IMG/VR virus record: IMGVR_UViG_3300042731_007292 | Span: 1-39,753 of that record | Strand: one strand, 5' to 3' | DNA: 39,753 nt | Source: a virus | Shown: positions 1 to 39,753 of the stretch, piece after piece | Layout: every line of letters starts with the position of its first letter | How positions within the stretch are numbered: position 1 is the first letter of the stretch | Notes under the pieces: model-generated | Database searches by the model: none | What the model was told of the DNA's origin: nothing | Seen by the model: only the letters and a program-made list of their open reading frames with translations | Translations under genes and position numbers: made by a program

Positions 1-69
1 ATTGGATTATGATAATTGATGCTGATGAAATAATTTGTAATCATAAAGAGCTGAGATATGTTATGTTGA
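1..69. repeat. Terminal direct repeat, left copy
   Basis: These 69 bases are identical to 39685-39753. The glycosyltransferase frame continues without a stop when the two copies are merged (714 nt, 238 codons in all). That is what an overlap from assembling a circular or circularly permuted genome looks like. A real short terminal redundancy cannot be excluded from sequence alone. Confidence 0.95.
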
Positions 70-440
70 ATAATGTTCCAGATATAAGAACCGATGTTTT
101 TACTTTTAAATTGTATGATATGTGGAATAATGATTATTATAGAGATGACAACTGGTGGGTTGCTCATAATAATAATTGGCATATGGCATTTAGGGCAAGA
201 AAAAATAATTATATATGGAATGAACAAACTTTACATTGTGGAAGGTTTCCAAAAAATATAGGAACATCTGCATATATTAGTAATTTTAAAATCAAACACA
301 TGGGTTGGAGTACTCCAGAAGACAGAAAAAGAAAGTATAAAAGATACATGAGGATTGACCAAAACGGCAAATATGGAATACTTGAACAATATCTTAGTAT
401 TTTGGATGAAAACCCAAGGCTGGTGAAATTTGATGATTAG
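1..440 (+). CDS. Family 2 glycosyltransferase, C-terminal part (gene crosses the circular join)
   Basis: This is the 3' portion of a GT-A fold glycosyltransferase that begins at 39411. Joined across the 69-bp overlap it makes 237 aa. The segment opens with WIMIIDADE, where DAD (about residues 98-100 of the full protein) is the metal and nucleotide-sugar binding DXD motif. The rest is rich in W, Y and N (RDDNWWVAHNN, HMAFRARK, KIKHMGW), as in small phage-encoded GT2 enzymes. It ends only 7 nt into the next gene, so the two are translationally coupled. The predicted role is sugar transfer from an NDP-sugar to a virion protein or glycan; donor and acceptor cannot be read from sequence. Confidence 0.85.
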   Translation, partial: WIMIIDADEIICNHKELRYVMLNNVPDIRTDVFTFKLYDMWNNDYYRDDNWWVAHNNNWHMAFRARKNNYIWNEQTLHCGRFPKNIGTSAYISNFKIKHMGWSTPEDRKRKYKRYMRIDQNGKYGILEQYLSILDENPRLVKFDD

Positions 441-687
441 TAAACGATTTGATAAAGAAAATTATACATTTAAAATTAATGGAAAAGATTTAGATTTTTC
501 TGATTCAAGAAAAATAACTATAATAAAAGAAGCCAATTGTATTGACACTATAGAAGTTGAGTTAGTTCTTGATGAACAACAATTAAAAGTTGATAGTATG
601 GCAAGATTGTATTTTATTCTTGGAGATAAAAAATATATTGTAATTGATGTTGAGGATATTAAAAAATGTAATGAGGCGAGCAAATGA
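433..687 (+). CDS. Small hypothetical protein of the modification island
   Basis: An 84-aa protein. The ATG at 433 is chosen because GGTGA lies 7 nt upstream; a TTG at 430 is the alternative. It overlaps the preceding glycosyltransferase, and its TGA overlaps the ATG of the methyltransferase at 684. It looks beta-rich with alternating hydrophobics (TIEVELVLDE, ARLYFILGDKKYIVIDVED), like a small beta-barrel or Ig-like fold. I recognise no family. Its tight coupling on both sides suggests a partner or substrate adaptor for the modifying enzymes (inference). Confidence 0.7.
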   Translation: MISKRFDKENYTFKINGKDLDFSDSRKITIIKEANCIDTIEVELVLDEQQLKVDSMARLYFILGDKKYIVIDVEDIKKCNEASK

Positions 688-1274
688 TTAATAAACGGTT
701 TATGTTTCGAAGCGACGATTTTTCAAATCGTCGCAATGTATTATTTTTTGATGAAGAAATTGGATACTTGCATGAAGAAGGGCATACAATTGATATAGGC
801 TGCGGAACTGGTAACAGCCAGCCATATTTTAATGGGGTTGGACAGTCTTGGACAGGATTAACTTTTAATAAAATAGAATTTGAATGTGCCAAAAGCGAGT
901 TTCCAGATAGACACATTATTTATGGAGATGCTCATGACATCCCAGCCGGAAATAATATTTTTGACAATTTTATTTTTTGGGACAGTCTTGAACATATGGT
1001 TAGTCCATTTATTGCATTGTCAGAAGCAATGAGAGTTTGTAAGCCTATGGCAAAAGGATTAATTTTTATGCCTGGACAAAATTGGCTTGAGCATCATGAC
1101 CACATTCATGTAATGACAGTTCCACAAATGGAGCAATTATTTAGAAAAGTTGGTTTGAAGTGTGTTAAGTCTATTCGGAAAAAATACCCAAACAATCCAC
1201 AATTGTATTGTGAAGGGATGGCAGTTTATCAGGTGCTAAATGACCCTGATTATCAGCCAGAATATAAATTATAA
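684..1274 (+). CDS. Class I SAM-dependent methyltransferase (1)
   Basis: A 196-aa Rossmann-fold methyltransferase. Motif I is TIDIGCGTGNSQ (about residues 35-46). The motif II/III region has HIIYGDAHDIP, followed by FDNFIFWDSLEHM, the usual layout of the Methyltransf_11 group. The late motif LIFMPGQNWLEHHDHIHV is His-rich. The start overlaps the preceding stop as ATGA. A perfect 10-bp hairpin lies inside codons 10-17. It stands between glycosyltransferase genes, so methylation of a sugar or of the glycosylated protein is the likely reaction (inference); N, O or C specificity is not visible. Confidence 0.85.
   Translation: MINKRFMFRSDDFSNRRNVLFFDEEIGYLHEEGHTIDIGCGTGNSQPYFNGVGQSWTGLTFNKIEFECAKSEFPDRHIIYGDAHDIPAGNNIFDNFIFWDSLEHMVSPFIALSEAMRVCKPMAKGLIFMPGQNWLEHHDHIHVMTVPQMEQLFRKVGLKCVKSIRKKYPNNPQLYCEGMAVYQVLNDPDYQPEYKL
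712..734 (+). other. Perfect GC-containing hairpin inside the methyltransferase start
   Basis: GCGACGATTT (712-721) and AAATCGTCGC (725-734) form a 10-bp stem with a 3-nt loop within an AT-rich gene. There is no T-run after it, so it is not a standard terminator. A translational or RNA-processing effect is possible. Confidence 0.6.
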
Positions 1275-1292
1275 GAAATTATAGGAGGAAAT

Positions 1293-1619
1293 ATGAATAA
1301 TTACATAGGTGCGAAAATTATAAAAGCTGAATTATCTAATTTAAAAGATTACAAAATTAAAAAATATGGTAAAGATGCTAAAATCAATGATGGTGATGAA
1401 CAAACGGAATGTTATATAGTAGTTTATCCCCCAATTGGAAATGGTGAAGATAAACCATATCTTTCAATGTCTCCAAAAGATGTTTTTGAAAATGCTTATA
1501 GAGAAGTTCACGAAAATGAAATTGGATTACTTATTGGAAATATTAGTGATGATTTTTATGAAAAATTAAATGAATCAATGAAAGAATATGATGAAACTTT
1601 GAAAAAGTTAGCAGATTAG
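1293..1619 (+). CDS. Hypothetical phage protein, YIGAKI...SPKDVFENAYR type
   Basis: A 108-aa soluble protein with a strong AGGAGG site 6 nt before the ATG. It has an N-terminal NNYIGAKIIKAEL segment and a later LSMSPKDVFENAYREV. From memory this pairing (YIGAKI near the start, a Y-P-D/G stretch, then SPKDVFE.AYR) is common in small uncharacterised Gram-positive phage proteins that lie near structural genes. Function unknown. It is followed 9 nt later by another small phage gene, and the pair looks like ordinary phage cargo embedded in the modification island. Confidence 0.75.
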   Translation: MNNYIGAKIIKAELSNLKDYKIKKYGKDAKINDGDEQTECYIVVYPPIGNGEDKPYLSMSPKDVFENAYREVHENEIGLLIGNISDDFYEKLNESMKEYDETLKKLAD

Positions 1620-1628
1620 GAGGTCAAT

Positions 1629-1844
1629 ATGTTTGATTTAGAAAAATTAAAGAAAAAAATTGATTGTTGTAAAAATCCAGAAGTTATAATTACTGTTGTA
1701 AAACTTCCAACTGGAGCATTAGAAGTAATTACAAATTATCAAGAGCTACAAGGTAAAATTGATTATATTTTAAATGCTTATGATGATAATTTGTGTTTAA
1801 AAACTTGTCCACAGATTAAATTGATGGACTGCATTATTCTATAA
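1629..1844 (+). CDS. Small hypothetical phage protein
   Basis: A 71-aa protein with an AGGAGG site just before the ATG. Its central stretch VIITVVKLPTGALEVITNYQ followed by GKIDYILNAYDDNL matches a pattern I associate with short phage proteins of unknown function. The start and RBS are clear, but no catalytic residues or membrane segment are visible. It is the last gene before the GC-rich structured element at 1854-1935. Confidence 0.75.
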   Translation: MFDLEKLKKKIDCCKNPEVIITVVKLPTGALEVITNYQELQGKIDYILNAYDDNLCLKTCPQIKLMDCIIL

Positions 1845-1853
1845 CCAAAAACT

Positions 1854-1935
1854 TGGGGCTAGACATCGCGAGTCGAAAAATGCGCGAGCGCCCGGCGCAT
1901 TGCCCCATTTTATTCCGGGCTAGAATGGAGGCGCT
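1854..1935 (+). promoter_or_regulatory. GC-rich structured RNA element covering the next gene's RBS
   Basis: This is a GC-rich island in a very AT-rich setting. TGGGGC (1854-1859) pairs with GCCCCA (1902-1907). AATGCGC (1879-1885) pairs with GCGCATT (1895-1901), and GAC/GTC (1862-1864/1872-1874) can make a third arm of a three-way junction. The loop AGCGCC (1887-1892) is complementary to GGCGCT (1930-1935), which overlaps the GGAGG ribosome binding site. Alternatively GCCCGG (1890-1895) can pair with CCGGGC (1915-1920), disrupting the first fold. Mutually exclusive folds touching the RBS look riboswitch-like, but I could match no known class. GGGCTAGA is directly repeated at 1856-1863 and 1917-1924. 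Confidence 0.5.
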
Positions 1936-1937
1936 TT

Positions 1938-2228
1938 ATGAGTGAAAATATTATTGATAATTTAAATAAATTTACATCAAAAAAAGGATTAATTATAAGG
2001 GAACTTCCTTTTAATCCAACTGAGCTAATTATTGACAATGAAACAACTGAGTTGACTCATTCACCAAATATGAGTAGAAATTTTATAAATGGGCACAAAA
2101 CTTCTATAATAGCAAAAGATAAATTAGGTCAAGTATTTGAAATTGAATTATATGATGATACTTATATGGACAGGCTTACAAAAAAAGAAGAAGAAATTAG
2201 CAAAGAATGGACTGGTGACAACAAATGA
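1938..2228 (+). CDS. Small hypothetical protein preceding the radical SAM gene
   Basis: A 96-aa acidic protein with GGAGG (1927-1931) 6 nt before its ATG. Its stop overlaps the ATG of the radical SAM gene (ATGA), so expression of the two is coupled. It has a central GHKTSIIAKDKLGQVFEIEL strand-rich stretch and a charged C-terminal helix (RLTKKEEEISKEW). No family recognised. Because the structured element lies over its RBS, control of this gene would also control the downstream enzyme. Confidence 0.7.
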   Translation: MSENIIDNLNKFTSKKGLIIRELPFNPTELIIDNETTELTHSPNMSRNFINGHKTSIIAKDKLGQVFEIELYDDTYMDRLTKKEEEISKEWTGDNK

Positions 2229-4180
2229 GTATAATTTTAGTTTATCCACCACAAAGAGTTTATGAAGGATACGGACAGGGCAGAGAATGGCCGCCGATTG
2301 GCATTGCTTCAATTGCTGCCAACCTTGGCAAAGAATGTATTTGTTTAGATTTATTTGAATATAATGAAGATAATGCATTAGAAGAAATAATTAAATATCT
2401 GGATGATGATAACAATTTCGTTGGGTTTACAATGTTAACAGAGCAAAGACATGTAGTTCTTGACCTTTGCGAAAAATTAAAAAATCAATTTGTTTGCAAG
2501 GTTCCAGTAACTACAATTGTAGGTGGACCACATCCATCAATTATGTATCAGCAATTAACACAATATCCTTTTCTTGACTACATAGTAGTAGGTGAGGGTG
2601 AAAATGCATTTAGGGATATTGTTTCCGGAAAAGGACCAAGAGTTTTTAAATATTCTTTGGAAAAAGATTTAGATAATTTTAAGCCAGCAATTGAAGGACT
2701 AAAATATTTTAAGACTCCATTAAATTTTAAGGAAGCACCAATTGTATTATCAAGAGGATGTACAGACCATTGTTTTTTTTGCTCAACTAATAAAACATGG
2801 GGAAGATATAGAAGTAGAAGTGCTGTTTGTGTTGCGAATGAAATAGCTAAATACAAAGAATTATATGGAATTGAATATTTTAAATTTCAAGATGATTCAG
2901 CTACAGCAGATAAACAAAAAATAATCGATTTGGGTAATTTAATTGGAAATTTAAAAATTAAATTTGAATTAACCTGCAGGGCAGATCAATTTGATGAAGA
3001 AATGATTAAACAATTAAAAGTTGCAGGATGTGTAAAAGTTGCTTTGGGTGTTGAAACTGGAAATGATAAATTTAGACAAAAAATGGGTAAAAATCTTAAT
3101 AGAAAACTAATGTATGAAAATATAGCACTATTGAAAAAATATGGAATACATGTACATTTATTATTGATCCTTGGTTGGCCTGGTGAAAATGATGAAACAG
3201 TCGAAGATACTTGCCAAATGATTAGAGCTTTGCAGCCAGATAGTTTTTCAAAACTTCCAGGGCTTATGATTGTGCCTGGAACTCCAGTCTATAATCAACT
3301 TAAAAAGCGAAATTACATTGATGATAATTACTGGTTAGAGAATAAACCATGTCCTTATTACACAGATGAAATGATTACCCCAAATAAATTAAACATATGG
3401 CATAATAAAATTAATAACTGTATGGCCATAAAAAAAGTTTTGATAACTGCTGTAGTTAACCAGGATGAAAAAATTTTTGAAGAGTATTTAAAAAAACTTG
3501 GCCAACAAAAACATGATAAAAATATTATTATCAAGAAATTTTTTATTCTTCATAATTCAAGCAATTTAAAAAAATATTTGAATGATGATGAATATATCTG
3601 TGTAAATAATAATCTAAATCATGATTTCAAACATGAATGGAGTCAAACAAAATTTGCATTTTTAGCAGAACAAAAAAATAGAATAGTTGAAAAAGCGTTA
3701 GAAACTGGAGCAGACTATTTATTTTGGGTAGATAGTGATTTAATGATTCATGAAAGAACATTAGATACTTTAATCAGCAGGAATGTAGATATAATTGGGA
3801 ATATATTTTGGACAGAATGGCCGGAAACAACAAAGCAAGGACTTAAAGAAATGCCAAATTGCTGGGATATTGACCAATATAATTTTGTTGAAGGATTTCA
3901 AAAATATAGAGAAAAAGCTGTTTTTTATGTTGGAGGAACTGGAGCGTGTATTCTCGTAAATACAGATGTTTATAAAAATGGAGCAACTTATAATTTTATT
4001 CCTAATGTAAGTTTTAGTATGTGGGAAGATAGAGCTTTTTGTATTAGGGCTACTGTTTTAGGATATCCAATTTTAATTGACACTACTTATCCAGCAAAAC
4101 ATTTATATACTGAAAAAATAGTAAAGGAATATTTCGAAAATGAAATTTGTGATAAAATGGAGGTGGAGAAAGTTGAATAA
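2225..4180 (+). CDS. B12-binding-type radical SAM protein fused to a GT-A glycosyltransferase
   Basis: A 651-aa two-part enzyme. Residues 1-140 look like the cobalamin-binding-like N-domain of class B radical SAM enzymes (ILVYPPQRVYEG, WPPIGIASIAANL, IVGGPHPS, IVVGEGENAF), without an obvious DxHxxG cobalamin motif. The [4Fe-4S] motif is C179-x3-C183-x2-C186 (SRGCTDHCFFCS), followed by a radical SAM TIM barrel (FKFQDDSAT, LGVETGNDKFR, LILGWPGE). From about residue 400 a second domain starts at MAIKKVLITAVV. It carries DSD 503-505 (YLFWVDSDLM), a GGTGACI loop and WEDRAFCIRA, as in GT-A transferases. Radical chemistry on a sugar, or C-methylation coupled to transfer, is the likely role (inference). 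The internal ATG at 3422 lacks an RBS, so this is a true fusion. Confidence 0.88.
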   Translation: MSIILVYPPQRVYEGYGQGREWPPIGIASIAANLGKECICLDLFEYNEDNALEEIIKYLDDDNNFVGFTMLTEQRHVVLDLCEKLKNQFVCKVPVTTIVGGPHPSIMYQQLTQYPFLDYIVVGEGENAFRDIVSGKGPRVFKYSLEKDLDNFKPAIEGLKYFKTPLNFKEAPIVLSRGCTDHCFFCSTNKTWGRYRSRSAVCVANEIAKYKELYGIEYFKFQDDSATADKQKIIDLGNLIGNLKIKFELTCRADQFDEEMIKQLKVAGCVKVALGVETGNDKFRQKMGKNLNRKLMYENIALLKKYGIHVHLLLILGWPGENDETVEDTCQMIRALQPDSFSKLPGLMIVPGTPVYNQLKKRNYIDDNYWLENKPCPYYTDEMITPNKLNIWHNKINNCMAIKKVLITAVVNQDEKIFEEYLKKLGQQKHDKNIIIKKFFILHNSSNLKKYLNDDEYICVNNNLNHDFKHEWSQTKFAFLAEQKNRIVEKALETGADYLFWVDSDLMIHERTLDTLISRNVDIIGNIFWTEWPETTKQGLKEMPNCWDIDQYNFVEGFQKYREKAVFYVGGTGACILVNTDVYKNGATYNFIPNVSFSMWEDRAFCIRATVLGYPILIDTTYPAKHLYTEKIVKEYFENEICDKMEVEKVE

Positions 4181-4751
4181 ATTTTTTACTGTGGATGATG
4201 AAAAACTAAACAATTTAGATGATTTTAAAATTCCTTCAGAATGGTGGTCAAGACCTTCCGAATATGCTTTTGCAGATAAATTTTTGAAAGAAAATGAAAC
4301 AATCATTGACGCTGGTTGTGGTATAGAACATCCATTTAAATTTTATGCAGCTAAAAGATGTAAAAAAGTTTATGCAATAGATAGAGATAAAAGACTTGAA
4401 ACATTAGAAAAAAAAGAAAATATTGAATACATTTGTAGTAATCTTGAATCTTTTAAATTGAAAGAGCAAGTTGATAAAATCTTTTGTATTTCATGTTTAG
4501 AAAGAATTAATAATTTTACACCTGTTTTTTCTAATTTAGCTAAATATATTAAAAATGATGGACAAATAATAATAACAATTGCATATCCTCTTTTAAAACC
4601 TGACATTGTTATACAAGCTTTAAAAGATAAATTTATTGTAGAAAAAAATATAAATTATAAAGAATCTAAAAATGATATATATTCAGCACTATATAAATTA
4701 AAATGTTGTTCAATCATTGCAAAAAGGAGAAAAAAAAATGTTAGCAAATAG
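4173..4751 (+). CDS. Class I SAM-dependent methyltransferase (2)
   Basis: 192 aa from a TTG start at 4173, chosen because GGAGGTGG lies 6-7 nt upstream; the in-frame ATG at 4140 has no RBS. It overlaps the radical SAM gene by 8 nt. Motif I is TIIDAGCGIEHPF, with the acidic ribose-binding position in VYAIDRDKRLE and the substrate-region motif VDKIFCISCLERI. It is shorter and more K/N/I-rich than methyltransferase 1, matching the very AT-rich DNA here. It is probably part of the same modification pathway; target unknown. Confidence 0.8.
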   Translation: MNKFFTVDDEKLNNLDDFKIPSEWWSRPSEYAFADKFLKENETIIDAGCGIEHPFKFYAAKRCKKVYAIDRDKRLETLEKKENIEYICSNLESFKLKEQVDKIFCISCLERINNFTPVFSNLAKYIKNDGQIIITIAYPLLKPDIVIQALKDKFIVEKNINYKESKNDIYSALYKLKCCSIIAKRRKKNVSK

Positions 4752-5322
4752 TCTTGAATGGTGGGATAATGAATTTAAAGAAAATTGGAAAGTTGGCATT
4801 GATGGAAGATTGCAAACTAGTTATTATTGTGCTTTAACATTTTCTTTTTTGCATCAAGAAATATTTAAACAGTTTTTAAATTGTAATAATATATTGGATT
4901 TTGGTTGTGCTTTAGGACAATCAACAAATATGATTTATTCAATTAATAAAAATATTACTGGTTATGATTTTAGCAATGAAGCAATAAAAGAAGCAAAAGA
5001 ATTGTATCCACATATAAATTTTACTGATAAATTTCCAAATGAATTATTTGATATTTGTTATATTAGCAATGTTTTAGAACATTTTTATAACCCATTTGAA
5101 ATATTAACTAAAATTACAAAAATAATAAATAAATTTATAATAATTTTAGTTCCATATGAACAGGAGCCAAATGCATTTCATTTTCATAAATTTTATGATA
5201 ATTATTTTATTGCAAATAAAGTTAATAAATTTTCACAAGTATATCAAGCTATTATTCAAACATATAATATGGAATTAGATGGTGGTAAACAAATTATGTA
5301 TGTACTTGAAAAGGAAGTGTAA
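4738..5322 (+). CDS. Class I SAM-dependent methyltransferase (3)
   Basis: 194 aa. The ATG at 4738 follows AAGGAG with correct spacing; an upstream in-frame ATG at 4717 lacks one. Motif I reads ILDFGCALGQSTNM, the post-II acidic residue is in ITGYDFSNEAI, and motif IV is FDICYISNVLEHFYNPFE, the NVLEH form typical of Methyltransf_11/23 sugar- or small-molecule methyltransferases. It overlaps methyltransferase 2 by 14 nt and ends 3 nt before the connector gene. It is the last enzyme of the island, so modification and head-tail genes share one transcript. Confidence 0.82.
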   Translation: MLANSLEWWDNEFKENWKVGIDGRLQTSYYCALTFSFLHQEIFKQFLNCNNILDFGCALGQSTNMIYSINKNITGYDFSNEAIKEAKELYPHINFTDKFPNELFDICYISNVLEHFYNPFEILTKITKIINKFIIILVPYEQEPNAFHFHKFYDNYFIANKVNKFSQVYQAIIQTYNMELDGGKQIMYVLEKEV

Positions 5323-5325
5323 ATA

Positions 5326-5940
5326 ATGGATGTTGAACTAAAATTATTGACTGAGCCAACTGTTAGTATTTTAGGAATTACAGAAACTAAAAATTTTTTA
5401 AAAGTTGAACATACTGAGGATGATGATCTAATTGAAGATATAATAATTCCTGCTGCTGTTAGTTTTGTTGAAGATGAAACTTATATTGATACATCACCTA
5501 GGCAATGGCAACAAAATCAGGAAGGCGATGTTGAAGAAATAGAATTGTATAAAGGACCAGTTCTTTCAGTAGATGAAATTAAATATTATGAAGATTTTGA
5601 TAGTACAGGAAGTTTATTAACTGAGTCAACTGATTTTAGAATCGCTGGTCAAAATTTGGTTCATGTCGATAATTTTTGGGACAAACAGCGAAAATTTGAT
5701 GGATACCAGATAAAATATACTACTGGATTATTTACAAGCGGAAATTATACATCAAGTACAGATCCAAGATTGGCAAAATTTAAAAAAGCAGCCTTAAGAT
5801 TTGCTGCTTGGTTATATGAAAATAGGGAAATGTATGTAGTAACTGTAAATGAATCATTTTCAGTAAATTATAATTACGATGATGTTCCTCCTGAAGTTAT
5901 TAGGTTGTTAAGGCCACACATGAGAGATTGTTTTATGTAG
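5326..5940 (+). CDS. Head-tail connector (phiE125 gp8 / HK97 gp6-like)
   Basis: 204 aa. The N-terminus has the helical connector signature: LGITETKNFLKVEHTEDD followed by LIEDIIIPAAVSFVED, then a beta insertion and a C-terminal helix KFKKAALRFAAWLYENREM. In this family a dodecameric ring sits beneath the portal and receives the head completion proteins. Order here (connector, closure, gp10-like, tail completion, tail tube) matches HK97-type siphoviruses, except that the modification island separates it from the capsid genes. Confidence 0.85.
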   Translation: MDVELKLLTEPTVSILGITETKNFLKVEHTEDDDLIEDIIIPAAVSFVEDETYIDTSPRQWQQNQEGDVEEIELYKGPVLSVDEIKYYEDFDSTGSLLTESTDFRIAGQNLVHVDNFWDKQRKFDGYQIKYTTGLFTSGNYTSSTDPRLAKFKKAALRFAAWLYENREMYVVTVNESFSVNYNYDDVPPEVIRLLRPHMRDCFM

Positions 5941-5955
5941 GTAGGAGTGAGTTCA

Positions 5956-6264
5956 ATGAGATATAGAAGCAGAATAACATTACAATCAGCAACAACGGCA
6001 AGCTGGAAAGGTGGATGCATTTCAACGAGCTGGAACACTGTAAATACTTACTGGGCAAACGTTTCTGAAGAAGGAAAAGAAAACTATGACAATGTTAAAG
6101 GTCAACAAGATACTATGTTGAAAATAGTAATGCGTAGCCAGATAGCTTTATCGAAAGAATATAATAGATTTCTTTTTTCCGGAAAAACAGTACACATTGA
6201 ATCAATTAATGATAAAACTAATAGAGATAGAAATATTACAATAATTGGAAGAGTTTATGAATGA
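5956..6264 (+). CDS. Head-tail adaptor / head closure protein
   Basis: 102 aa starting at ATG 5956, 8 nt after AGGAG; a GTG at 5947 overlaps the RBS and is rejected. MRYRSRITLQSAT is the conserved opening of SPP1 gp16-like closure proteins, followed by the expected beta-barrel with WNTVNTYWANVSEEG and a terminal TIIGRVYE strand. It plugs the connector after DNA packaging. Confidence 0.82.
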   Translation: MRYRSRITLQSATTASWKGGCISTSWNTVNTYWANVSEEGKENYDNVKGQQDTMLKIVMRSQIALSKEYNRFLFSGKTVHIESINDKTNRDRNITIIGRVYE

Positions 6265-6279
6265 AATGAGGTTTAATTT

Positions 6280-6696
6280 ATGATTGCAGTAAATTTACGA
6301 GGAGCTGCAAAAATAAATAGACGATTTAAAAGGATGCCTAACCAATTAAAACAAAAATTGTCTAAAACAATCAGACAAACTGCAATTGTTCATATAGAAA
6401 CGGTTGCTAAAAATAAGTTAACATCTGATAAACATATTGATACTGGAAGGCTTAGAGCATCTATTCACACAGAATGGAAAGGTAATAGAGGCTTTTTGTA
6501 TAAAGATAGGTTTGGCAAAAAATTTGGTGGTGGTTTGCTAGGCACTATAAAAGATGACCTAGGATGTATTGTTGGAACAAATGTTGAATATGCAAAATAT
6601 GTTGAAAGAAAAGATTCTTATTTGGCATATGCATTTAAAAAAGCTAGACCAATATTAATTAAACGAGTAAGAGAAACTTTAAGGGAAGTGATTTGA
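6280..6696 (+). CDS. HK97 gp10-like neck / tail completion protein
   Basis: 138 aa. The family pattern is clear: an N-terminal helix with many K/R (NRRFKRMPNQLKQKL), the HIDTGRLRASIHTEW signature, then IVGTNVEYAKYVERKD and a basic C-terminal helix. These proteins sit at the head-tail interface. The TGA at its end is immediately followed by a TTG start for the next gene. Confidence 0.88.
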   Translation: MIAVNLRGAAKINRRFKRMPNQLKQKLSKTIRQTAIVHIETVAKNKLTSDKHIDTGRLRASIHTEWKGNRGFLYKDRFGKKFGGGLLGTIKDDLGCIVGTNVEYAKYVERKDSYLAYAFKKARPILIKRVRETLREVI

Positions 6697-7122
6697 TTGG
6701 GTGTACAAACATTAGAATTTGAAGCACAAACAGCTTTATTTAGCGCATTGACCAGTAGTTCAACCTTTATGACTGCTGTTTCAAATAAACTTTTTGATAC
6801 TCCACCCGATGATAAACCTTATCCTTATGTTTGTTTATCAAATACAAATGATGAACCGTTTAACCGACATGGAAAAAAGGGACTGAATGTATATTTTACA
6901 TTTGAAATTTATACTCAAGTTGATGGCCTTGGAAGTTATACAGCGAAGAATATTAAAGGTATTATGGATGATGTTTTAAATATGCAAGTATTTAATTTAG
7001 AGACATCATCTTTTAAAATGGATATTTGCAAATTTGTTAGTAAAGATACATTTAAAAATAAAGATATAACTGGAATGTCAGTTATATATATGACAATTTT
7101 AAGAAATACAGTTAATTATTAA
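6697..7122 (+). CDS. Tail completion protein (DUF3168-like)
   Basis: 141 aa from a TTG directly after the previous stop; AAGGGA about 10 nt upstream supports it. DUF3168 features are visible: an N-terminal helix EAQTALFSALTSS, then LFDTPPDDKPYPYVCL, a central FTFEIYTQVDGLGSYTAKNI and a final strand. In the family it terminates the tail tube on the head side. Confidence 0.8.
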   Translation: MGVQTLEFEAQTALFSALTSSSTFMTAVSNKLFDTPPDDKPYPYVCLSNTNDEPFNRHGKKGLNVYFTFEIYTQVDGLGSYTAKNIKGIMDDVLNMQVFNLETSSFKMDICKFVSKDTFKNKDITGMSVIYMTILRNTVNY

Positions 7123-7135
7123 AGGGGGGTAAAGT

Positions 7136-7531
7136 ATGTTTGCAAATGGAGCAACATTACAATTTGGAACTACAAATACGGTTAGCGAATTAACTAATAT
7201 TACATTTGGGGGATATGATGCTGATGACCTTGATACAACAACACATAATTCTTCAACAAAATTTAGAACTTATGAAAAAGGGTTAACTGATGCAGGTGTT
7301 GTTGATTTTGAAGGACTAGGAGACCAGGATGACATTGATATATTGGAACCTTTAGCTACAACTACAACATTGCAATCAATTACAGTTACAGTTCCAACAA
7401 CTCCATCAGTTACAAAATTTGAATGCAATGGATTTATTAATTCATTTGAAGTTGGAGCGCCACACGATGATTTAATTAGTGTAAGTGGAAGTATAAAAAT
7501 ATCTGGTAAACCAACTTATAGCAAAGTATAG
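7136..7531 (+). CDS. Major tail tube protein
   Basis: 131 aa with GGGGGT upstream. The fold signature of short siphovirus tail tube proteins is present: FANGATLQFGTT, ELTNITFGGYDADDLDTTTH, VDFEGLGDQDD and a final ISVSGSIKISGK strand. Its position between tail completion and tail chaperone is diagnostic. As one of the most abundant virion proteins it is a candidate acceptor for the glycosylation island (inference). Confidence 0.87.
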   Translation: MFANGATLQFGTTNTVSELTNITFGGYDADDLDTTTHNSSTKFRTYEKGLTDAGVVDFEGLGDQDDIDILEPLATTTTLQSITVTVPTTPSVTKFECNGFINSFEVGAPHDDLISVSGSIKISGKPTYSKV

Positions 7532-7542
7532 AAGGTGAAAAA

Positions 7543-7905
7543 ATGATTATTAAAGCGGGCGCGAATCAATATAAAATAGAATATGATATGAATTCAATCT
7601 GTGACTTTGAAGATGTAACTGGCATGCAAGTTGCATTTATAACACATCGTTCATTAAGTGGATTAAATTCACTAAGAGCTTTATTTTGGGCAGGTTTACA
7701 AAAAAATCATCCTGGATTATCTTTAAAAGATGTAGGAAATATAATGAATTTATATTTTAAAGGTGGCAAAAAAGTAGAAAATTTATATAATGTAATTTAT
7801 GTAGAATTAGAAAAACTTGAATTTTTTAAAAAAGATAATAAACCTGATTATACAAACCAAGAAAAAAAAAGAAAAAAATATTATCCTACAAAGAACAATG
7901 CATAA
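7543..7905 (+). CDS. Tail assembly chaperone, zero-frame product (gpG-like)
   Basis: 120 aa. An N-terminal strand pair (IIKAGANQYKIEYDMN) is followed by helices with LNSLRALFWAGLQKNHPGLS, typical of GTA/siphovirus tail assembly chaperones. It lies between the tail tube and tape measure genes, where chaperone pairs made by frameshifting are the rule. The C-terminus is a lysine tract encoded by two A-runs, the frameshift site, ending KYYPTKNNA. Confidence 0.82.
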   Translation: MIIKAGANQYKIEYDMNSICDFEDVTGMQVAFITHRSLSGLNSLRALFWAGLQKNHPGLSLKDVGNIMNLYFKGGKKVENLYNVIYVELEKLEFFKKDNKPDYTNQEKKRKKYYPTKNNA

Positions 7906-8210
7906 TAACTTATAAAGCACTTATTCCATACAATGTTGATTTTTTTTATTTTATGCAGCTTAACCCAAAACTAATTACTCAGTTGATTGACTGTTTCCGG
8001 AAAAAAGAACTCGAAAAAGAAAATTTAATGAATCTGAGATTTGGGCAAGTTTGTGCAACTATTGCAAATGTTAATAAAAGAAGAGGTCGAAGGTACAAAG
8101 CTACTGATTTTATTAAACCAATTAAACCAAAAAAAGTTCAAACAAATGAAGAAATGGCAAAATCATTAGAAAATATAACCAGAATATTGGGGGGGACCAT
8201 AAATGGCTGA
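7543..8210 (+). CDS. Tail assembly chaperone, -1 frameshift product (gpGT-like)
   Basis: The -1 frame is open from the A-runs at 7862-7878 to 8210. It encodes ILSYKEQCIITY, then IPYNVDFFYFMQLNPKLIT and an RRGRRYKATDF tail, like the second half of phage chaperone fusions. The first ATG in this frame (7953) has no Shine-Dalgarno sequence, and the stretch 7879-7952 in this frame has no stop. That argues that it is translated only by frameshifting from the 7543 gene. The extended form recruits the tape measure protein during tail assembly (known for lambda G/GT). Confidence 0.78.
7863..7878 (+). promoter_or_regulatory. Programmed -1 ribosomal frameshift site
   Basis: Two in-phase slippery heptamers A_AAA_AAA (7863-7869 and 7872-7878) sit at the end of the tail chaperone gene, 25-40 nt before its zero-frame stop. 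Slippage by -1 enters the frame that continues to 8210. Confidence 0.72.
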
Positions 8211-9933
8211 TGAAAATTTGACAATTAATATTAATTCAGATATAAAAAACGCGGAAACTGGAATTAATAAAATAAATAAAAAGTTTGGAGAAATGGGTAA
8301 AGTTGTCGGTAAATTTGCGTTAGGTGCTGCTACTGCAATTGGTTCCTTTGCAGTTGGGGTTGGAATAAAGGCAGTTGATTCTGCAAAACAACTTGATTCT
8401 GCTGTGAAAAATCTTGGTAACCAGGTTGGAGCTGGTACTCAAGAAATGAAAGAATTTGAAGGAATTATTACTGATCTATATAAAAAAAACATTGGAGAAA
8501 ATTTTCAAGATGTAGCTGATATGATTGCTGAAGTTAGAAAACAAACACAGTTATCTGGAGATGCTCTTAAAGATTTTACTGGTTATGCTGCAAAATTTGG
8601 GAAAGTTTATGATTCAGAAATTGTTGAAACAACAAGAAGTGCAAATATGTTAATGAAGCAGTTTGGATTAGATTCAGAAGAAGCTTTTAATTTAATGGTT
8701 CAGGGCATGGAAAGAGGATTAAATAAAAATGATGATTTTCTTGACTCAATAAATGAATATTCAGTTCATTTTGATAATTTAGGTTTTGATGCTGAAGAAA
8801 TGTTTAGTTTATATGTAAAAGGTGCTGAATCTGGAGCATTTAGTATTGATAAATTAGGTGATGCAGTAAAAGAATTTTCAATAAGGTCAAAAGATAATTC
8901 CGACACTACAAAAAAAGCTTTTAAAGAATTAGGTTTTGATGCTGAAAAAACAATGAAAAAGCTTGCTAATGGTGGAGAAACAGCAAATACAACATTTAAA
9001 GATGTGTTAAAATCACTTGGAGAAATAAAAGATAAAATAAAAAGAGATGAAATAGGAGTTGCTCTTTTTGGAACAATGTGGGAAGATCTTGGTTCTGATG
9101 TAGTTTTATCATTAGGTGAAGTTCAAAATAGTTTTGATAAAACTGTAGATAGTGCAGACGGTTTAAATGATGTACAATATAAAGATTTAGATTCAATGAT
9201 TTCTACGTTGGGAAGAACCATAGAAGTTGATTTGCTCGTTCCTTTAGGCCAAGAATTAATGCCAATTTTAGAGAAAATTTTAGATAAAGCTAGTGAAGAA
9301 CTTCCTGGCATTATCGATAAATTTAAAGAATGGGGAAGTACTGTAAAAAAGTACTTTGAAGACACTGGAGGAATAGAAACATTTTGGGAAGAAATGTGGA
9401 GTTTGCCTACAGGTGAAGGCCAATTTATTGGGAAATTAAAAACAGAATTAAGTAATATAAAAAAAATATTTACAGATGCTTTTGGTCTTATAGGTAGAAA
9501 TATTGAAGAAAAAATAAATTTAATTATAGCTTCTGCATACAGCTGGGGAGTAAATTTAATTTCTCAATTTATTGCAGGAATGTTTTCAAAGTTTACAGAC
9601 ATTGCATATGCTGCTAGAAATGCAGCTGCAATAATTAAAAGCTATTTAGGTTGGTACAGTCCAACTGAAAAAGGACCTGGTCAAGATTCTGATGAATGGG
9701 GTCCAAATCTTATGAAAATGTTTACAAAAGGAATAAGCATGGAACTACCTTATTTGGAACAAACAGCTAGTATGGGGGCAAGCAGTCTTGAAAATGGATT
9801 TAGTCAAAACAGCGCAAAACCTCAAGGAACTGGTGGAGGTGTTCAGCTTATCAATGCAAATATATGGAATGATACAATGCTTAATATGTTAATGAATAGA
9901 ATTAAAAAAGAACTCGTAGTTGGAGGTATATAA
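8203..9933 (+). CDS. Tape measure protein
   Basis: 576 aa with GGGGGG just upstream and an 8-nt overlap with the chaperone frame. Domains: an N-terminal helix pair, a hydrophobic segment around residues 32-57 (VVGKFALGAATAIGSFAVGV), then the minor tail protein core of helical repeats (MKQFGLDSEEAFNLMVQGMERGLN and a second LGFDAEEMFSLYVKGAESG copy). The C-terminal region contains SYLGWYSPTEKGPG. Length sets tail length in this family; 576 aa is short, predicting a tail of roughly 80-90 nm at about 1.5 angstrom per residue. Confidence 0.92.
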   Translation: MADENLTININSDIKNAETGINKINKKFGEMGKVVGKFALGAATAIGSFAVGVGIKAVDSAKQLDSAVKNLGNQVGAGTQEMKEFEGIITDLYKKNIGENFQDVADMIAEVRKQTQLSGDALKDFTGYAAKFGKVYDSEIVETTRSANMLMKQFGLDSEEAFNLMVQGMERGLNKNDDFLDSINEYSVHFDNLGFDAEEMFSLYVKGAESGAFSIDKLGDAVKEFSIRSKDNSDTTKKAFKELGFDAEKTMKKLANGGETANTTFKDVLKSLGEIKDKIKRDEIGVALFGTMWEDLGSDVVLSLGEVQNSFDKTVDSADGLNDVQYKDLDSMISTLGRTIEVDLLVPLGQELMPILEKILDKASEELPGIIDKFKEWGSTVKKYFEDTGGIETFWEEMWSLPTGEGQFIGKLKTELSNIKKIFTDAFGLIGRNIEEKINLIIASAYSWGVNLISQFIAGMFSKFTDIAYAARNAAAIIKSYLGWYSPTEKGPGQDSDEWGPNLMKMFTKGISMELPYLEQTASMGASSLENGFSQNSAKPQGTGGGVQLINANIWNDTMLNMLMNRIKKELVVGGI

Positions 9934-11213
9934 TGAGCGAAATAACAACTTCTCATTGTAGCGTAACTGTTGAAGTGTTAGAGTTTAATAGTATTAAAAT
10001 TTTAGAAAGTGGTTCAAATACTTATATTGCTAATATTGATAATCATGGATTACAAGTTGGTGATTTTTATGCCAATATCACGACTGAATGGCAGCCTCCT
10101 CATTTATATCTTCCATCCGAAATAACACCTGAACGAAGAAAAGTTTATTCAGCTACAACAAATTCTTTTCAAATTAATATAGGGTACCAACTTTTTAATC
10201 AAGCTGAAGGTGACATTGTAGCTTTGTATAAATTTGAAGATAGAACAGAATATCTTTTAGATGGTTCATTTGCTGGAATACTTACAGCACAACAAGAAAG
10301 TGATTCAATAACATTTACATTAAGCTCTTCATATAATAAACATGTAAATGTATTTTTTTCAGATGGGCAAAATGCTGGAGCTGGTACAGTAAATCATGAA
10401 TGGGATTGGGATACAAAGACATGGAATAGTAAAACAGGATATGATTATGTTAGATATCAATCTAATGCCGAAAAAGTTATTGACAACTATGTTTTTGGAG
10501 GAAATATTGTAATTGGTGCAACAACTTCATCTGGTGCTGCTACAGCCACAAAATATAATATTAGTGGAGACTCATGGAGCAATTTAACTAGTGCAAATGA
10601 TTCAAGGTATAATGCATTTAGTGCTCAAATTGATGATATTATATATTGGTATGGTGGGCAAGGTCCTTCAGGTGGACCAATAGAAAAATATGAACCTGGT
10701 TCTGATACATGGACATCATTAACAGCTCAAGGAACTGATTATCACAGCGGTCAAGGTATAAATGTTGGAAAAGTTTTATTTTGCAATTATATGGCCACAG
10801 GAACTAATTCATTTGAAACAACTGATATTTTGTATTCACCAACTCAAGATATTTGGGCAAATTATCCGGTTGATAACTCTGCACCATCTCGAATGCTTGC
10901 AAGGTCAGGGTATTCTTTAGATGGATTTAGATCTCAAATTTTGGGAGGAACAACGAATGGAACTGCTTCAGCTGTCGTTGCTTATAATACAAGTGCAAAT
11001 ATAACTTGTAAAACTTATTCCGAAAAAACAGAAATACCAACGCCGTCAATGGAAGGTATGGCAGCGAAAGCGGATAAATTTGTTTTGCATGGTGGTGGAC
11101 TAAATTCTGCAAGCACACAATTAGCAACTGCTTATTACTATACAGATGCTAGAGATACATGGACGGCTGTTGATAATTTACCAGTCGCTCAAGCTCAAGG
11201 TATGGGGGTGTAG
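9933..11213 (+). CDS. Kelch-repeat-like tail protein, probable receptor-contact protein
   Basis: 426 aa, overlapping the tape measure stop. Residues 1-150 form a beta-rich tail-attachment-like part (VLEFNSIKILESG, DRTEYLLDGSFAGIL). From about 150 onward there are several degenerate repeats with the kelch pattern of GG pairs and spaced W/Y: YVFGGNIVIG, ATKYNISGDSWSNL, IIYWYGGQG, EKYEPGSDTWTSL, QILGGTTNG, VLHGGGLN and YTDARDTWTAV. Kelch blades build beta-propellers that bind proteins or sugars. In the position of the distal tail protein this suggests host recognition, or binding of a carbohydrate, but a structural-only role is possible. Confidence 0.72.
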   Translation: MSEITTSHCSVTVEVLEFNSIKILESGSNTYIANIDNHGLQVGDFYANITTEWQPPHLYLPSEITPERRKVYSATTNSFQINIGYQLFNQAEGDIVALYKFEDRTEYLLDGSFAGILTAQQESDSITFTLSSSYNKHVNVFFSDGQNAGAGTVNHEWDWDTKTWNSKTGYDYVRYQSNAEKVIDNYVFGGNIVIGATTSSGAATATKYNISGDSWSNLTSANDSRYNAFSAQIDDIIYWYGGQGPSGGPIEKYEPGSDTWTSLTAQGTDYHSGQGINVGKVLFCNYMATGTNSFETTDILYSPTQDIWANYPVDNSAPSRMLARSGYSLDGFRSQILGGTTNGTASAVVAYNTSANITCKTYSEKTEIPTPSMEGMAAKADKFVLHGGGLNSASTQLATAYYYTDARDTWTAVDNLPVAQAQGMGV

Positions 11214-11218
11214 CATTA

Positions 11219-12400
11219 ATGGGAATAGAATATAAAATAAATTCAGGACAATTAGTAAGAATAAAACTTAACAATACCCCAATTATGACTGGCATATGTA
11301 ATAATAATTCTATACGAAAATATATAAATAGAATTGAATGCGATTATACAATTAACAGTTTTAAAAGCGCACTTGCAAAAGCAAGTCAATTAGTTTATGC
11401 AAATAAAGGGTATTCTTATTCTTCACTTGCAGCGTTGCTTTTAAAACCAGAGATGGGATTTCTTTTAGGATATTTAAATAGCAGTGAAACTGTTTCTGAA
11501 TTTTTTCTTAATGAGGGAAAAACAATTGCACAGACTTTTGATCTTTATGCAAAAAATGCAGGCATCAGCTGGTGGGTTGATACAGATCTTGATTTAAATT
11601 TCTGTGATAATGAAGGAACTATTTCTGCAGCTCCATACAATATAGACCAAATATTTGGTACAAATTTTGAAGATTATAGAAATGTTATAGTGAATGAAGA
11701 TTACAGCCAATACTATAATTCTGTAGAAAACTATGGATCAGAGTATGAAGGAGTTTTTCTTCATGGAATGAGGTATGACTGGGAATCACATATGGATTTA
11801 ATTAATATATGTGGATATTATGCTTGGGCAAATCAAATAATATCAGATAATAATATTTATTTTGAACCAGATGAAAATAAAACTGATACTGGGACTCTAT
11901 CAGACCCATCAACTGATTATTATATTAGTAAAGTAGTCGATGATTATTCAAATCCATCTTCAAAACCTGATATAGAAATTGGAGACTTTGTTATAAATAG
12001 AAGTAAACAATTTGCTAATTTTGGATTTATTACAACAATATCTATGAATTCAACAACATCAACAAGATTTACGGCAACTTTTGACTGTGATGCATCAGAT
12101 TACATTTGGTATAATCGCCAGTTAAATGATGTACTAAAAAACGAAGTAAATTCAAAGTCTGCATATCCACCAGCTTTGATTACTTTTGATACTTATACAC
12201 CAGGATTTTTACCAAGGCAACGAATGTATATTAATCTTCCAGATAATGAAGTTGAAGGATATTTTCTTATTAATCAAGTTCAAATTAAAGATTTAGAATG
12301 TAATAAGTTCGAGTTTACTGTATCTGGAGAAAAGAAAAATTACAGTAATTGGATTACAAAAAGTGATAAAGGATATGTATCATTTTTCAAAAATTTTTAA
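11219..12400 (+). CDS. Tail hub / baseplate protein (Gp37-like)
   Basis: 393 aa. The N-terminal beta-barrel with NRIECDYTINSFKSALAKA and the IAQTFDLYAKNAGISWWVD segment resemble siphovirus tail-hub proteins (phage late control D / gp27 type, ReqiPepy6 gp37-like). A C-terminal barrel follows (FLPRQRMYINLPDNEVEGYF, FEFTVSGEKKNY). It comes directly after the distal kelch gene and before the coiled-coil gene, as expected for the tail tip. Family assignment is by pattern, not by alignment. Confidence 0.68.
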   Translation: MGIEYKINSGQLVRIKLNNTPIMTGICNNNSIRKYINRIECDYTINSFKSALAKASQLVYANKGYSYSSLAALLLKPEMGFLLGYLNSSETVSEFFLNEGKTIAQTFDLYAKNAGISWWVDTDLDLNFCDNEGTISAAPYNIDQIFGTNFEDYRNVIVNEDYSQYYNSVENYGSEYEGVFLHGMRYDWESHMDLINICGYYAWANQIISDNNIYFEPDENKTDTGTLSDPSTDYYISKVVDDYSNPSSKPDIEIGDFVINRSKQFANFGFITTISMNSTTSTRFTATFDCDASDYIWYNRQLNDVLKNEVNSKSAYPPALITFDTYTPGFLPRQRMYINLPDNEVEGYFLINQVQIKDLECNKFEFTVSGEKKNYSNWITKSDKGYVSFFKNF

Positions 12401-12414
12401 AAAAGGAGAAAAAA

Positions 12415-13083
12415 ATGTTAAATGAATTATTAAAAGATTACAATCCAAAACATAGTAGATATCAAATTTCAAACTATATTATTGCTCTAAATGGGAGAAC
12501 CAAATATGGTCAATACAAACAAGTTCTTAGAGAAATATTTCCTAGAGTAAATAACATAACTCAAGCGCTTGCAGAAATAGCAATTTTAGAACAAGAAATA
12601 GCAATTTTACAAGAAGCAAATTATGAAAATTTTGGAGATAAATATAAAATTGAAAAAATTAAGCAACAAAGAAAACATGTTCGATTAAAACAGCAAAAAG
12701 ATCATCTCCAAATACAACTAAAAGAATTTAAAGAATTTTATTCAATTGCTTTACAATTAAAAAATGAGCTTGGTGAACTTACAGAACAAAGAAAAGAAGA
12801 ATTAGAAAAAGAATATTGGGTAATAACTTTTAAAGAAAAAATTGCTTTGGAACTTGCATGCAATGGAATTGTTAGTCAAAATACATTAGAAACTATTTTA
12901 GCTATGCCAGAACGAAATGAAATTCTTTTACATATAAAACAACTAACTAACAATGGAGAAAATAAAAGTTTTTCTTATTTAGAAAAATTAACAACTGGAG
13001 GATATCAACCAAGCAATTTAATTAGTGATGAAGAAGCAATAAATTTAGTAAAAAATAATGAGGTGAAACTTCTTGAAAGGTGA
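12415..13083 (+). CDS. Coiled-coil tail-region protein, unknown function
   Basis: 222 aa preceded by AAAAGGAG. Residues about 45-145 are a long heptad-rich coiled coil with Q/K/E/I (AEIAILEQEIAILQEANYEN, KHVRLKQQKDHLQIQLKEF, QLKNELGELTEQRKEELEKE). The C-terminus is globular. It could be a fibre shaft, a fibre chaperone or a tail-tip scaffold. It overlaps the next gene, which starts at a TTG inside its 3' end. Confidence 0.65.
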   Translation: MLNELLKDYNPKHSRYQISNYIIALNGRTKYGQYKQVLREIFPRVNNITQALAEIAILEQEIAILQEANYENFGDKYKIEKIKQQRKHVRLKQQKDHLQIQLKEFKEFYSIALQLKNELGELTEQRKEELEKEYWVITFKEKIALELACNGIVSQNTLETILAMPERNEILLHIKQLTNNGENKSFSYLEKLTTGGYQPSNLISDEEAINLVKNNEVKLLER

Positions 13084-13708
13084 TTTAGGAAGAATAAAAG
13101 ATAGAGGCTCTAACAATAGTAGAATTTTTCATTCGACGAGAGAACCTTTTAATCAAGTAAATAAAGATATATGGATTAATCCTGATGCATTAAATACATT
13201 ATATGTAAAAAAAAGTTCTGATACATCACGAGCAAGTACAACAAGTTTAACCGATGATCCTCATTTATCAATTACATTACCTGGAAGTGGAATTTTTTCT
13301 ATTGACTCATATTTAATGGTAACTGGTTCTTCAGGTGGTGATATTAATGTATCTTGGGATCTATCTGGAGTATCTGCTCTTGTTGCTAGAAACTATTCTT
13401 CAGGAATGAGCCTATCAAGTACAAATGGAGCAAACTGTTCCATGAATACATTTTCTACTGGATTGACTTCACAAAATGCTTATGGTGTTTATTCTTCTAC
13501 TTATGCTAATTGTATTAATATGCATATGATTGTTGAATCATCATCTTCAGGTGGAGTTGTTACTCTTGAATGGGCGCAAAAAACTTCAAATGCAACTCCT
13601 ACTATTTTAGAAAGTGATAGTCATATTGAAATAAGACAATTAGATGGCGATGTATCGCTGTTAAAATGGTATTCATCAGATGATGTAGATTGGAAATTTA
13701 TTGTTTGA
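13073..13708 (+). CDS. Tail fibre / jelly-roll receptor-binding-like protein
   Basis: 211 aa from TTG 13073, seven nt after GAGGTGA in the 3' end of the coiled-coil gene. The N-terminus is basic and flexible. Residues 45-205 form a serine- and threonine-rich beta domain (LPGSGIFSIDSYLMVTG, VVTLEWAQKTSNATPTILE, HIEIRQL). The strand sequence resembles TNF/C1q-like jelly rolls seen on phage tail tips and decorations (recalled pattern, not searched). The coupling to a coiled-coil gene fits a fibre shaft plus head pair (inference). Confidence 0.65.
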   Translation: MKGDLGRIKDRGSNNSRIFHSTREPFNQVNKDIWINPDALNTLYVKKSSDTSRASTTSLTDDPHLSITLPGSGIFSIDSYLMVTGSSGGDINVSWDLSGVSALVARNYSSGMSLSSTNGANCSMNTFSTGLTSQNAYGVYSSTYANCINMHMIVESSSSGGVVTLEWAQKTSNATPTILESDSHIEIRQLDGDVSLLKWYSSDDVDWKFIV

Positions 13709-13731
13709 TAATTAATAGAAAGGGGAAAATG

Positions 13732-13959
13732 ATGGAAATGGGAATAAGTGAACTTATACAATTTGTTTTTAATAATGGATTAGCAGTTGTTTTAATATTT
13801 TATTATCTTAGAAATAATAACACAACAACTAAAGATTTAGTAAAATCAAATACTGAAGTTACTTCAAAATTAACAGAGCTTGTTGAAAAACAAAATAAAT
13901 TAATTGAAAAACAAGAAAAAGTATATGCTATAATTGATAAATGCCAAAAAGCTGGATAA
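13732..13959 (+). CDS. BhlA/UviB-type holin
   Basis: 75 aa from the second of two adjacent ATGs (13729 or 13732) after AGGGGAA. A single transmembrane helix (ELIQFVFNNGLAVVLIFYYL) is followed by a charged coiled coil (LTELVEKQNKLIEKQEKVYAII), the BhlA/UviB layout common in clostridial and Bacillus phages. It makes membrane pores that release endolysin. It is the last gene of the plus-strand late transcript, far from the endolysin at 30837. Confidence 0.82.
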   Translation: MEMGISELIQFVFNNGLAVVLIFYYLRNNNTTTKDLVKSNTEVTSKLTELVEKQNKLIEKQEKVYAIIDKCQKAG

Positions 13960-13998
13960 AGTTAAAGCGACTGATTACTTGCCAGTCGCTTTAACTTT
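13958..13998. terminator. Bidirectional intrinsic terminator between late and early operons
   Basis: A perfect 16-bp stem (13958-13973 with 13983-13998) with a 9-nt loop, then CTTTATTT. It begins at the holin stop and overlaps the 3' end of the minus-strand XRE gene, so it can end both converging transcripts. Confidence 0.85.
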
Positions 13999-14202
13999 CT
14001 TTATTTGAAAAATATTTTCTATGCTCATGTTTAAAATTTTTGAAATAAAAACTGCATCTGCCAGTGAAAAGCTTATTTCATTTGAAATTTTTCGACTCAA
14101 TGTTTCTGGAGTAATATTCATTTCGGCAGCTAATTCTTTCCTTTTAATTCCTTTTTCAACTAAAATTGCTTTAAATTTATTTGAATTAATTTCTATTTTC
14201 AT
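13975..14202 (-). CDS. XRE/Cro-type HTH transcriptional regulator
   Basis: 75 aa. The whole protein is one HTH_3 domain: FKAILVEKGIKRKELAAEMN, the recognition helix in ITPETLSRKISN, then FSLADAVFISKILNMSIENI. There is no C-terminal oligomerisation or peptidase domain, so it is Cro-like rather than a LexA-type repressor. It is the last gene of the leftward operon, 4-nt coupled to the membrane protein gene upstream. Candidate targets are the minus-strand promoters with a TATACGT motif (inference). Confidence 0.85.
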   Translation of the reverse strand: MKIEINSNKFKAILVEKGIKRKELAAEMNITPETLSRKISNEISFSLADAVFISKILNMSIENIFQIKKVKATGK

Positions 14203-14492
14203 TTTTTCACATCCTTACGAGCATCTTTCCCAGATAATTTATCATTGCATTGGTTATTATGCATTCTTGTTTCTCTATCCATAATATTTGTTAATTGCTC
14301 AAATGATATAGTTTTTCCTTTTATATCTGATTCTTTAAATGCATCATTGAATTGTTTATTATGTTTTCTAATTAAATTATATGAATTATTTTTTTTAATT
14401 GAGCTAATAATTTTATTCCAAATATAGAAAAGCACGGTGATACATGTTAATATGTGCAAATATATTGCAAGACTTATTTGTAAATTGTTCAT
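14199..14492 (-). CDS. Small membrane-anchored protein
   Basis: 97 aa with a strong AAGGAGGG site. Residues about 5-30 are a transmembrane helix (LAIYLHILTCITVLFYIWN), followed by a highly charged soluble tail ending in K/D repeats (GKDARKDVKK). The stop overlaps the XRE start (ATGA). Function unknown; superinfection exclusion or a regulator tether are possibilities only. Confidence 0.7.
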   Translation of the reverse strand: MNNLQISLAIYLHILTCITVLFYIWNKIISSIKKNNSYNLIRKHNKQFNDAFKESDIKGKTISFEQLTNIMDRETRMHNNQCNDKLSGKDARKDVKK

Positions 14493-14594
14493 TTGACCCT
14501 CCTTGTTATATTTGATATTATATAATTACATCTGAAAATAAATGTTTTATTTGACCTCATATATAATTTTAGTATTGGAGATTTGCTGGTGATG

Positions 14595-14620
14595 GAAGTA
14601 GGTATATATATACCTACTTC
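14595..14620. repeat. 26-bp perfect palindrome
   Basis: GAAGTAGGTATAT and its exact reverse complement abut with no spacer, overlapping the stop of the minus-strand gene at 14614. No T-run follows in the direction of transcription, so it may be an operator or a 3' stabiliser rather than a terminator. Confidence 0.6.
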
Positions 14621-14829
14621 TTTACATTGTATGCTTTAAACATTTCTATAGTTTTATTTAGTCCCATATCTTTAATAAAATTATTTAGTGAATTAATATT
14701 TTGTTTTATAGTTATAATACCTTCCTGGTATAATCTTGCAAAAGTATCTGGGTCCATTCCAATCATCAATTCAAATAAAGTTTTATTAAAGTGCTTTAGT
14801 TCGTTTTCGGAAACTCCAGTTTTCTCCAT
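14614..14829 (-). CDS. Hypothetical small helical protein
   Basis: 71 aa, all-helical in appearance (LKHFNKTLFELMIGMDPDTF, INSLNNFIKDMGLNKTIEMF). Its ATG lies inside the 3' end of the next gene upstream, so translation is coupled. The stop codon lies in a 26-bp palindrome. No family recognised. Confidence 0.6.
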   Translation of the reverse strand: MEKTGVSENELKHFNKTLFELMIGMDPDTFARLYQEGIITIKQNINSLNNFIKDMGLNKTIEMFKAYNVKK

Positions 14830-14995
14830 TAATCAATCCCTCCATTTTTTCTGTTTCTATCATTAATTCTAATTCAATCAAATATTTTTGGTTTCCAGTA
14901 ATTATATATTTTGTCCATAATTCTTTAGGTTCCTTGCGATGTGATATGCTTATGTAGTAAATTAAACTTACAATACTCACATTATCACCATCCAT
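14786..14995 (-). CDS. Hypothetical protein, MDGDNVS...
   Basis: 69 aa from the ATG at 14995, five nt after the stop of the upstream small gene; an ATG at 15034 in the same frame would give 82 aa but lies inside the upstream gene. Neither start has a clear Shine-Dalgarno sequence, so reinitiation is likely. It contains IVSLIYYISISHRKEPKELW and an acidic ELELMIETEK stretch. Unknown function. Confidence 0.55.
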   Translation of the reverse strand: MDGDNVSIVSLIYYISISHRKEPKELWTKYIITGNQKYLIELELMIETEKMEGLINGENWSFRKRTKAL

Positions 14996-14999
14996 TATT

Positions 15000-15167
15000 T
15001 TATTTATTATTAGAATCTTTGTTTGTAAAAGCATCTTTTATTTTTTTTGTTCTGAAAAAATCATTTTCATTCTTTGTGTTTTTGATGTATTCAGGGTCAT
15101 AATAATATCCTTCGCTGTTACTATTATCAAGAATTCCATTGTGTTTTTCTGTTTTTCTTTCTAACAT
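15000..15167 (-). CDS. 55-aa hypothetical protein
   Basis: A short gene beginning MLERKTEKHNGILD and ending NKDSNNK, with an acidic, tyrosine-rich middle (SEGYYYDPEYIKN). Its ATG overlaps the stop of the upstream gene (TGATG), a classic coupled junction. This supports it as real despite its size. Function unknown. Confidence 0.6.
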   Translation of the reverse strand: MLERKTEKHNGILDNSNSEGYYYDPEYIKNTKNENDFFRTKKIKDAFTNKDSNNK

Positions 15168-15466
15168 CAGCCTACCACCTTCTTTTTATAATATTGTTCA
15201 ATCCATTGTGCTGCTGTTGAAAACCCAATTTGATGTCTTTCATATTTTGGTTTTCTTCCAGCTATTTTTGTTAACAAATTGTATTGCTTCGGTGAACACT
15301 GCCCATAATCAACAACCTGGTAAAAGAAATCTTTATTTAAACTGATTAACTCGCTTGCTTCTTTGCATGAATAATATCTTTTCTTTTTAATTGTTCCATA
15401 ATCAAATTCTGTGTCCAGATAGTCAATCATATCATTGATTAGTTCCAGCTGTTTTTGACTAGCCAA
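15167..15466 (-). CDS. Hypothetical phage protein, ASQKQLELI type
   Basis: 99 aa from TTG 15466, seven nt after GGGGTG; a GTG at 15475 overlaps that RBS. It begins ASQKQLELINDMIDYL, which resembles short DNA-binding helical domains found beside phage recombination genes, and has a second helical part around KEASELISLNKDFFYQVV. It lies directly downstream of and overlaps the ERF gene region, so a recombination accessory role is plausible (inference). Confidence 0.6.
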   Translation of the reverse strand: MASQKQLELINDMIDYLDTEFDYGTIKKKRYYSCKEASELISLNKDFFYQVVDYGQCSPKQYNLLTKIAGRKPKYERHQIGFSTAAQWIEQYYKKKVVG

Positions 15467-15471
15467 TATAA

Positions 15472-16317
15472 TCACCCCACTTTAGCATTTAAATTTTTAA
15501 TCATTTTTTTTAAAGTTTCTTTAAATTCTAATTTTTCTTCAGCAGTTAATGAAAACCAATTTTTCTTTTTAAATGCATCAAACAAATATTTATTAAATTC
15601 TTCATGTGAGACATTTGCAATTTTACAATTTGCTTTAATTGATAAATATTCAGTTAATTTTACTTCTTCAGTTGGATCTAATTTTAACAATTCTGATTTA
15701 TTAAACAATGCTTTTATAAGCTTGAATAAATCATCTCCAGAAAAACCAGCATGTTCAGCAAGTTTAGCTACGTTATCTAAATCTGGTGTATAAGGTTGCT
15801 CTGGTTTTTCTTCTCCAGATAATTTTTGAGCCGGTTGACTATTTTTCTTTTGAGATTTTTGATTACTTTTTTGGCTTCCATGGCTGCCGTTTAAGTTAGT
15901 ATCTATTTCATCAGTTGCAGGTAAATTTAAAAATGCTGTTAATGCATACCTGCGAAAATATGTCTTGATACTTCCTTCTGTCTGAATAGCGTTTTGCATT
16001 TGAGGGAGCCTTTCTAAATTTTCAATTATTTTTGCTAACCTTTTAAGATGAAAAATAACAGGTTTAATCATATCAGAATCACAATCCATCCAGGTACCAA
16101 TAACTTTGTCATCATCCATTTCAATTTCAAAATCTAAATCATTTTCTACAAGAGCAGGCTGAAAAACTTCCATAATGGTAGACAAACTATAATATCCATT
16201 TTTTGAACTTCCAGAACCAAGTTTTGATAGTTCCTTTGATTCTAATAAAGTTTTTATAACTGTAGATTTAACAATTGATATTCTTTTCCTAAAACTTAAT
16301 TTTTTATTTTCACTCAT
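15472..16317 (-). CDS. erf: ERF-family single-strand annealing recombinase
   Basis: 281 aa from the ATG at 16317 (AAGGA 8 nt upstream; the ATG at 16329 is too close to it). The ERF core spans about residues 10-140: GYYSLSTIMEVFQPALVEND, then TWMDCDSDMIKPV and the hallmark EGSIKTYFRRYALTAFLNLP. A polar S/Q/K linker (GSQKSNQKSQKKNSQ) leads to a C-terminal helical domain, as usual for ERF proteins. It anneals complementary ssDNA in phage recombination and circularisation. It is the first gene after a 36-bp repeated promoter. Confidence 0.88.
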   Translation of the reverse strand: MSENKKLSFRKRISIVKSTVIKTLLESKELSKLGSGSSKNGYYSLSTIMEVFQPALVENDLDFEIEMDDDKVIGTWMDCDSDMIKPVIFHLKRLAKIIENLERLPQMQNAIQTEGSIKTYFRRYALTAFLNLPATDEIDTNLNGSHGSQKSNQKSQKKNSQPAQKLSGEEKPEQPYTPDLDNVAKLAEHAGFSGDDLFKLIKALFNKSELLKLDPTEEVKLTEYLSIKANCKIANVSHEEFNKYLFDAFKKKNWFSLTAEEKLEFKETLKKMIKNLNAKVG

Positions 16318-16336
16318 ATATATACACATCCTTAAG

Positions 16337-16378
16337 TATTATTAAATCAATTATACCACATTAAACGTATAATTTCAA
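16337..16378 (-). promoter_or_regulatory. Minus-strand sigmaA promoter, copy 1 of a 36-bp repeat
   Basis: On the minus strand TTGAAA (16373-16378), 17 nt, then TATAAT (16350-16355) with an upstream TG (extended -10). Bases 16337-16372 are identical to 24516-24551. It drives the ERF gene and genes downstream. Confidence 0.85.
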
Positions 16379-16379
16379 A

Positions 16380-16568
16380 TTATAACGTAAAGTTTTTAAT
16401 TTTATCAATAAATGATTTCATGCAATTTTGACATAAACAAACTATCGTTCTATCAAATAGAATCCAATAAAATTGTATGTTGCTGTTGTCACTTGATATT
16501 TCACAATCTTGGCAATAAAGTAGTACTTCATTTGATTCATTTATATCTATTTTTTTTATATCAATCAT
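16380..16568 (-). CDS. Small Cys-rich protein
   Basis: 62 aa with two CxxC knuckles (CQDC near residue 19 and CQNC near residue 51), the arrangement of a small zinc ribbon. It starts by ATGA overlap with the upstream 57-aa gene. Function unknown, perhaps nucleic-acid or protein binding. It ends just before the promoter at 16378. Confidence 0.6.
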   Translation of the reverse strand: MIDIKKIDINESNEVLLYCQDCEISSDNSNIQFYWILFDRTIVCLCQNCMKSFIDKIKNFTL

Positions 16569-16738
16569 TTTTTACCATCCTTACTAAGTTTTAATTCAAA
16601 ACAATAATGACAATCTTTACAATCTCTTAAAGTCCCATACACTACAGAGCACATTTTATAACACTTTTCTTCTTCAGTTATTTTTTCGATATTTTTTTTT
16701 GCTAATGAACAAACAAATATTTTTTTATTTTTTCTCAT
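16565..16738 (-). CDS. 57-aa Cys-rich protein
   Basis: AAGGAG precedes the ATG (16738). The product starts MRKNKKIFVCSLAKKN and carries six cysteines (CSL, KCYKMCS, DCKDCHYCFE), consistent with a small metal-binding fold. Its TGA overlaps the ATG of the next Cys-rich gene. No family recognised. Confidence 0.65.
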   Translation of the reverse strand: MRKNKKIFVCSLAKKNIEKITEEEKCYKMCSVVYGTLRDCKDCHYCFELKLSKDGKK

Positions 16739-16814
16739 AATAATCTCCTTAAATTTTGTCCAAAAACATACCTATTTCAAATTTAAAATTCGATAGTATA
16801 ATTTTGCGAACTAA

Positions 16815-17114
16815 TCAATATATACCTTTGTTTAATTTCCTGATGAAATTATACAACCATTTCCAAACTATAATATTAAATTTATAAAATTTTATAGAAT
16901 GAAAAACTAATTCTGGAATATATCTATTATTTTTAAAATCTTGACTATATCCTAAAATCGAAAAAACTCTAAATATTGAAAGATACATCCAGATAAAGTA
17001 ATTAGTATTATTTATAACCTCTTGAGAATATGAAATACCACATTTTTTACAAACAACTTTATTTACATCATATTCAAATTTTCTTGATAAACAATAAATA
17101 CAAGGTTTTTTCAT
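16815..17114 (-). CDS. Zinc-ribbon-like hypothetical protein
   Basis: 99 aa. CIYC (residues 5-8) and CKKC (22-25) make an N-terminal zinc ribbon. The rest is aromatic-rich (NYFIWMYLSIFRVFSILGYS, WKWLYNFIRKL), possibly membrane-associated. It overlaps the upstream gene by 4 nt. Unknown function. Confidence 0.6.
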   Translation of the reverse strand: MKKPCIYCLSRKFEYDVNKVVCKKCGISYSQEVINNTNYFIWMYLSIFRVFSILGYSQDFKNNRYIPELVFHSIKFYKFNIIVWKWLYNFIRKLNKGIY

Positions 17115-17410
17115 TTTTCTATCTCTCTTTCATTTCTCTCAATCATTTTTTCTAAATGTTTTTTATTAGCAGCCACAATTTCAATTGAAGAGAAATTATT
17201 TTCAATCATTGTATAAGTTTCTTGTAAAATATTGAATGCATCAGATATCCATTTATCCCTTGTTTTTGATGTTTGAATTTCCTTAAGTAATTTTTCAATT
17301 TTAATCCTTTGTTCTCTTTGTCCTTCATACTTGCAATTTTTATATAAAGCAATGTTTCTAAATCTGCTTTTAGTTTGTTTTGGTATTTCTTGATTGTAAA
17401 AATTAATCAT
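17111..17410 (-). CDS. Hypothetical helical protein
   Basis: 99 aa after a good GGAGG site. Mostly charged helices with heptad tendency (QREQRIKIEKLLKEIQTSK, NKKHLEKMIERNEREIEK). No motif recognised. Coupled by overlap to the zinc-ribbon gene downstream. Confidence 0.62.
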   Translation of the reverse strand: MINFYNQEIPKQTKSRFRNIALYKNCKYEGQREQRIKIEKLLKEIQTSKTRDKWISDAFNILQETYTMIENNFSSIEIVAANKKHLEKMIERNEREIEK

Positions 17411-17413
17411 GTT

Positions 17414-17674
17414 TTATCCTCCAAGATTTTTAAGTTTATTAAATATTTTTTCTAATTCTGTGTAATTAATTCTTTCATCTATCCCATAATAATCACCAAT
17501 TTTAAATATACAATCAATTGATTTTTGAACTTGTTTAATTGATGGGTTTTCAAGTATAATCTTTTTATTTTCATGAATAATTATAACTTTAAAATCATCA
17601 CCCCAAAAAAACTGAATATCTATATAAAAATCAAAATTTTTATTACAATAAGCCATATCTGAATAATATCTCAT
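17414..17674 (-). CDS. Hypothetical protein
   Basis: 86 aa, ATG preceded by GGGGT. It has a strand-rich N-half (FDFYIDIQFFWGDDFKVIII) and a helical C-terminus (YTELEKIFNKLKNLGG). It overlaps the CHC2 zinc-finger gene upstream by 4 nt. Unknown. Confidence 0.6.
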   Translation of the reverse strand: MRYYSDMAYCNKNFDFYIDIQFFWGDDFKVIIIHENKKIILENPSIKQVQKSIDCIFKIGDYYGIDERINYTELEKIFNKLKNLGG

Positions 17675-18153
17675 ATCTTATATACCCCAATTCCTTCTAA
17701 ATTATAGATGTAATGCAATAATCTATCTCCATCCATTTTTATGCACTTAAACATTGTTTTATCAAATTGCATCCTTTTCAAAAATCTAAAAAAATCATTT
17801 TTAATTTTTCGTATTCTTTCAGCCTCAAGGTTCTCATGAATTTGAATCATGTCTAATTCTTTTTTCTGAAGAGGCTTGAAAGTTTTCTTTTCTACATTGT
17901 AATTTTCACCAAGCATTTTTATAGCTGATTGAAAATCAAGGTTTTCTTTTTTCCGGATAAAGTCAATAATATCTCCAGCCTGGACACATTGAGCATATGA
18001 ATTATACAAATTTTTATGAATATCAACTGAAAAATGCCATTTGTGAGTACAAAAAGGACACAGTTCATATATATACCCTTTTGTAATTTTACGCTTTTGC
18101 CCAGACAAAAAATTTGTAATTGGAATTTTTTTTATTTCATCAAGGTTATACAA
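17671..18153 (-). CDS. CHC2-type zinc-finger primase-like protein
   Basis: 160 aa from TTG 18153 after AGGGGAA. The first 85 residues match the DnaG/phage primase zinc-binding domain: ITNFLSGQKRKITKGYIYEL, then CPFCTHKWHFSVD, QCVQAGDIIDFIRKKENLDF and SAIKMLGENY. The conserved GD(I/V)IDF follows the last Cys ligand. No TOPRIM polymerase domain is present, so it is a stand-alone template-recognition module. It may work with the D5-type helicase gene in the same transcription direction (inference). Confidence 0.78.
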   Translation of the reverse strand: MYNLDEIKKIPITNFLSGQKRKITKGYIYELCPFCTHKWHFSVDIHKNLYNSYAQCVQAGDIIDFIRKKENLDFQSAIKMLGENYNVEKKTFKPLQKKELDMIQIHENLEAERIRKIKNDFFRFLKRMQFDKTMFKCIKMDGDRLLHYIYNLEGIGVYKI

Positions 18154-18258
18154 TCAAATTCCCCTTTTCATAAAAATTTTAAAATCAACTTTCCTCCAGC
18201 CATAAATTGTTGCTATTGACAATAAACTAAAAACACATGCAATTAAAGTATAATTCAT
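18154..18258 (-). CDS. 34-aa single-pass membrane peptide
   Basis: MNYTLIACVFSLLSIATIYG is one transmembrane helix, followed by a basic tail WRKVDFKIFMKRGI. The ATG overlaps the Rha stop (ATGA), and the stop abuts the TTG of the zinc-finger gene. The tight coupling suggests it is translated. Function unknown. Confidence 0.5.
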   Translation of the reverse strand: MNYTLIACVFSLLSIATIYGWRKVDFKIFMKRGI

Positions 18259-18998
18259 TTTTTCTCATTCCTTTCTAACATTGATATTTGTTTAAATTCA
18301 ATTGATGGGACAACACTTTTACCTTTAAGACTTGCAAATGTTTCAACTCTTTTTTTTGCAAGTTTAAAAATTTTTTTATAATCAATATTTTTAGCCATCC
18401 CATCAATTAAAGCTTTTAAAACTATTTCATCAGCTTGCTTAATTTCATCTAACTGATGAATATTTAATATTTCTCTTAAATTTTTAAATTTTTGTTCAAT
18501 AAAAAACAAAGCTTTGTTTTCCATATTTGTTAATAACATATAATACTTTTCAGCGTTTTCGCTTCCTTGATTCTTTGCATAAATAACAAATTTTTTAATT
18601 ACATCAGTTTCTTTTAATCTTGAAATTTTACCTTTTTCTCTATTTTCAATCCATTCTTGATTTGCTTTTTGAACAGATAAATATAATAGTGTTTTTTTCA
18701 TATTAAAAAATTCTTTTGTAATTCTTTTTTTAAATTCTAAAACCTTGTCATTTTCAGATTGTTTTACCCTAAGCATCATTATTAAAAATGTTAAATGTTG
18801 CTCATTAAGATATACAAATTCCGTTGGTCTACCTTTTGACTTTCGCATTCCAAATGTCAAAGTTCCAAAATCAACAAAATCTAAAGAATATTCTCTTATC
18901 AACTGAATAATACCTTTATGAGTCCTATTTAATTCTTTAGAAACAATTAAACTAGTTGTCAACGGTTCATTATTTTTTAAAGTAACTAAGTTTGACAT
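18255..18998 (-). CDS. rha: Rha-family phage regulatory protein
   Basis: 247 aa from ATG 18998 (10 nt after AAAGG; ATG 19004 and GTG 19007 also possible). The N-terminal Rha domain is clear: LTTSLIVSKELNRTHKGIIQ, FGTLTFGMRKSKGRPTEFVY and LNEQHLTFLIMMLR. The C-terminal part is helical and basic. Rha proteins are antirepressor-like regulators found in temperate phages; expression affects growth in hosts lacking IHF in the phage where it was named. Its presence hints at a temperate ancestry although no integrase is seen. Confidence 0.85.
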   Translation of the reverse strand: MSNLVTLKNNEPLTTSLIVSKELNRTHKGIIQLIREYSLDFVDFGTLTFGMRKSKGRPTEFVYLNEQHLTFLIMMLRVKQSENDKVLEFKKRITKEFFNMKKTLLYLSVQKANQEWIENREKGKISRLKETDVIKKFVIYAKNQGSENAEKYYMLLTNMENKALFFIEQKFKNLREILNIHQLDEIKQADEIVLKALIDGMAKNIDYKKIFKLAKKRVETFASLKGKSVVPSIEFKQISMLERNEKK

Positions 18999-19048
18999 AA
19001 TCATCACGCCTTTCGTAATATTTATTCTATTTTAATATTTTAGAATAT

Positions 19049-19546
19049 TTATGTCAATAATTCATTTCTTAAAAAATAATAAATTTTCCAGATTAAAAAA
19101 TTTCCAAAATTCAGACCATCGATAAATTCAAAATGAATGCCCCTGGATGTCCATGACTCAAAAATTCCGATAGCTGACTTTTTCCCCATTTTACTTCGAT
19201 ATTTTCCCGAATACAAAAGACTCAAGTTTCCAGACTCAATAACAAATGAAAAATATTTAAATTTCATTGCTCTGTCTAATTCTTTGTAAAATCTTTCTTC
19301 GCAAAAGTTTCCAATCAATTCATCAATGTTTCGCTTTCTATCTACAGAGAACAGAGAGCTATAATCTTGCCCTCTGTAGATGAAAGAATTATCTCCAGTC
19401 TCGATCTTCTGTATCCGGGATTTAATGTTATTCCTAGCAAAGTAATCACTAAGTATATATGCGAATTCTTGTTCCCTGGAGTCTATTATCATTTCAATGT
19501 CTTGTCTGAATGTATTTAGTTGTTTATTTACTTTATACTTAGTCAT
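19049..19546 (-). CDS. ERCC4-type nuclease (Holliday-junction / branched DNA endonuclease)
   Basis: 165 aa. The active-site arrangement of the XPF/ERCC4 fold is visible: MIIDSREQEFAY, then KIETGDNSF, FSVDRKRNIDEL (the ERKxxxD-type motif as DRKRNID) and ERFYKELDRAM. No helix-hairpin-helix domain, as in other phage versions. It probably resolves branched replication or recombination intermediates before packaging. It overlaps the upstream gene by 4 nt. Confidence 0.82.
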   Translation of the reverse strand: MTKYKVNKQLNTFRQDIEMIIDSREQEFAYILSDYFARNNIKSRIQKIETGDNSFIYRGQDYSSLFSVDRKRNIDELIGNFCEERFYKELDRAMKFKYFSFVIESGNLSLLYSGKYRSKMGKKSAIGIFESWTSRGIHFEFIDGLNFGNFLIWKIYYFLRNELLT

Positions 19547-19794
19547 AAATATTTACCTGTCTTTTTATTTTGAACTGCCCAAGATAAATTTAAATTATCT
19601 AAATTAAATGATTCCCCATTCTTAAATATAAAACATCGTGAGTGGGTGAGTAAACCACCAGAATCATAATTCGCTTGTTTATATGATATTTCTAGCTTTG
19701 AAATCCCACCGCCATAACAACAAGCTTCGTTAAATTCGTCATCTTCTAATATTATTGGATTAATTTCATAATTACTTGAAAAGAATAAAGACAT
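19543..19794 (-). CDS. Hypothetical protein
   Basis: 83 aa, RBS GGGGAA. It contains a Gly/Cys motif ACCYGGG and a C-terminal SWAVQNKKTGKYL, a pattern seen in small phage proteins that end in a short KxG repeat. No known domain recognised. Coupled to the ERCC4 nuclease. Confidence 0.55.
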   Translation of the reverse strand: MSLFFSSNYEINPIILEDDEFNEACCYGGGISKLEISYKQANYDSGGLLTHSRCFIFKNGESFNLDNLNLSWAVQNKKTGKYL

Positions 19795-19827
19795 TTAATT
19801 TCCCCATTTCTACTTTATACTTAGTCA

Positions 19828-20007
19828 TTATGCATACCATTTTCCAACTTCATTGTATTCTTTAACAACATCTTCAAACCCTAACTTTATTAACATTTCG
19901 CACAATATCTTATCTGCCTCTTTATGTGCATCTTCAGTATCGTCATCTTTTTGCAATTTTCTCAATCTTTCAATTATTTTTATTTTTTTTTGCTTCCAAA
20001 TAATCAT
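19828..20007 (-). CDS. 59-aa hypothetical helical protein
   Basis: ATG 20007 follows a clear GGAGG. The product is all-helical: IIWKQKKIKIIERLRKLQKD, then EDAHKEADKILCEMLIKLGF and VVKEYNEVGKWYA. Unknown function; start and coding pattern look genuine. Confidence 0.62.
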   Translation of the reverse strand: MIIWKQKKIKIIERLRKLQKDDDTEDAHKEADKILCEMLIKLGFEDVVKEYNEVGKWYA

Positions 20008-20023
20008 TAATTAACCTCCATTT

Positions 20024-20191
20024 CTACTTTATATTAAAAATATCTTTAATGTCTGAGCGAGTAATAATACCTCCGCTTTTCTTTACAATTTCATTAACTG
20101 TTTTTTTATCAGTACTAAAATTTTTTGTTTCTTCATTGCCTTTGCCAGTGTTTTTCAGTTTTACTTTATGGTTACTTTTTCTTTTAGACAT
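20024..20191 (-). CDS. 55-aa basic hypothetical protein
   Basis: ATG 20191 preceded by GAGGGG. A lysine-rich disordered start (SKRKSNHKVKLKNTGKG) leads to a short helical part (DKKTVNEIVKKSGGIITRSD). Possibly nucleic-acid binding by charge only. Unknown. Confidence 0.58.
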   Translation of the reverse strand: MSKRKSNHKVKLKNTGKGNEETKNFSTDKKTVNEIVKKSGGIITRSDIKDIFNIK

Positions 20192-20214
20192 TTATATTAA
20201 CCCCTCTCTTTTCA

Positions 20215-20880
20215 TTAATTATGGTAATCAACTGTTACAAAATATCCAGTTGTTATATTATTTTTTAAAATAAAATTTTTTAAGTTTCCATCAAATCCAG
20301 TTTTTATAAACTTATGATCTTCCCAAACTTCAATATGATTAACAATATTTTTATAGATTGCAGTAAAGCAAAAAGTTTCTTCTTCAACATCATCAACATG
20401 TAAAATATTAACATCTAAATGATTCCAACCAGGCCATTCAACCATAATTCCTTTTTTACCTGATTCATAACCTTCTATTATTTTTTTATCATAGTCAAAT
20501 TTTCCACATCTATTGCATATATTTTCTTCACGGAAACCAGTTCCATTACATAGATTGCATTTTTTATGATTTCTTGGATCTAAAACTGGATCATAATTTT
20601 TTATTTTATGGCCTGAGTATATTCCACCAATCTGATACCAATCATAAAACCCATTTGGATTATTATCGTATCCAATCACACCATCAGAATTTCTATAATA
20701 TCCGCAGCCTTCTCCATCTTTACATTTTTCTTTGCAATTATCACACAAATCACTTTCTTCTTGAACAAATTCAAGATATTTTTTATTTTCAGTTTGGTTA
20801 TCATACGGGTCAAGTATTTCATCAAGTTGATTTTCTATAAGTGCTATTTTAGGTACCCATATTTCTGAACAATAATGCAT
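20215..20880 (-). CDS. Phage protein with DnaJ-like zinc-finger motifs
   Basis: 221 aa. CDNCKEKC and CNLCNGTGF with CNRCG resemble the CxxCxGxG knuckles of DnaJ zinc fingers, set in a protein with YDWYQIGGIYSGH, a motif (W.. GGR/IYSG) frequent in large uncharacterised phage proteins. N- and C-terminal parts are beta-rich. Function unknown; metal-binding is likely. Confidence 0.65.
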   Translation of the reverse strand: MHYCSEIWVPKIALIENQLDEILDPYDNQTENKKYLEFVQEESDLCDNCKEKCKDGEGCGYYRNSDGVIGYDNNPNGFYDWYQIGGIYSGHKIKNYDPVLDPRNHKKCNLCNGTGFREENICNRCGKFDYDKKIIEGYESGKKGIMVEWPGWNHLDVNILHVDDVEEETFCFTAIYKNIVNHIEVWEDHKFIKTGFDGNLKNFILKNNITTGYFVTVDYHN

Positions 20881-21078
20881 TTATAATTCCTCACTTTCCC
20901 ATTGTTTTCTTATTTCCAAACCTTTTCTAACTAAATTTTCTCTATTTGCACATATATAATAAAAATCATTGTAGTATAAAGGTATGTATGATTTTGCGAC
21001 TTTCCAGTTAACTGGTAGTGTAGAATTTCTGTATATTAGCAATTGCCTTTTTTCTCTGTTCTGGTATAGTGCAAACAT
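20881..21078 (-). CDS. Hypothetical protein
   Basis: 65 aa with GAAGG upstream, ending where the next gene starts. Rich in Y and basic residues (PLYYNDFYYICANRENLV). No family recognised. Confidence 0.58.
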   Translation of the reverse strand: MFALYQNREKRQLLIYRNSTLPVNWKVAKSYIPLYYNDFYYICANRENLVRKGLEIRKQWESEEL

Positions 21079-21080
21079 TT

Positions 21081-21548
21081 TTAAAAACCTTCTTTCTTTA
21101 ATTCATTTGCATATTTATATAATTCTTCTTCAGAATAATGCAAAGAAACGTTTTTATGACATATACAAAACATTTTAATTGCAAGTTGTTTTTTCTTGTT
21201 GTAAACCCAGTATGGTTTAATTTTCTTTTTCCTTGCATTGTTTATTACTTCAATAGAAATTTTATCATTGTCTTTGTTGTAGATAATTTCTATGGTGTAA
21301 TATTTTTCTTGTTTAATCTTTTCATTTAGTAATTGCAATTTTCTAGGATTCATTATTGCTTTTGGTTCTTTTATTTTTATTTCAGCTTCTACTATTTTGT
21401 AATCTTGTCCACATCTAAAAGCTTTGGCTACTGTATAATTTCCAAAAGTTAAAGCTGTATCATGCGAAGTAATTAAACGCGGATGGTTATATCTTTTATC
21501 TATGCCAGTTACAAATTTTTTATTTTTTATATTTTGAATTACAAACAT
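21081..21548 (-). CDS. Hypothetical protein
   Basis: 155 aa, RBS GTGAGGTCAA. The opening FVIQNIKNKKFVTGIDKRYN and SHDTALTFGNYTVAKAF resemble small phage proteins with paired beta strands. The C-terminus is helical and basic (YSEEELYKYANELKKEGF). Unknown function. Confidence 0.6.
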   Translation of the reverse strand: MFVIQNIKNKKFVTGIDKRYNHPRLITSHDTALTFGNYTVAKAFRCGQDYKIVEAEIKIKEPKAIMNPRKLQLLNEKIKQEKYYTIEIIYNKDNDKISIEVINNARKKKIKPYWVYNKKKQLAIKMFCICHKNVSLHYSEEELYKYANELKKEGF

Positions 21549-21565
21549 TTATTTGACCTCACTTT

Positions 21566-21808
21566 CTAAAATGGTAACTCATTATCGTCTATATAATATG
21601 GTCTAGTATTAATATTTTGTAATAAAGCAAAGTCTTCAAATTTTTTACAAAATCTTTGCTTCTCAATATAAAAACAAGTTAACCACTCTTTTAATGTACA
21701 TTCATTGTAATCATATTCTTCAATATAAAATCTACAATAATTACATTTTAATTTATATTCATTTATCTTAAATTTTTTTCTCTTTAGATTTTTTAATCTT
21801 TTAGCCAT
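21566..21808 (-). CDS. Small Cys-containing protein
   Basis: 80 aa from ATG 21808 with GTGAG upstream; the open frame extends to 21943 but that stretch overlaps the next gene. Basic N-terminus (MAKRLKNLKRKKFK) then CNYCRFYIEEYDYNEC and later TCFYIEKQRFCKKFED, a four-cysteine layout of a small zinc site similar to CxxC...C...C phage proteins. Unknown function. Confidence 0.6.
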   Translation of the reverse strand: MAKRLKNLKRKKFKINEYKLKCNYCRFYIEEYDYNECTLKEWLTCFYIEKQRFCKKFEDFALLQNINTRPYYIDDNELPF

Positions 21809-21815
21809 GGTTATC

Positions 21816-22106
21816 TCACTTTCTTTTCCAATGTGAAAACATAAAACTTTTAACATAATCTTTGTTTTGAAATGCAAAAATATAAAAATGAAAATTTTTA
21901 GTATTGCATAAATCATACAAACTTTTAAAATTTTTATTTTCACAATTTAATTGCATTAATATCCATTCAATTAAATATCTTTGATTTGCAAAAATTATAA
22001 TTGTTTTATATTTATATAATGCCTTTAAGTATTTAGTTTTTGTTTCATCACAGTAAATAAGTTCTTTGAATAATTTATCTTTGGATTTCATAATATCAAT
22101 ATCCAT
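21816..22106 (-). CDS. Hypothetical protein
   Basis: 96 aa, RBS GTGAGGTCAAC. A charged helix is followed by KALYKYKTIIIFANQRYLIE and AFQNKDYVKSFMFSHW. No family recognised. It begins 15 nt after the RecD2-like helicase gene. Confidence 0.6.
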   Translation of the reverse strand: MDIDIMKSKDKLFKELIYCDETKTKYLKALYKYKTIIIFANQRYLIEWILMQLNCENKNFKSLYDLCNTKNFHFYIFAFQNKDYVKSFMFSHWKRK

Positions 22107-22120
22107 GTTGACCTCACTTT

Positions 22121-24247
22121 CTAAACATTTCTTTCTTTATAGCTGTTAGCAAACAAATTTTTCAATCTGCTAACAAAATCTGTTTTCCTTCTGTAATCTG
22201 TATCCCTCTGGCAAACTTCCAAGATGTCTTTTTGAGAATTTGCCAATATTATTACATTTTCTTTCCCACGAGTAATTGCAGTATAAAAGCTTCTGTAGTT
22301 GCTAATTGCCTGATTGTTTTCAAGTATTATCACTATTGTTTTATACTCACTACCTTGTAGTTTATGAGTAGTACATGCGTAGCCTAATTGGATTTTACCA
22401 ACTTCGCCTTTCTGGAAAGTATGTCTTATGTCTACATCATAAAAATATATTGTAATTTCTTTCTTTGTAATATATTCAACAATTCCAAAATCACCATTAC
22501 TTATGCCAATATCACGATTGTTTTCAGTGTTTATTATTTTGTCTCCAACTTCGAAATTAAACTTGTTACCTTCTGTTTTCGGAATACAAAACATCTTATT
22601 TACTTCATCTTTGGTCACATTTCTAGCAGTTACAAACTGAACATTTTTATATAAATTAAGCAAGTTATCTTTGTATTTAGTCTTAAAGTGATAGAAAAAT
22701 TTCTTGATATTATTTGGGCTTAATTGGTCCACCCAGAAATCCAAAGTTTTAATTACATCAATAATTTTTTTGTTTCGAACTTTCTTAGAATTTTTGATTA
22801 TATTTGAATCTGACATCTGTCTAAAAGTTTCTGTAAGATGAACATGATTAAAAACTTTTGAATTAATCATATCGACTAGAACCTGACCACATCCAACTGA
22901 TGGAAGTTGATAAGGGTCACCAATTAGAATTATTGAAACCAAGTCTATAAAATTACAATCATTTATTCCGGATAGAAGCTGATAAAACAACACCTGGTCA
23001 ACCATCGAAAATTCATCAATGACTAATACAATTTTGTCTGATATCCCAAATTTCTCATAAGCCATATATGAATTTGCGAAGTCTCCAGTAATGAAATACA
23101 AAAACGAATGTATTGTATAAGCGTTTCTATCTGTACATTCACGCATACGACCTGCAGCTTTGCCTGTCGGTGACAATAGCAATGTTGAATATTTTTTTGA
23201 GATTATATTGCATAAATACCAAGTAATGGAACTTTTACCTGTCCCGGCTTCTCCTGTGAGAATGTTTACTTTATCAGATTTTAAAATTGACAGGATAGAA
23301 TCTTTTTGATTTTCTGAAAGTTTAAAAGATTTGTTTTGTTCCATTATGTCAATGTAATCAATTATTTCATCACTTTCAAAATTCATTGAAAAGTTTCCAA
23401 ACAAAAGATCCGGAGTTTCCTTTTCTGCTTCAAAAACTTGTTGTAAATAAACTTTGTCTTTATCAACAACTATTAATTCATTCTCATACAAAAAAGTATC
23501 AATGTCTGTAGCTAAATATTTTACTTCGTTAATCAAGTATTCTTTAAATTCGTCCATGTCAATATAATTAGACTGTTTTTTGTTAAATTCATTAAACTTA
23601 TACTCAACCAGGTAACAGCATCTTTCTTCATTGTCTAGTTCAATTCCAAGTTTTTGAATAGCAATTTCATCAGTCTTTGAAAAACCTATATTTAGACATT
23701 TCATTATTTTATAAGGATTTCTGTAAATTTCATCAAGATTCTGTATCTTATCAGCTATCTTTCTAGCATATCGAACATTACCTAAAAGCAAATGTAACTT
23801 AGATAACAAATCATCTTTTTGTACCTCAGTTAATTTCTCAATAATCCTGGCTTTTGTTTTCTCTCCAATACCTTTGATTTTATTTCCGGATAAATAGTCA
23901 ATTAAATCCTGCAATGTTTTGACACTCGACTGCTCAAATATTTGCTCTGCCTTTTCTGGTGTTATTCCTTTAACTTCTGAAAGCACACAAATATTATATT
24001 CTTTTGAATCAACATCAATTTCCTGAGATTGAACCCAGATAGTTTTTCCATAATGATTTTCTGTTTCACTGCCATGAACTATAATTTTATCTGTTAATTT
24101 CAAATCATAGCCTTTAATAGCAAGGGAAATATTTTCAGCCATACAACTTGAAGGCCTATAAAAATTCCATTCACTATTAGCCTTTTGTTTTTGGAAATTG
24201 TATTCACCGTTATCAAATTCATACCTTTTCATTACAAATTTATTCAT
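22121..24247 (-). CDS. RecD2-like SF1B DNA helicase
   Basis: 708 aa from ATG 24247 with GGAGGA 7 nt upstream. An N-terminal region with tandem helix-hairpin-helix elements (LSEVKGITPEKAEQIF, IKGIGEKTKARIIEKL) precedes the SF1 motor: Walker A GEAGTGKSS, motif II VLVIDEFSMVD, motif III ILIGDPYQLPSVG, then TETFRQ and the C-terminal LGYACTTHKLQGSEY with FYTAITRGKENV. This is the RecD2/TraA layout: 5'-3' unwinding without RecBC. It probably acts in phage replication or recombination with ERF. Its start overlaps the end of an interrupted gene. Confidence 0.9.
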   Translation of the reverse strand: MNKFVMKRYEFDNGEYNFQKQKANSEWNFYRPSSCMAENISLAIKGYDLKLTDKIIVHGSETENHYGKTIWVQSQEIDVDSKEYNICVLSEVKGITPEKAEQIFEQSSVKTLQDLIDYLSGNKIKGIGEKTKARIIEKLTEVQKDDLLSKLHLLLGNVRYARKIADKIQNLDEIYRNPYKIMKCLNIGFSKTDEIAIQKLGIELDNEERCCYLVEYKFNEFNKKQSNYIDMDEFKEYLINEVKYLATDIDTFLYENELIVVDKDKVYLQQVFEAEKETPDLLFGNFSMNFESDEIIDYIDIMEQNKSFKLSENQKDSILSILKSDKVNILTGEAGTGKSSITWYLCNIISKKYSTLLLSPTGKAAGRMRECTDRNAYTIHSFLYFITGDFANSYMAYEKFGISDKIVLVIDEFSMVDQVLFYQLLSGINDCNFIDLVSIILIGDPYQLPSVGCGQVLVDMINSKVFNHVHLTETFRQMSDSNIIKNSKKVRNKKIIDVIKTLDFWVDQLSPNNIKKFFYHFKTKYKDNLLNLYKNVQFVTARNVTKDEVNKMFCIPKTEGNKFNFEVGDKIINTENNRDIGISNGDFGIVEYITKKEITIYFYDVDIRHTFQKGEVGKIQLGYACTTHKLQGSEYKTIVIILENNQAISNYRSFYTAITRGKENVIILANSQKDILEVCQRDTDYRRKTDFVSRLKNLFANSYKERNV

Positions 24248-24494
24248 TAGTATTTCCTCCAGTATTTTTAATTTCAATAATCATTCCATAGTCATCATCT
24301 TCTTCTCCATAATCTGGCTCAGCACTACAAACAAGAATTACTTCATGATCTAAATATTTTTTTAATTCTTCAGATAAGTTATTTATTACTTTGTCACTTT
24401 TGCCCTGATATACAGTTAATGTATTCCATTTGTATTGTTTGTCAATTTGAATTTTTCAGATGCAAATATTAAGTAAATTTTTTAATAAAATCAT
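24240..24494 (-). pseudogene. Interrupted first gene of the RecD2 transcript (in-frame TGA)
   Basis: A well-placed ATG (24494, GAGGTCAA upstream, promoter at 24516-24557) opens a frame reading MILLKNLLNICI, then TGA at 24456-24458. The same frame then stays open for 71 codons: KIQIDKQYKWNTLTVYQGKS, later DHEVILVCSAEPDYGEEDDD, ending GGNTNE over the helicase start. The downstream part looks like real protein but has no ATG, GTG or TTG near its start. TGA is a normal stop elsewhere in this genome. Likely a nonsense-disrupted gene, or a 12-codon leader with unusual reinitiation. Confidence 0.55.
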
Positions 24495-24515
24495 ATATTT
24501 GACCTCATTTCTATA

Positions 24516-24557
24516 TATTATTAAATCAATTATACCACATTAAACGTATAAAATCAA
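24516..24557 (-). promoter_or_regulatory. Minus-strand sigmaA promoter, copy 2 of a 36-bp repeat
   Basis: On the minus strand TTGATT (24552-24557), 17 nt, TATAAT (24529-24534) with extended -10 TG. Bases 24516-24551 equal 16337-16372. It drives the interrupted gene and the RecD2-like helicase transcript. Confidence 0.85.
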
Positions 24558-24575
24558 CGTAATAATTTGTTTGTT

Positions 24576-24938
24576 TTATATCAAATTGTTTAAATTTTTA
24601 AAATCATTAATAGCTTTTTCCCAACATTTTCTACACTTGGTAATATTACATTCAGAAATGTCTAGCTCTTTCATTCCAAAAGAACCAGGACAAATTACAT
24701 CACCATCACCAGGGTTTTCAAAATTATGTTCTTTAAAATTTTCTATATTTGATTCAAATCCTTCAACTAATCCTTTTAACATTTTCAATTTTCTCCTTTT
24801 TTCTTTTTGATACTCTCTATCTTCAATTAAGCAAGTTAAACATTTTATATAATTTTTATATGATTTGTTTTTTCTGCACCAAGGACAAAGTTTGTGAGAT
24901 TTATAAAAATTATATATTTCTTTATTTGACTCTTTCAT
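24576..24938 (-). CDS. Multi-Cys zinc-finger-like protein
   Basis: 120 aa. Cysteine pairs CPWC (18-21) and CLTC (33-36) form one knuckle set. A charged linker follows (DREYQKEKRRKLKML), then a second set with CPGS, SECNITKCRKC. Probably a double zinc-binding phage protein of unknown role. RBS is weak (GAAGA). Confidence 0.62.
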   Translation of the reverse strand: MKESNKEIYNFYKSHKLCPWCRKNKSYKNYIKCLTCLIEDREYQKEKRRKLKMLKGLVEGFESNIENFKEHNFENPGDGDVICPGSFGMKELDISECNITKCRKCWEKAINDFKNLNNLI

Positions 24939-24974
24939 AATTTAATCTTCAATTTTCTCCTTTATTTATAAAAT

Positions 24975-25142
24975 TCACTTAAATTTATTTAAATATTTTT
25001 TGCAATTCCATGAAAATCTTGAATCACAATTAGAACAACAACTAAATTGTTTTGTTGAACCATCATTGCATAAATATTTTACATAATATAAATATATATT
25101 TAATTTTATTCTTTTATATTTTCTTTTCACTAATTTAATCAT
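24975..25142 (-). CDS. 55-aa Cys-containing basic protein
   Basis: ATG 25142 follows GGAGAATAGAA. MIKLVKRKYKRIKLNIYLYY then a cysteine cluster (YLCNDG, CCSNCDSRF, WNCKKY). Its start overlaps the stop of the upstream membrane peptide gene. Unknown; likely metal-binding. Confidence 0.58.
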   Translation of the reverse strand: MIKLVKRKYKRIKLNIYLYYVKYLCNDGSTKQFSCCSNCDSRFSWNCKKYLNKFK

Positions 25143-25281
25143 TTCTATTCTCCAGCAATAATTTTTGTACTATGTAAAAAATAAAATTAACTGTGTACCA
25201 TGCAACAATAATAATTGCTAACAAAATGCATATATTAAATATTGTTACTACAAAATTTAAAAATATTTCAATAACATTCAC
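25135..25281 (-). CDS. 48-aa membrane peptide
   Basis: GTG 25281 after AAGGATGATTCAAA. A long hydrophobic stretch (NFVVTIFNICILLAIIIVAW) is a transmembrane helix, with an amphipathic tail. The RBS-start context is repeated in front of the next gene upstream (25456-25475). Function unknown. Confidence 0.5.
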   Translation of the reverse strand: MNVIEIFLNFVVTIFNICILLAIIIVAWYTVNFIFYIVQKLLLENRND

Positions 25282-25287
25282 TTTGAA

Positions 25288-25458
25288 TCATCCTTTTCTT
25301 AATATTGCTCTTATTTCACTTATTACATTATCTACACCATCACAATATCCTTCTTCATATGTTTTTCTAAAATCATCATAATCTATAAAATTTTTATCTG
25401 AATCATTTTTATTATCAAGCATAGTCAATTTTTTAGATATTTCTTCTAAAATATTCAC
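25288..25458 (-). CDS. 56-aa hypothetical protein
   Basis: GTG 25458, same AAGGATGATTCAAAGTG context as its neighbour. Acidic helical protein (NILEEISKKLTMLDNKND) with FRKTYEEGYCDGVDNVISEI, a compact helical pattern seen in small phage proteins. Unknown function. Confidence 0.58.
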   Translation of the reverse strand: MNILEEISKKLTMLDNKNDSDKNFIDYDDFRKTYEEGYCDGVDNVISEIRAILRKG

Positions 25459-25476
25459 TTTGAATCATCCTTTCTA

Positions 25477-25737
25477 TTAATAATTAAATATGCAAATATT
25501 ATTATTCTCAATATAAAAATCTTCACCATTTATAACAGTATTATTTACATAAACATTAATGCAATTCCAGTATTCATGTTTATCATCAGCAACATTAAGT
25601 TGCACATTTATGTTATCTTTTATACAAATATTATTTAATTCACTAACTCTTTTCAAAGGATCAAATGATTTTATATTTTTAATGAAATTATTCGTATCAA
25701 TATAATTTGATTTTTTAATGTTATATATTTTAAGCAT
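25477..25737 (-). CDS. Hypothetical protein
   Basis: 86 aa, RBS AAAGGA. N/I/K-rich with beta character toward the end (WNCINVYVNNTVINGEDFYI). No family recognised. Confidence 0.55.
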   Translation of the reverse strand: MLKIYNIKKSNYIDTNNFIKNIKSFDPLKRVSELNNICIKDNINVQLNVADDKHEYWNCINVYVNNTVINGEDFYIENNNICIFNY

Positions 25738-25742
25738 ATTTG

Positions 25743-25907
25743 CTAATCCTTTCTATCAAAACATATTTTTTCATATTTTTGAATAACCAAATCGATAACT
25801 TGTGGCGGATCTAATATTTTCCAATTAGGTAATTTATGCAATTTTGAAATTTGACTTTCCTTTTCTTTTAACAACCAATTATAAAACTCATTTCTATAAT
25901 CTTTCAT
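25743..25907 (-). CDS. 54-aa hypothetical protein
   Basis: ATG 25907 with GGAG upstream, overlapping the next gene upstream. Contains FYNWLLKEKESQISKLHKLP, whose F-Y-x-x-L-L-KEKES segment recurs in the 98-aa product at 26093-26389, suggesting that the two share a small module. Unknown function. Confidence 0.6.
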   Translation of the reverse strand: MKDYRNEFYNWLLKEKESQISKLHKLPNWKILDPPQVIDLVIQKYEKICFDRKD

Positions 25908-26100
25908 CTGTTAAGCTCCTATCCATAAATTGTATGCTTTCAGTCTCAATATCTAAAACTTTTCCAGTTTCTAATTCAATTACACCATATGGTATTTGTC
26001 CATCTTCATCTCCATATTGAAAAAATCCATGAAAATAACCATCTCTGCCTTTGAATTTGCCATATAATATTTTAACTTTTCTAAGTTTATCTTTATCCAT
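25894..26100 (-). CDS. Hypothetical SH3-like small protein
   Basis: 68 aa from ATG 26100 (AAAGG 9 nt upstream; 26109 is in frame but abuts the RBS). KVKILYGKFKGRDGYFHGFF then GVIELETGKVLDIETESIQF has the alternating-strand pattern of a small KOW/SH3-like barrel, often used to bind nucleic acid or protein. Assignment tentative. Confidence 0.6.
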   Translation of the reverse strand: MDKDKLRKVKILYGKFKGRDGYFHGFFQYGDEDGQIPYGVIELETGKVLDIETESIQFMDRSLTDERL

Positions 26101-26389
26101 TCTCATCATCCTTTTCTTTAAAATTTTCGTAATATTCTATTAAACTTTCTATACATACAATTTCTGAATTATAATAATTTTTTAGAAAATCATCTTCAGC
26201 AATTTCCCATAATTCTTTTCTTGATTCTTTTTCTTTTAGAAGAAATTTGTAAAAATCATTATTATCTATTCTTTGATAATGATTCCATTTTATTGCAGGA
26301 ATTAGACCATGTAAAAAATGTTCAAAAAAATCATTTAAAGAATGTAAAGATACTTTCCAATTTGCTATTAAATGTGTAAAATAATTCAT
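26093..26389 (-). CDS. Hypothetical protein
   Basis: 98 aa, RBS GTGAGAAAT. Aromatic N-half (IANWKVSLHSLNDFFEHFLH) with a DNNDFYKFLLKEKESRKELW segment similar to the 54-aa neighbour, then an acidic helical tail. It immediately follows the D5-like helicase gene. Unknown. Confidence 0.6.
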   Translation of the reverse strand: MNYFTHLIANWKVSLHSLNDFFEHFLHGLIPAIKWNHYQRIDNNDFYKFLLKEKESRKELWEIAEDDFLKNYYNSEIVCIESLIEYYENFKEKDDENG

Positions 26390-26405
26390 TTTAATTTCTC
26401 ACTTT

Positions 26406-27935
26406 CTATTGAAAATTAAATTCATCTAAGTCTATTTGCTTGCCTTCTTGTTCTGACTTAATGTATTGTTTTTCATTCATGTCTATAGTTGATAGTAATG
26501 TATTTTGATAAAAATCTTTTACTTCTTCATTAAATGATAATCCTTCGTAATACCAACCTTTATGTAATGTATTTTTTTTCTTTACTAAATTTAGTGATTC
26601 AATTGTTATTTTCATGTTTTTATATGAAAGTTTTGTTAAACCTTCTAATATACAATATTTTTCATAAACATCTTTAAATTCAGAACAAATAACAAAATTA
26701 TTTGATTCTCTATCAATTGAACAACAATTATAAATAAACTTTTTAACATTATTATTTTCAAGTTCAAATTGTTCCTTTGCTTCTTTTATTCTTCCAACTT
26801 CTGAAAACTTCCAATTATTTTCGATAAGCCTGTGTAATCCTTCAATTGCCCATGAAACAATAATTTCCATTTCTGATTTATCCATAGAAATTAATTTACC
26901 TATACTTGAAATTTTATTTTTTTCTGAAACTACTTTATCAAAAGGAACTATAATTAATCGTCTCATAAAGCCTTGAGTTTTATCAGCTATATTTGGTAGT
27001 TCATTACAACTAAAAATTAGTTTTGCACGATTATAAAAATCAAATCCGTCCCTAAACTTAGGATTACAATGGATAGAATCTTCGCCTGTAGCTCTTTTTA
27101 AAAGCGAATCATCTTTGATATATTCACTTGAAATATCAGAACAAATATTCAAAAGTTTATTATATAAAGAATATACTCTTACATCGTCTTGAAAATGCTT
27201 TAATTCTAAGCTTGAAACAAATCTGCTATCAAATAAACTACTTAAAATTTTAAGCAATTGCGATTTCCCATTTTTAGCTTTTCCGGAAAAAATAAAAAAC
27301 TTCTGTGCTTCAACAGATAAACATAAACAATATCCAAAAATTTCTTGAAGTATTTTTATTTGGTCAGAATCTAAACTATATTTAATCAAATGGCCAAATA
27401 ATGTTTTTGACATATCTTTCTCTTTATGCAAATCTTTTTTATAATCAAAATTAATTTGAATAGTGCTATAATAATCTTTTGAATGTTTAATAATTTGTCT
27501 TTTTTCTATATCATACATACCATTTTTAAAATTAATTAAATTTTCATATTTATTTATTTCTGAAGATTTTTTTATTCCTCTTTCTCTAATTTCCTTTAAA
27601 GTGTTTACTCTATTTAGTTCAGGTCTTGGATCCTTATAGTTCAAATTTTTATTTATTTCATCTCTTAAATCATTAGTTATTTTATATACACCATCTTTGT
27701 ATAATAAAGTATCCTTTTCATGGCCTGTTACATTTATAATGTGTTTACCTTGTAAAATTTTTTCTGCTAAAATTTGCGGATAAAAATAAATAAGTTTTCC
27801 ATCTTTGCTCTTACCATAAAAACTTTCAGTTTTAATTTTGTTAACTTCTTCTAAATTATTAAAAATATCTTTTGCAATCTTTTCATTAATTGCAACTACC
27901 TGATGCTTATTTTTCAAGATTTCAACATAACTCAT
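26406..27935 (-). CDS. D5/P4-type SF3 replicative helicase
   Basis: 509 aa from ATG 27935 overlapping the AbrB-like gene. The D5_N-type region (INFKNGMYDIEKRQIIKHS, YYSTIQINFDY) precedes an SF3 ATPase: Walker A FSGKAKNGKSQLLK, Walker B around LLNICSDISSEYI, and sensor-like AKLIFSCNELPNIADKT with GFMRRLIIVPF. A C-terminal helical domain follows. No AEP primase catalytic motif is apparent; the separate CHC2 protein may supply primase-related function (inference). It starts 0.4 kb from the dyad origin candidate, as expected for an initiator helicase. Confidence 0.88.
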   Translation of the reverse strand: MSYVEILKNKHQVVAINEKIAKDIFNNLEEVNKIKTESFYGKSKDGKLIYFYPQILAEKILQGKHIINVTGHEKDTLLYKDGVYKITNDLRDEINKNLNYKDPRPELNRVNTLKEIRERGIKKSSEINKYENLINFKNGMYDIEKRQIIKHSKDYYSTIQINFDYKKDLHKEKDMSKTLFGHLIKYSLDSDQIKILQEIFGYCLCLSVEAQKFFIFSGKAKNGKSQLLKILSSLFDSRFVSSLELKHFQDDVRVYSLYNKLLNICSDISSEYIKDDSLLKRATGEDSIHCNPKFRDGFDFYNRAKLIFSCNELPNIADKTQGFMRRLIIVPFDKVVSEKNKISSIGKLISMDKSEMEIIVSWAIEGLHRLIENNWKFSEVGRIKEAKEQFELENNNVKKFIYNCCSIDRESNNFVICSEFKDVYEKYCILEGLTKLSYKNMKITIESLNLVKKKNTLHKGWYYEGLSFNEEVKDFYQNTLLSTIDMNEKQYIKSEQEGKQIDLDEFNFQ

Positions 27936-27937
27936 AA

Positions 27938-28120
27938 TCACACCGCCGTTTTAGTAATTATTACCTCGTTTTTTGTTACTACTACGTTAATGCCATTTTC
28001 AAGACCAAGTTCTTCAACATATCTTTTCGGAATAATTACACACTTAGATGTTCCAGTTCTATCAAGCTTTTTTTTATTCCATTCAGCAATTTTAATATTA
28101 TTAGTTTCAACTTTTTCCAC
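27938..28120 (-). CDS. AbrB/SpoVT-like DNA-binding protein
   Basis: 60 aa from GTG 28120, eight nt after GGAGG; a TTG at 28135 overlaps that RBS. RTGTSKCVIIPKRYVEELGL then ENGINVVVTKNEVIITK is the swapped-hairpin AbrB pattern (a strand, PK.YVEELGL, a strand pair). It is the first gene of the leftward operon, next to the origin region, so it may autoregulate the promoter at 28155-28195 or bind the dyad repeats (inference). Confidence 0.8.
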   Translation of the reverse strand: MEKVETNNIKIAEWNKKKLDRTGTSKCVIIPKRYVEELGLENGINVVVTKNEVIITKTAV

Positions 28121-28154
28121 TTTACAAACCTCCAATTATTATTAATCTTAATAA

Positions 28155-28195
28155 ATACGTATAAATATTATAATATATGTAAATTAAAAAGACAA
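28155..28195 (-). promoter_or_regulatory. Minus-strand promoter of the replication operon
   Basis: On the minus strand TTGTCT (28190-28195), 17 nt, TATAAT (28167-28172). The palindrome ATACGTAT (28155-28162) sits at the predicted start point, and the TATACGT motif recurs in the two 36-bp repeat promoters. Confidence 0.78.
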
Positions 28196-28244
28196 CAACA
28201 TTTTATGCCATTATAAATTAACAATTCCCAAAAGTGTGTCAACT

Positions 28245-28488
28245 TTTCCCATTTTCCCAATGTCGAATTTTACCTCCCATTTTTTTTCCCAAGTTTTTCG
28301 CCTAAGTTTAGACGTTTTCCCAAGTTTCCCAACTTTTTGTTAACCATCGCATATTACACGCGCACACGCGCGCATATAAATAAAGATTTTTTAAAAAGTT
28401 GGGAAACTTGGGAAACATCACTGAAATGCATAAAAAACTTGGGAAAAAAGTTGGGAAGGGAAATTTTAACAGTTGGGAAAATGGGAAA
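28245..28488. other. Probable replication origin: nested inverted iterons on one dyad axis
   Basis: Three perfect inverted pairs are nested: 28316-28338 with 28393-28415 (23 nt), 28282-28298 with 28433-28449 (17 nt) and 28245-28260 with 28473-28488 (16 nt). Centres are 28365.5, 28365.5 and 28366.5. All arms are built from TTTCCCAA on the left and TTGGGAAA on the right. The centre (28355-28378) is a 24-nt strictly alternating purine-pyrimidine run with CGCG blocks, flanked by AT-rich DNA. It lies next to the D5 helicase and AbrB-like genes. This is what an initiator-binding, bidirectional origin could look like; function is inferred. Confidence 0.65.
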
Positions 28489-28616
28489 TTTATTTTAATT
28501 AATTTTGTGAAGTTGTTGAATTTACTGGATTTAGACCAAATAGACCATTTTGATAAAAAATTTTTTTACATAACAAATTAGTTTAATTTATTTTTCCCAG
28601 ATACAGAAAGAACTGC

Positions 28617-28643
28617 AAAAAAAAAAAAAGAGACTTTCGTCTC
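28617..28643 (-). terminator. Leftward intrinsic terminator
   Basis: On the minus strand GAGAC-GAAA-GTCTC (28630-28643) followed by 13 T residues (28617-28629). It stops transcription heading left toward the inverted-repeat origin. Confidence 0.85.
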
Positions 28644-28689
28644 AATAGGGATTATTCATATTGAAATGAATAATGGTTTCAGTATTTAC
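28617..28689 (-). ncRNA. Predicted leftward small RNA beside the origin
   Basis: An extended -10 on the minus strand (TGCTATAAT, -10 at 28696-28701, weak -35) predicts a start near 28689. The transcript would hold a 9-bp hairpin (28651-28659 with 28666-28674) and end at the U13 terminator, about 73 nt. It has no open reading frame. Its position between the dyad origin and the divergent RNA promoter resembles counter-transcribed copy-control RNAs, but no complementary target was found by eye. Confidence 0.62.
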
Positions 28690-28770
28690 AATTAGATTAT
28701 AGCATAAAAGCCAATAATGTATTTGTTTTCGGAAATTTGCAGGAAATAATTTTTTCAAATCAATTTATGG

Positions 28771-28776
28771 TATAAT
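28771..28776 (+). promoter_or_regulatory. Extended -10 promoter of the structured RNA
   Basis: TGGTATAAT (-10 at 28771-28776) with no good -35, predicting a start near 28783. The same TGGTATAAT form occurs in the terminase promoter and in the two 36-bp repeats. Confidence 0.75.
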
Positions 28777-28782
28777 GATTTA

Positions 28783-28990
28783 GTGTGTAATAGTAGATGT
28801 CATATAGACAATTGGGAGTCGCTGGCTGAAAGGATTTAATTGCTGAGTAGGATGGAAATACCGGTTCAAGTCAGGTTGTGACATTAAAACCAACATAGTA
28901 TAAGGTTGCGTAATACAATGACTATGATATCAAGGATTACGGGCGAGTGTAGCGTCTTATAGGGTTAGCTGGCAAATCCAATACTACACA
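28783..28990 (+). ncRNA. Structured noncoding RNA with pseudoknot and tRNA-like elbow, unknown class
   Basis: About 208 nt with no ORF and a GC content above its surroundings. A closing stem joins TGTGT (28784-28788) and AGTA (28792-28795) to TACTACACA (28982-28990). CATAGT (28894-28899) pairs with ACTATG (28921-28926); the enclosed CGTAAT (28909-28914) pairs with ATTACG (28936-28941), an H-type pseudoknot. GCTGGCTGA (28821-28829) can pair with TTAGCTGGC (28965-28973). A tRNA-like acceptor (28798-28804 with 28877-28883), D arm (GAC/GTC, loop with GGG) and T arm (GTTCAAGTC) are spaced as in tRNA but without an anticodon stem. I could not match it to a known RNA family. Confidence 0.68.
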
Positions 28991-29012
28991 ATTACAGCTT
29001 TAATTTTTATAT

Positions 29013-29041
29013 TTGACTAATTTCAAAAAAATATATATAAT
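29013..29041 (+). promoter_or_regulatory. SigmaA promoter of the rightward accessory operon
   Basis: TTGACT (29013-29018), 17-nt spacer, TATAAT (29036-29041). The start is predicted near 29048, at the 5' edge of the double-hairpin leader. Confidence 0.85.
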
Positions 29042-29050
29042 AAATTTAAG

Positions 29051-29145
29051 TTTATGTGCTTTGACTTGAACCCCCACCAATACAAAACACATAAAAAATA
29101 AGTGTCTTATAAATCTTAGTGGGGGAACTGGATTTATAAGACACT
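29051..29145 (+). promoter_or_regulatory. 5' leader RNA with two hairpins and complementary kissing loops
   Basis: Hairpin 1: TTTATGTG/CACATAAA (29051-29058 with 29088-29095), a mismatch, then TTTG/CAAA, with a 19-nt loop containing CCCCCAC (29071-29077). Hairpin 2: a perfect 15-bp stem (29101-29115 with 29131-29145) whose 15-nt loop contains GTGGGGG (29119-29125). The loops are complementary over 7 bp, so they can kiss, or the same segments can form a pseudoknot. The AAGGAG site follows 8 nt later. This fits a 5' leader controlling translation, stability or ligand response of the operon. Confidence 0.72.
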
Positions 29146-29165
29146 TTTGTGTGAAGGAGATTAAA

Positions 29166-29453
29166 ATGTTAAATAAAAAAGTAATTATAAGAGGAGATAG
29201 AAGTGGAGTTTTTTTTGGAGAGTTAATTAAAAGAACTGGTCAAGAAGTAGAACTTAAAAATTGTAGGCGTTTATGGTATTGGCATGGAGCTGCAAGTATA
29301 TCTCAACTTGCAAAAGAAGGAACAAAAAAACCTGCCAGTTGTAAATTTACAATTACTGTTGAACAAATTATTATTACTGATGCAATTGAAATTATTTTAT
29401 GTACTGATAAGGCAATAAATTCGATCGAAGGTGTTGCAGAATGGATCTATTAA
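29166..29453 (+). CDS. DUF6948-like phage protein
   Basis: 95 aa from ATG 29166 (AAGGAG upstream; in-frame 29151 is inside the RBS). VIIRGDRSGVFFGELIKRTG, VELKNCRRLWYWHGAASISQ and IEIILCTDKAINSIEGVAEW match the small conserved phage family I know as DUF6948. Function unknown. First gene after the kissing-loop leader, often found next to repeat-rich proteins like the following one. Confidence 0.8.
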   Translation: MLNKKVIIRGDRSGVFFGELIKRTGQEVELKNCRRLWYWHGAASISQLAKEGTKKPASCKFTITVEQIIITDAIEIILCTDKAINSIEGVAEWIY

Positions 29454-30112
29454 AAGAATTCTTATTTATTTGTTCTGGCGATGGTGATGGCTATGGCTCT
29501 GGCTCTGGCGATGGCTCTGGCGATGGCGATGGCTCTGGCTCTGGCGATGGCTCTGGCGATGGCGATGGCTCTGGCGATGGCTATGGCTCTGGTTCTGGCT
29601 ATGGCTCTGGCGATGGCGATGGAATTAAGAAAGTTAACAACATGTATTTTTATGAAATTGATGGAATTTTAACAGCAATTAAAACTGTAAAAAAAAGAGA
29701 TGAAACATTTATAGCAAAAGGATATATTTTGAATAATGATTTAAGGTCAGAAAACACAATTATTGTAAAACAAAATAATATATTTGCACATGGAAAAACG
29801 TTAAAAGATGCTATAGCATCACTGAATAATAAATTATTTGAAGTATTAAGCGAAGAAGAGAGAGTCGAAAAGTTTTTAGAAAATTTTGATATTGATAAAA
29901 AATATAAAGGTAATATATTTTTTGAATGGCATGGCAACCTTACAGGAAGCTGCAAACAAGGACGTGAATCTTTTATAAAAAATAATAACATAGATTTAGA
30001 AAAATCATATACTATTTGTGAATTTATTGATTTGACAATTAATGAATATGGTAGCGAAATTATCAAAATGTTAAAAAAAGGATATAATTTACATAGGAGG
30101 AAGCATGTTTAA
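29441..30112 (+). CDS. GDGSG-repeat phage protein
   Basis: 223 aa, overlapping the previous gene, with GAAGGTG as RBS. Residues 13-61 are an uninterrupted G-x repeat in which x is D, S or Y, coded by GGC plus GAT/TCT/TAT hexamers. The remainder is a globular acidic/basic domain (YFYEIDGILTAIKTVKKRDE, FFEWHGNLTGSCKQGRES, CEFIDLTINEYGSEII). Glycine-rich D/S/Y repeats of this kind appear in gut phage proteins near DUF6948; function unknown. The tract could bind calcium, act as a flexible spacer, or vary in length by slippage. Confidence 0.78.
   Translation: MDLLKEFLFICSGDGDGYGSGSGDGSGDGDGSGSGDGSGDGDGSGDGYGSGSGYGSGDGDGIKKVNNMYFYEIDGILTAIKTVKKRDETFIAKGYILNNDLRSENTIIVKQNNIFAHGKTLKDAIASLNNKLFEVLSEEERVEKFLENFDIDKKYKGNIFFEWHGNLTGSCKQGRESFIKNNNIDLEKSYTICEFIDLTINEYGSEIIKMLKKGYNLHRRKHV
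29477..29623 (+). repeat. GC-rich hexamer repeat tract
   Basis: Tandem GGN-GAT, GGN-TCT and GGN-TAT hexamers (for example GGCGATGGCTCT) fill about 147 nt inside an AT-rich gene. Gains or losses of units keep the reading frame. Confidence 0.9.
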
Positions 30113-30287
30113 AGTAAAAATTAAAGGGAAAAACGAAATTTTGCATTATACGGTTTATCATACTAGAACAAGAACAGAAACAGCAGCTTACAGACATAAT
30201 CCAGATATTACAATGATTGAATTTTTAATATATGATTCGAAAAATGGTTTTCACTGGATTAATGCAAATTTTTGTGAACCAGTATAA
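30105..30287 (+). CDS. 60-aa hypothetical protein
   Basis: ATG 30105 follows AGGAGG and overlaps the previous stop. A compact beta-rich protein (MFKVKIKGKNEILHYTVYHT, MIEFLIYDSKNGFHW). Unknown. Confidence 0.65.
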   Translation: MFKVKIKGKNEILHYTVYHTRTRTETAAYRHNPDITMIEFLIYDSKNGFHWINANFCEPV

Positions 30288-30329
30288 AAACTTTTGTAGG
30301 AGACTATATATCTCCAGAAAGGATATATT

Positions 30330-30710
30330 ATGAGTACTTTGGAAATAATCTTACTTAGTCTTAGCATTATAATCAGCATTGCATTTTTAGCTATGAATGC
30401 AATACATAATTATGTAAATTCTTTTAAGGACTTTTTGAATTGCATAAGAGAGATTCAAGAGGATACACTGCATGCTAGACAATTAATTAAAGACGCTCGT
30501 GAAATTGCTAAAGAAGCAAATGAATTAATATATACTTGCAAGTCAAATGCAACACTAAAAGCTGCTGCTGAAATAGAATGTGAAGATACGGTGATTGATT
30601 TTTCGGAAGATACAATTGTGGCTTTTAGACCGCGCGACAGGGATGATGAAGTTAAAGGAATTACTTCTGAAGAATATATTTATTTAAGAGATGGAATTGG
30701 AGGTTCTTAA
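30330..30710 (+). CDS. Membrane-anchored coiled-coil protein
   Basis: 126 aa. An N-terminal transmembrane helix (EIILLSLSIIISIAFLAM) is followed by a helical region (LIKDAREIAKEANELI) and an acidic, partly disordered tail (DTVIDFSEDTIVAFRPRDRD). Layout resembles small envelope-associated phage proteins and could be a spanin-like or lysis accessory, but the evidence is only topology and proximity to the endolysin. Confidence 0.6.
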   Translation: MSTLEIILLSLSIIISIAFLAMNAIHNYVNSFKDFLNCIREIQEDTLHARQLIKDAREIAKEANELIYTCKSNATLKAAAEIECEDTVIDFSEDTIVAFRPRDRDDEVKGITSEEYIYLRDGIGGS

Positions 30711-30712
30711 CT

Positions 30713-30832
30713 ATGTATCCATTGTTTTTTAATCAGAAGTTTCCAGAAAAAATGCAAGGTGATATTTCAATTAGATTTCATTATAGAAATAAACAAAAAA
30801 AGAAAAGAAAATTAGCAAGAAGGCGAGGATAA
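30713..30832 (+). CDS. 39-aa basic peptide
   Basis: ATG 30713 with GGAGG upstream, ending 4 nt before the endolysin start. MYPLFFNQKFPEKM then a strongly basic end (NKQKKKRKLARRRG). Real start signals support translation; it may be a translational coupler or nucleic-acid binder. Unknown. Confidence 0.5.
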   Translation: MYPLFFNQKFPEKMQGDISIRFHYRNKQKKKRKLARRRG

Positions 30833-30836
30833 ATAA

Positions 30837-31520
30837 ATGAGCAAAAAAATATATTTAAGTCCATCAACTCAAGAAAATAATGTGGGTGCTGGCAACTACG
30901 GAACTGAAGAAAAACGTTGCAACCAGATTGCCGATGTAGTTGAATATGTTTTAGAAGAACATGGAGTAGGTGTTTACAGAAACAAACCAACTATGACATT
31001 GACACAGGTTGTTGCTGATGCAAACAAAACTGATGCAGATGTCGAGTTTGCTATCCATACAAATGCATGGAATAAAAAAGCTAGAGGATGCGAAGTTTTT
31101 TGTCATCGCAAAGGTGGCGAAGGGGAAAAACTTGCTAATGCAGTTTATAGACAAGTTTCTGGAATTACTCCAACACCAGATCGTGGAGTCAAAGAAGGCT
31201 ATAATTTTTATAATGGAAAACCTATGTATGAACCATGTTATACTAAAATGCCAGCTGCTTTGATAGAAATTGATTTTCATGACAATCCAGATTCAGCTAA
31301 ATGGATTATTGAAAACATTGAAGAAATTGGGATTGCAATTGCTATAGGTATTTTAAATTATTTTGGAATTAAATATATTATTCCAACTTCAGAATTATTA
31401 TCAGGCACTTTTTATAGGGTTGTTGCTGGTTCATATACTAGTAAAAGAAATGCAGAAAAAAGAATAGAAGAATTAAAGAAAGCTGGTTTTGATTCTTTTA
31501 TTGCAGTTTATAAAAAATAA
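30837..31520 (+). CDS. N-acetylmuramoyl-L-alanine amidase endolysin with SPOR domain
   Basis: 227 aa. Residues 1-170 are an Amidase_3 domain of the clostridial/Bacillus type: IYLSPSTQENN, AGNYGTEEKRCNQIADVVEY, VEFAIHTNAW, GGEGEKLANAVYRQV and LIEIDFHDNPDSAKWI, with the metal His in HTNAW and the catalytic-region E in LIEIDFHDN. The C-terminal 40 residues (TFYRVVAGSYTSKRNAEKRI, AGFDSFIAVYKK) are a SPOR peptidoglycan-binding domain. It cleaves stem peptides from glycan at lysis. It lies about 17 kb from the holin along the window, in an early-type operon upstream of the terminase. Confidence 0.92.
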   Translation: MSKKIYLSPSTQENNVGAGNYGTEEKRCNQIADVVEYVLEEHGVGVYRNKPTMTLTQVVADANKTDADVEFAIHTNAWNKKARGCEVFCHRKGGEGEKLANAVYRQVSGITPTPDRGVKEGYNFYNGKPMYEPCYTKMPAALIEIDFHDNPDSAKWIIENIEEIGIAIAIGILNYFGIKYIIPTSELLSGTFYRVVAGSYTSKRNAEKRIEELKKAGFDSFIAVYKK

Positions 31521-31541
31521 AAAAAGGATTATTATATAATA

Positions 31542-31763
31542 ATGGTTAAAAATAAATTATATTATAGAGTTTTAGCAAATGATAATACAATGTTTGAAAA
31601 TAAAATAATATCTACCCATAAATTTTTATTAATAGCATATATAAAAGCATTTTTAATTTATTTTTTTTGGGAAAAGATACATATAGATTCATTTAAAATT
31701 ATAGATAATCATTATTATTTACAATCAGCAAAGTGGATAAAGAAAGGTCAAAATGAAAAATAA
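31542..31763 (+). CDS. Hypothetical protein
   Basis: 73 aa, distant AAGGA. Aromatic- and hydrophobic-rich (LLIAYIKAFLIYFFWEKIHI), possibly one membrane segment. Its end overlaps the next gene. Unknown. Confidence 0.52.
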   Translation: MVKNKLYYRVLANDNTMFENKIISTHKFLLIAYIKAFLIYFFWEKIHIDSFKIIDNHYYLQSAKWIKKGQNEK

Positions 31764-32154
31764 AATTTATGAAAAAATTCAAAAAATTAAAGAAGAAATG
31801 GAATATGATTGGACTGCTTCTGAATTTGAAGATTGCTTAACTAAACTAGAATTAATGTGTACTGAATCTAAAATTTGGGATGACCAAAGTCCAAAAACAG
31901 ATGACCAAAAAGAAACTATTGATATTGCAATTTTAACTGGAATGATTGATTCTGTTGTTGGATGGATTTGTGACATAATTAGAAATGTTGATAAAAAAGA
32001 AATGTTAGAATTAATTAATGTTATAAATGAATTGAAATCAATTAATATTGAAATTAGCAAAATTGGGAATTATAATGTTGAAACTGTACTTACAAAACAA
32101 ACTAGATGTTATAGTTTTAAAATAGCTGAAACTAAGGATGAGGAGAATGAATAA
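31753..32154 (+). CDS. Hypothetical helical protein
   Basis: 133 aa, AAAGGTC upstream. Acidic and helical (IQKIKEEMEYDWTASEFED, IDIAILTGMIDSVVGWICDI), with WDDQSPKTDDQKETID as a polar insert. No family recognised. Last clear gene before the terminase promoter region. Confidence 0.6.
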   Translation: MKNKIYEKIQKIKEEMEYDWTASEFEDCLTKLELMCTESKIWDDQSPKTDDQKETIDIAILTGMIDSVVGWICDIIRNVDKKEMLELINVINELKSINIEISKIGNYNVETVLTKQTRCYSFKIAETKDEENE

Positions 32155-32157
32155 TTT

Positions 32158-32316
32158 ATGGGATATTTATTAATATTAATAGTTGGTGCAGTGATTGGAT
32201 ATATAGTTTTAGCAACTAGTGAGAAAAGAATAAAAAATTTAGCCGAAAGGCTATTTTTTTTGTATATTTTTGTTTTGTGGTATAATTCAAGTATGGAAGG
32301 TGTTTGGCATGGCTAA
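32158..32316 (+). CDS. 52-aa membrane peptide overlapping terminator and promoter
   Basis: MGYLLILIVGAVIGYIVL is a clear transmembrane helix, followed by SEKRIKNLAERLFFLY. GAGGAG precedes the start at a long spacing. The 3' half lies over the terminator (32240-32261) and the -10 box (32281-32286), so the C-terminus may be unconstrained; the first 30 residues are the believable part. Confidence 0.4.
   Translation: MGYLLILIVGAVIGYIVLATSEKRIKNLAERLFFLYIFVLWYNSSMEGVWHG
32240..32261 (+). terminator. Intrinsic terminator before the terminase operon
   Basis: TAGCC-GAAA-GGCTA (32240-32253) followed by 8 T (32254-32261). It ends the accessory/endolysin transcript. Confidence 0.68.
32276..32286 (+). 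promoter_or_regulatory. Extended -10 promoter of the packaging/head operon
   Basis: TGTGGTATAAT with -10 at 32281-32286 directly after the terminator. The same TGTGGTATAAT string occurs in both 36-bp repeat promoters. No convincing -35. Confidence 0.72.
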
Positions 32317-32926
32317 AGTTGATTGGGATAAAATAAAAATAGAATATATTTCAACTAAAATTAGCATAAAAAAATTATCAGAAAAATATAATATAAATTT
32401 AAATACCTTAAAAGGTCGTCATAGACGTGAAAAATGGGGAAATTTAAAAAAAGAAAATGTACACAAAATGTACACAAAATGCACCCAAAAAATTACTAAT
32501 AATTTAGCCGAAAAACAAGCAAATGCAATTATTAAACATTTTGATGTTTCAAATATTTTTTTTAAAGAAATAAACAAAGCTCTTTCAAATGAAAAAGAAT
32601 TATATACTTTTGTTGAAAAACTTCGTTCTGGTGGAGATGGTTTTTTTGAAGACAAGCTTGATGAAATAATTTTTGATTCAATAAATGATAAAAAAGTTTT
32701 AAATTTGGTTAACTCTCTCGAAAAACTTCAAAAAATGCAAAGACAATCTTTAGAGATAATGGATCTTAAAGATAAGAAAAGGTTTGAACTTGAAGAAAAG
32801 AAAATTGATGTTGATAAAAATTCAGAGGATTTAAAGGAATCAATTAAAAATTGGTTAGATGCGATAAGACCAAGCAAGCAGGAAATTATTGATACCTTTT
32901 CGGAAAACGTAGATGAAGAAGATTAG
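32309..32926 (+). CDS. terS: Terminase small subunit
   Basis: 205 aa from ATG 32309 with GGAAGGTG upstream. The N-terminal HTH typical of small terminase (DWDKIKIEYISTKISIKKLS, YNINLNTLKGRHRREKW) is followed by basic, coiled-coil regions and an acidic C-terminus (KQEIIDTFSENVDEED). It selects viral DNA for packaging. It overlaps the large subunit gene by 14 nt. Confidence 0.85.
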   Translation: MAKVDWDKIKIEYISTKISIKKLSEKYNINLNTLKGRHRREKWGNLKKENVHKMYTKCTQKITNNLAEKQANAIIKHFDVSNIFFKEINKALSNEKELYTFVEKLRSGGDGFFEDKLDEIIFDSINDKKVLNLVNSLEKLQKMQRQSLEIMDLKDKKRFELEEKKIDVDKNSEDLKESIKNWLDAIRPSKQEIIDTFSENVDEED

Positions 32927-34256
32927 AAAAATATCTAAATTTAAGTTTCAACTTTTTAGCAAAAAACAAAAAAAAGTTCTTTATTGGTGGAGACATCCTG
33001 AATTTAGTAAAAATGATATTGTAATTGCAGATGGTTCTATAAGAAGTGGAAAAACAATTTCAATGGAAACATCATTTATGATTTGGTCACAAGAAATGTT
33101 TGATGGTGAAACTTTTATTATTGCTGGCAAAAGTATTGGAGCATTAAAAAGAAATGTAATATTACCTTTATTGCAAATTTTGGAAGCTTGGGGCTGGAAA
33201 TATAATTATAATATGTCTGATAATTATATAGAAGTAGGCTCAAATGTTTATTTTTTATTTGGAGCTAACAATGAAGCAAGTTTTAAAATTTTACAAGGTT
33301 TAACAGCTGCCGGAGCATTGGCAGATGAAATTGCTTTATATCCAAGGTCGTTTGTAGAACAAATGATTGGTCGTTGTTCTATCTATGGTTCTAAAATATT
33401 TTGCAATTGTAACCCGGATAATCCATATCATTACTTTAAGATTGAGTACATTGACAAAGCTAAAGAAAAGAAAATTTTATACCTGCATTTTACTTTAAAT
33501 GATAATTTGACATTATCTCAAGAAATAAAAGATAGATATAAAAGAATGTTTACAGGTGTATTTTTTAAACGGTATGTGCTTGGATTATGGGTAATTGCTG
33601 AAGGTATCATTTATGACATGTTTTCTGAAAAGATTCATGTTGTTGATTGCTCACAAATGAAATTTAATGAGTTTTACATTAGTTGTGATTATGGAACATA
33701 CAATGCTTTAAGTTTTGGTTTATGGGGATTTAATCCAAAAGATAAAATTTGGTATAAATATAAAAATTATTATTATTCCGGAAAAGAAACAGGTAAGCAA
33801 AAAGAAGATTCACAATATTATATTGATTTAGAATCTTTTATAAGAGATAATATAACAAAAGAAAGATTTTTTGGAAATATTTCTGAAGAAATTATTAAAG
33901 AAAAAACGGAAAATAAATATATTATTGATAAATTTTTAAATGGAATAGTAATTGACCCTTCGGCGAGCAGTTTTATTGCAACAATAAAAAACAAAGGAGA
34001 CTATCATGTAATTAAGGCTGAAAATGATGTTTTGGAAGGGATAAGAAACATGTGTACTGCTTTAAATACTAAGATGATAAAATTTGATAAAACTTGCACT
34101 GACAGTATTCGTGAAAAATATTCATACAAATGGGATGATAAAGCTTGTGAACGTGGAGAAGACAAACCAATTAAGCAGTTTGACCATTGTTGCGATGAAG
34201 AAAGGTATTTTTGCAATACTATTTTATTCCCTTCAAAACAAACTATTTTGTATTGA
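32913..34256 (+). CDS. terL: Terminase large subunit (PBSX/Terminase_3-like)
   Basis: 447 aa. ATPase: Walker A GSIRSGKT (41-48), Walker B GALADEIAL with DE at 138-139, coupling region FCNCNPDNPYHYF. The RNase H-type nuclease begins at ISCDYGTYN (D259), with a second acidic motif in GIVIDPSASSF. It forms the packaging motor on the portal and cuts DNA. Length and motifs are typical for PBSX-type enzymes. Confidence 0.93.
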   Translation: MKKIRKISKFKFQLFSKKQKKVLYWWRHPEFSKNDIVIADGSIRSGKTISMETSFMIWSQEMFDGETFIIAGKSIGALKRNVILPLLQILEAWGWKYNYNMSDNYIEVGSNVYFLFGANNEASFKILQGLTAAGALADEIALYPRSFVEQMIGRCSIYGSKIFCNCNPDNPYHYFKIEYIDKAKEKKILYLHFTLNDNLTLSQEIKDRYKRMFTGVFFKRYVLGLWVIAEGIIYDMFSEKIHVVDCSQMKFNEFYISCDYGTYNALSFGLWGFNPKDKIWYKYKNYYYSGKETGKQKEDSQYYIDLESFIRDNITKERFFGNISEEIIKEKTENKYIIDKFLNGIVIDPSASSFIATIKNKGDYHVIKAENDVLEGIRNMCTALNTKMIKFDKTCTDSIREKYSYKWDDKACERGEDKPIKQFDHCCDEERYFCNTILFPSKQTILY

Positions 34257-34273
34257 TAGAAAAGAGGTGAAGT

Positions 34274-35509
34274 ATGGGGATTATTAAAGCTATAAAAGAT
34301 TTTAAGCAATTTTTGCAGATAAAATCAATGTATGCTGAGCCCTGGCAAAAAGGTCAAACATACTGGAGCGTTCAGAATGACAAAGAATATATAAAACAAG
34401 GCTTTAACCAAATAGTATGGGTTTATGCTTGTGCTGTAAAAATTGCGTCTTCAGTTTCTTGCATTCCCTGGAAATTATATAAAAAAAATAATAAAGGTGA
34501 GCTAGAGGAAATTTTAAATCACCCATTGATTGATTTGTTTAATCATCGAGTATCTGAGTTTTATATATCTGCTGATTTCTTTGAAATGTGGGCTATGTAT
34601 TTGGCATTGAATGGGAAATTTTATGCTTTAATGGATATGCCTATTAGGCCTTCAGAATTAATTCCTTTACATCCATTTAGAGTAAATCCAGTAATTTCAG
34701 AAAATGATGAACACATGGTTAAACTTTTTAAATATCAAGATACTGACGAATATGCACCTAACTTAATTTTATGGTCCAAGTTTTTTGATCCGGTTTCTTT
34801 TTACGATGGGCAATCTCCAATTAGAGCAGCTGCTAGAACAATAGACACTGAAAATTCAGCAATCACATGGAACAAAGATTCATTTGACAATATGGGAATG
34901 CCTCCAGGTGCTTTGATGCTTCATAATGTTTCAAAACAAATAATTGAAAAATTAAAAAGTAAATGGAAAAAAGAATTTGCTGGGCCTCAAAATGCTAGAA
35001 TGCCATTAATTTTTGATTCAGAAAAAATGCAATATTTAAATTTTGGGTTGTCTCAAATAGACATGGATTTTTTACAGCAAAGAAAATTAACAAGGACAGA
35101 AATTTGCGCAGCTTTTGGAGTACCTGGACAAGTAGTTGGTGACCCTGAGGGTCAAACTTATGCAAACTATGAAGCCGCTTTAAAATCTTTTTGGGCAGAC
35201 ACAGTTATTCCAAGGTACTTAAAAAAAATTCAGCAAGAATTAAACAAAACAATTGTCCAAAAATGGGATCCTTTATTAATTGTAAAATATGATACTTCAA
35301 ACATAGAAGTTTTACAGGAAGATGACCAGGTCAAAGTTGACAAGTATACAACATTATTTAATTCAAATATAATTAAGCTTAACGAAGCAAGAGAACCATT
35401 AGGCTTTGAGGCTGACAAGAAAAATGGTGATAAGTATAGTTATGAGTTAGCAACATCTAGTTTTGATGATGTAAATGATTATGAGGATGATGAAGATGAT
35501 AACAGCTGA
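34274..35509 (+). CDS. HK97-family portal protein
   Basis: 411 aa with AGAGGTGA upstream. Conserved pieces: QIVWVYACAVKIASSVSCIP, LYLALNGK-type segment MYLALNGKFYALMDM, AAARTIDTENSAITWNKDSF and QQRKLTRTEICAAFGVPGQV. The C-terminus is acidic and flexible. A 12-mer forms the DNA channel at one capsid vertex. The next gene starts inside its 3' end. Confidence 0.93.
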   Translation: MGIIKAIKDFKQFLQIKSMYAEPWQKGQTYWSVQNDKEYIKQGFNQIVWVYACAVKIASSVSCIPWKLYKKNNKGELEEILNHPLIDLFNHRVSEFYISADFFEMWAMYLALNGKFYALMDMPIRPSELIPLHPFRVNPVISENDEHMVKLFKYQDTDEYAPNLILWSKFFDPVSFYDGQSPIRAAARTIDTENSAITWNKDSFDNMGMPPGALMLHNVSKQIIEKLKSKWKKEFAGPQNARMPLIFDSEKMQYLNFGLSQIDMDFLQQRKLTRTEICAAFGVPGQVVGDPEGQTYANYEAALKSFWADTVIPRYLKKIQQELNKTIVQKWDPLLIVKYDTSNIEVLQEDDQVKVDKYTTLFNSNIIKLNEAREPLGFEADKKNGDKYSYELATSSFDDVNDYEDDEDDNS

Positions 35510-36209
35510 TGAAATTGAAATTAGGCGAAAAAAATGGGATAAAAAATTTCAAAAAGATTTGTCTAAATATTTTAAAAAATTAAAAAAAATAGATTATAAC
35601 ACTGAATCATTTTCACAATTACAGTTAGATGTAAATACAGCAATAGATAAGTCTGGGTTAACTAATGTTTTATATAAATTATGGTTAGATTGTGTTAGAG
35701 ATTTTGGAATTTTTACATATGGCAGATTGAAAAATCAAAAAAGTTTTAATCTGCTTGAATTTGGATTAATTAGTTATATACAGGGAGTTGTTTTTGAAAG
35801 AGTAACTAAAATTAATACATTTTCAAAAATTGCATTAGCAAGAATTTTAAATAGAGCATATGAAGATGGTTTAAGTATTCCAAATACAGTAAAAGCATTG
35901 AAAGAAACGTTTACTGGCTGGTCAAAATGGAGAGCAACAAGAATCGCAAGGACTGAAGTTGTTAGTGCTTCAAATTATGGAAGTTTACAAGGTGCAAAAC
36001 AAACAGGTCCAGGACTAAAAAAATTTTGGATAGCAACATATGATTCGAGAACGAGGAAAACGCATAAAAAAGCCCATGGCCAAACTGTTGGAATGGATGA
36101 AAAGTTTAAGGTCGGAAAAGCTGAATTAGAATTCCCTGGTGACCCTCGCGGACCTGCTAAGGAAATAATAAATTGTAGATGTGCGATAGGATATAAGGAG
36201 GTGGAGTAG
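35496..36209 (+). CDS. Mu F-like minor head protein
   Basis: 237 aa from ATG 35496 with GAGG upstream in the portal 3' end. A helical N-half (RKKWDKKFQKDLSKYFKK) leads to the head morphogenesis signature: RATRIARTEVVSASNYGSLQ, FWIATYDSRTRKTHKKAHGQ, PGDPRGPAKEIINCRCAIGY. In Mu/SPP1 families it is an internal head protein needed for infectivity. Confidence 0.9.
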   Translation: MITADEIEIRRKKWDKKFQKDLSKYFKKLKKIDYNTESFSQLQLDVNTAIDKSGLTNVLYKLWLDCVRDFGIFTYGRLKNQKSFNLLEFGLISYIQGVVFERVTKINTFSKIALARILNRAYEDGLSIPNTVKALKETFTGWSKWRATRIARTEVVSASNYGSLQGAKQTGPGLKKFWIATYDSRTRKTHKKAHGQTVGMDEKFKVGKAELEFPGDPRGPAKEIINCRCAIGYKEVE

Positions 36210-36851
36210 TTGAAAGATATGGATTATAAAATTTATAAGTCAGAAATTAAAGCTGATGACTCAGATGGAATGACTTTTGAAGGTTATGCTTCTGTATTTG
36301 GAAATAAAGATTCCTGGGGCGATGTTATGGAACCAGGTGCGTTTAAGAAAACAATCGCGGAAAACAAAAAAAGAATTAAAGTATTGGCCATGCATGATTT
36401 TTATTCTGTAATTGGTATTCCAAAGACATTAGAAGAGGATACAAAAGGCCTTTATTTTAATGCAAAAATTTCTGATACTCAACTGGGAAGAGATATTTTC
36501 ACATTGATAAAAGACAAGGCTATTACAGAAATGAGTATTGGCTATAATGCCTTAAAGTATGAAATCAATAGGGATGAAAACAGCAAAGATTATGGCATAA
36601 GATATTTAAAAGAAGTAAGACTTTGGGAAATCAGTCCTGTAACTTGGGGAGCAAATGAAAAAGCAAAAATAAAAGCTTTAAATATATATGACAATTATGA
36701 TAAACTAGAGTCAAGATTAAATGATATAGAGACACTTATTAAAAAAGAAGCCGGATTAATCCACTTCCGTAAAAATGAGCCGTCGTCTAACGATTTGAAT
36801 GACCCGGATATGATCCAGTCACTTATAGATAGAATTAACAAATATAAGTGA
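36210..36851 (+). CDS. HK97-type prohead protease
   Basis: 213 aa from TTG 36210 with GGAGGTGG upstream. The U35 serine protease pattern is clear: FEGYASVFGNKDSWGDVMEP, His62 in VLAMHDFYSVIG and Ser109 in ITEMSIGY, then RLWEISPVTWGAN. It matures the capsid by removing the delta domain of the major capsid protein. Confidence 0.93.
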   Translation: MKDMDYKIYKSEIKADDSDGMTFEGYASVFGNKDSWGDVMEPGAFKKTIAENKKRIKVLAMHDFYSVIGIPKTLEEDTKGLYFNAKISDTQLGRDIFTLIKDKAITEMSIGYNALKYEINRDENSKDYGIRYLKEVRLWEISPVTWGANEKAKIKALNIYDNYDKLESRLNDIETLIKKEAGLIHFRKNEPSSNDLNDPDMIQSLIDRINKYK

Positions 36852-36861
36852 GGTGACGTTA

Positions 36862-38124
36862 ATGCCTAGCATTGAAGAATTAGTAACTACGATTGAATCG
36901 TTTGCTAAAGAGAAAGTTTCTTCAGAAAAATTTACAACAACTGTTGAAGAATTAAAAAGTCAAATAGAAAAAAGAAACAAAGATGTTGAAGAAGAATTAA
37001 CTAAAAAGTACGGAGACATGGATGAAAGAATGAAAAATGCAGCAAAAGAATTTGAAGAAAAATTAACTGCTGCTGTTAAAGAAATGGGGAAAACTTTTAA
37101 AAATTCTGTTTCTGGAGATGGAAAAGAAAAACCTGATGAAAAAATTTATGGTAAAGATATAGGAAATTTTCTCTGGAAAGTAAAAACTAATAGTCCAGAA
37201 TTAAAAACTCTATCAGAAAATACCGGTGCTGATGGTGGATATTTAGTTCCAGATTATTGGGCAAATGAAATTTTGAAAATTTCAATAGAAGAAAGTGTTA
37301 TCAGAAATATTGGACCTAAAACATTTGAAATGCCAGGTCCAAAATTTGATATACCTGCCATAAAATCTACTTCTCAAAGTGGCTCTGTTTATGGTGGTGT
37401 AATAACTTATTGGGGTAATGAATCAACTAATTTATCAAATAATAAAACTGCGCCAAAGTTTGGTAAAATATCTTTAAATGCAAATAAACTATATGGATAT
37501 ACTGAAAGTTATGAAGACATGACTATGGATGCTATGATTGCAATTGGACCACTTCTTCAGGAAATATTTGGTGATGCGATTGGATTTGAAGAAGACTATC
37601 AATTTATTAATGGCAATGGAGTTGGAAAACCTTTAGGTGTTGTAAATGCTCCATGCAGAGCTACAGTTTCAAGAGGAACTGCAAGTCAAATACATACTAC
37701 AGATGTTGTTGGAATGATGGCTAGATTTTCAGGTAAACTTGATAAAGCTGTTTGGATTGTAAATCAGACAACTTTAACACAAATTTTAACTCTTCAAGAT
37801 GCTGCCGGAAATTATATTTTATTTCCTGGCATGTCTGGAAATCTTGCAGGTGTTAGCCCTGGCAGTTTATATGGTATTCCTATAATTTTAAGTGAAAAAG
37901 CCCAAGCACTTGGTACTGAGGGTGACATTATTCTTGGTGACTGGAGTAACTATATAATTGGTGATTTACATGGGTTAAGGGTAGAAGAATCTAAAGAATA
38001 CAAATTCGGGGAAGATATTAAATGTTGGAAGGTTGTAAAAAGAGTCGAAGGAAAACCTTGGCTTGACTCAACCATTACACCTAAACATGGTAACACACTT
38101 TCACCATTTGTATTATTAACATAG
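36862..38124 (+). CDS. HK97-fold major capsid protein
   Basis: 420 aa from ATG 36862 (GAGGTGA upstream; GTG 36853 overlaps the RBS). Residues 1-95 are a charged coiled-coil scaffolding delta domain (EELKSQIEKRNKDVEEELTK). The mature part begins around GADGGYLVPDYWANEI (about residue 122), followed by typical HK97 segments (GNGVGKPLGVVNAP, VWIVNQTTLTQILTLQDAAG, LGDWSNYIIGD). It builds the icosahedral shell and is a prime candidate acceptor for the downstream glycosylation enzymes (inference). Confidence 0.94.
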   Translation: MPSIEELVTTIESFAKEKVSSEKFTTTVEELKSQIEKRNKDVEEELTKKYGDMDERMKNAAKEFEEKLTAAVKEMGKTFKNSVSGDGKEKPDEKIYGKDIGNFLWKVKTNSPELKTLSENTGADGGYLVPDYWANEILKISIEESVIRNIGPKTFEMPGPKFDIPAIKSTSQSGSVYGGVITYWGNESTNLSNNKTAPKFGKISLNANKLYGYTESYEDMTMDAMIAIGPLLQEIFGDAIGFEEDYQFINGNGVGKPLGVVNAPCRATVSRGTASQIHTTDVVGMMARFSGKLDKAVWIVNQTTLTQILTLQDAAGNYILFPGMSGNLAGVSPGSLYGIPIILSEKAQALGTEGDIILGDWSNYIIGDLHGLRVEESKEYKFGEDIKCWKVVKRVEGKPWLDSTITPKHGNTLSPFVLLT

Positions 38125-38135
38125 GAGGTATGATG

Positions 38136-38549
38136 ATGAATAAATTTTCTGAAATGGTTACAAGGAGTTTGCAAGTTGCGGCAACCCTTACAACTGGGCA
38201 ATCATCTACAGCCTTGTTAGATATGAGCCCTTACAAAAAAGCAATGTTTCAAGTAGTTGCTTCAAAACCAATTGATGCGACTACATTTGTAGGAAATATT
38301 ACTGTTACAGTATATGAAAGTACAGCAAGTACATGGAATGGAGCTGTCGCAACTGCAATGACTTCATTTACTGGAACTGCTGCATGTACGTCTGGAGCAT
38401 CAGGAAACAAATTTTTTGAAGTAAATGATTTCGATATGTCTATTAACAACAGTAAAAGATATTTAGGTTTATATGTTGCAGCATGGACAAAAACTGATAT
38501 GTTTGCTATTGTTGAAAGATATAGAGGAGATCATGAACCTCTCGAGTAA
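38136..38549 (+). CDS. Small head protein, possible capsid decoration
   Basis: 137 aa from the third of three tandem ATGs (7 nt after AGGAGG). Beta-rich and Thr/Ala/Ser-rich (ATLTTGQSSTALLDMSPYKK, NITVTVYESTASTWNG). The location directly after the capsid gene and the size fit a head decoration or capsid-associated protein. Its many Ser/Thr residues make it another possible O-glycan acceptor (inference). Confidence 0.68.
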   Translation: MNKFSEMVTRSLQVAATLTTGQSSTALLDMSPYKKAMFQVVASKPIDATTFVGNITVTVYESTASTWNGAVATAMTSFTGTAACTSGASGNKFFEVNDFDMSINNSKRYLGLYVAAWTKTDMFAIVERYRGDHEPLE

Positions 38550-38576
38550 GTAAAGTATTTAAGAAAATAAATAGAT

Positions 38577-38614
38577 AAAACCTGGGAAATAATTAACATT
38601 TCCCAGGTTTTTTT
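38577..38614 (+). terminator. Intrinsic terminator ending the head operon
   Basis: A 14-bp stem (38577-38590 with 38598-38611), loop AATTAAC, then a run of seven T (38608-38614). The strongest plus-strand terminator next to the modification island. Confidence 0.88.
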
Positions 38615-38622
38615 GTTATAAT
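38593..38622 (+). promoter_or_regulatory. Promoter of the modification island, embedded in the terminator
   Basis: TTAACA (38593-38598) falls in the terminator loop, then 18 nt and TATAAT (38617-38622). Start predicted near 38629, just before the AGAAAGGG site of the first glycosyltransferase. Confidence 0.65.
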
Positions 38623-38647
38623 TATAAAAAACAGAAAGGGCGCAATT

Positions 38648-39460
38648 ATGGAAAATAAATTAAAACAAGAAACTACTGTAAGTGAAGCAAGTAGGATTAC
38701 TTTCGGAAATCAAATAGAAAATAAAAATCTAAATGGCAAAAAAATTATATGTATAGGCCTTCCGAATACAGGTTCATTTAATTGGCAAACTGTGCCTTGC
38801 TTGTTAAGTTTGCAAATTCCAAAAGGATATTGTTTAAATTTTAATGTGATGGCAAACTGCCTTGTGTATGATGCGAGAGAAAGCTTAGCAGAATATGCCG
38901 TAAATATAGGAGCTACTCATTTACTGTTTCTGGATAGTGACATGGTTCCTCCAAGCCACACAATTATGTCTTTACATGAAAAAAATGTTGATATAATTTC
39001 AGGTAAAATTTTTCAAAGAAAATATCCATACCAACCATGTTTTTATACCAAGGCTAGATTAACGAAAGATTATAAACCAATTATGGAAGGTCCTTTAGAA
39101 CCTGAATCTTGGCCTGAAAGTGGTGCTCATGGAATGGAAGGTGTTGGGATGGCATGTACTATGATAAAAACATCTATTTTTGAAAAAATTCCAAAACCTT
39201 GGTTTTTTCCTGCTCCTGGTGTTGGAGAGGATTTAGCTTTTTGTATGAAAGCAAGAAAAGCAGGCTTTAAAATATATACTGACTTTAGTGTTGATTGTGG
39301 GCACATAGGTGAATATGTTTGTACTACAGAAAGTTTTAAAATTGCATTAAATGCATGGTTAGAAGATCCGAAAAATAAAGGTAAATTAATTTTTGGAGAG
39401 GAGAATGACAATGTCCTCAATCAAACCAAAAATCATCGCGGGCATGCTGGTCAAAAATGA
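38648..39460 (+). CDS. GT-A glycosyltransferase (GT2/Anp1-like)
   Basis: 270 aa with AAAGGG upstream. A GT-A core: ICIGLPNTGSFNWQT, then ATHLLFLDSDMVPPS with DSD at 96-98, DIISGKIFQRKYPYQPCFYT, and GEDLAFCMKARKAGFKIYTD with the acidic GED at about 193-195 and a following His (CGHIGEY). The DSD region resembles that of the glycosyltransferase half of the radical SAM fusion. The C-terminus overlaps the start of the next glycosyltransferase. It transfers a sugar to an unknown phage or glycan acceptor. Confidence 0.85.
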   Translation: MENKLKQETTVSEASRITFGNQIENKNLNGKKIICIGLPNTGSFNWQTVPCLLSLQIPKGYCLNFNVMANCLVYDARESLAEYAVNIGATHLLFLDSDMVPPSHTIMSLHEKNVDIISGKIFQRKYPYQPCFYTKARLTKDYKPIMEGPLEPESWPESGAHGMEGVGMACTMIKTSIFEKIPKPWFFPAPGVGEDLAFCMKARKAGFKIYTDFSVDCGHIGEYVCTTESFKIALNAWLEDPKNKGKLIFGEENDNVLNQTKNHRGHAGQK

Positions 39461-39753
39461 AGCAGGTAGATGGCTAAGACAAGTTTGTTCAATACTTCAA
39501 GAAGTTTCTGATTGCTTTATTGTTTTGGATGACGGGTCTAGTGATGGGACTGTTAATATTTGTAAAGAATATACAGAACTAAAAAACATTTACGTAAATA
39601 AAGAAAGTCTTTGGGAAACTAATGAAGTTCAAAGAAGAAAAGAATTGTTTAATTTGTGTATGGAACAATCTAGTAATGAAAAAGATTGGATTATGATAAT
39701 TGATGCTGATGAAATAATTTGTAATCATAAAGAGCTGAGATATGTTATGTTGA
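39411..39753 (+). CDS. Family 2 glycosyltransferase, N-terminal part (continues at position 1)
   Basis: ATG 39411 lies 7 nt after AGGAG within the previous gene. The start IIAGMLVKNEAGRWLRQV and LDDGSSDGTVNI are the classic N-terminal GT2 nucleotide-binding signature. The frame reaches the DAD motif inside the 69-bp overlap and continues on the left end of the window to the stop at 440, giving 237 aa on the circle. In-frame junction supports circularity. Confidence 0.9.
   Translation, partial: MSSIKPKIIAGMLVKNEAGRWLRQVCSILQEVSDCFIVLDDGSSDGTVNICKEYTELKNIYVNKESLWETNEVQRRKELFNLCMEQSSNEKDWIMIIDADEIICNHKELRYVML
39685..39753. repeat. Terminal direct repeat, right copy
   Basis: Exact copy of bases 1-69; removal of one copy gives a 39,684-bp circle. 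Confidence 0.95.

Follow-up and report, generated by a model that had tools for sequence, protein, structure and literature searches.

Does a mirror-image array of short repeats beside a phage helicase gene mark the place where replication begins, and if so, why should the repeats be mirrored? Helicases of the D5/P4 type initiate the replication of many phages, as well as of plasmids and satellites. There are two models of how they recognise their DNA, namely through iterons (P4, SaPI, Cch2) and through a stem-loop (pRN1). Both features coincide in the window, the 39,753-base stretch analysed here, which is a complete circular phage record with a 69-bp direct terminal repeat and about 28% GC. 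Its mirror-image array spans ~260 bases beside the helicase gene. On the basis of sequence comparison, we consider it quite probable that this array is the phage replication origin, recognised by the adjacent D5/P4-family SF3 helicase. No DNA similarity of the window to known phages was found, and a host search with its terminase among genome contigs gave no match.

The preliminary description had reported three nested perfect inverted repeats on one dyad axis over 244 nt and had called them a probable origin. The arms are indeed perfect and lie at the positions claimed. The inner pair (28316 to 28338, plus strand; 28393 to 28415, minus strand) is complementary over 23 nt and the middle pair (28282 to 28298, plus; 28433 to 28449, minus) over 17 nt, both centred on 28365.5. 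The outer pair (28245 to 28260, plus; 28473 to 28488, minus) is complementary over 16 nt and centred on 28366.5, within 1 nt of the others. The span of 244 nt holds for the arms, but the structure reaches further. All three pairs are nested inside a single imperfect palindrome, the putative origin, with edges at about 28214 and 28524, and the first iteron lies at 28225. In blastn against its own reverse complement, the palindrome 28214-28524 aligned at 72% with 120 bits, while the runner-up inverted repeat of the genome scored 48 bits. Dinucleotide shuffles of 28001-28700 gave a maximum of 48 bits, and none of 200 reached 120. The exact inner arm had no match in viral contigs. The Rfam matches were all to plant microRNA hairpins and below threshold, and are an artefact of the hairpin's length. 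A reading as transcription terminator was ruled out because the operons on both sides are directed away from the palindrome.

The palindrome is built on ten exact TTCCCAA sites, five on each side of the axis and in opposite orientations, as had been claimed for the two iteron sets. The left set (28225 to 28332, plus strand, C-side) comprises TTCCCAA at 28225, 28254, 28286, 28317 and 28326, with degenerate copies at 28246 (TTCCCAT) and 28274 (CTCCCAT). The right set (28399 to 28488, minus strand, G-side) reads TTGGGAA at 28399, 28408, 28439, 28451 and 28473, with degenerate copies at 28456 and 28481. The inner four sites of each side are exactly mirrored, their CCC/GGG triplets lying at offsets of 0, 9, 40 and 52 from the innermost pair (p about 9e-5). 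Further out the offsets diverge (72, 80 and 101 on the left versus 57, 74 and 82 on the right), the outer pair being off by 2 nt in site register. When iteron order and strand were fixed and the spacing was randomised, the palindrome scored 33 bits on average and 58 at most. When the iterons were fixed in place and the spacers alone were shuffled, the mean was 58 and the maximum 111 bits. In neither randomisation did any of 300 trials reach 120 bits, and together with the dinucleotide shuffles these results bear out the earlier statement that chance is negligible. The dyad is not a mere by-product of having repeats. A looser any-axis mirror test on iteron positions alone was not significant (p 0.25-0.54), so the case for symmetry rests on the exact register and the flanking bases. 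Because of that test, and because most of the 23-nt spacer separating sites two and three is non-complementary, the symmetry is strong but incomplete. Nevertheless, the exactness of the mirror register and the partial complementarity of the spacers suggest selection on the dyad.

Between the inner arms lies a 54-nt core (28339 to 28392), which we propose as the unwinding site. Both of its edges are A+T-rich, and its middle is occupied by a 24-nt, CG-rich tract of alternating purines and pyrimidines, TACACGCGCACACGCGCGCATATA (28355 to 28378), centred on 28366.5, 1 nt from the axis. This tract is the longest of its kind in the genome, the next being 15 nt, and the longest in 40 shuffled genomes did not exceed 18 nt. 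Thus, the core is not simply AT-rich, which counts against an origin.

The gene for the putative initiator lies on the minus strand at 26406 to 27935, with its ATG at 27935, and encodes about 510 aa. The protein scored 169.2 bits against the P4-family model TIGR01613 (cut-off 108.7), matched D5_N above its cut-off as well as DUF5906, and is related to the SaPI5 primase-helicase (PDB 7ola, E 8e-12). Relatives of that enzyme bind iterons through the C-terminal domain (PMC7581432), and a C-terminal winged-helix origin-binding domain has been described in P4 (PMC4234260). The C-terminal region of the window's helicase can be aligned with that of D5 proteins encoded next to iterons. The AlphaFold model of the helicase (mean pLDDT 36) is too low in confidence to read a C-terminal winged helix. 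We propose that this C-terminal domain, at about residues 380-480, would read the asymmetric TTGGGAA iteron, and that the mirrored sets would position a pair of helicase assemblies head to head across the axis. The core could then melt and each helicase ring depart one way, giving bidirectional replication. The dyad itself might either phase two symmetric hexamers or permit a stem-loop on supercoiled DNA.

The preliminary description had named both the AbrB-like protein and the D5 protein as possible binders. The helicase C-terminal domain is favoured and the AbrB-like protein is less likely, since the iterons are non-palindromic and since arrays of this kind also adjoin D5 genes of phages in which no AbrB-like neighbour is annotated. 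For non-palindromic iterons, a recognition domain that acts as a monomer would be a better fit than an AbrB dimer. Iteron specificity was not traceable to protein sequence, as C-terminal identity did not single out Staphylococcus phage DS11, despite its window-like iterons. These iterons, TTGGGAGT/TTCCCAAA, lie at 7228-7503 of the DS11 locus (L016) and have the opposite polarity.

Two relatives show how the locus varies. The sister phage L006 has a terminase 85% identical to that of the window; the late region is common to the two phages, as is some of the noncoding DNA. In the helicase gene, the AbrB-like gene and the intergenic region, there is no DNA similarity between the two. The L006 helicase belongs to another family than the window's D5; it matched no PDB, Pfam or NCBIfam family, and its sole match was an uncharacterised PHROG. 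The corresponding site of L006 has no TTGGGAA array and lacks the window's arms, having only a short CGTAACCG-type repeat. Because both the helicase and the array differ, initiator and repeats appear to have been exchanged together between the two lineages. The closest D5 relative that we found, with 34% identity over residues 41-482, is encoded on a 39.5-kb viral contig, L035, which has no match to the window's terminase. There the order is a palindrome (2217-2472, 131 bits), a gene judged AbrB-like on inspection of its sequence (2669-2821) and D5 (2824-4398). Its iterons, GGTACAAAAAT/ATTTTTGTACC, are unrelated to those of the window and are mirrored about 2344.5-2345; even a reversed iteron site has its mirror partner on the other side. 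The layout is identical and the letters differ.

The same is seen in Streptomyces phages of the genus Woodruffvirus (cluster BG): in seven of seven examined, the intergenic region 5′ of D5, between divergent genes, holds a long palindrome (66-228 bits). Six of these phages have GGCAGAA iterons and phiSAJS1 has TTCCCGCGAAA; CG-alternating tracts lie at or near the palindrome centre. They share with the window the divergent site, the mirrored iterons, the CG-alternating centre and the long palindrome. They differ in being GC-rich, in having no sequence homology to the window and in that their annotation shows no AbrB-like gene separating D5 from the palindrome. An origin description of these palindromes was not found in a limited literature check. 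The preliminary description had looked to sister phages for compensatory changes in the arms. L006 does not have these arms, and no relative can be aligned with those of the window; symmetry with diverged sequence was instead seen in the Woodruffviruses and, by architecture, in L035. In an alignment of five related Woodruffviruses, with the structure taken from one member, Abt2graduatex2, 16 pairs were changed on both sides; sliding the structure gave 1-5 such pairs, and shuffling gave 6.5 on average. By count, all of these two-sided changes fell at non-iteron columns. Template-switch correction could yield the same signal. As the layout is found, in different letters, in unrelated phages whose helicases are of one kind, the symmetry itself looks selected.

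Template switching could also be the whole explanation, if the palindrome were a bystander, either an inverted duplication kept alike in this way or a mobile fold-back element. The halves do resemble an inverted duplication that has partly diverged towards its outer ends. We regard this as highly improbable, given that the palindrome is single copy in the genome and unmatched among 50,697 phage records, and that L035 and the Woodruffviruses have the same layout beside the same gene in different sequence.

How widespread are such arrays? In 7 of 11 other D5 phage loci, picked from a BLAST list blind to repeats, the densest 7-mer cluster directly adjoins D5, mostly 3′. The D5-adjacent iterons of JNU_P5, P185 and R23.1 fall into two opposite sets, and the R23.1 palindrome scores 121 bits. 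Among 20 D5 loci surveyed in viral contigs, some of them on short stretches, arrays were found in L035, L037 and L053 only; being absent from about 17 of 20, the array is not universal. The mirrored-palindrome layout nevertheless recurs in the window (an AT-rich metagenomic phage), in a second such phage with other iterons and in Streptomyces phages. From these loci, we suggest that iteron arrays next to D5 genes may be frequent among ordinary phages. Two side observations concern these loci. In L053 (2083-2387), twelve GGTAGCA iterons lie 3′ of D5 and form six mirror pairs about 2235, an arrangement reached by none of 20,000 random placements. A CTTGAT(A)-type element, e.g. AACCCTTGATATGACTGGTTTT, is common to L009, L011, L014, L016 and L020, in or beside D5-adjacent iteron arrays, and is absent from the window's array.

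The position of the array raises a different possibility, namely that it is a cluster of operators through which a phage regulator, the AbrB-like protein or some other, switches the divergent early and late modules, while replication begins elsewhere. The AbrB/MazE-like gene (27938 to 28135, minus strand) is the first of the helicase operon and is predicted from weak TIGR02609, AbrB and MazE matches to encode a small DNA-binding protein. This protein is 36% identical to that of the sister phage, had no match in a search in phages and gave an AlphaFold model with a mean pLDDT of 48. It is most likely the regulator of the operon, by analogy with orf56, described as such in pRN1 (PMC4234260). To the right of the palindrome, 600 nt of noncoding DNA precede a rightward late operon (terminase, portal, capsid). 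The site thus lies between divergent modules, where an operator would be expected, and this too counts against an origin. A good promoter-like site of the AbrB-D5 operon (28195-28167, minus strand; TTGTCT-17-TATAAT, 10/12, by consensus match only) is nearby, and the AbrB-like layout recurs in L035 and, without the long palindrome, in L006. Yet the iterons are numerous and non-palindromic, and they are symmetric about the 54-nt core rather than a promoter. Both best promoter-like sites, the second being at 29013-29041 (plus strand), lie outside the palindrome. Furthermore, similar arrays are found 3′ of phage D5 genes, where an operator of that gene is not expected. We therefore consider the operator explanation unlikely and prefer to read the array as an origin.

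GC skew had been proposed as a check on that reading. The cumulative minimum falls at 28367, as would fit an origin at the axis, and the maximum at 13967. Both lie near the points where gene orientation switches, and the minimum is weak evidence because of the co-directional genes and of the arms, the left being rich in C and the right in G. At the maximum, where gene ends converge, 13958-13998 holds a 16-nt perfect inverted repeat with a 9-nt loop.

If the array is an origin, the selected feature may be a cruciform or single-strand fold read by the helicase or primase, as has been proposed for pRN1, rather than the iterons as such. The predicted DNA fold has -68.4 kcal/mol versus -26.5 for shuffles (z -11), the spacers contribute to the palindrome and the Woodruffvirus compensation lies outside the iterons. 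In pRN1, the origin needs a symmetric stem-loop whose sequence diverges while the symmetry is kept, and a stem mutation was tolerated only with the symmetry re-established (PMC4234260). Conversely, most of the iteron arrays examined beside D5 form no long palindrome, the 23-nt spacers of the window hardly pair, and template-switch correction can keep palindromes without function. We hold this possibility only tentatively; as it refines the origin reading, the two overlap in probability.

Among known systems, P4 (alpha/ori-crr) resembles the window in having a P4-family SF3 helicase beside short repeated sites. P4 alpha differs from the window's helicase in having its own TOPRIM primase, and P4 differs in iteron sequence, the window having a single palindromic locus. 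With SaPI/PICI elements (SaPI5, SCCmec Cch2) the window shares the D5_N/P4-family helicase, C-terminal region included, and two iteron sets (5 + 5) flanking a core at about 28365.5; in PICI origins two iteron sets flank an AT-rich region (PMC6092414). It differs from them in its strict mirror register and CG-alternating core, in being a complete phage with structural genes, and in that its 510-aa helicase had no primase-domain match. The PICI origin is directly 3′ of rep, as are most D5 arrays examined here relative to the helicase, whereas the array of the window is 5′ of the AbrB-helicase operon, a further point against an origin. With pRN1 (orf56/orf904) the window shares an operon of a small DNA-binding regulator and an SF3 helicase, and an extended predicted stem-loop beside the replication gene. 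The pRN1 stem-loop is 100 nt long, 3′ of the replication gene and devoid of iterons, in contrast to the window, where iterons and palindrome coincide.

The call of a probable origin with D5 as initiator thus gained support from comparison, through the SaPI5-like helicase, the gene order in L035, the Woodruffvirus compensation and the absence of the arms from L006. The site is thus best read as a probable origin of a self-loading D5/P4 helicase, with iterons of the SaPI/P4 type set out in a pRN1-like stem-loop; it lies 5′ of the operon and has a strict mirror register and an alternating centre. More doubtfully, such sites may form a recurrent, undescribed class of origins, located 5′ of D5-type helicase genes. 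Each would be a strictly mirrored palindrome of iterons with a purine-pyrimidine alternation, often of CG, at its centre, and would depend on duplex iteron recognition as well as on stem-loop extrusion. If true, this class would unite the P4/SaPI iteron origins with the pRN1 stem-loop origins in one element. Since iterons and stem-loop coincide here, and since L035 and the Woodruffviruses are natural sets in which the letters vary and the symmetry stays, the need for symmetry, iterons or both is directly testable.

The noncoding DNA between the palindrome and the late operon has features of its own. The stretch 28583-28660 is conserved between the window and L006, and a terminator-like hairpin with a T-run, GAGACGAAAGTCTC (minus strand, 28643-28630), would halt transcription towards the palindrome. 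Positions 28780-28890 are 83% identical in L006 and have tRNA-like features (ATGTCAT...CCGGTTCAAGTC.GG..GTGACAT), and ARAGORN called no tRNA there. After this block, the window has an insertion of ~104 nt relative to L006. The late-operon leader (29060-29150) can form a long hairpin, GTGTCTTATAAATC...GATTTATAAGACAC, whose loop GTGGGGG could pair with an upstream CCCCCAC; this is possibly a pseudoknot leader upstream of the DUF6948 gene. L006 preserves the hairpin with compensating changes (TACCTTATAAATT; CCCCAC/GTGGGG). Further downstream, the alignment of the two phages breaks at 29476-29620, where ten TGGCGATGG-type 9-mers lie on one strand inside an ORF (29441-30112) as a coding repeat.

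Follow-up and report, generated by a model that had tools for sequence, protein, structure and literature searches.

The intergenic segment that begins at position 28783 most likely encodes a tRNA-derived RNA that is under selection. To the fuller reading, in which the locus is a non-decoding tRNA mimic descended from tRNA-Thr and expressed from its own promoter, we assign an even chance. The segment lies in the window (the whole stretch of DNA analysed), a 39,753 bp IMG/VR record of 28.4% GC that is probably a complete genome because it carries a 69-bp direct terminal repeat at 1-69 and 39685-39753. The sole relative found is IMGVR_UViG_3300014255_000025 (L010), a 9.4-kb linear contig with an 85% identical terminase that carries the RNA in the same intergenic region; the RNA is known from these two phage sequences only.

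The window resembles the genome of a small tailed phage: replication genes (primase, a Dda/RecD-like helicase and Erf) run leftward, a module of endolysin, terminase, portal, capsid and tape-measure genes runs rightward, and the RNA locus occupies the intergenic region where these two blocks diverge. In a phage collection the nearest terminases share ~56% identity and belong to phages of Gram-positive hosts. Among the window proteins scanned none was recognised as an integrase, and an attP site in a tRNA gene was rejected for that reason. Positions 684-5322 and 38648-39460 encode three methyltransferase-domain proteins, a B12-binding radical-SAM protein that carries an Anp1-like glycosyltransferase part, and another glycosyltransferase; this is a modification cassette, unusual for a 40-kb phage.

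The coordinates of the RNA features and of a neighbouring leader are collected in the table. The sequence-only reading had given the RNA its own promoter, and TGGTATAAT is indeed a perfect extended -10 element (TGNTATAAT), although 12 such sites occur genome-wide; a -35 element for this promoter at 28768-28776 was looked for and not found, nor was a terminator found for the RNA starting at 28783. L010 has TAGTATAAT at the place of TGGTATAAT, and the promoter block 28731-28782 is 92% identical between the two phages.

Features of the tRNA-like locus and of the neighbouring late-operon leader in the window.
Feature	Position	Strand	Remarks
Extended -10 box TGGTATAAT	28768..28776	+	predicted start near 28783
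5' leader GTGTGTAATAGTAGA	28783..28797	+	14/15 bases same in L010
tRNA-like domain	28798..28884	+	87 nt; discriminator position 28884
Acceptor	28798-28804/28877-28883	+	extendable to 28796-28804/28877-28885, i.e. 7-9 bp
D-arm GAC-AATTGGGA-GTC	28807..28820	+	A14, A15, G18G19, A21
Replacement of anticodon arm/variable loop	28821..28859	+	39 nt; by sequence inspection
T-arm ACCGG-TTCAAGT-CAGGT	28860..28876	+	acceptor 3' strand immediately after
3' extension	28891..28995	+	pseudoknot, 3' closing strand, 9-bp helix 3' strand; absent in L010
Pseudoknot strands	CATAGT 28894-28899 / ACTATG 28921-28926; CGTAAT 28909-28914 / ATTACG 28936-28941		
9-bp long-range helix	GCTGGCTGA 28821-28829 / TTAGCTGGC 28965-28973		includes G-U pairs
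Leader hairpins	29051-29095 and 29100-29146		

As in a tRNA, the acceptor (TGTCATA paired with TGTGACA) is followed by TA, corresponding to U8-A9 (28805-28806), all of it the same in both phages, and the conserved loop bases of the D- and T-arms (A14, G18G19, A21 and TTCAAGT) are present. The T-stem has one G-A mismatch in the window copy and is a perfect CCGGT in L010. The decoding arm is missing: a 5-bp stem with a 7-nt loop can be formed in no register of 28821-28859, and GGATG lacks its anticodon-stem partner. The best local stem in this interval (28822-28826/28842-28847) encloses a 15-nt loop, pairs CU(G/A)GC with GCU(G)AG, and contains one A-U to G-U change. No CCA is encoded, ARAGORN calls no tRNA at the locus, neither ARAGORN nor Rfam reports a tmRNA, and the Rfam tRNA entry RF00005 gives 12.3 bits for L010 against a gathering threshold of 29 and no match for the window. 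A class II tRNA with a long variable arm would fit the length of 87 nt but was rejected, as the anticodon arm cannot form. The folding energy of the domain is ordinary (z of -1.15 and 0.05). A descriptor composed after the site was seen, from generic tRNA features only (a 7-bp acceptor and U8, GG and A21 in the D-arm, and TTCRA in a T-arm that leads directly into the acceptor strand), yields a single match in each of the four sets scanned: the window, L010, 1.4 Mb of other loci, and 6 Mb of simulated window-like sequence.

The connection to tRNA-Thr(GGU) emerged from a covariance model (R1), built from the two phage RNAs only and run over Bacillota genomes, first a sample of 300 and then one of 399 that partly overlaps it; the E-values of such home-made models are rough. 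Seven of the eight genome matches examined are tRNA-Thr(GGU) genes, the eighth being a non-tRNA with broken pairs, and the bacterial matches were rejected as copies of the phage RNA because they are true tRNA-Thr genes. When 28 tRNAs from fetched loci were scored, all 11 Thr tRNAs came out above the other isotypes, in a sample that is small and biased since the loci were fetched with the same model. Bacterial tRNA-Thr(GGU) and the phage RNA share acceptor length, U8, D-arm, T-arm and a core of the form GGATGGA...ACCGGTTCAAGTCCGGT; unlike tRNA-Thr(GGU), the phage RNA has no anticodon arm or CCA, has extra nucleotides between the D- and T-arms, and is changed at three acceptor pairs and at 15/48.

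When the phage RNAs are aligned jointly with tRNA-Thr, 98.6% of cells pair, compared with 26-47% in a control with the partners slid by 1-3 columns, and 11 of 22 pairs are changed on both sides. Acceptor pairs 1, 2 and 3 are G-C, C-G and C-G in tRNA-Thr, whereas the phage RNA has U-A, G-C and U-A; at positions 15/48 the tRNA-Thr sequences have G/C and the phage RNA has A/U. The first acceptor pairs, altered here, are identity elements for threonyl-tRNA synthetase. Judged from the aligned sequences, the changes relative to tRNA-Thr are matched in the acceptor and D-stem, and probably in the 15-48 tertiary pair too; such changes favour an origin from tRNA-Thr and selection acting on the tRNA body. 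This evidence is good but inconclusive, because the joint alignment is fitted to the structure and includes only two phage sequences.

Conservation between the two phages peaks over the tRNA-like segment. Positions 28783-28890 are identical to L010 at 104 of 108 sites (96.3%), the best-conserved 108-nt window of the aligned 7 kb; elsewhere identity is 71-83% in noncoding DNA and 82-86% in most of the coding genes measured, and the binomial P for 104/108 against 83% is 2e-5. Recent exchange, rather than selection, could also be the source of this identity. The following 105 nt (28891-28995) are cleanly missing from L010. The matches from similarity searches of phages and plasmids are tRNA T-arms or due to chance, none of them a homologue, and DNA-pattern searches over viral contigs returned L010 only, besides unrelated or coding matches. 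A further contig with an 85% identical terminase (L009) stops short of the RNA region, and the remaining terminase, primase and DUF6948 relatives searched are distant and none carries the RNA.

The sequence-only reading had treated 28783-28990 as one closed, pseudoknotted RNA of about 208 nt, and several of its observations were borne out. The GC content of the segment is 39.9% against 28.4% genome-wide, a value reached by only 0.9% of 208-nt windows; no ORF of at least 50 aa overlaps it; and an Rfam scan of the window gave 0 gathering-level matches, with nothing credible in Rfam 15 when relaxed to E up to 10. A stand-alone RNA gene with a promoter of its own and outside the Rfam families is supported, since the promoter and the first 108 nt together form the stretch best conserved between the two phages; the 208-nt architecture is not. 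Strands for the proposed closing helix exist (TGTGTA at 28784-28789 and TACTACACA at 28982-28990), and at least 6 Watson-Crick bp arise there in just 2% of dinucleotide shuffles, but the 3' strand is absent in L010. Those of the H-type pseudoknot are likewise present, but a 6+6 bp pseudoknot arises in 13% of shuffles and this one is absent in L010; the 9-bp helix also has both strands in the window, but the observed number or more of 9-bp long-range helices occurs in 18% of shuffles, and its 3' strand is missing in L010. The minimum free energy of the 208 nt is ordinary (z of -0.57 against shuffles), and the 3' half alone (28886-28990) folds with a z of +0.11.

Every helix of this 208-nt fold uses a strand within 28891-28995, so that its stems, sought as kept or covarying in homologues, lack strands in L010, and the fold cannot be the conserved function. 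A homologue in which the stems do not covary is the outcome that the sequence-only reading had itself named as refuting. The tRNA-like 5' half had been missed. One could suppose that the closed 208-nt RNA is nonetheless real, with the tRNA-like part as one of its domains and L010 as a truncated copy; the GC enrichment extends to the 3' half, in a genome of 28% GC, and the closing helix is rare among shuffles. Against this, L010 is without the 3' half yet retains the 5' half together with its closing strand, and the pseudoknot and long helix are near chance levels with an ordinary folding energy, and we regard it as unlikely. The suggestion of a decoy, one option in that earlier account, is still a live one.

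The main rival is that the locus is a decaying phage tRNA-Thr gene, a pseudo-tRNA with no present function, to which we give a real but minority chance. It would explain why a canonical anticodon arm and CCA are absent and why ARAGORN makes no call, and a T-stem mismatch is already found in the window copy; decay sits poorly, however, with 96.3% identity in a setting where neighbouring noncoding DNA has 71-83%, with a promoter block that is conserved too, and with differences from tRNA-Thr in the acceptor and D-stem that are matched rather than broken pairs. The opposite view, that the tRNA still works and its anticodon arm is merely unusual (processed, for example), draws on the intact acceptor, D- and T-arms but is barely plausible given that a 7-nt loop fits no register, GGATG has no stem partner, and CCA is absent. 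An RNA linked to an origin of replication, or a regulatory RNA acting by base pairing, is highly improbable. Just upstream, between the divergent gene blocks, ten copies of TTGGGAA/TTCCCAA lie within 255 bp (28225-28479), the left copies in one orientation and the right copies in the other, and this cluster looks like a replication origin; L010 nevertheless keeps the RNA though unrelated sequence replaces the cluster. No antisense match in the phage exceeds 12 nt, where shuffles give 11-14, and an antisense sRNA was rejected since complementarity is not in excess. A hidden peptide was also rejected, the frames being broken in both phages. At the site of the repeat cluster, L010 2230-2310 contains CCCACTTCTATAAGTGGTGAGTAGTTCAC, which we take to resemble the right-end hairpin of an IS200/IS605 element.

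Downstream of the tRNA-like RNA there is a second RNA element, a kissing-loop leader, which is better supported than the tRNA-like RNA itself. A strong sigma-70 promoter (TTGACT-17-TATAAT, 11/12 match) at 29013-29041 is followed, just after the predicted start, by a two-hairpin leader at 29048-29147 that opens the late-operon transcript. The loops of the hairpins are complementary (CCCCCAC 29071-29077 and GTGGGGG 29119-29125) and can form a 7-bp kissing loop. Folding z is -5.25 in the window and -5.46 in L010, where the region 29013-29147 corresponds to 2642-2777, and all 38 of 38 pairs hold in both phages, 6 of them by double changes, one of which lies in the kissing helix (C-G to U-A). With two stem-loops just after a promoter, the leader recalls the HK022 putL antiterminator RNA (PMC9378689), and by this analogy it is a candidate antiterminator-like (put-like) leader of the late operon; it could equally well be a leader for RNase III or for mRNA stability. 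Searches for relatives beyond L010 found none that is convincing. The first late-operon gene (29166-29453) encodes a DUF6948 protein (Pfam PF22253), relatives of which are present in many unrelated phages. The ORF at 29441-30112 has a long tandem repeat of the GGC-GAT/GGC-TCT type near its start (29476-29625), which is far shorter in L010.

Several known RNAs bear comparison with the tRNA-like RNA. Phage-encoded tRNAs with anticodon-loop changes have been proposed to counter tRNA-targeting defences (PMC10264068), and are similarly phage-borne, tRNA-derived and altered at the anticodon loop; they stay recognisable decoding tRNAs, whereas the RNA described here cannot decode, and losing the anticodon loop entirely would, by analogy, be a further step. 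The Streptococcus sRNA SpF41 (RF02435) shares a tRNA-like layout of acceptor and T-arm, and among Rfam families it is the best match of L010, though a weak one (16.9 bits, E 1.7, far short of the gathering threshold of 52); in S. pneumoniae RNase Z is pulled down with F41 (PMC7196914). SpF41 is chromosomal, though, and its Rfam model adds a 3' stem-loop and then a U-run not found in the phage RNA. Viral tRNA-like structures mimic the elbow and acceptor through another topology (PMC4810234), but the plant-virus elements are 3' ends of RNA genomes, unlike the phage RNA. A tmRNA would have a tag ORF and a long P2/pseudoknot region, and the phage RNA has no match to it in Rfam or ARAGORN.

The most economical reading is that the RNA is a non-decoding mimic, trimmed by the host tRNA machinery and acting as a decoy or bait; we infer this from its inability to decode and from its retention of only those parts that elbow-recognising factors read. 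The extended -10 promoter would give rise to a phage RNA of ~100 nt descended from tRNA-Thr(GGU), in which the acceptor, D- and T-arms were kept, so that the L-shaped elbow would be retained, and the decoding arm was lost. The part kept is that read by RNase P, RNase Z, T-box RNAs and modification enzymes (PMC4810234). RNase P may trim before 28798 and RNase Z after 28884, and in the window phage 3' processing would also free the downstream 105-nt extension. During infection the mature RNA would then occupy or sponge host enzymes that handle or attack tRNAs. That a dsDNA phage has in this way turned a host tRNA-Thr into an anticodon-less mimic that sponges or baits a tRNA-handling enzyme or a tRNA-attacking defence enzyme is a tentative proposal, well short of probable.

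Codon supply and the replacement of cleaved tRNAs are the usual explanations for the tRNAs that phages carry. For a conserved elbow and acceptor without an anticodon neither is possible, and if expressed this RNA would point to a mimicry of tRNA that targets RNase P/Z, modification enzymes or defences directed against tRNAs. Neither ARAGORN nor Rfam at its thresholds detects RNAs of this kind, and more of them may therefore be overlooked.
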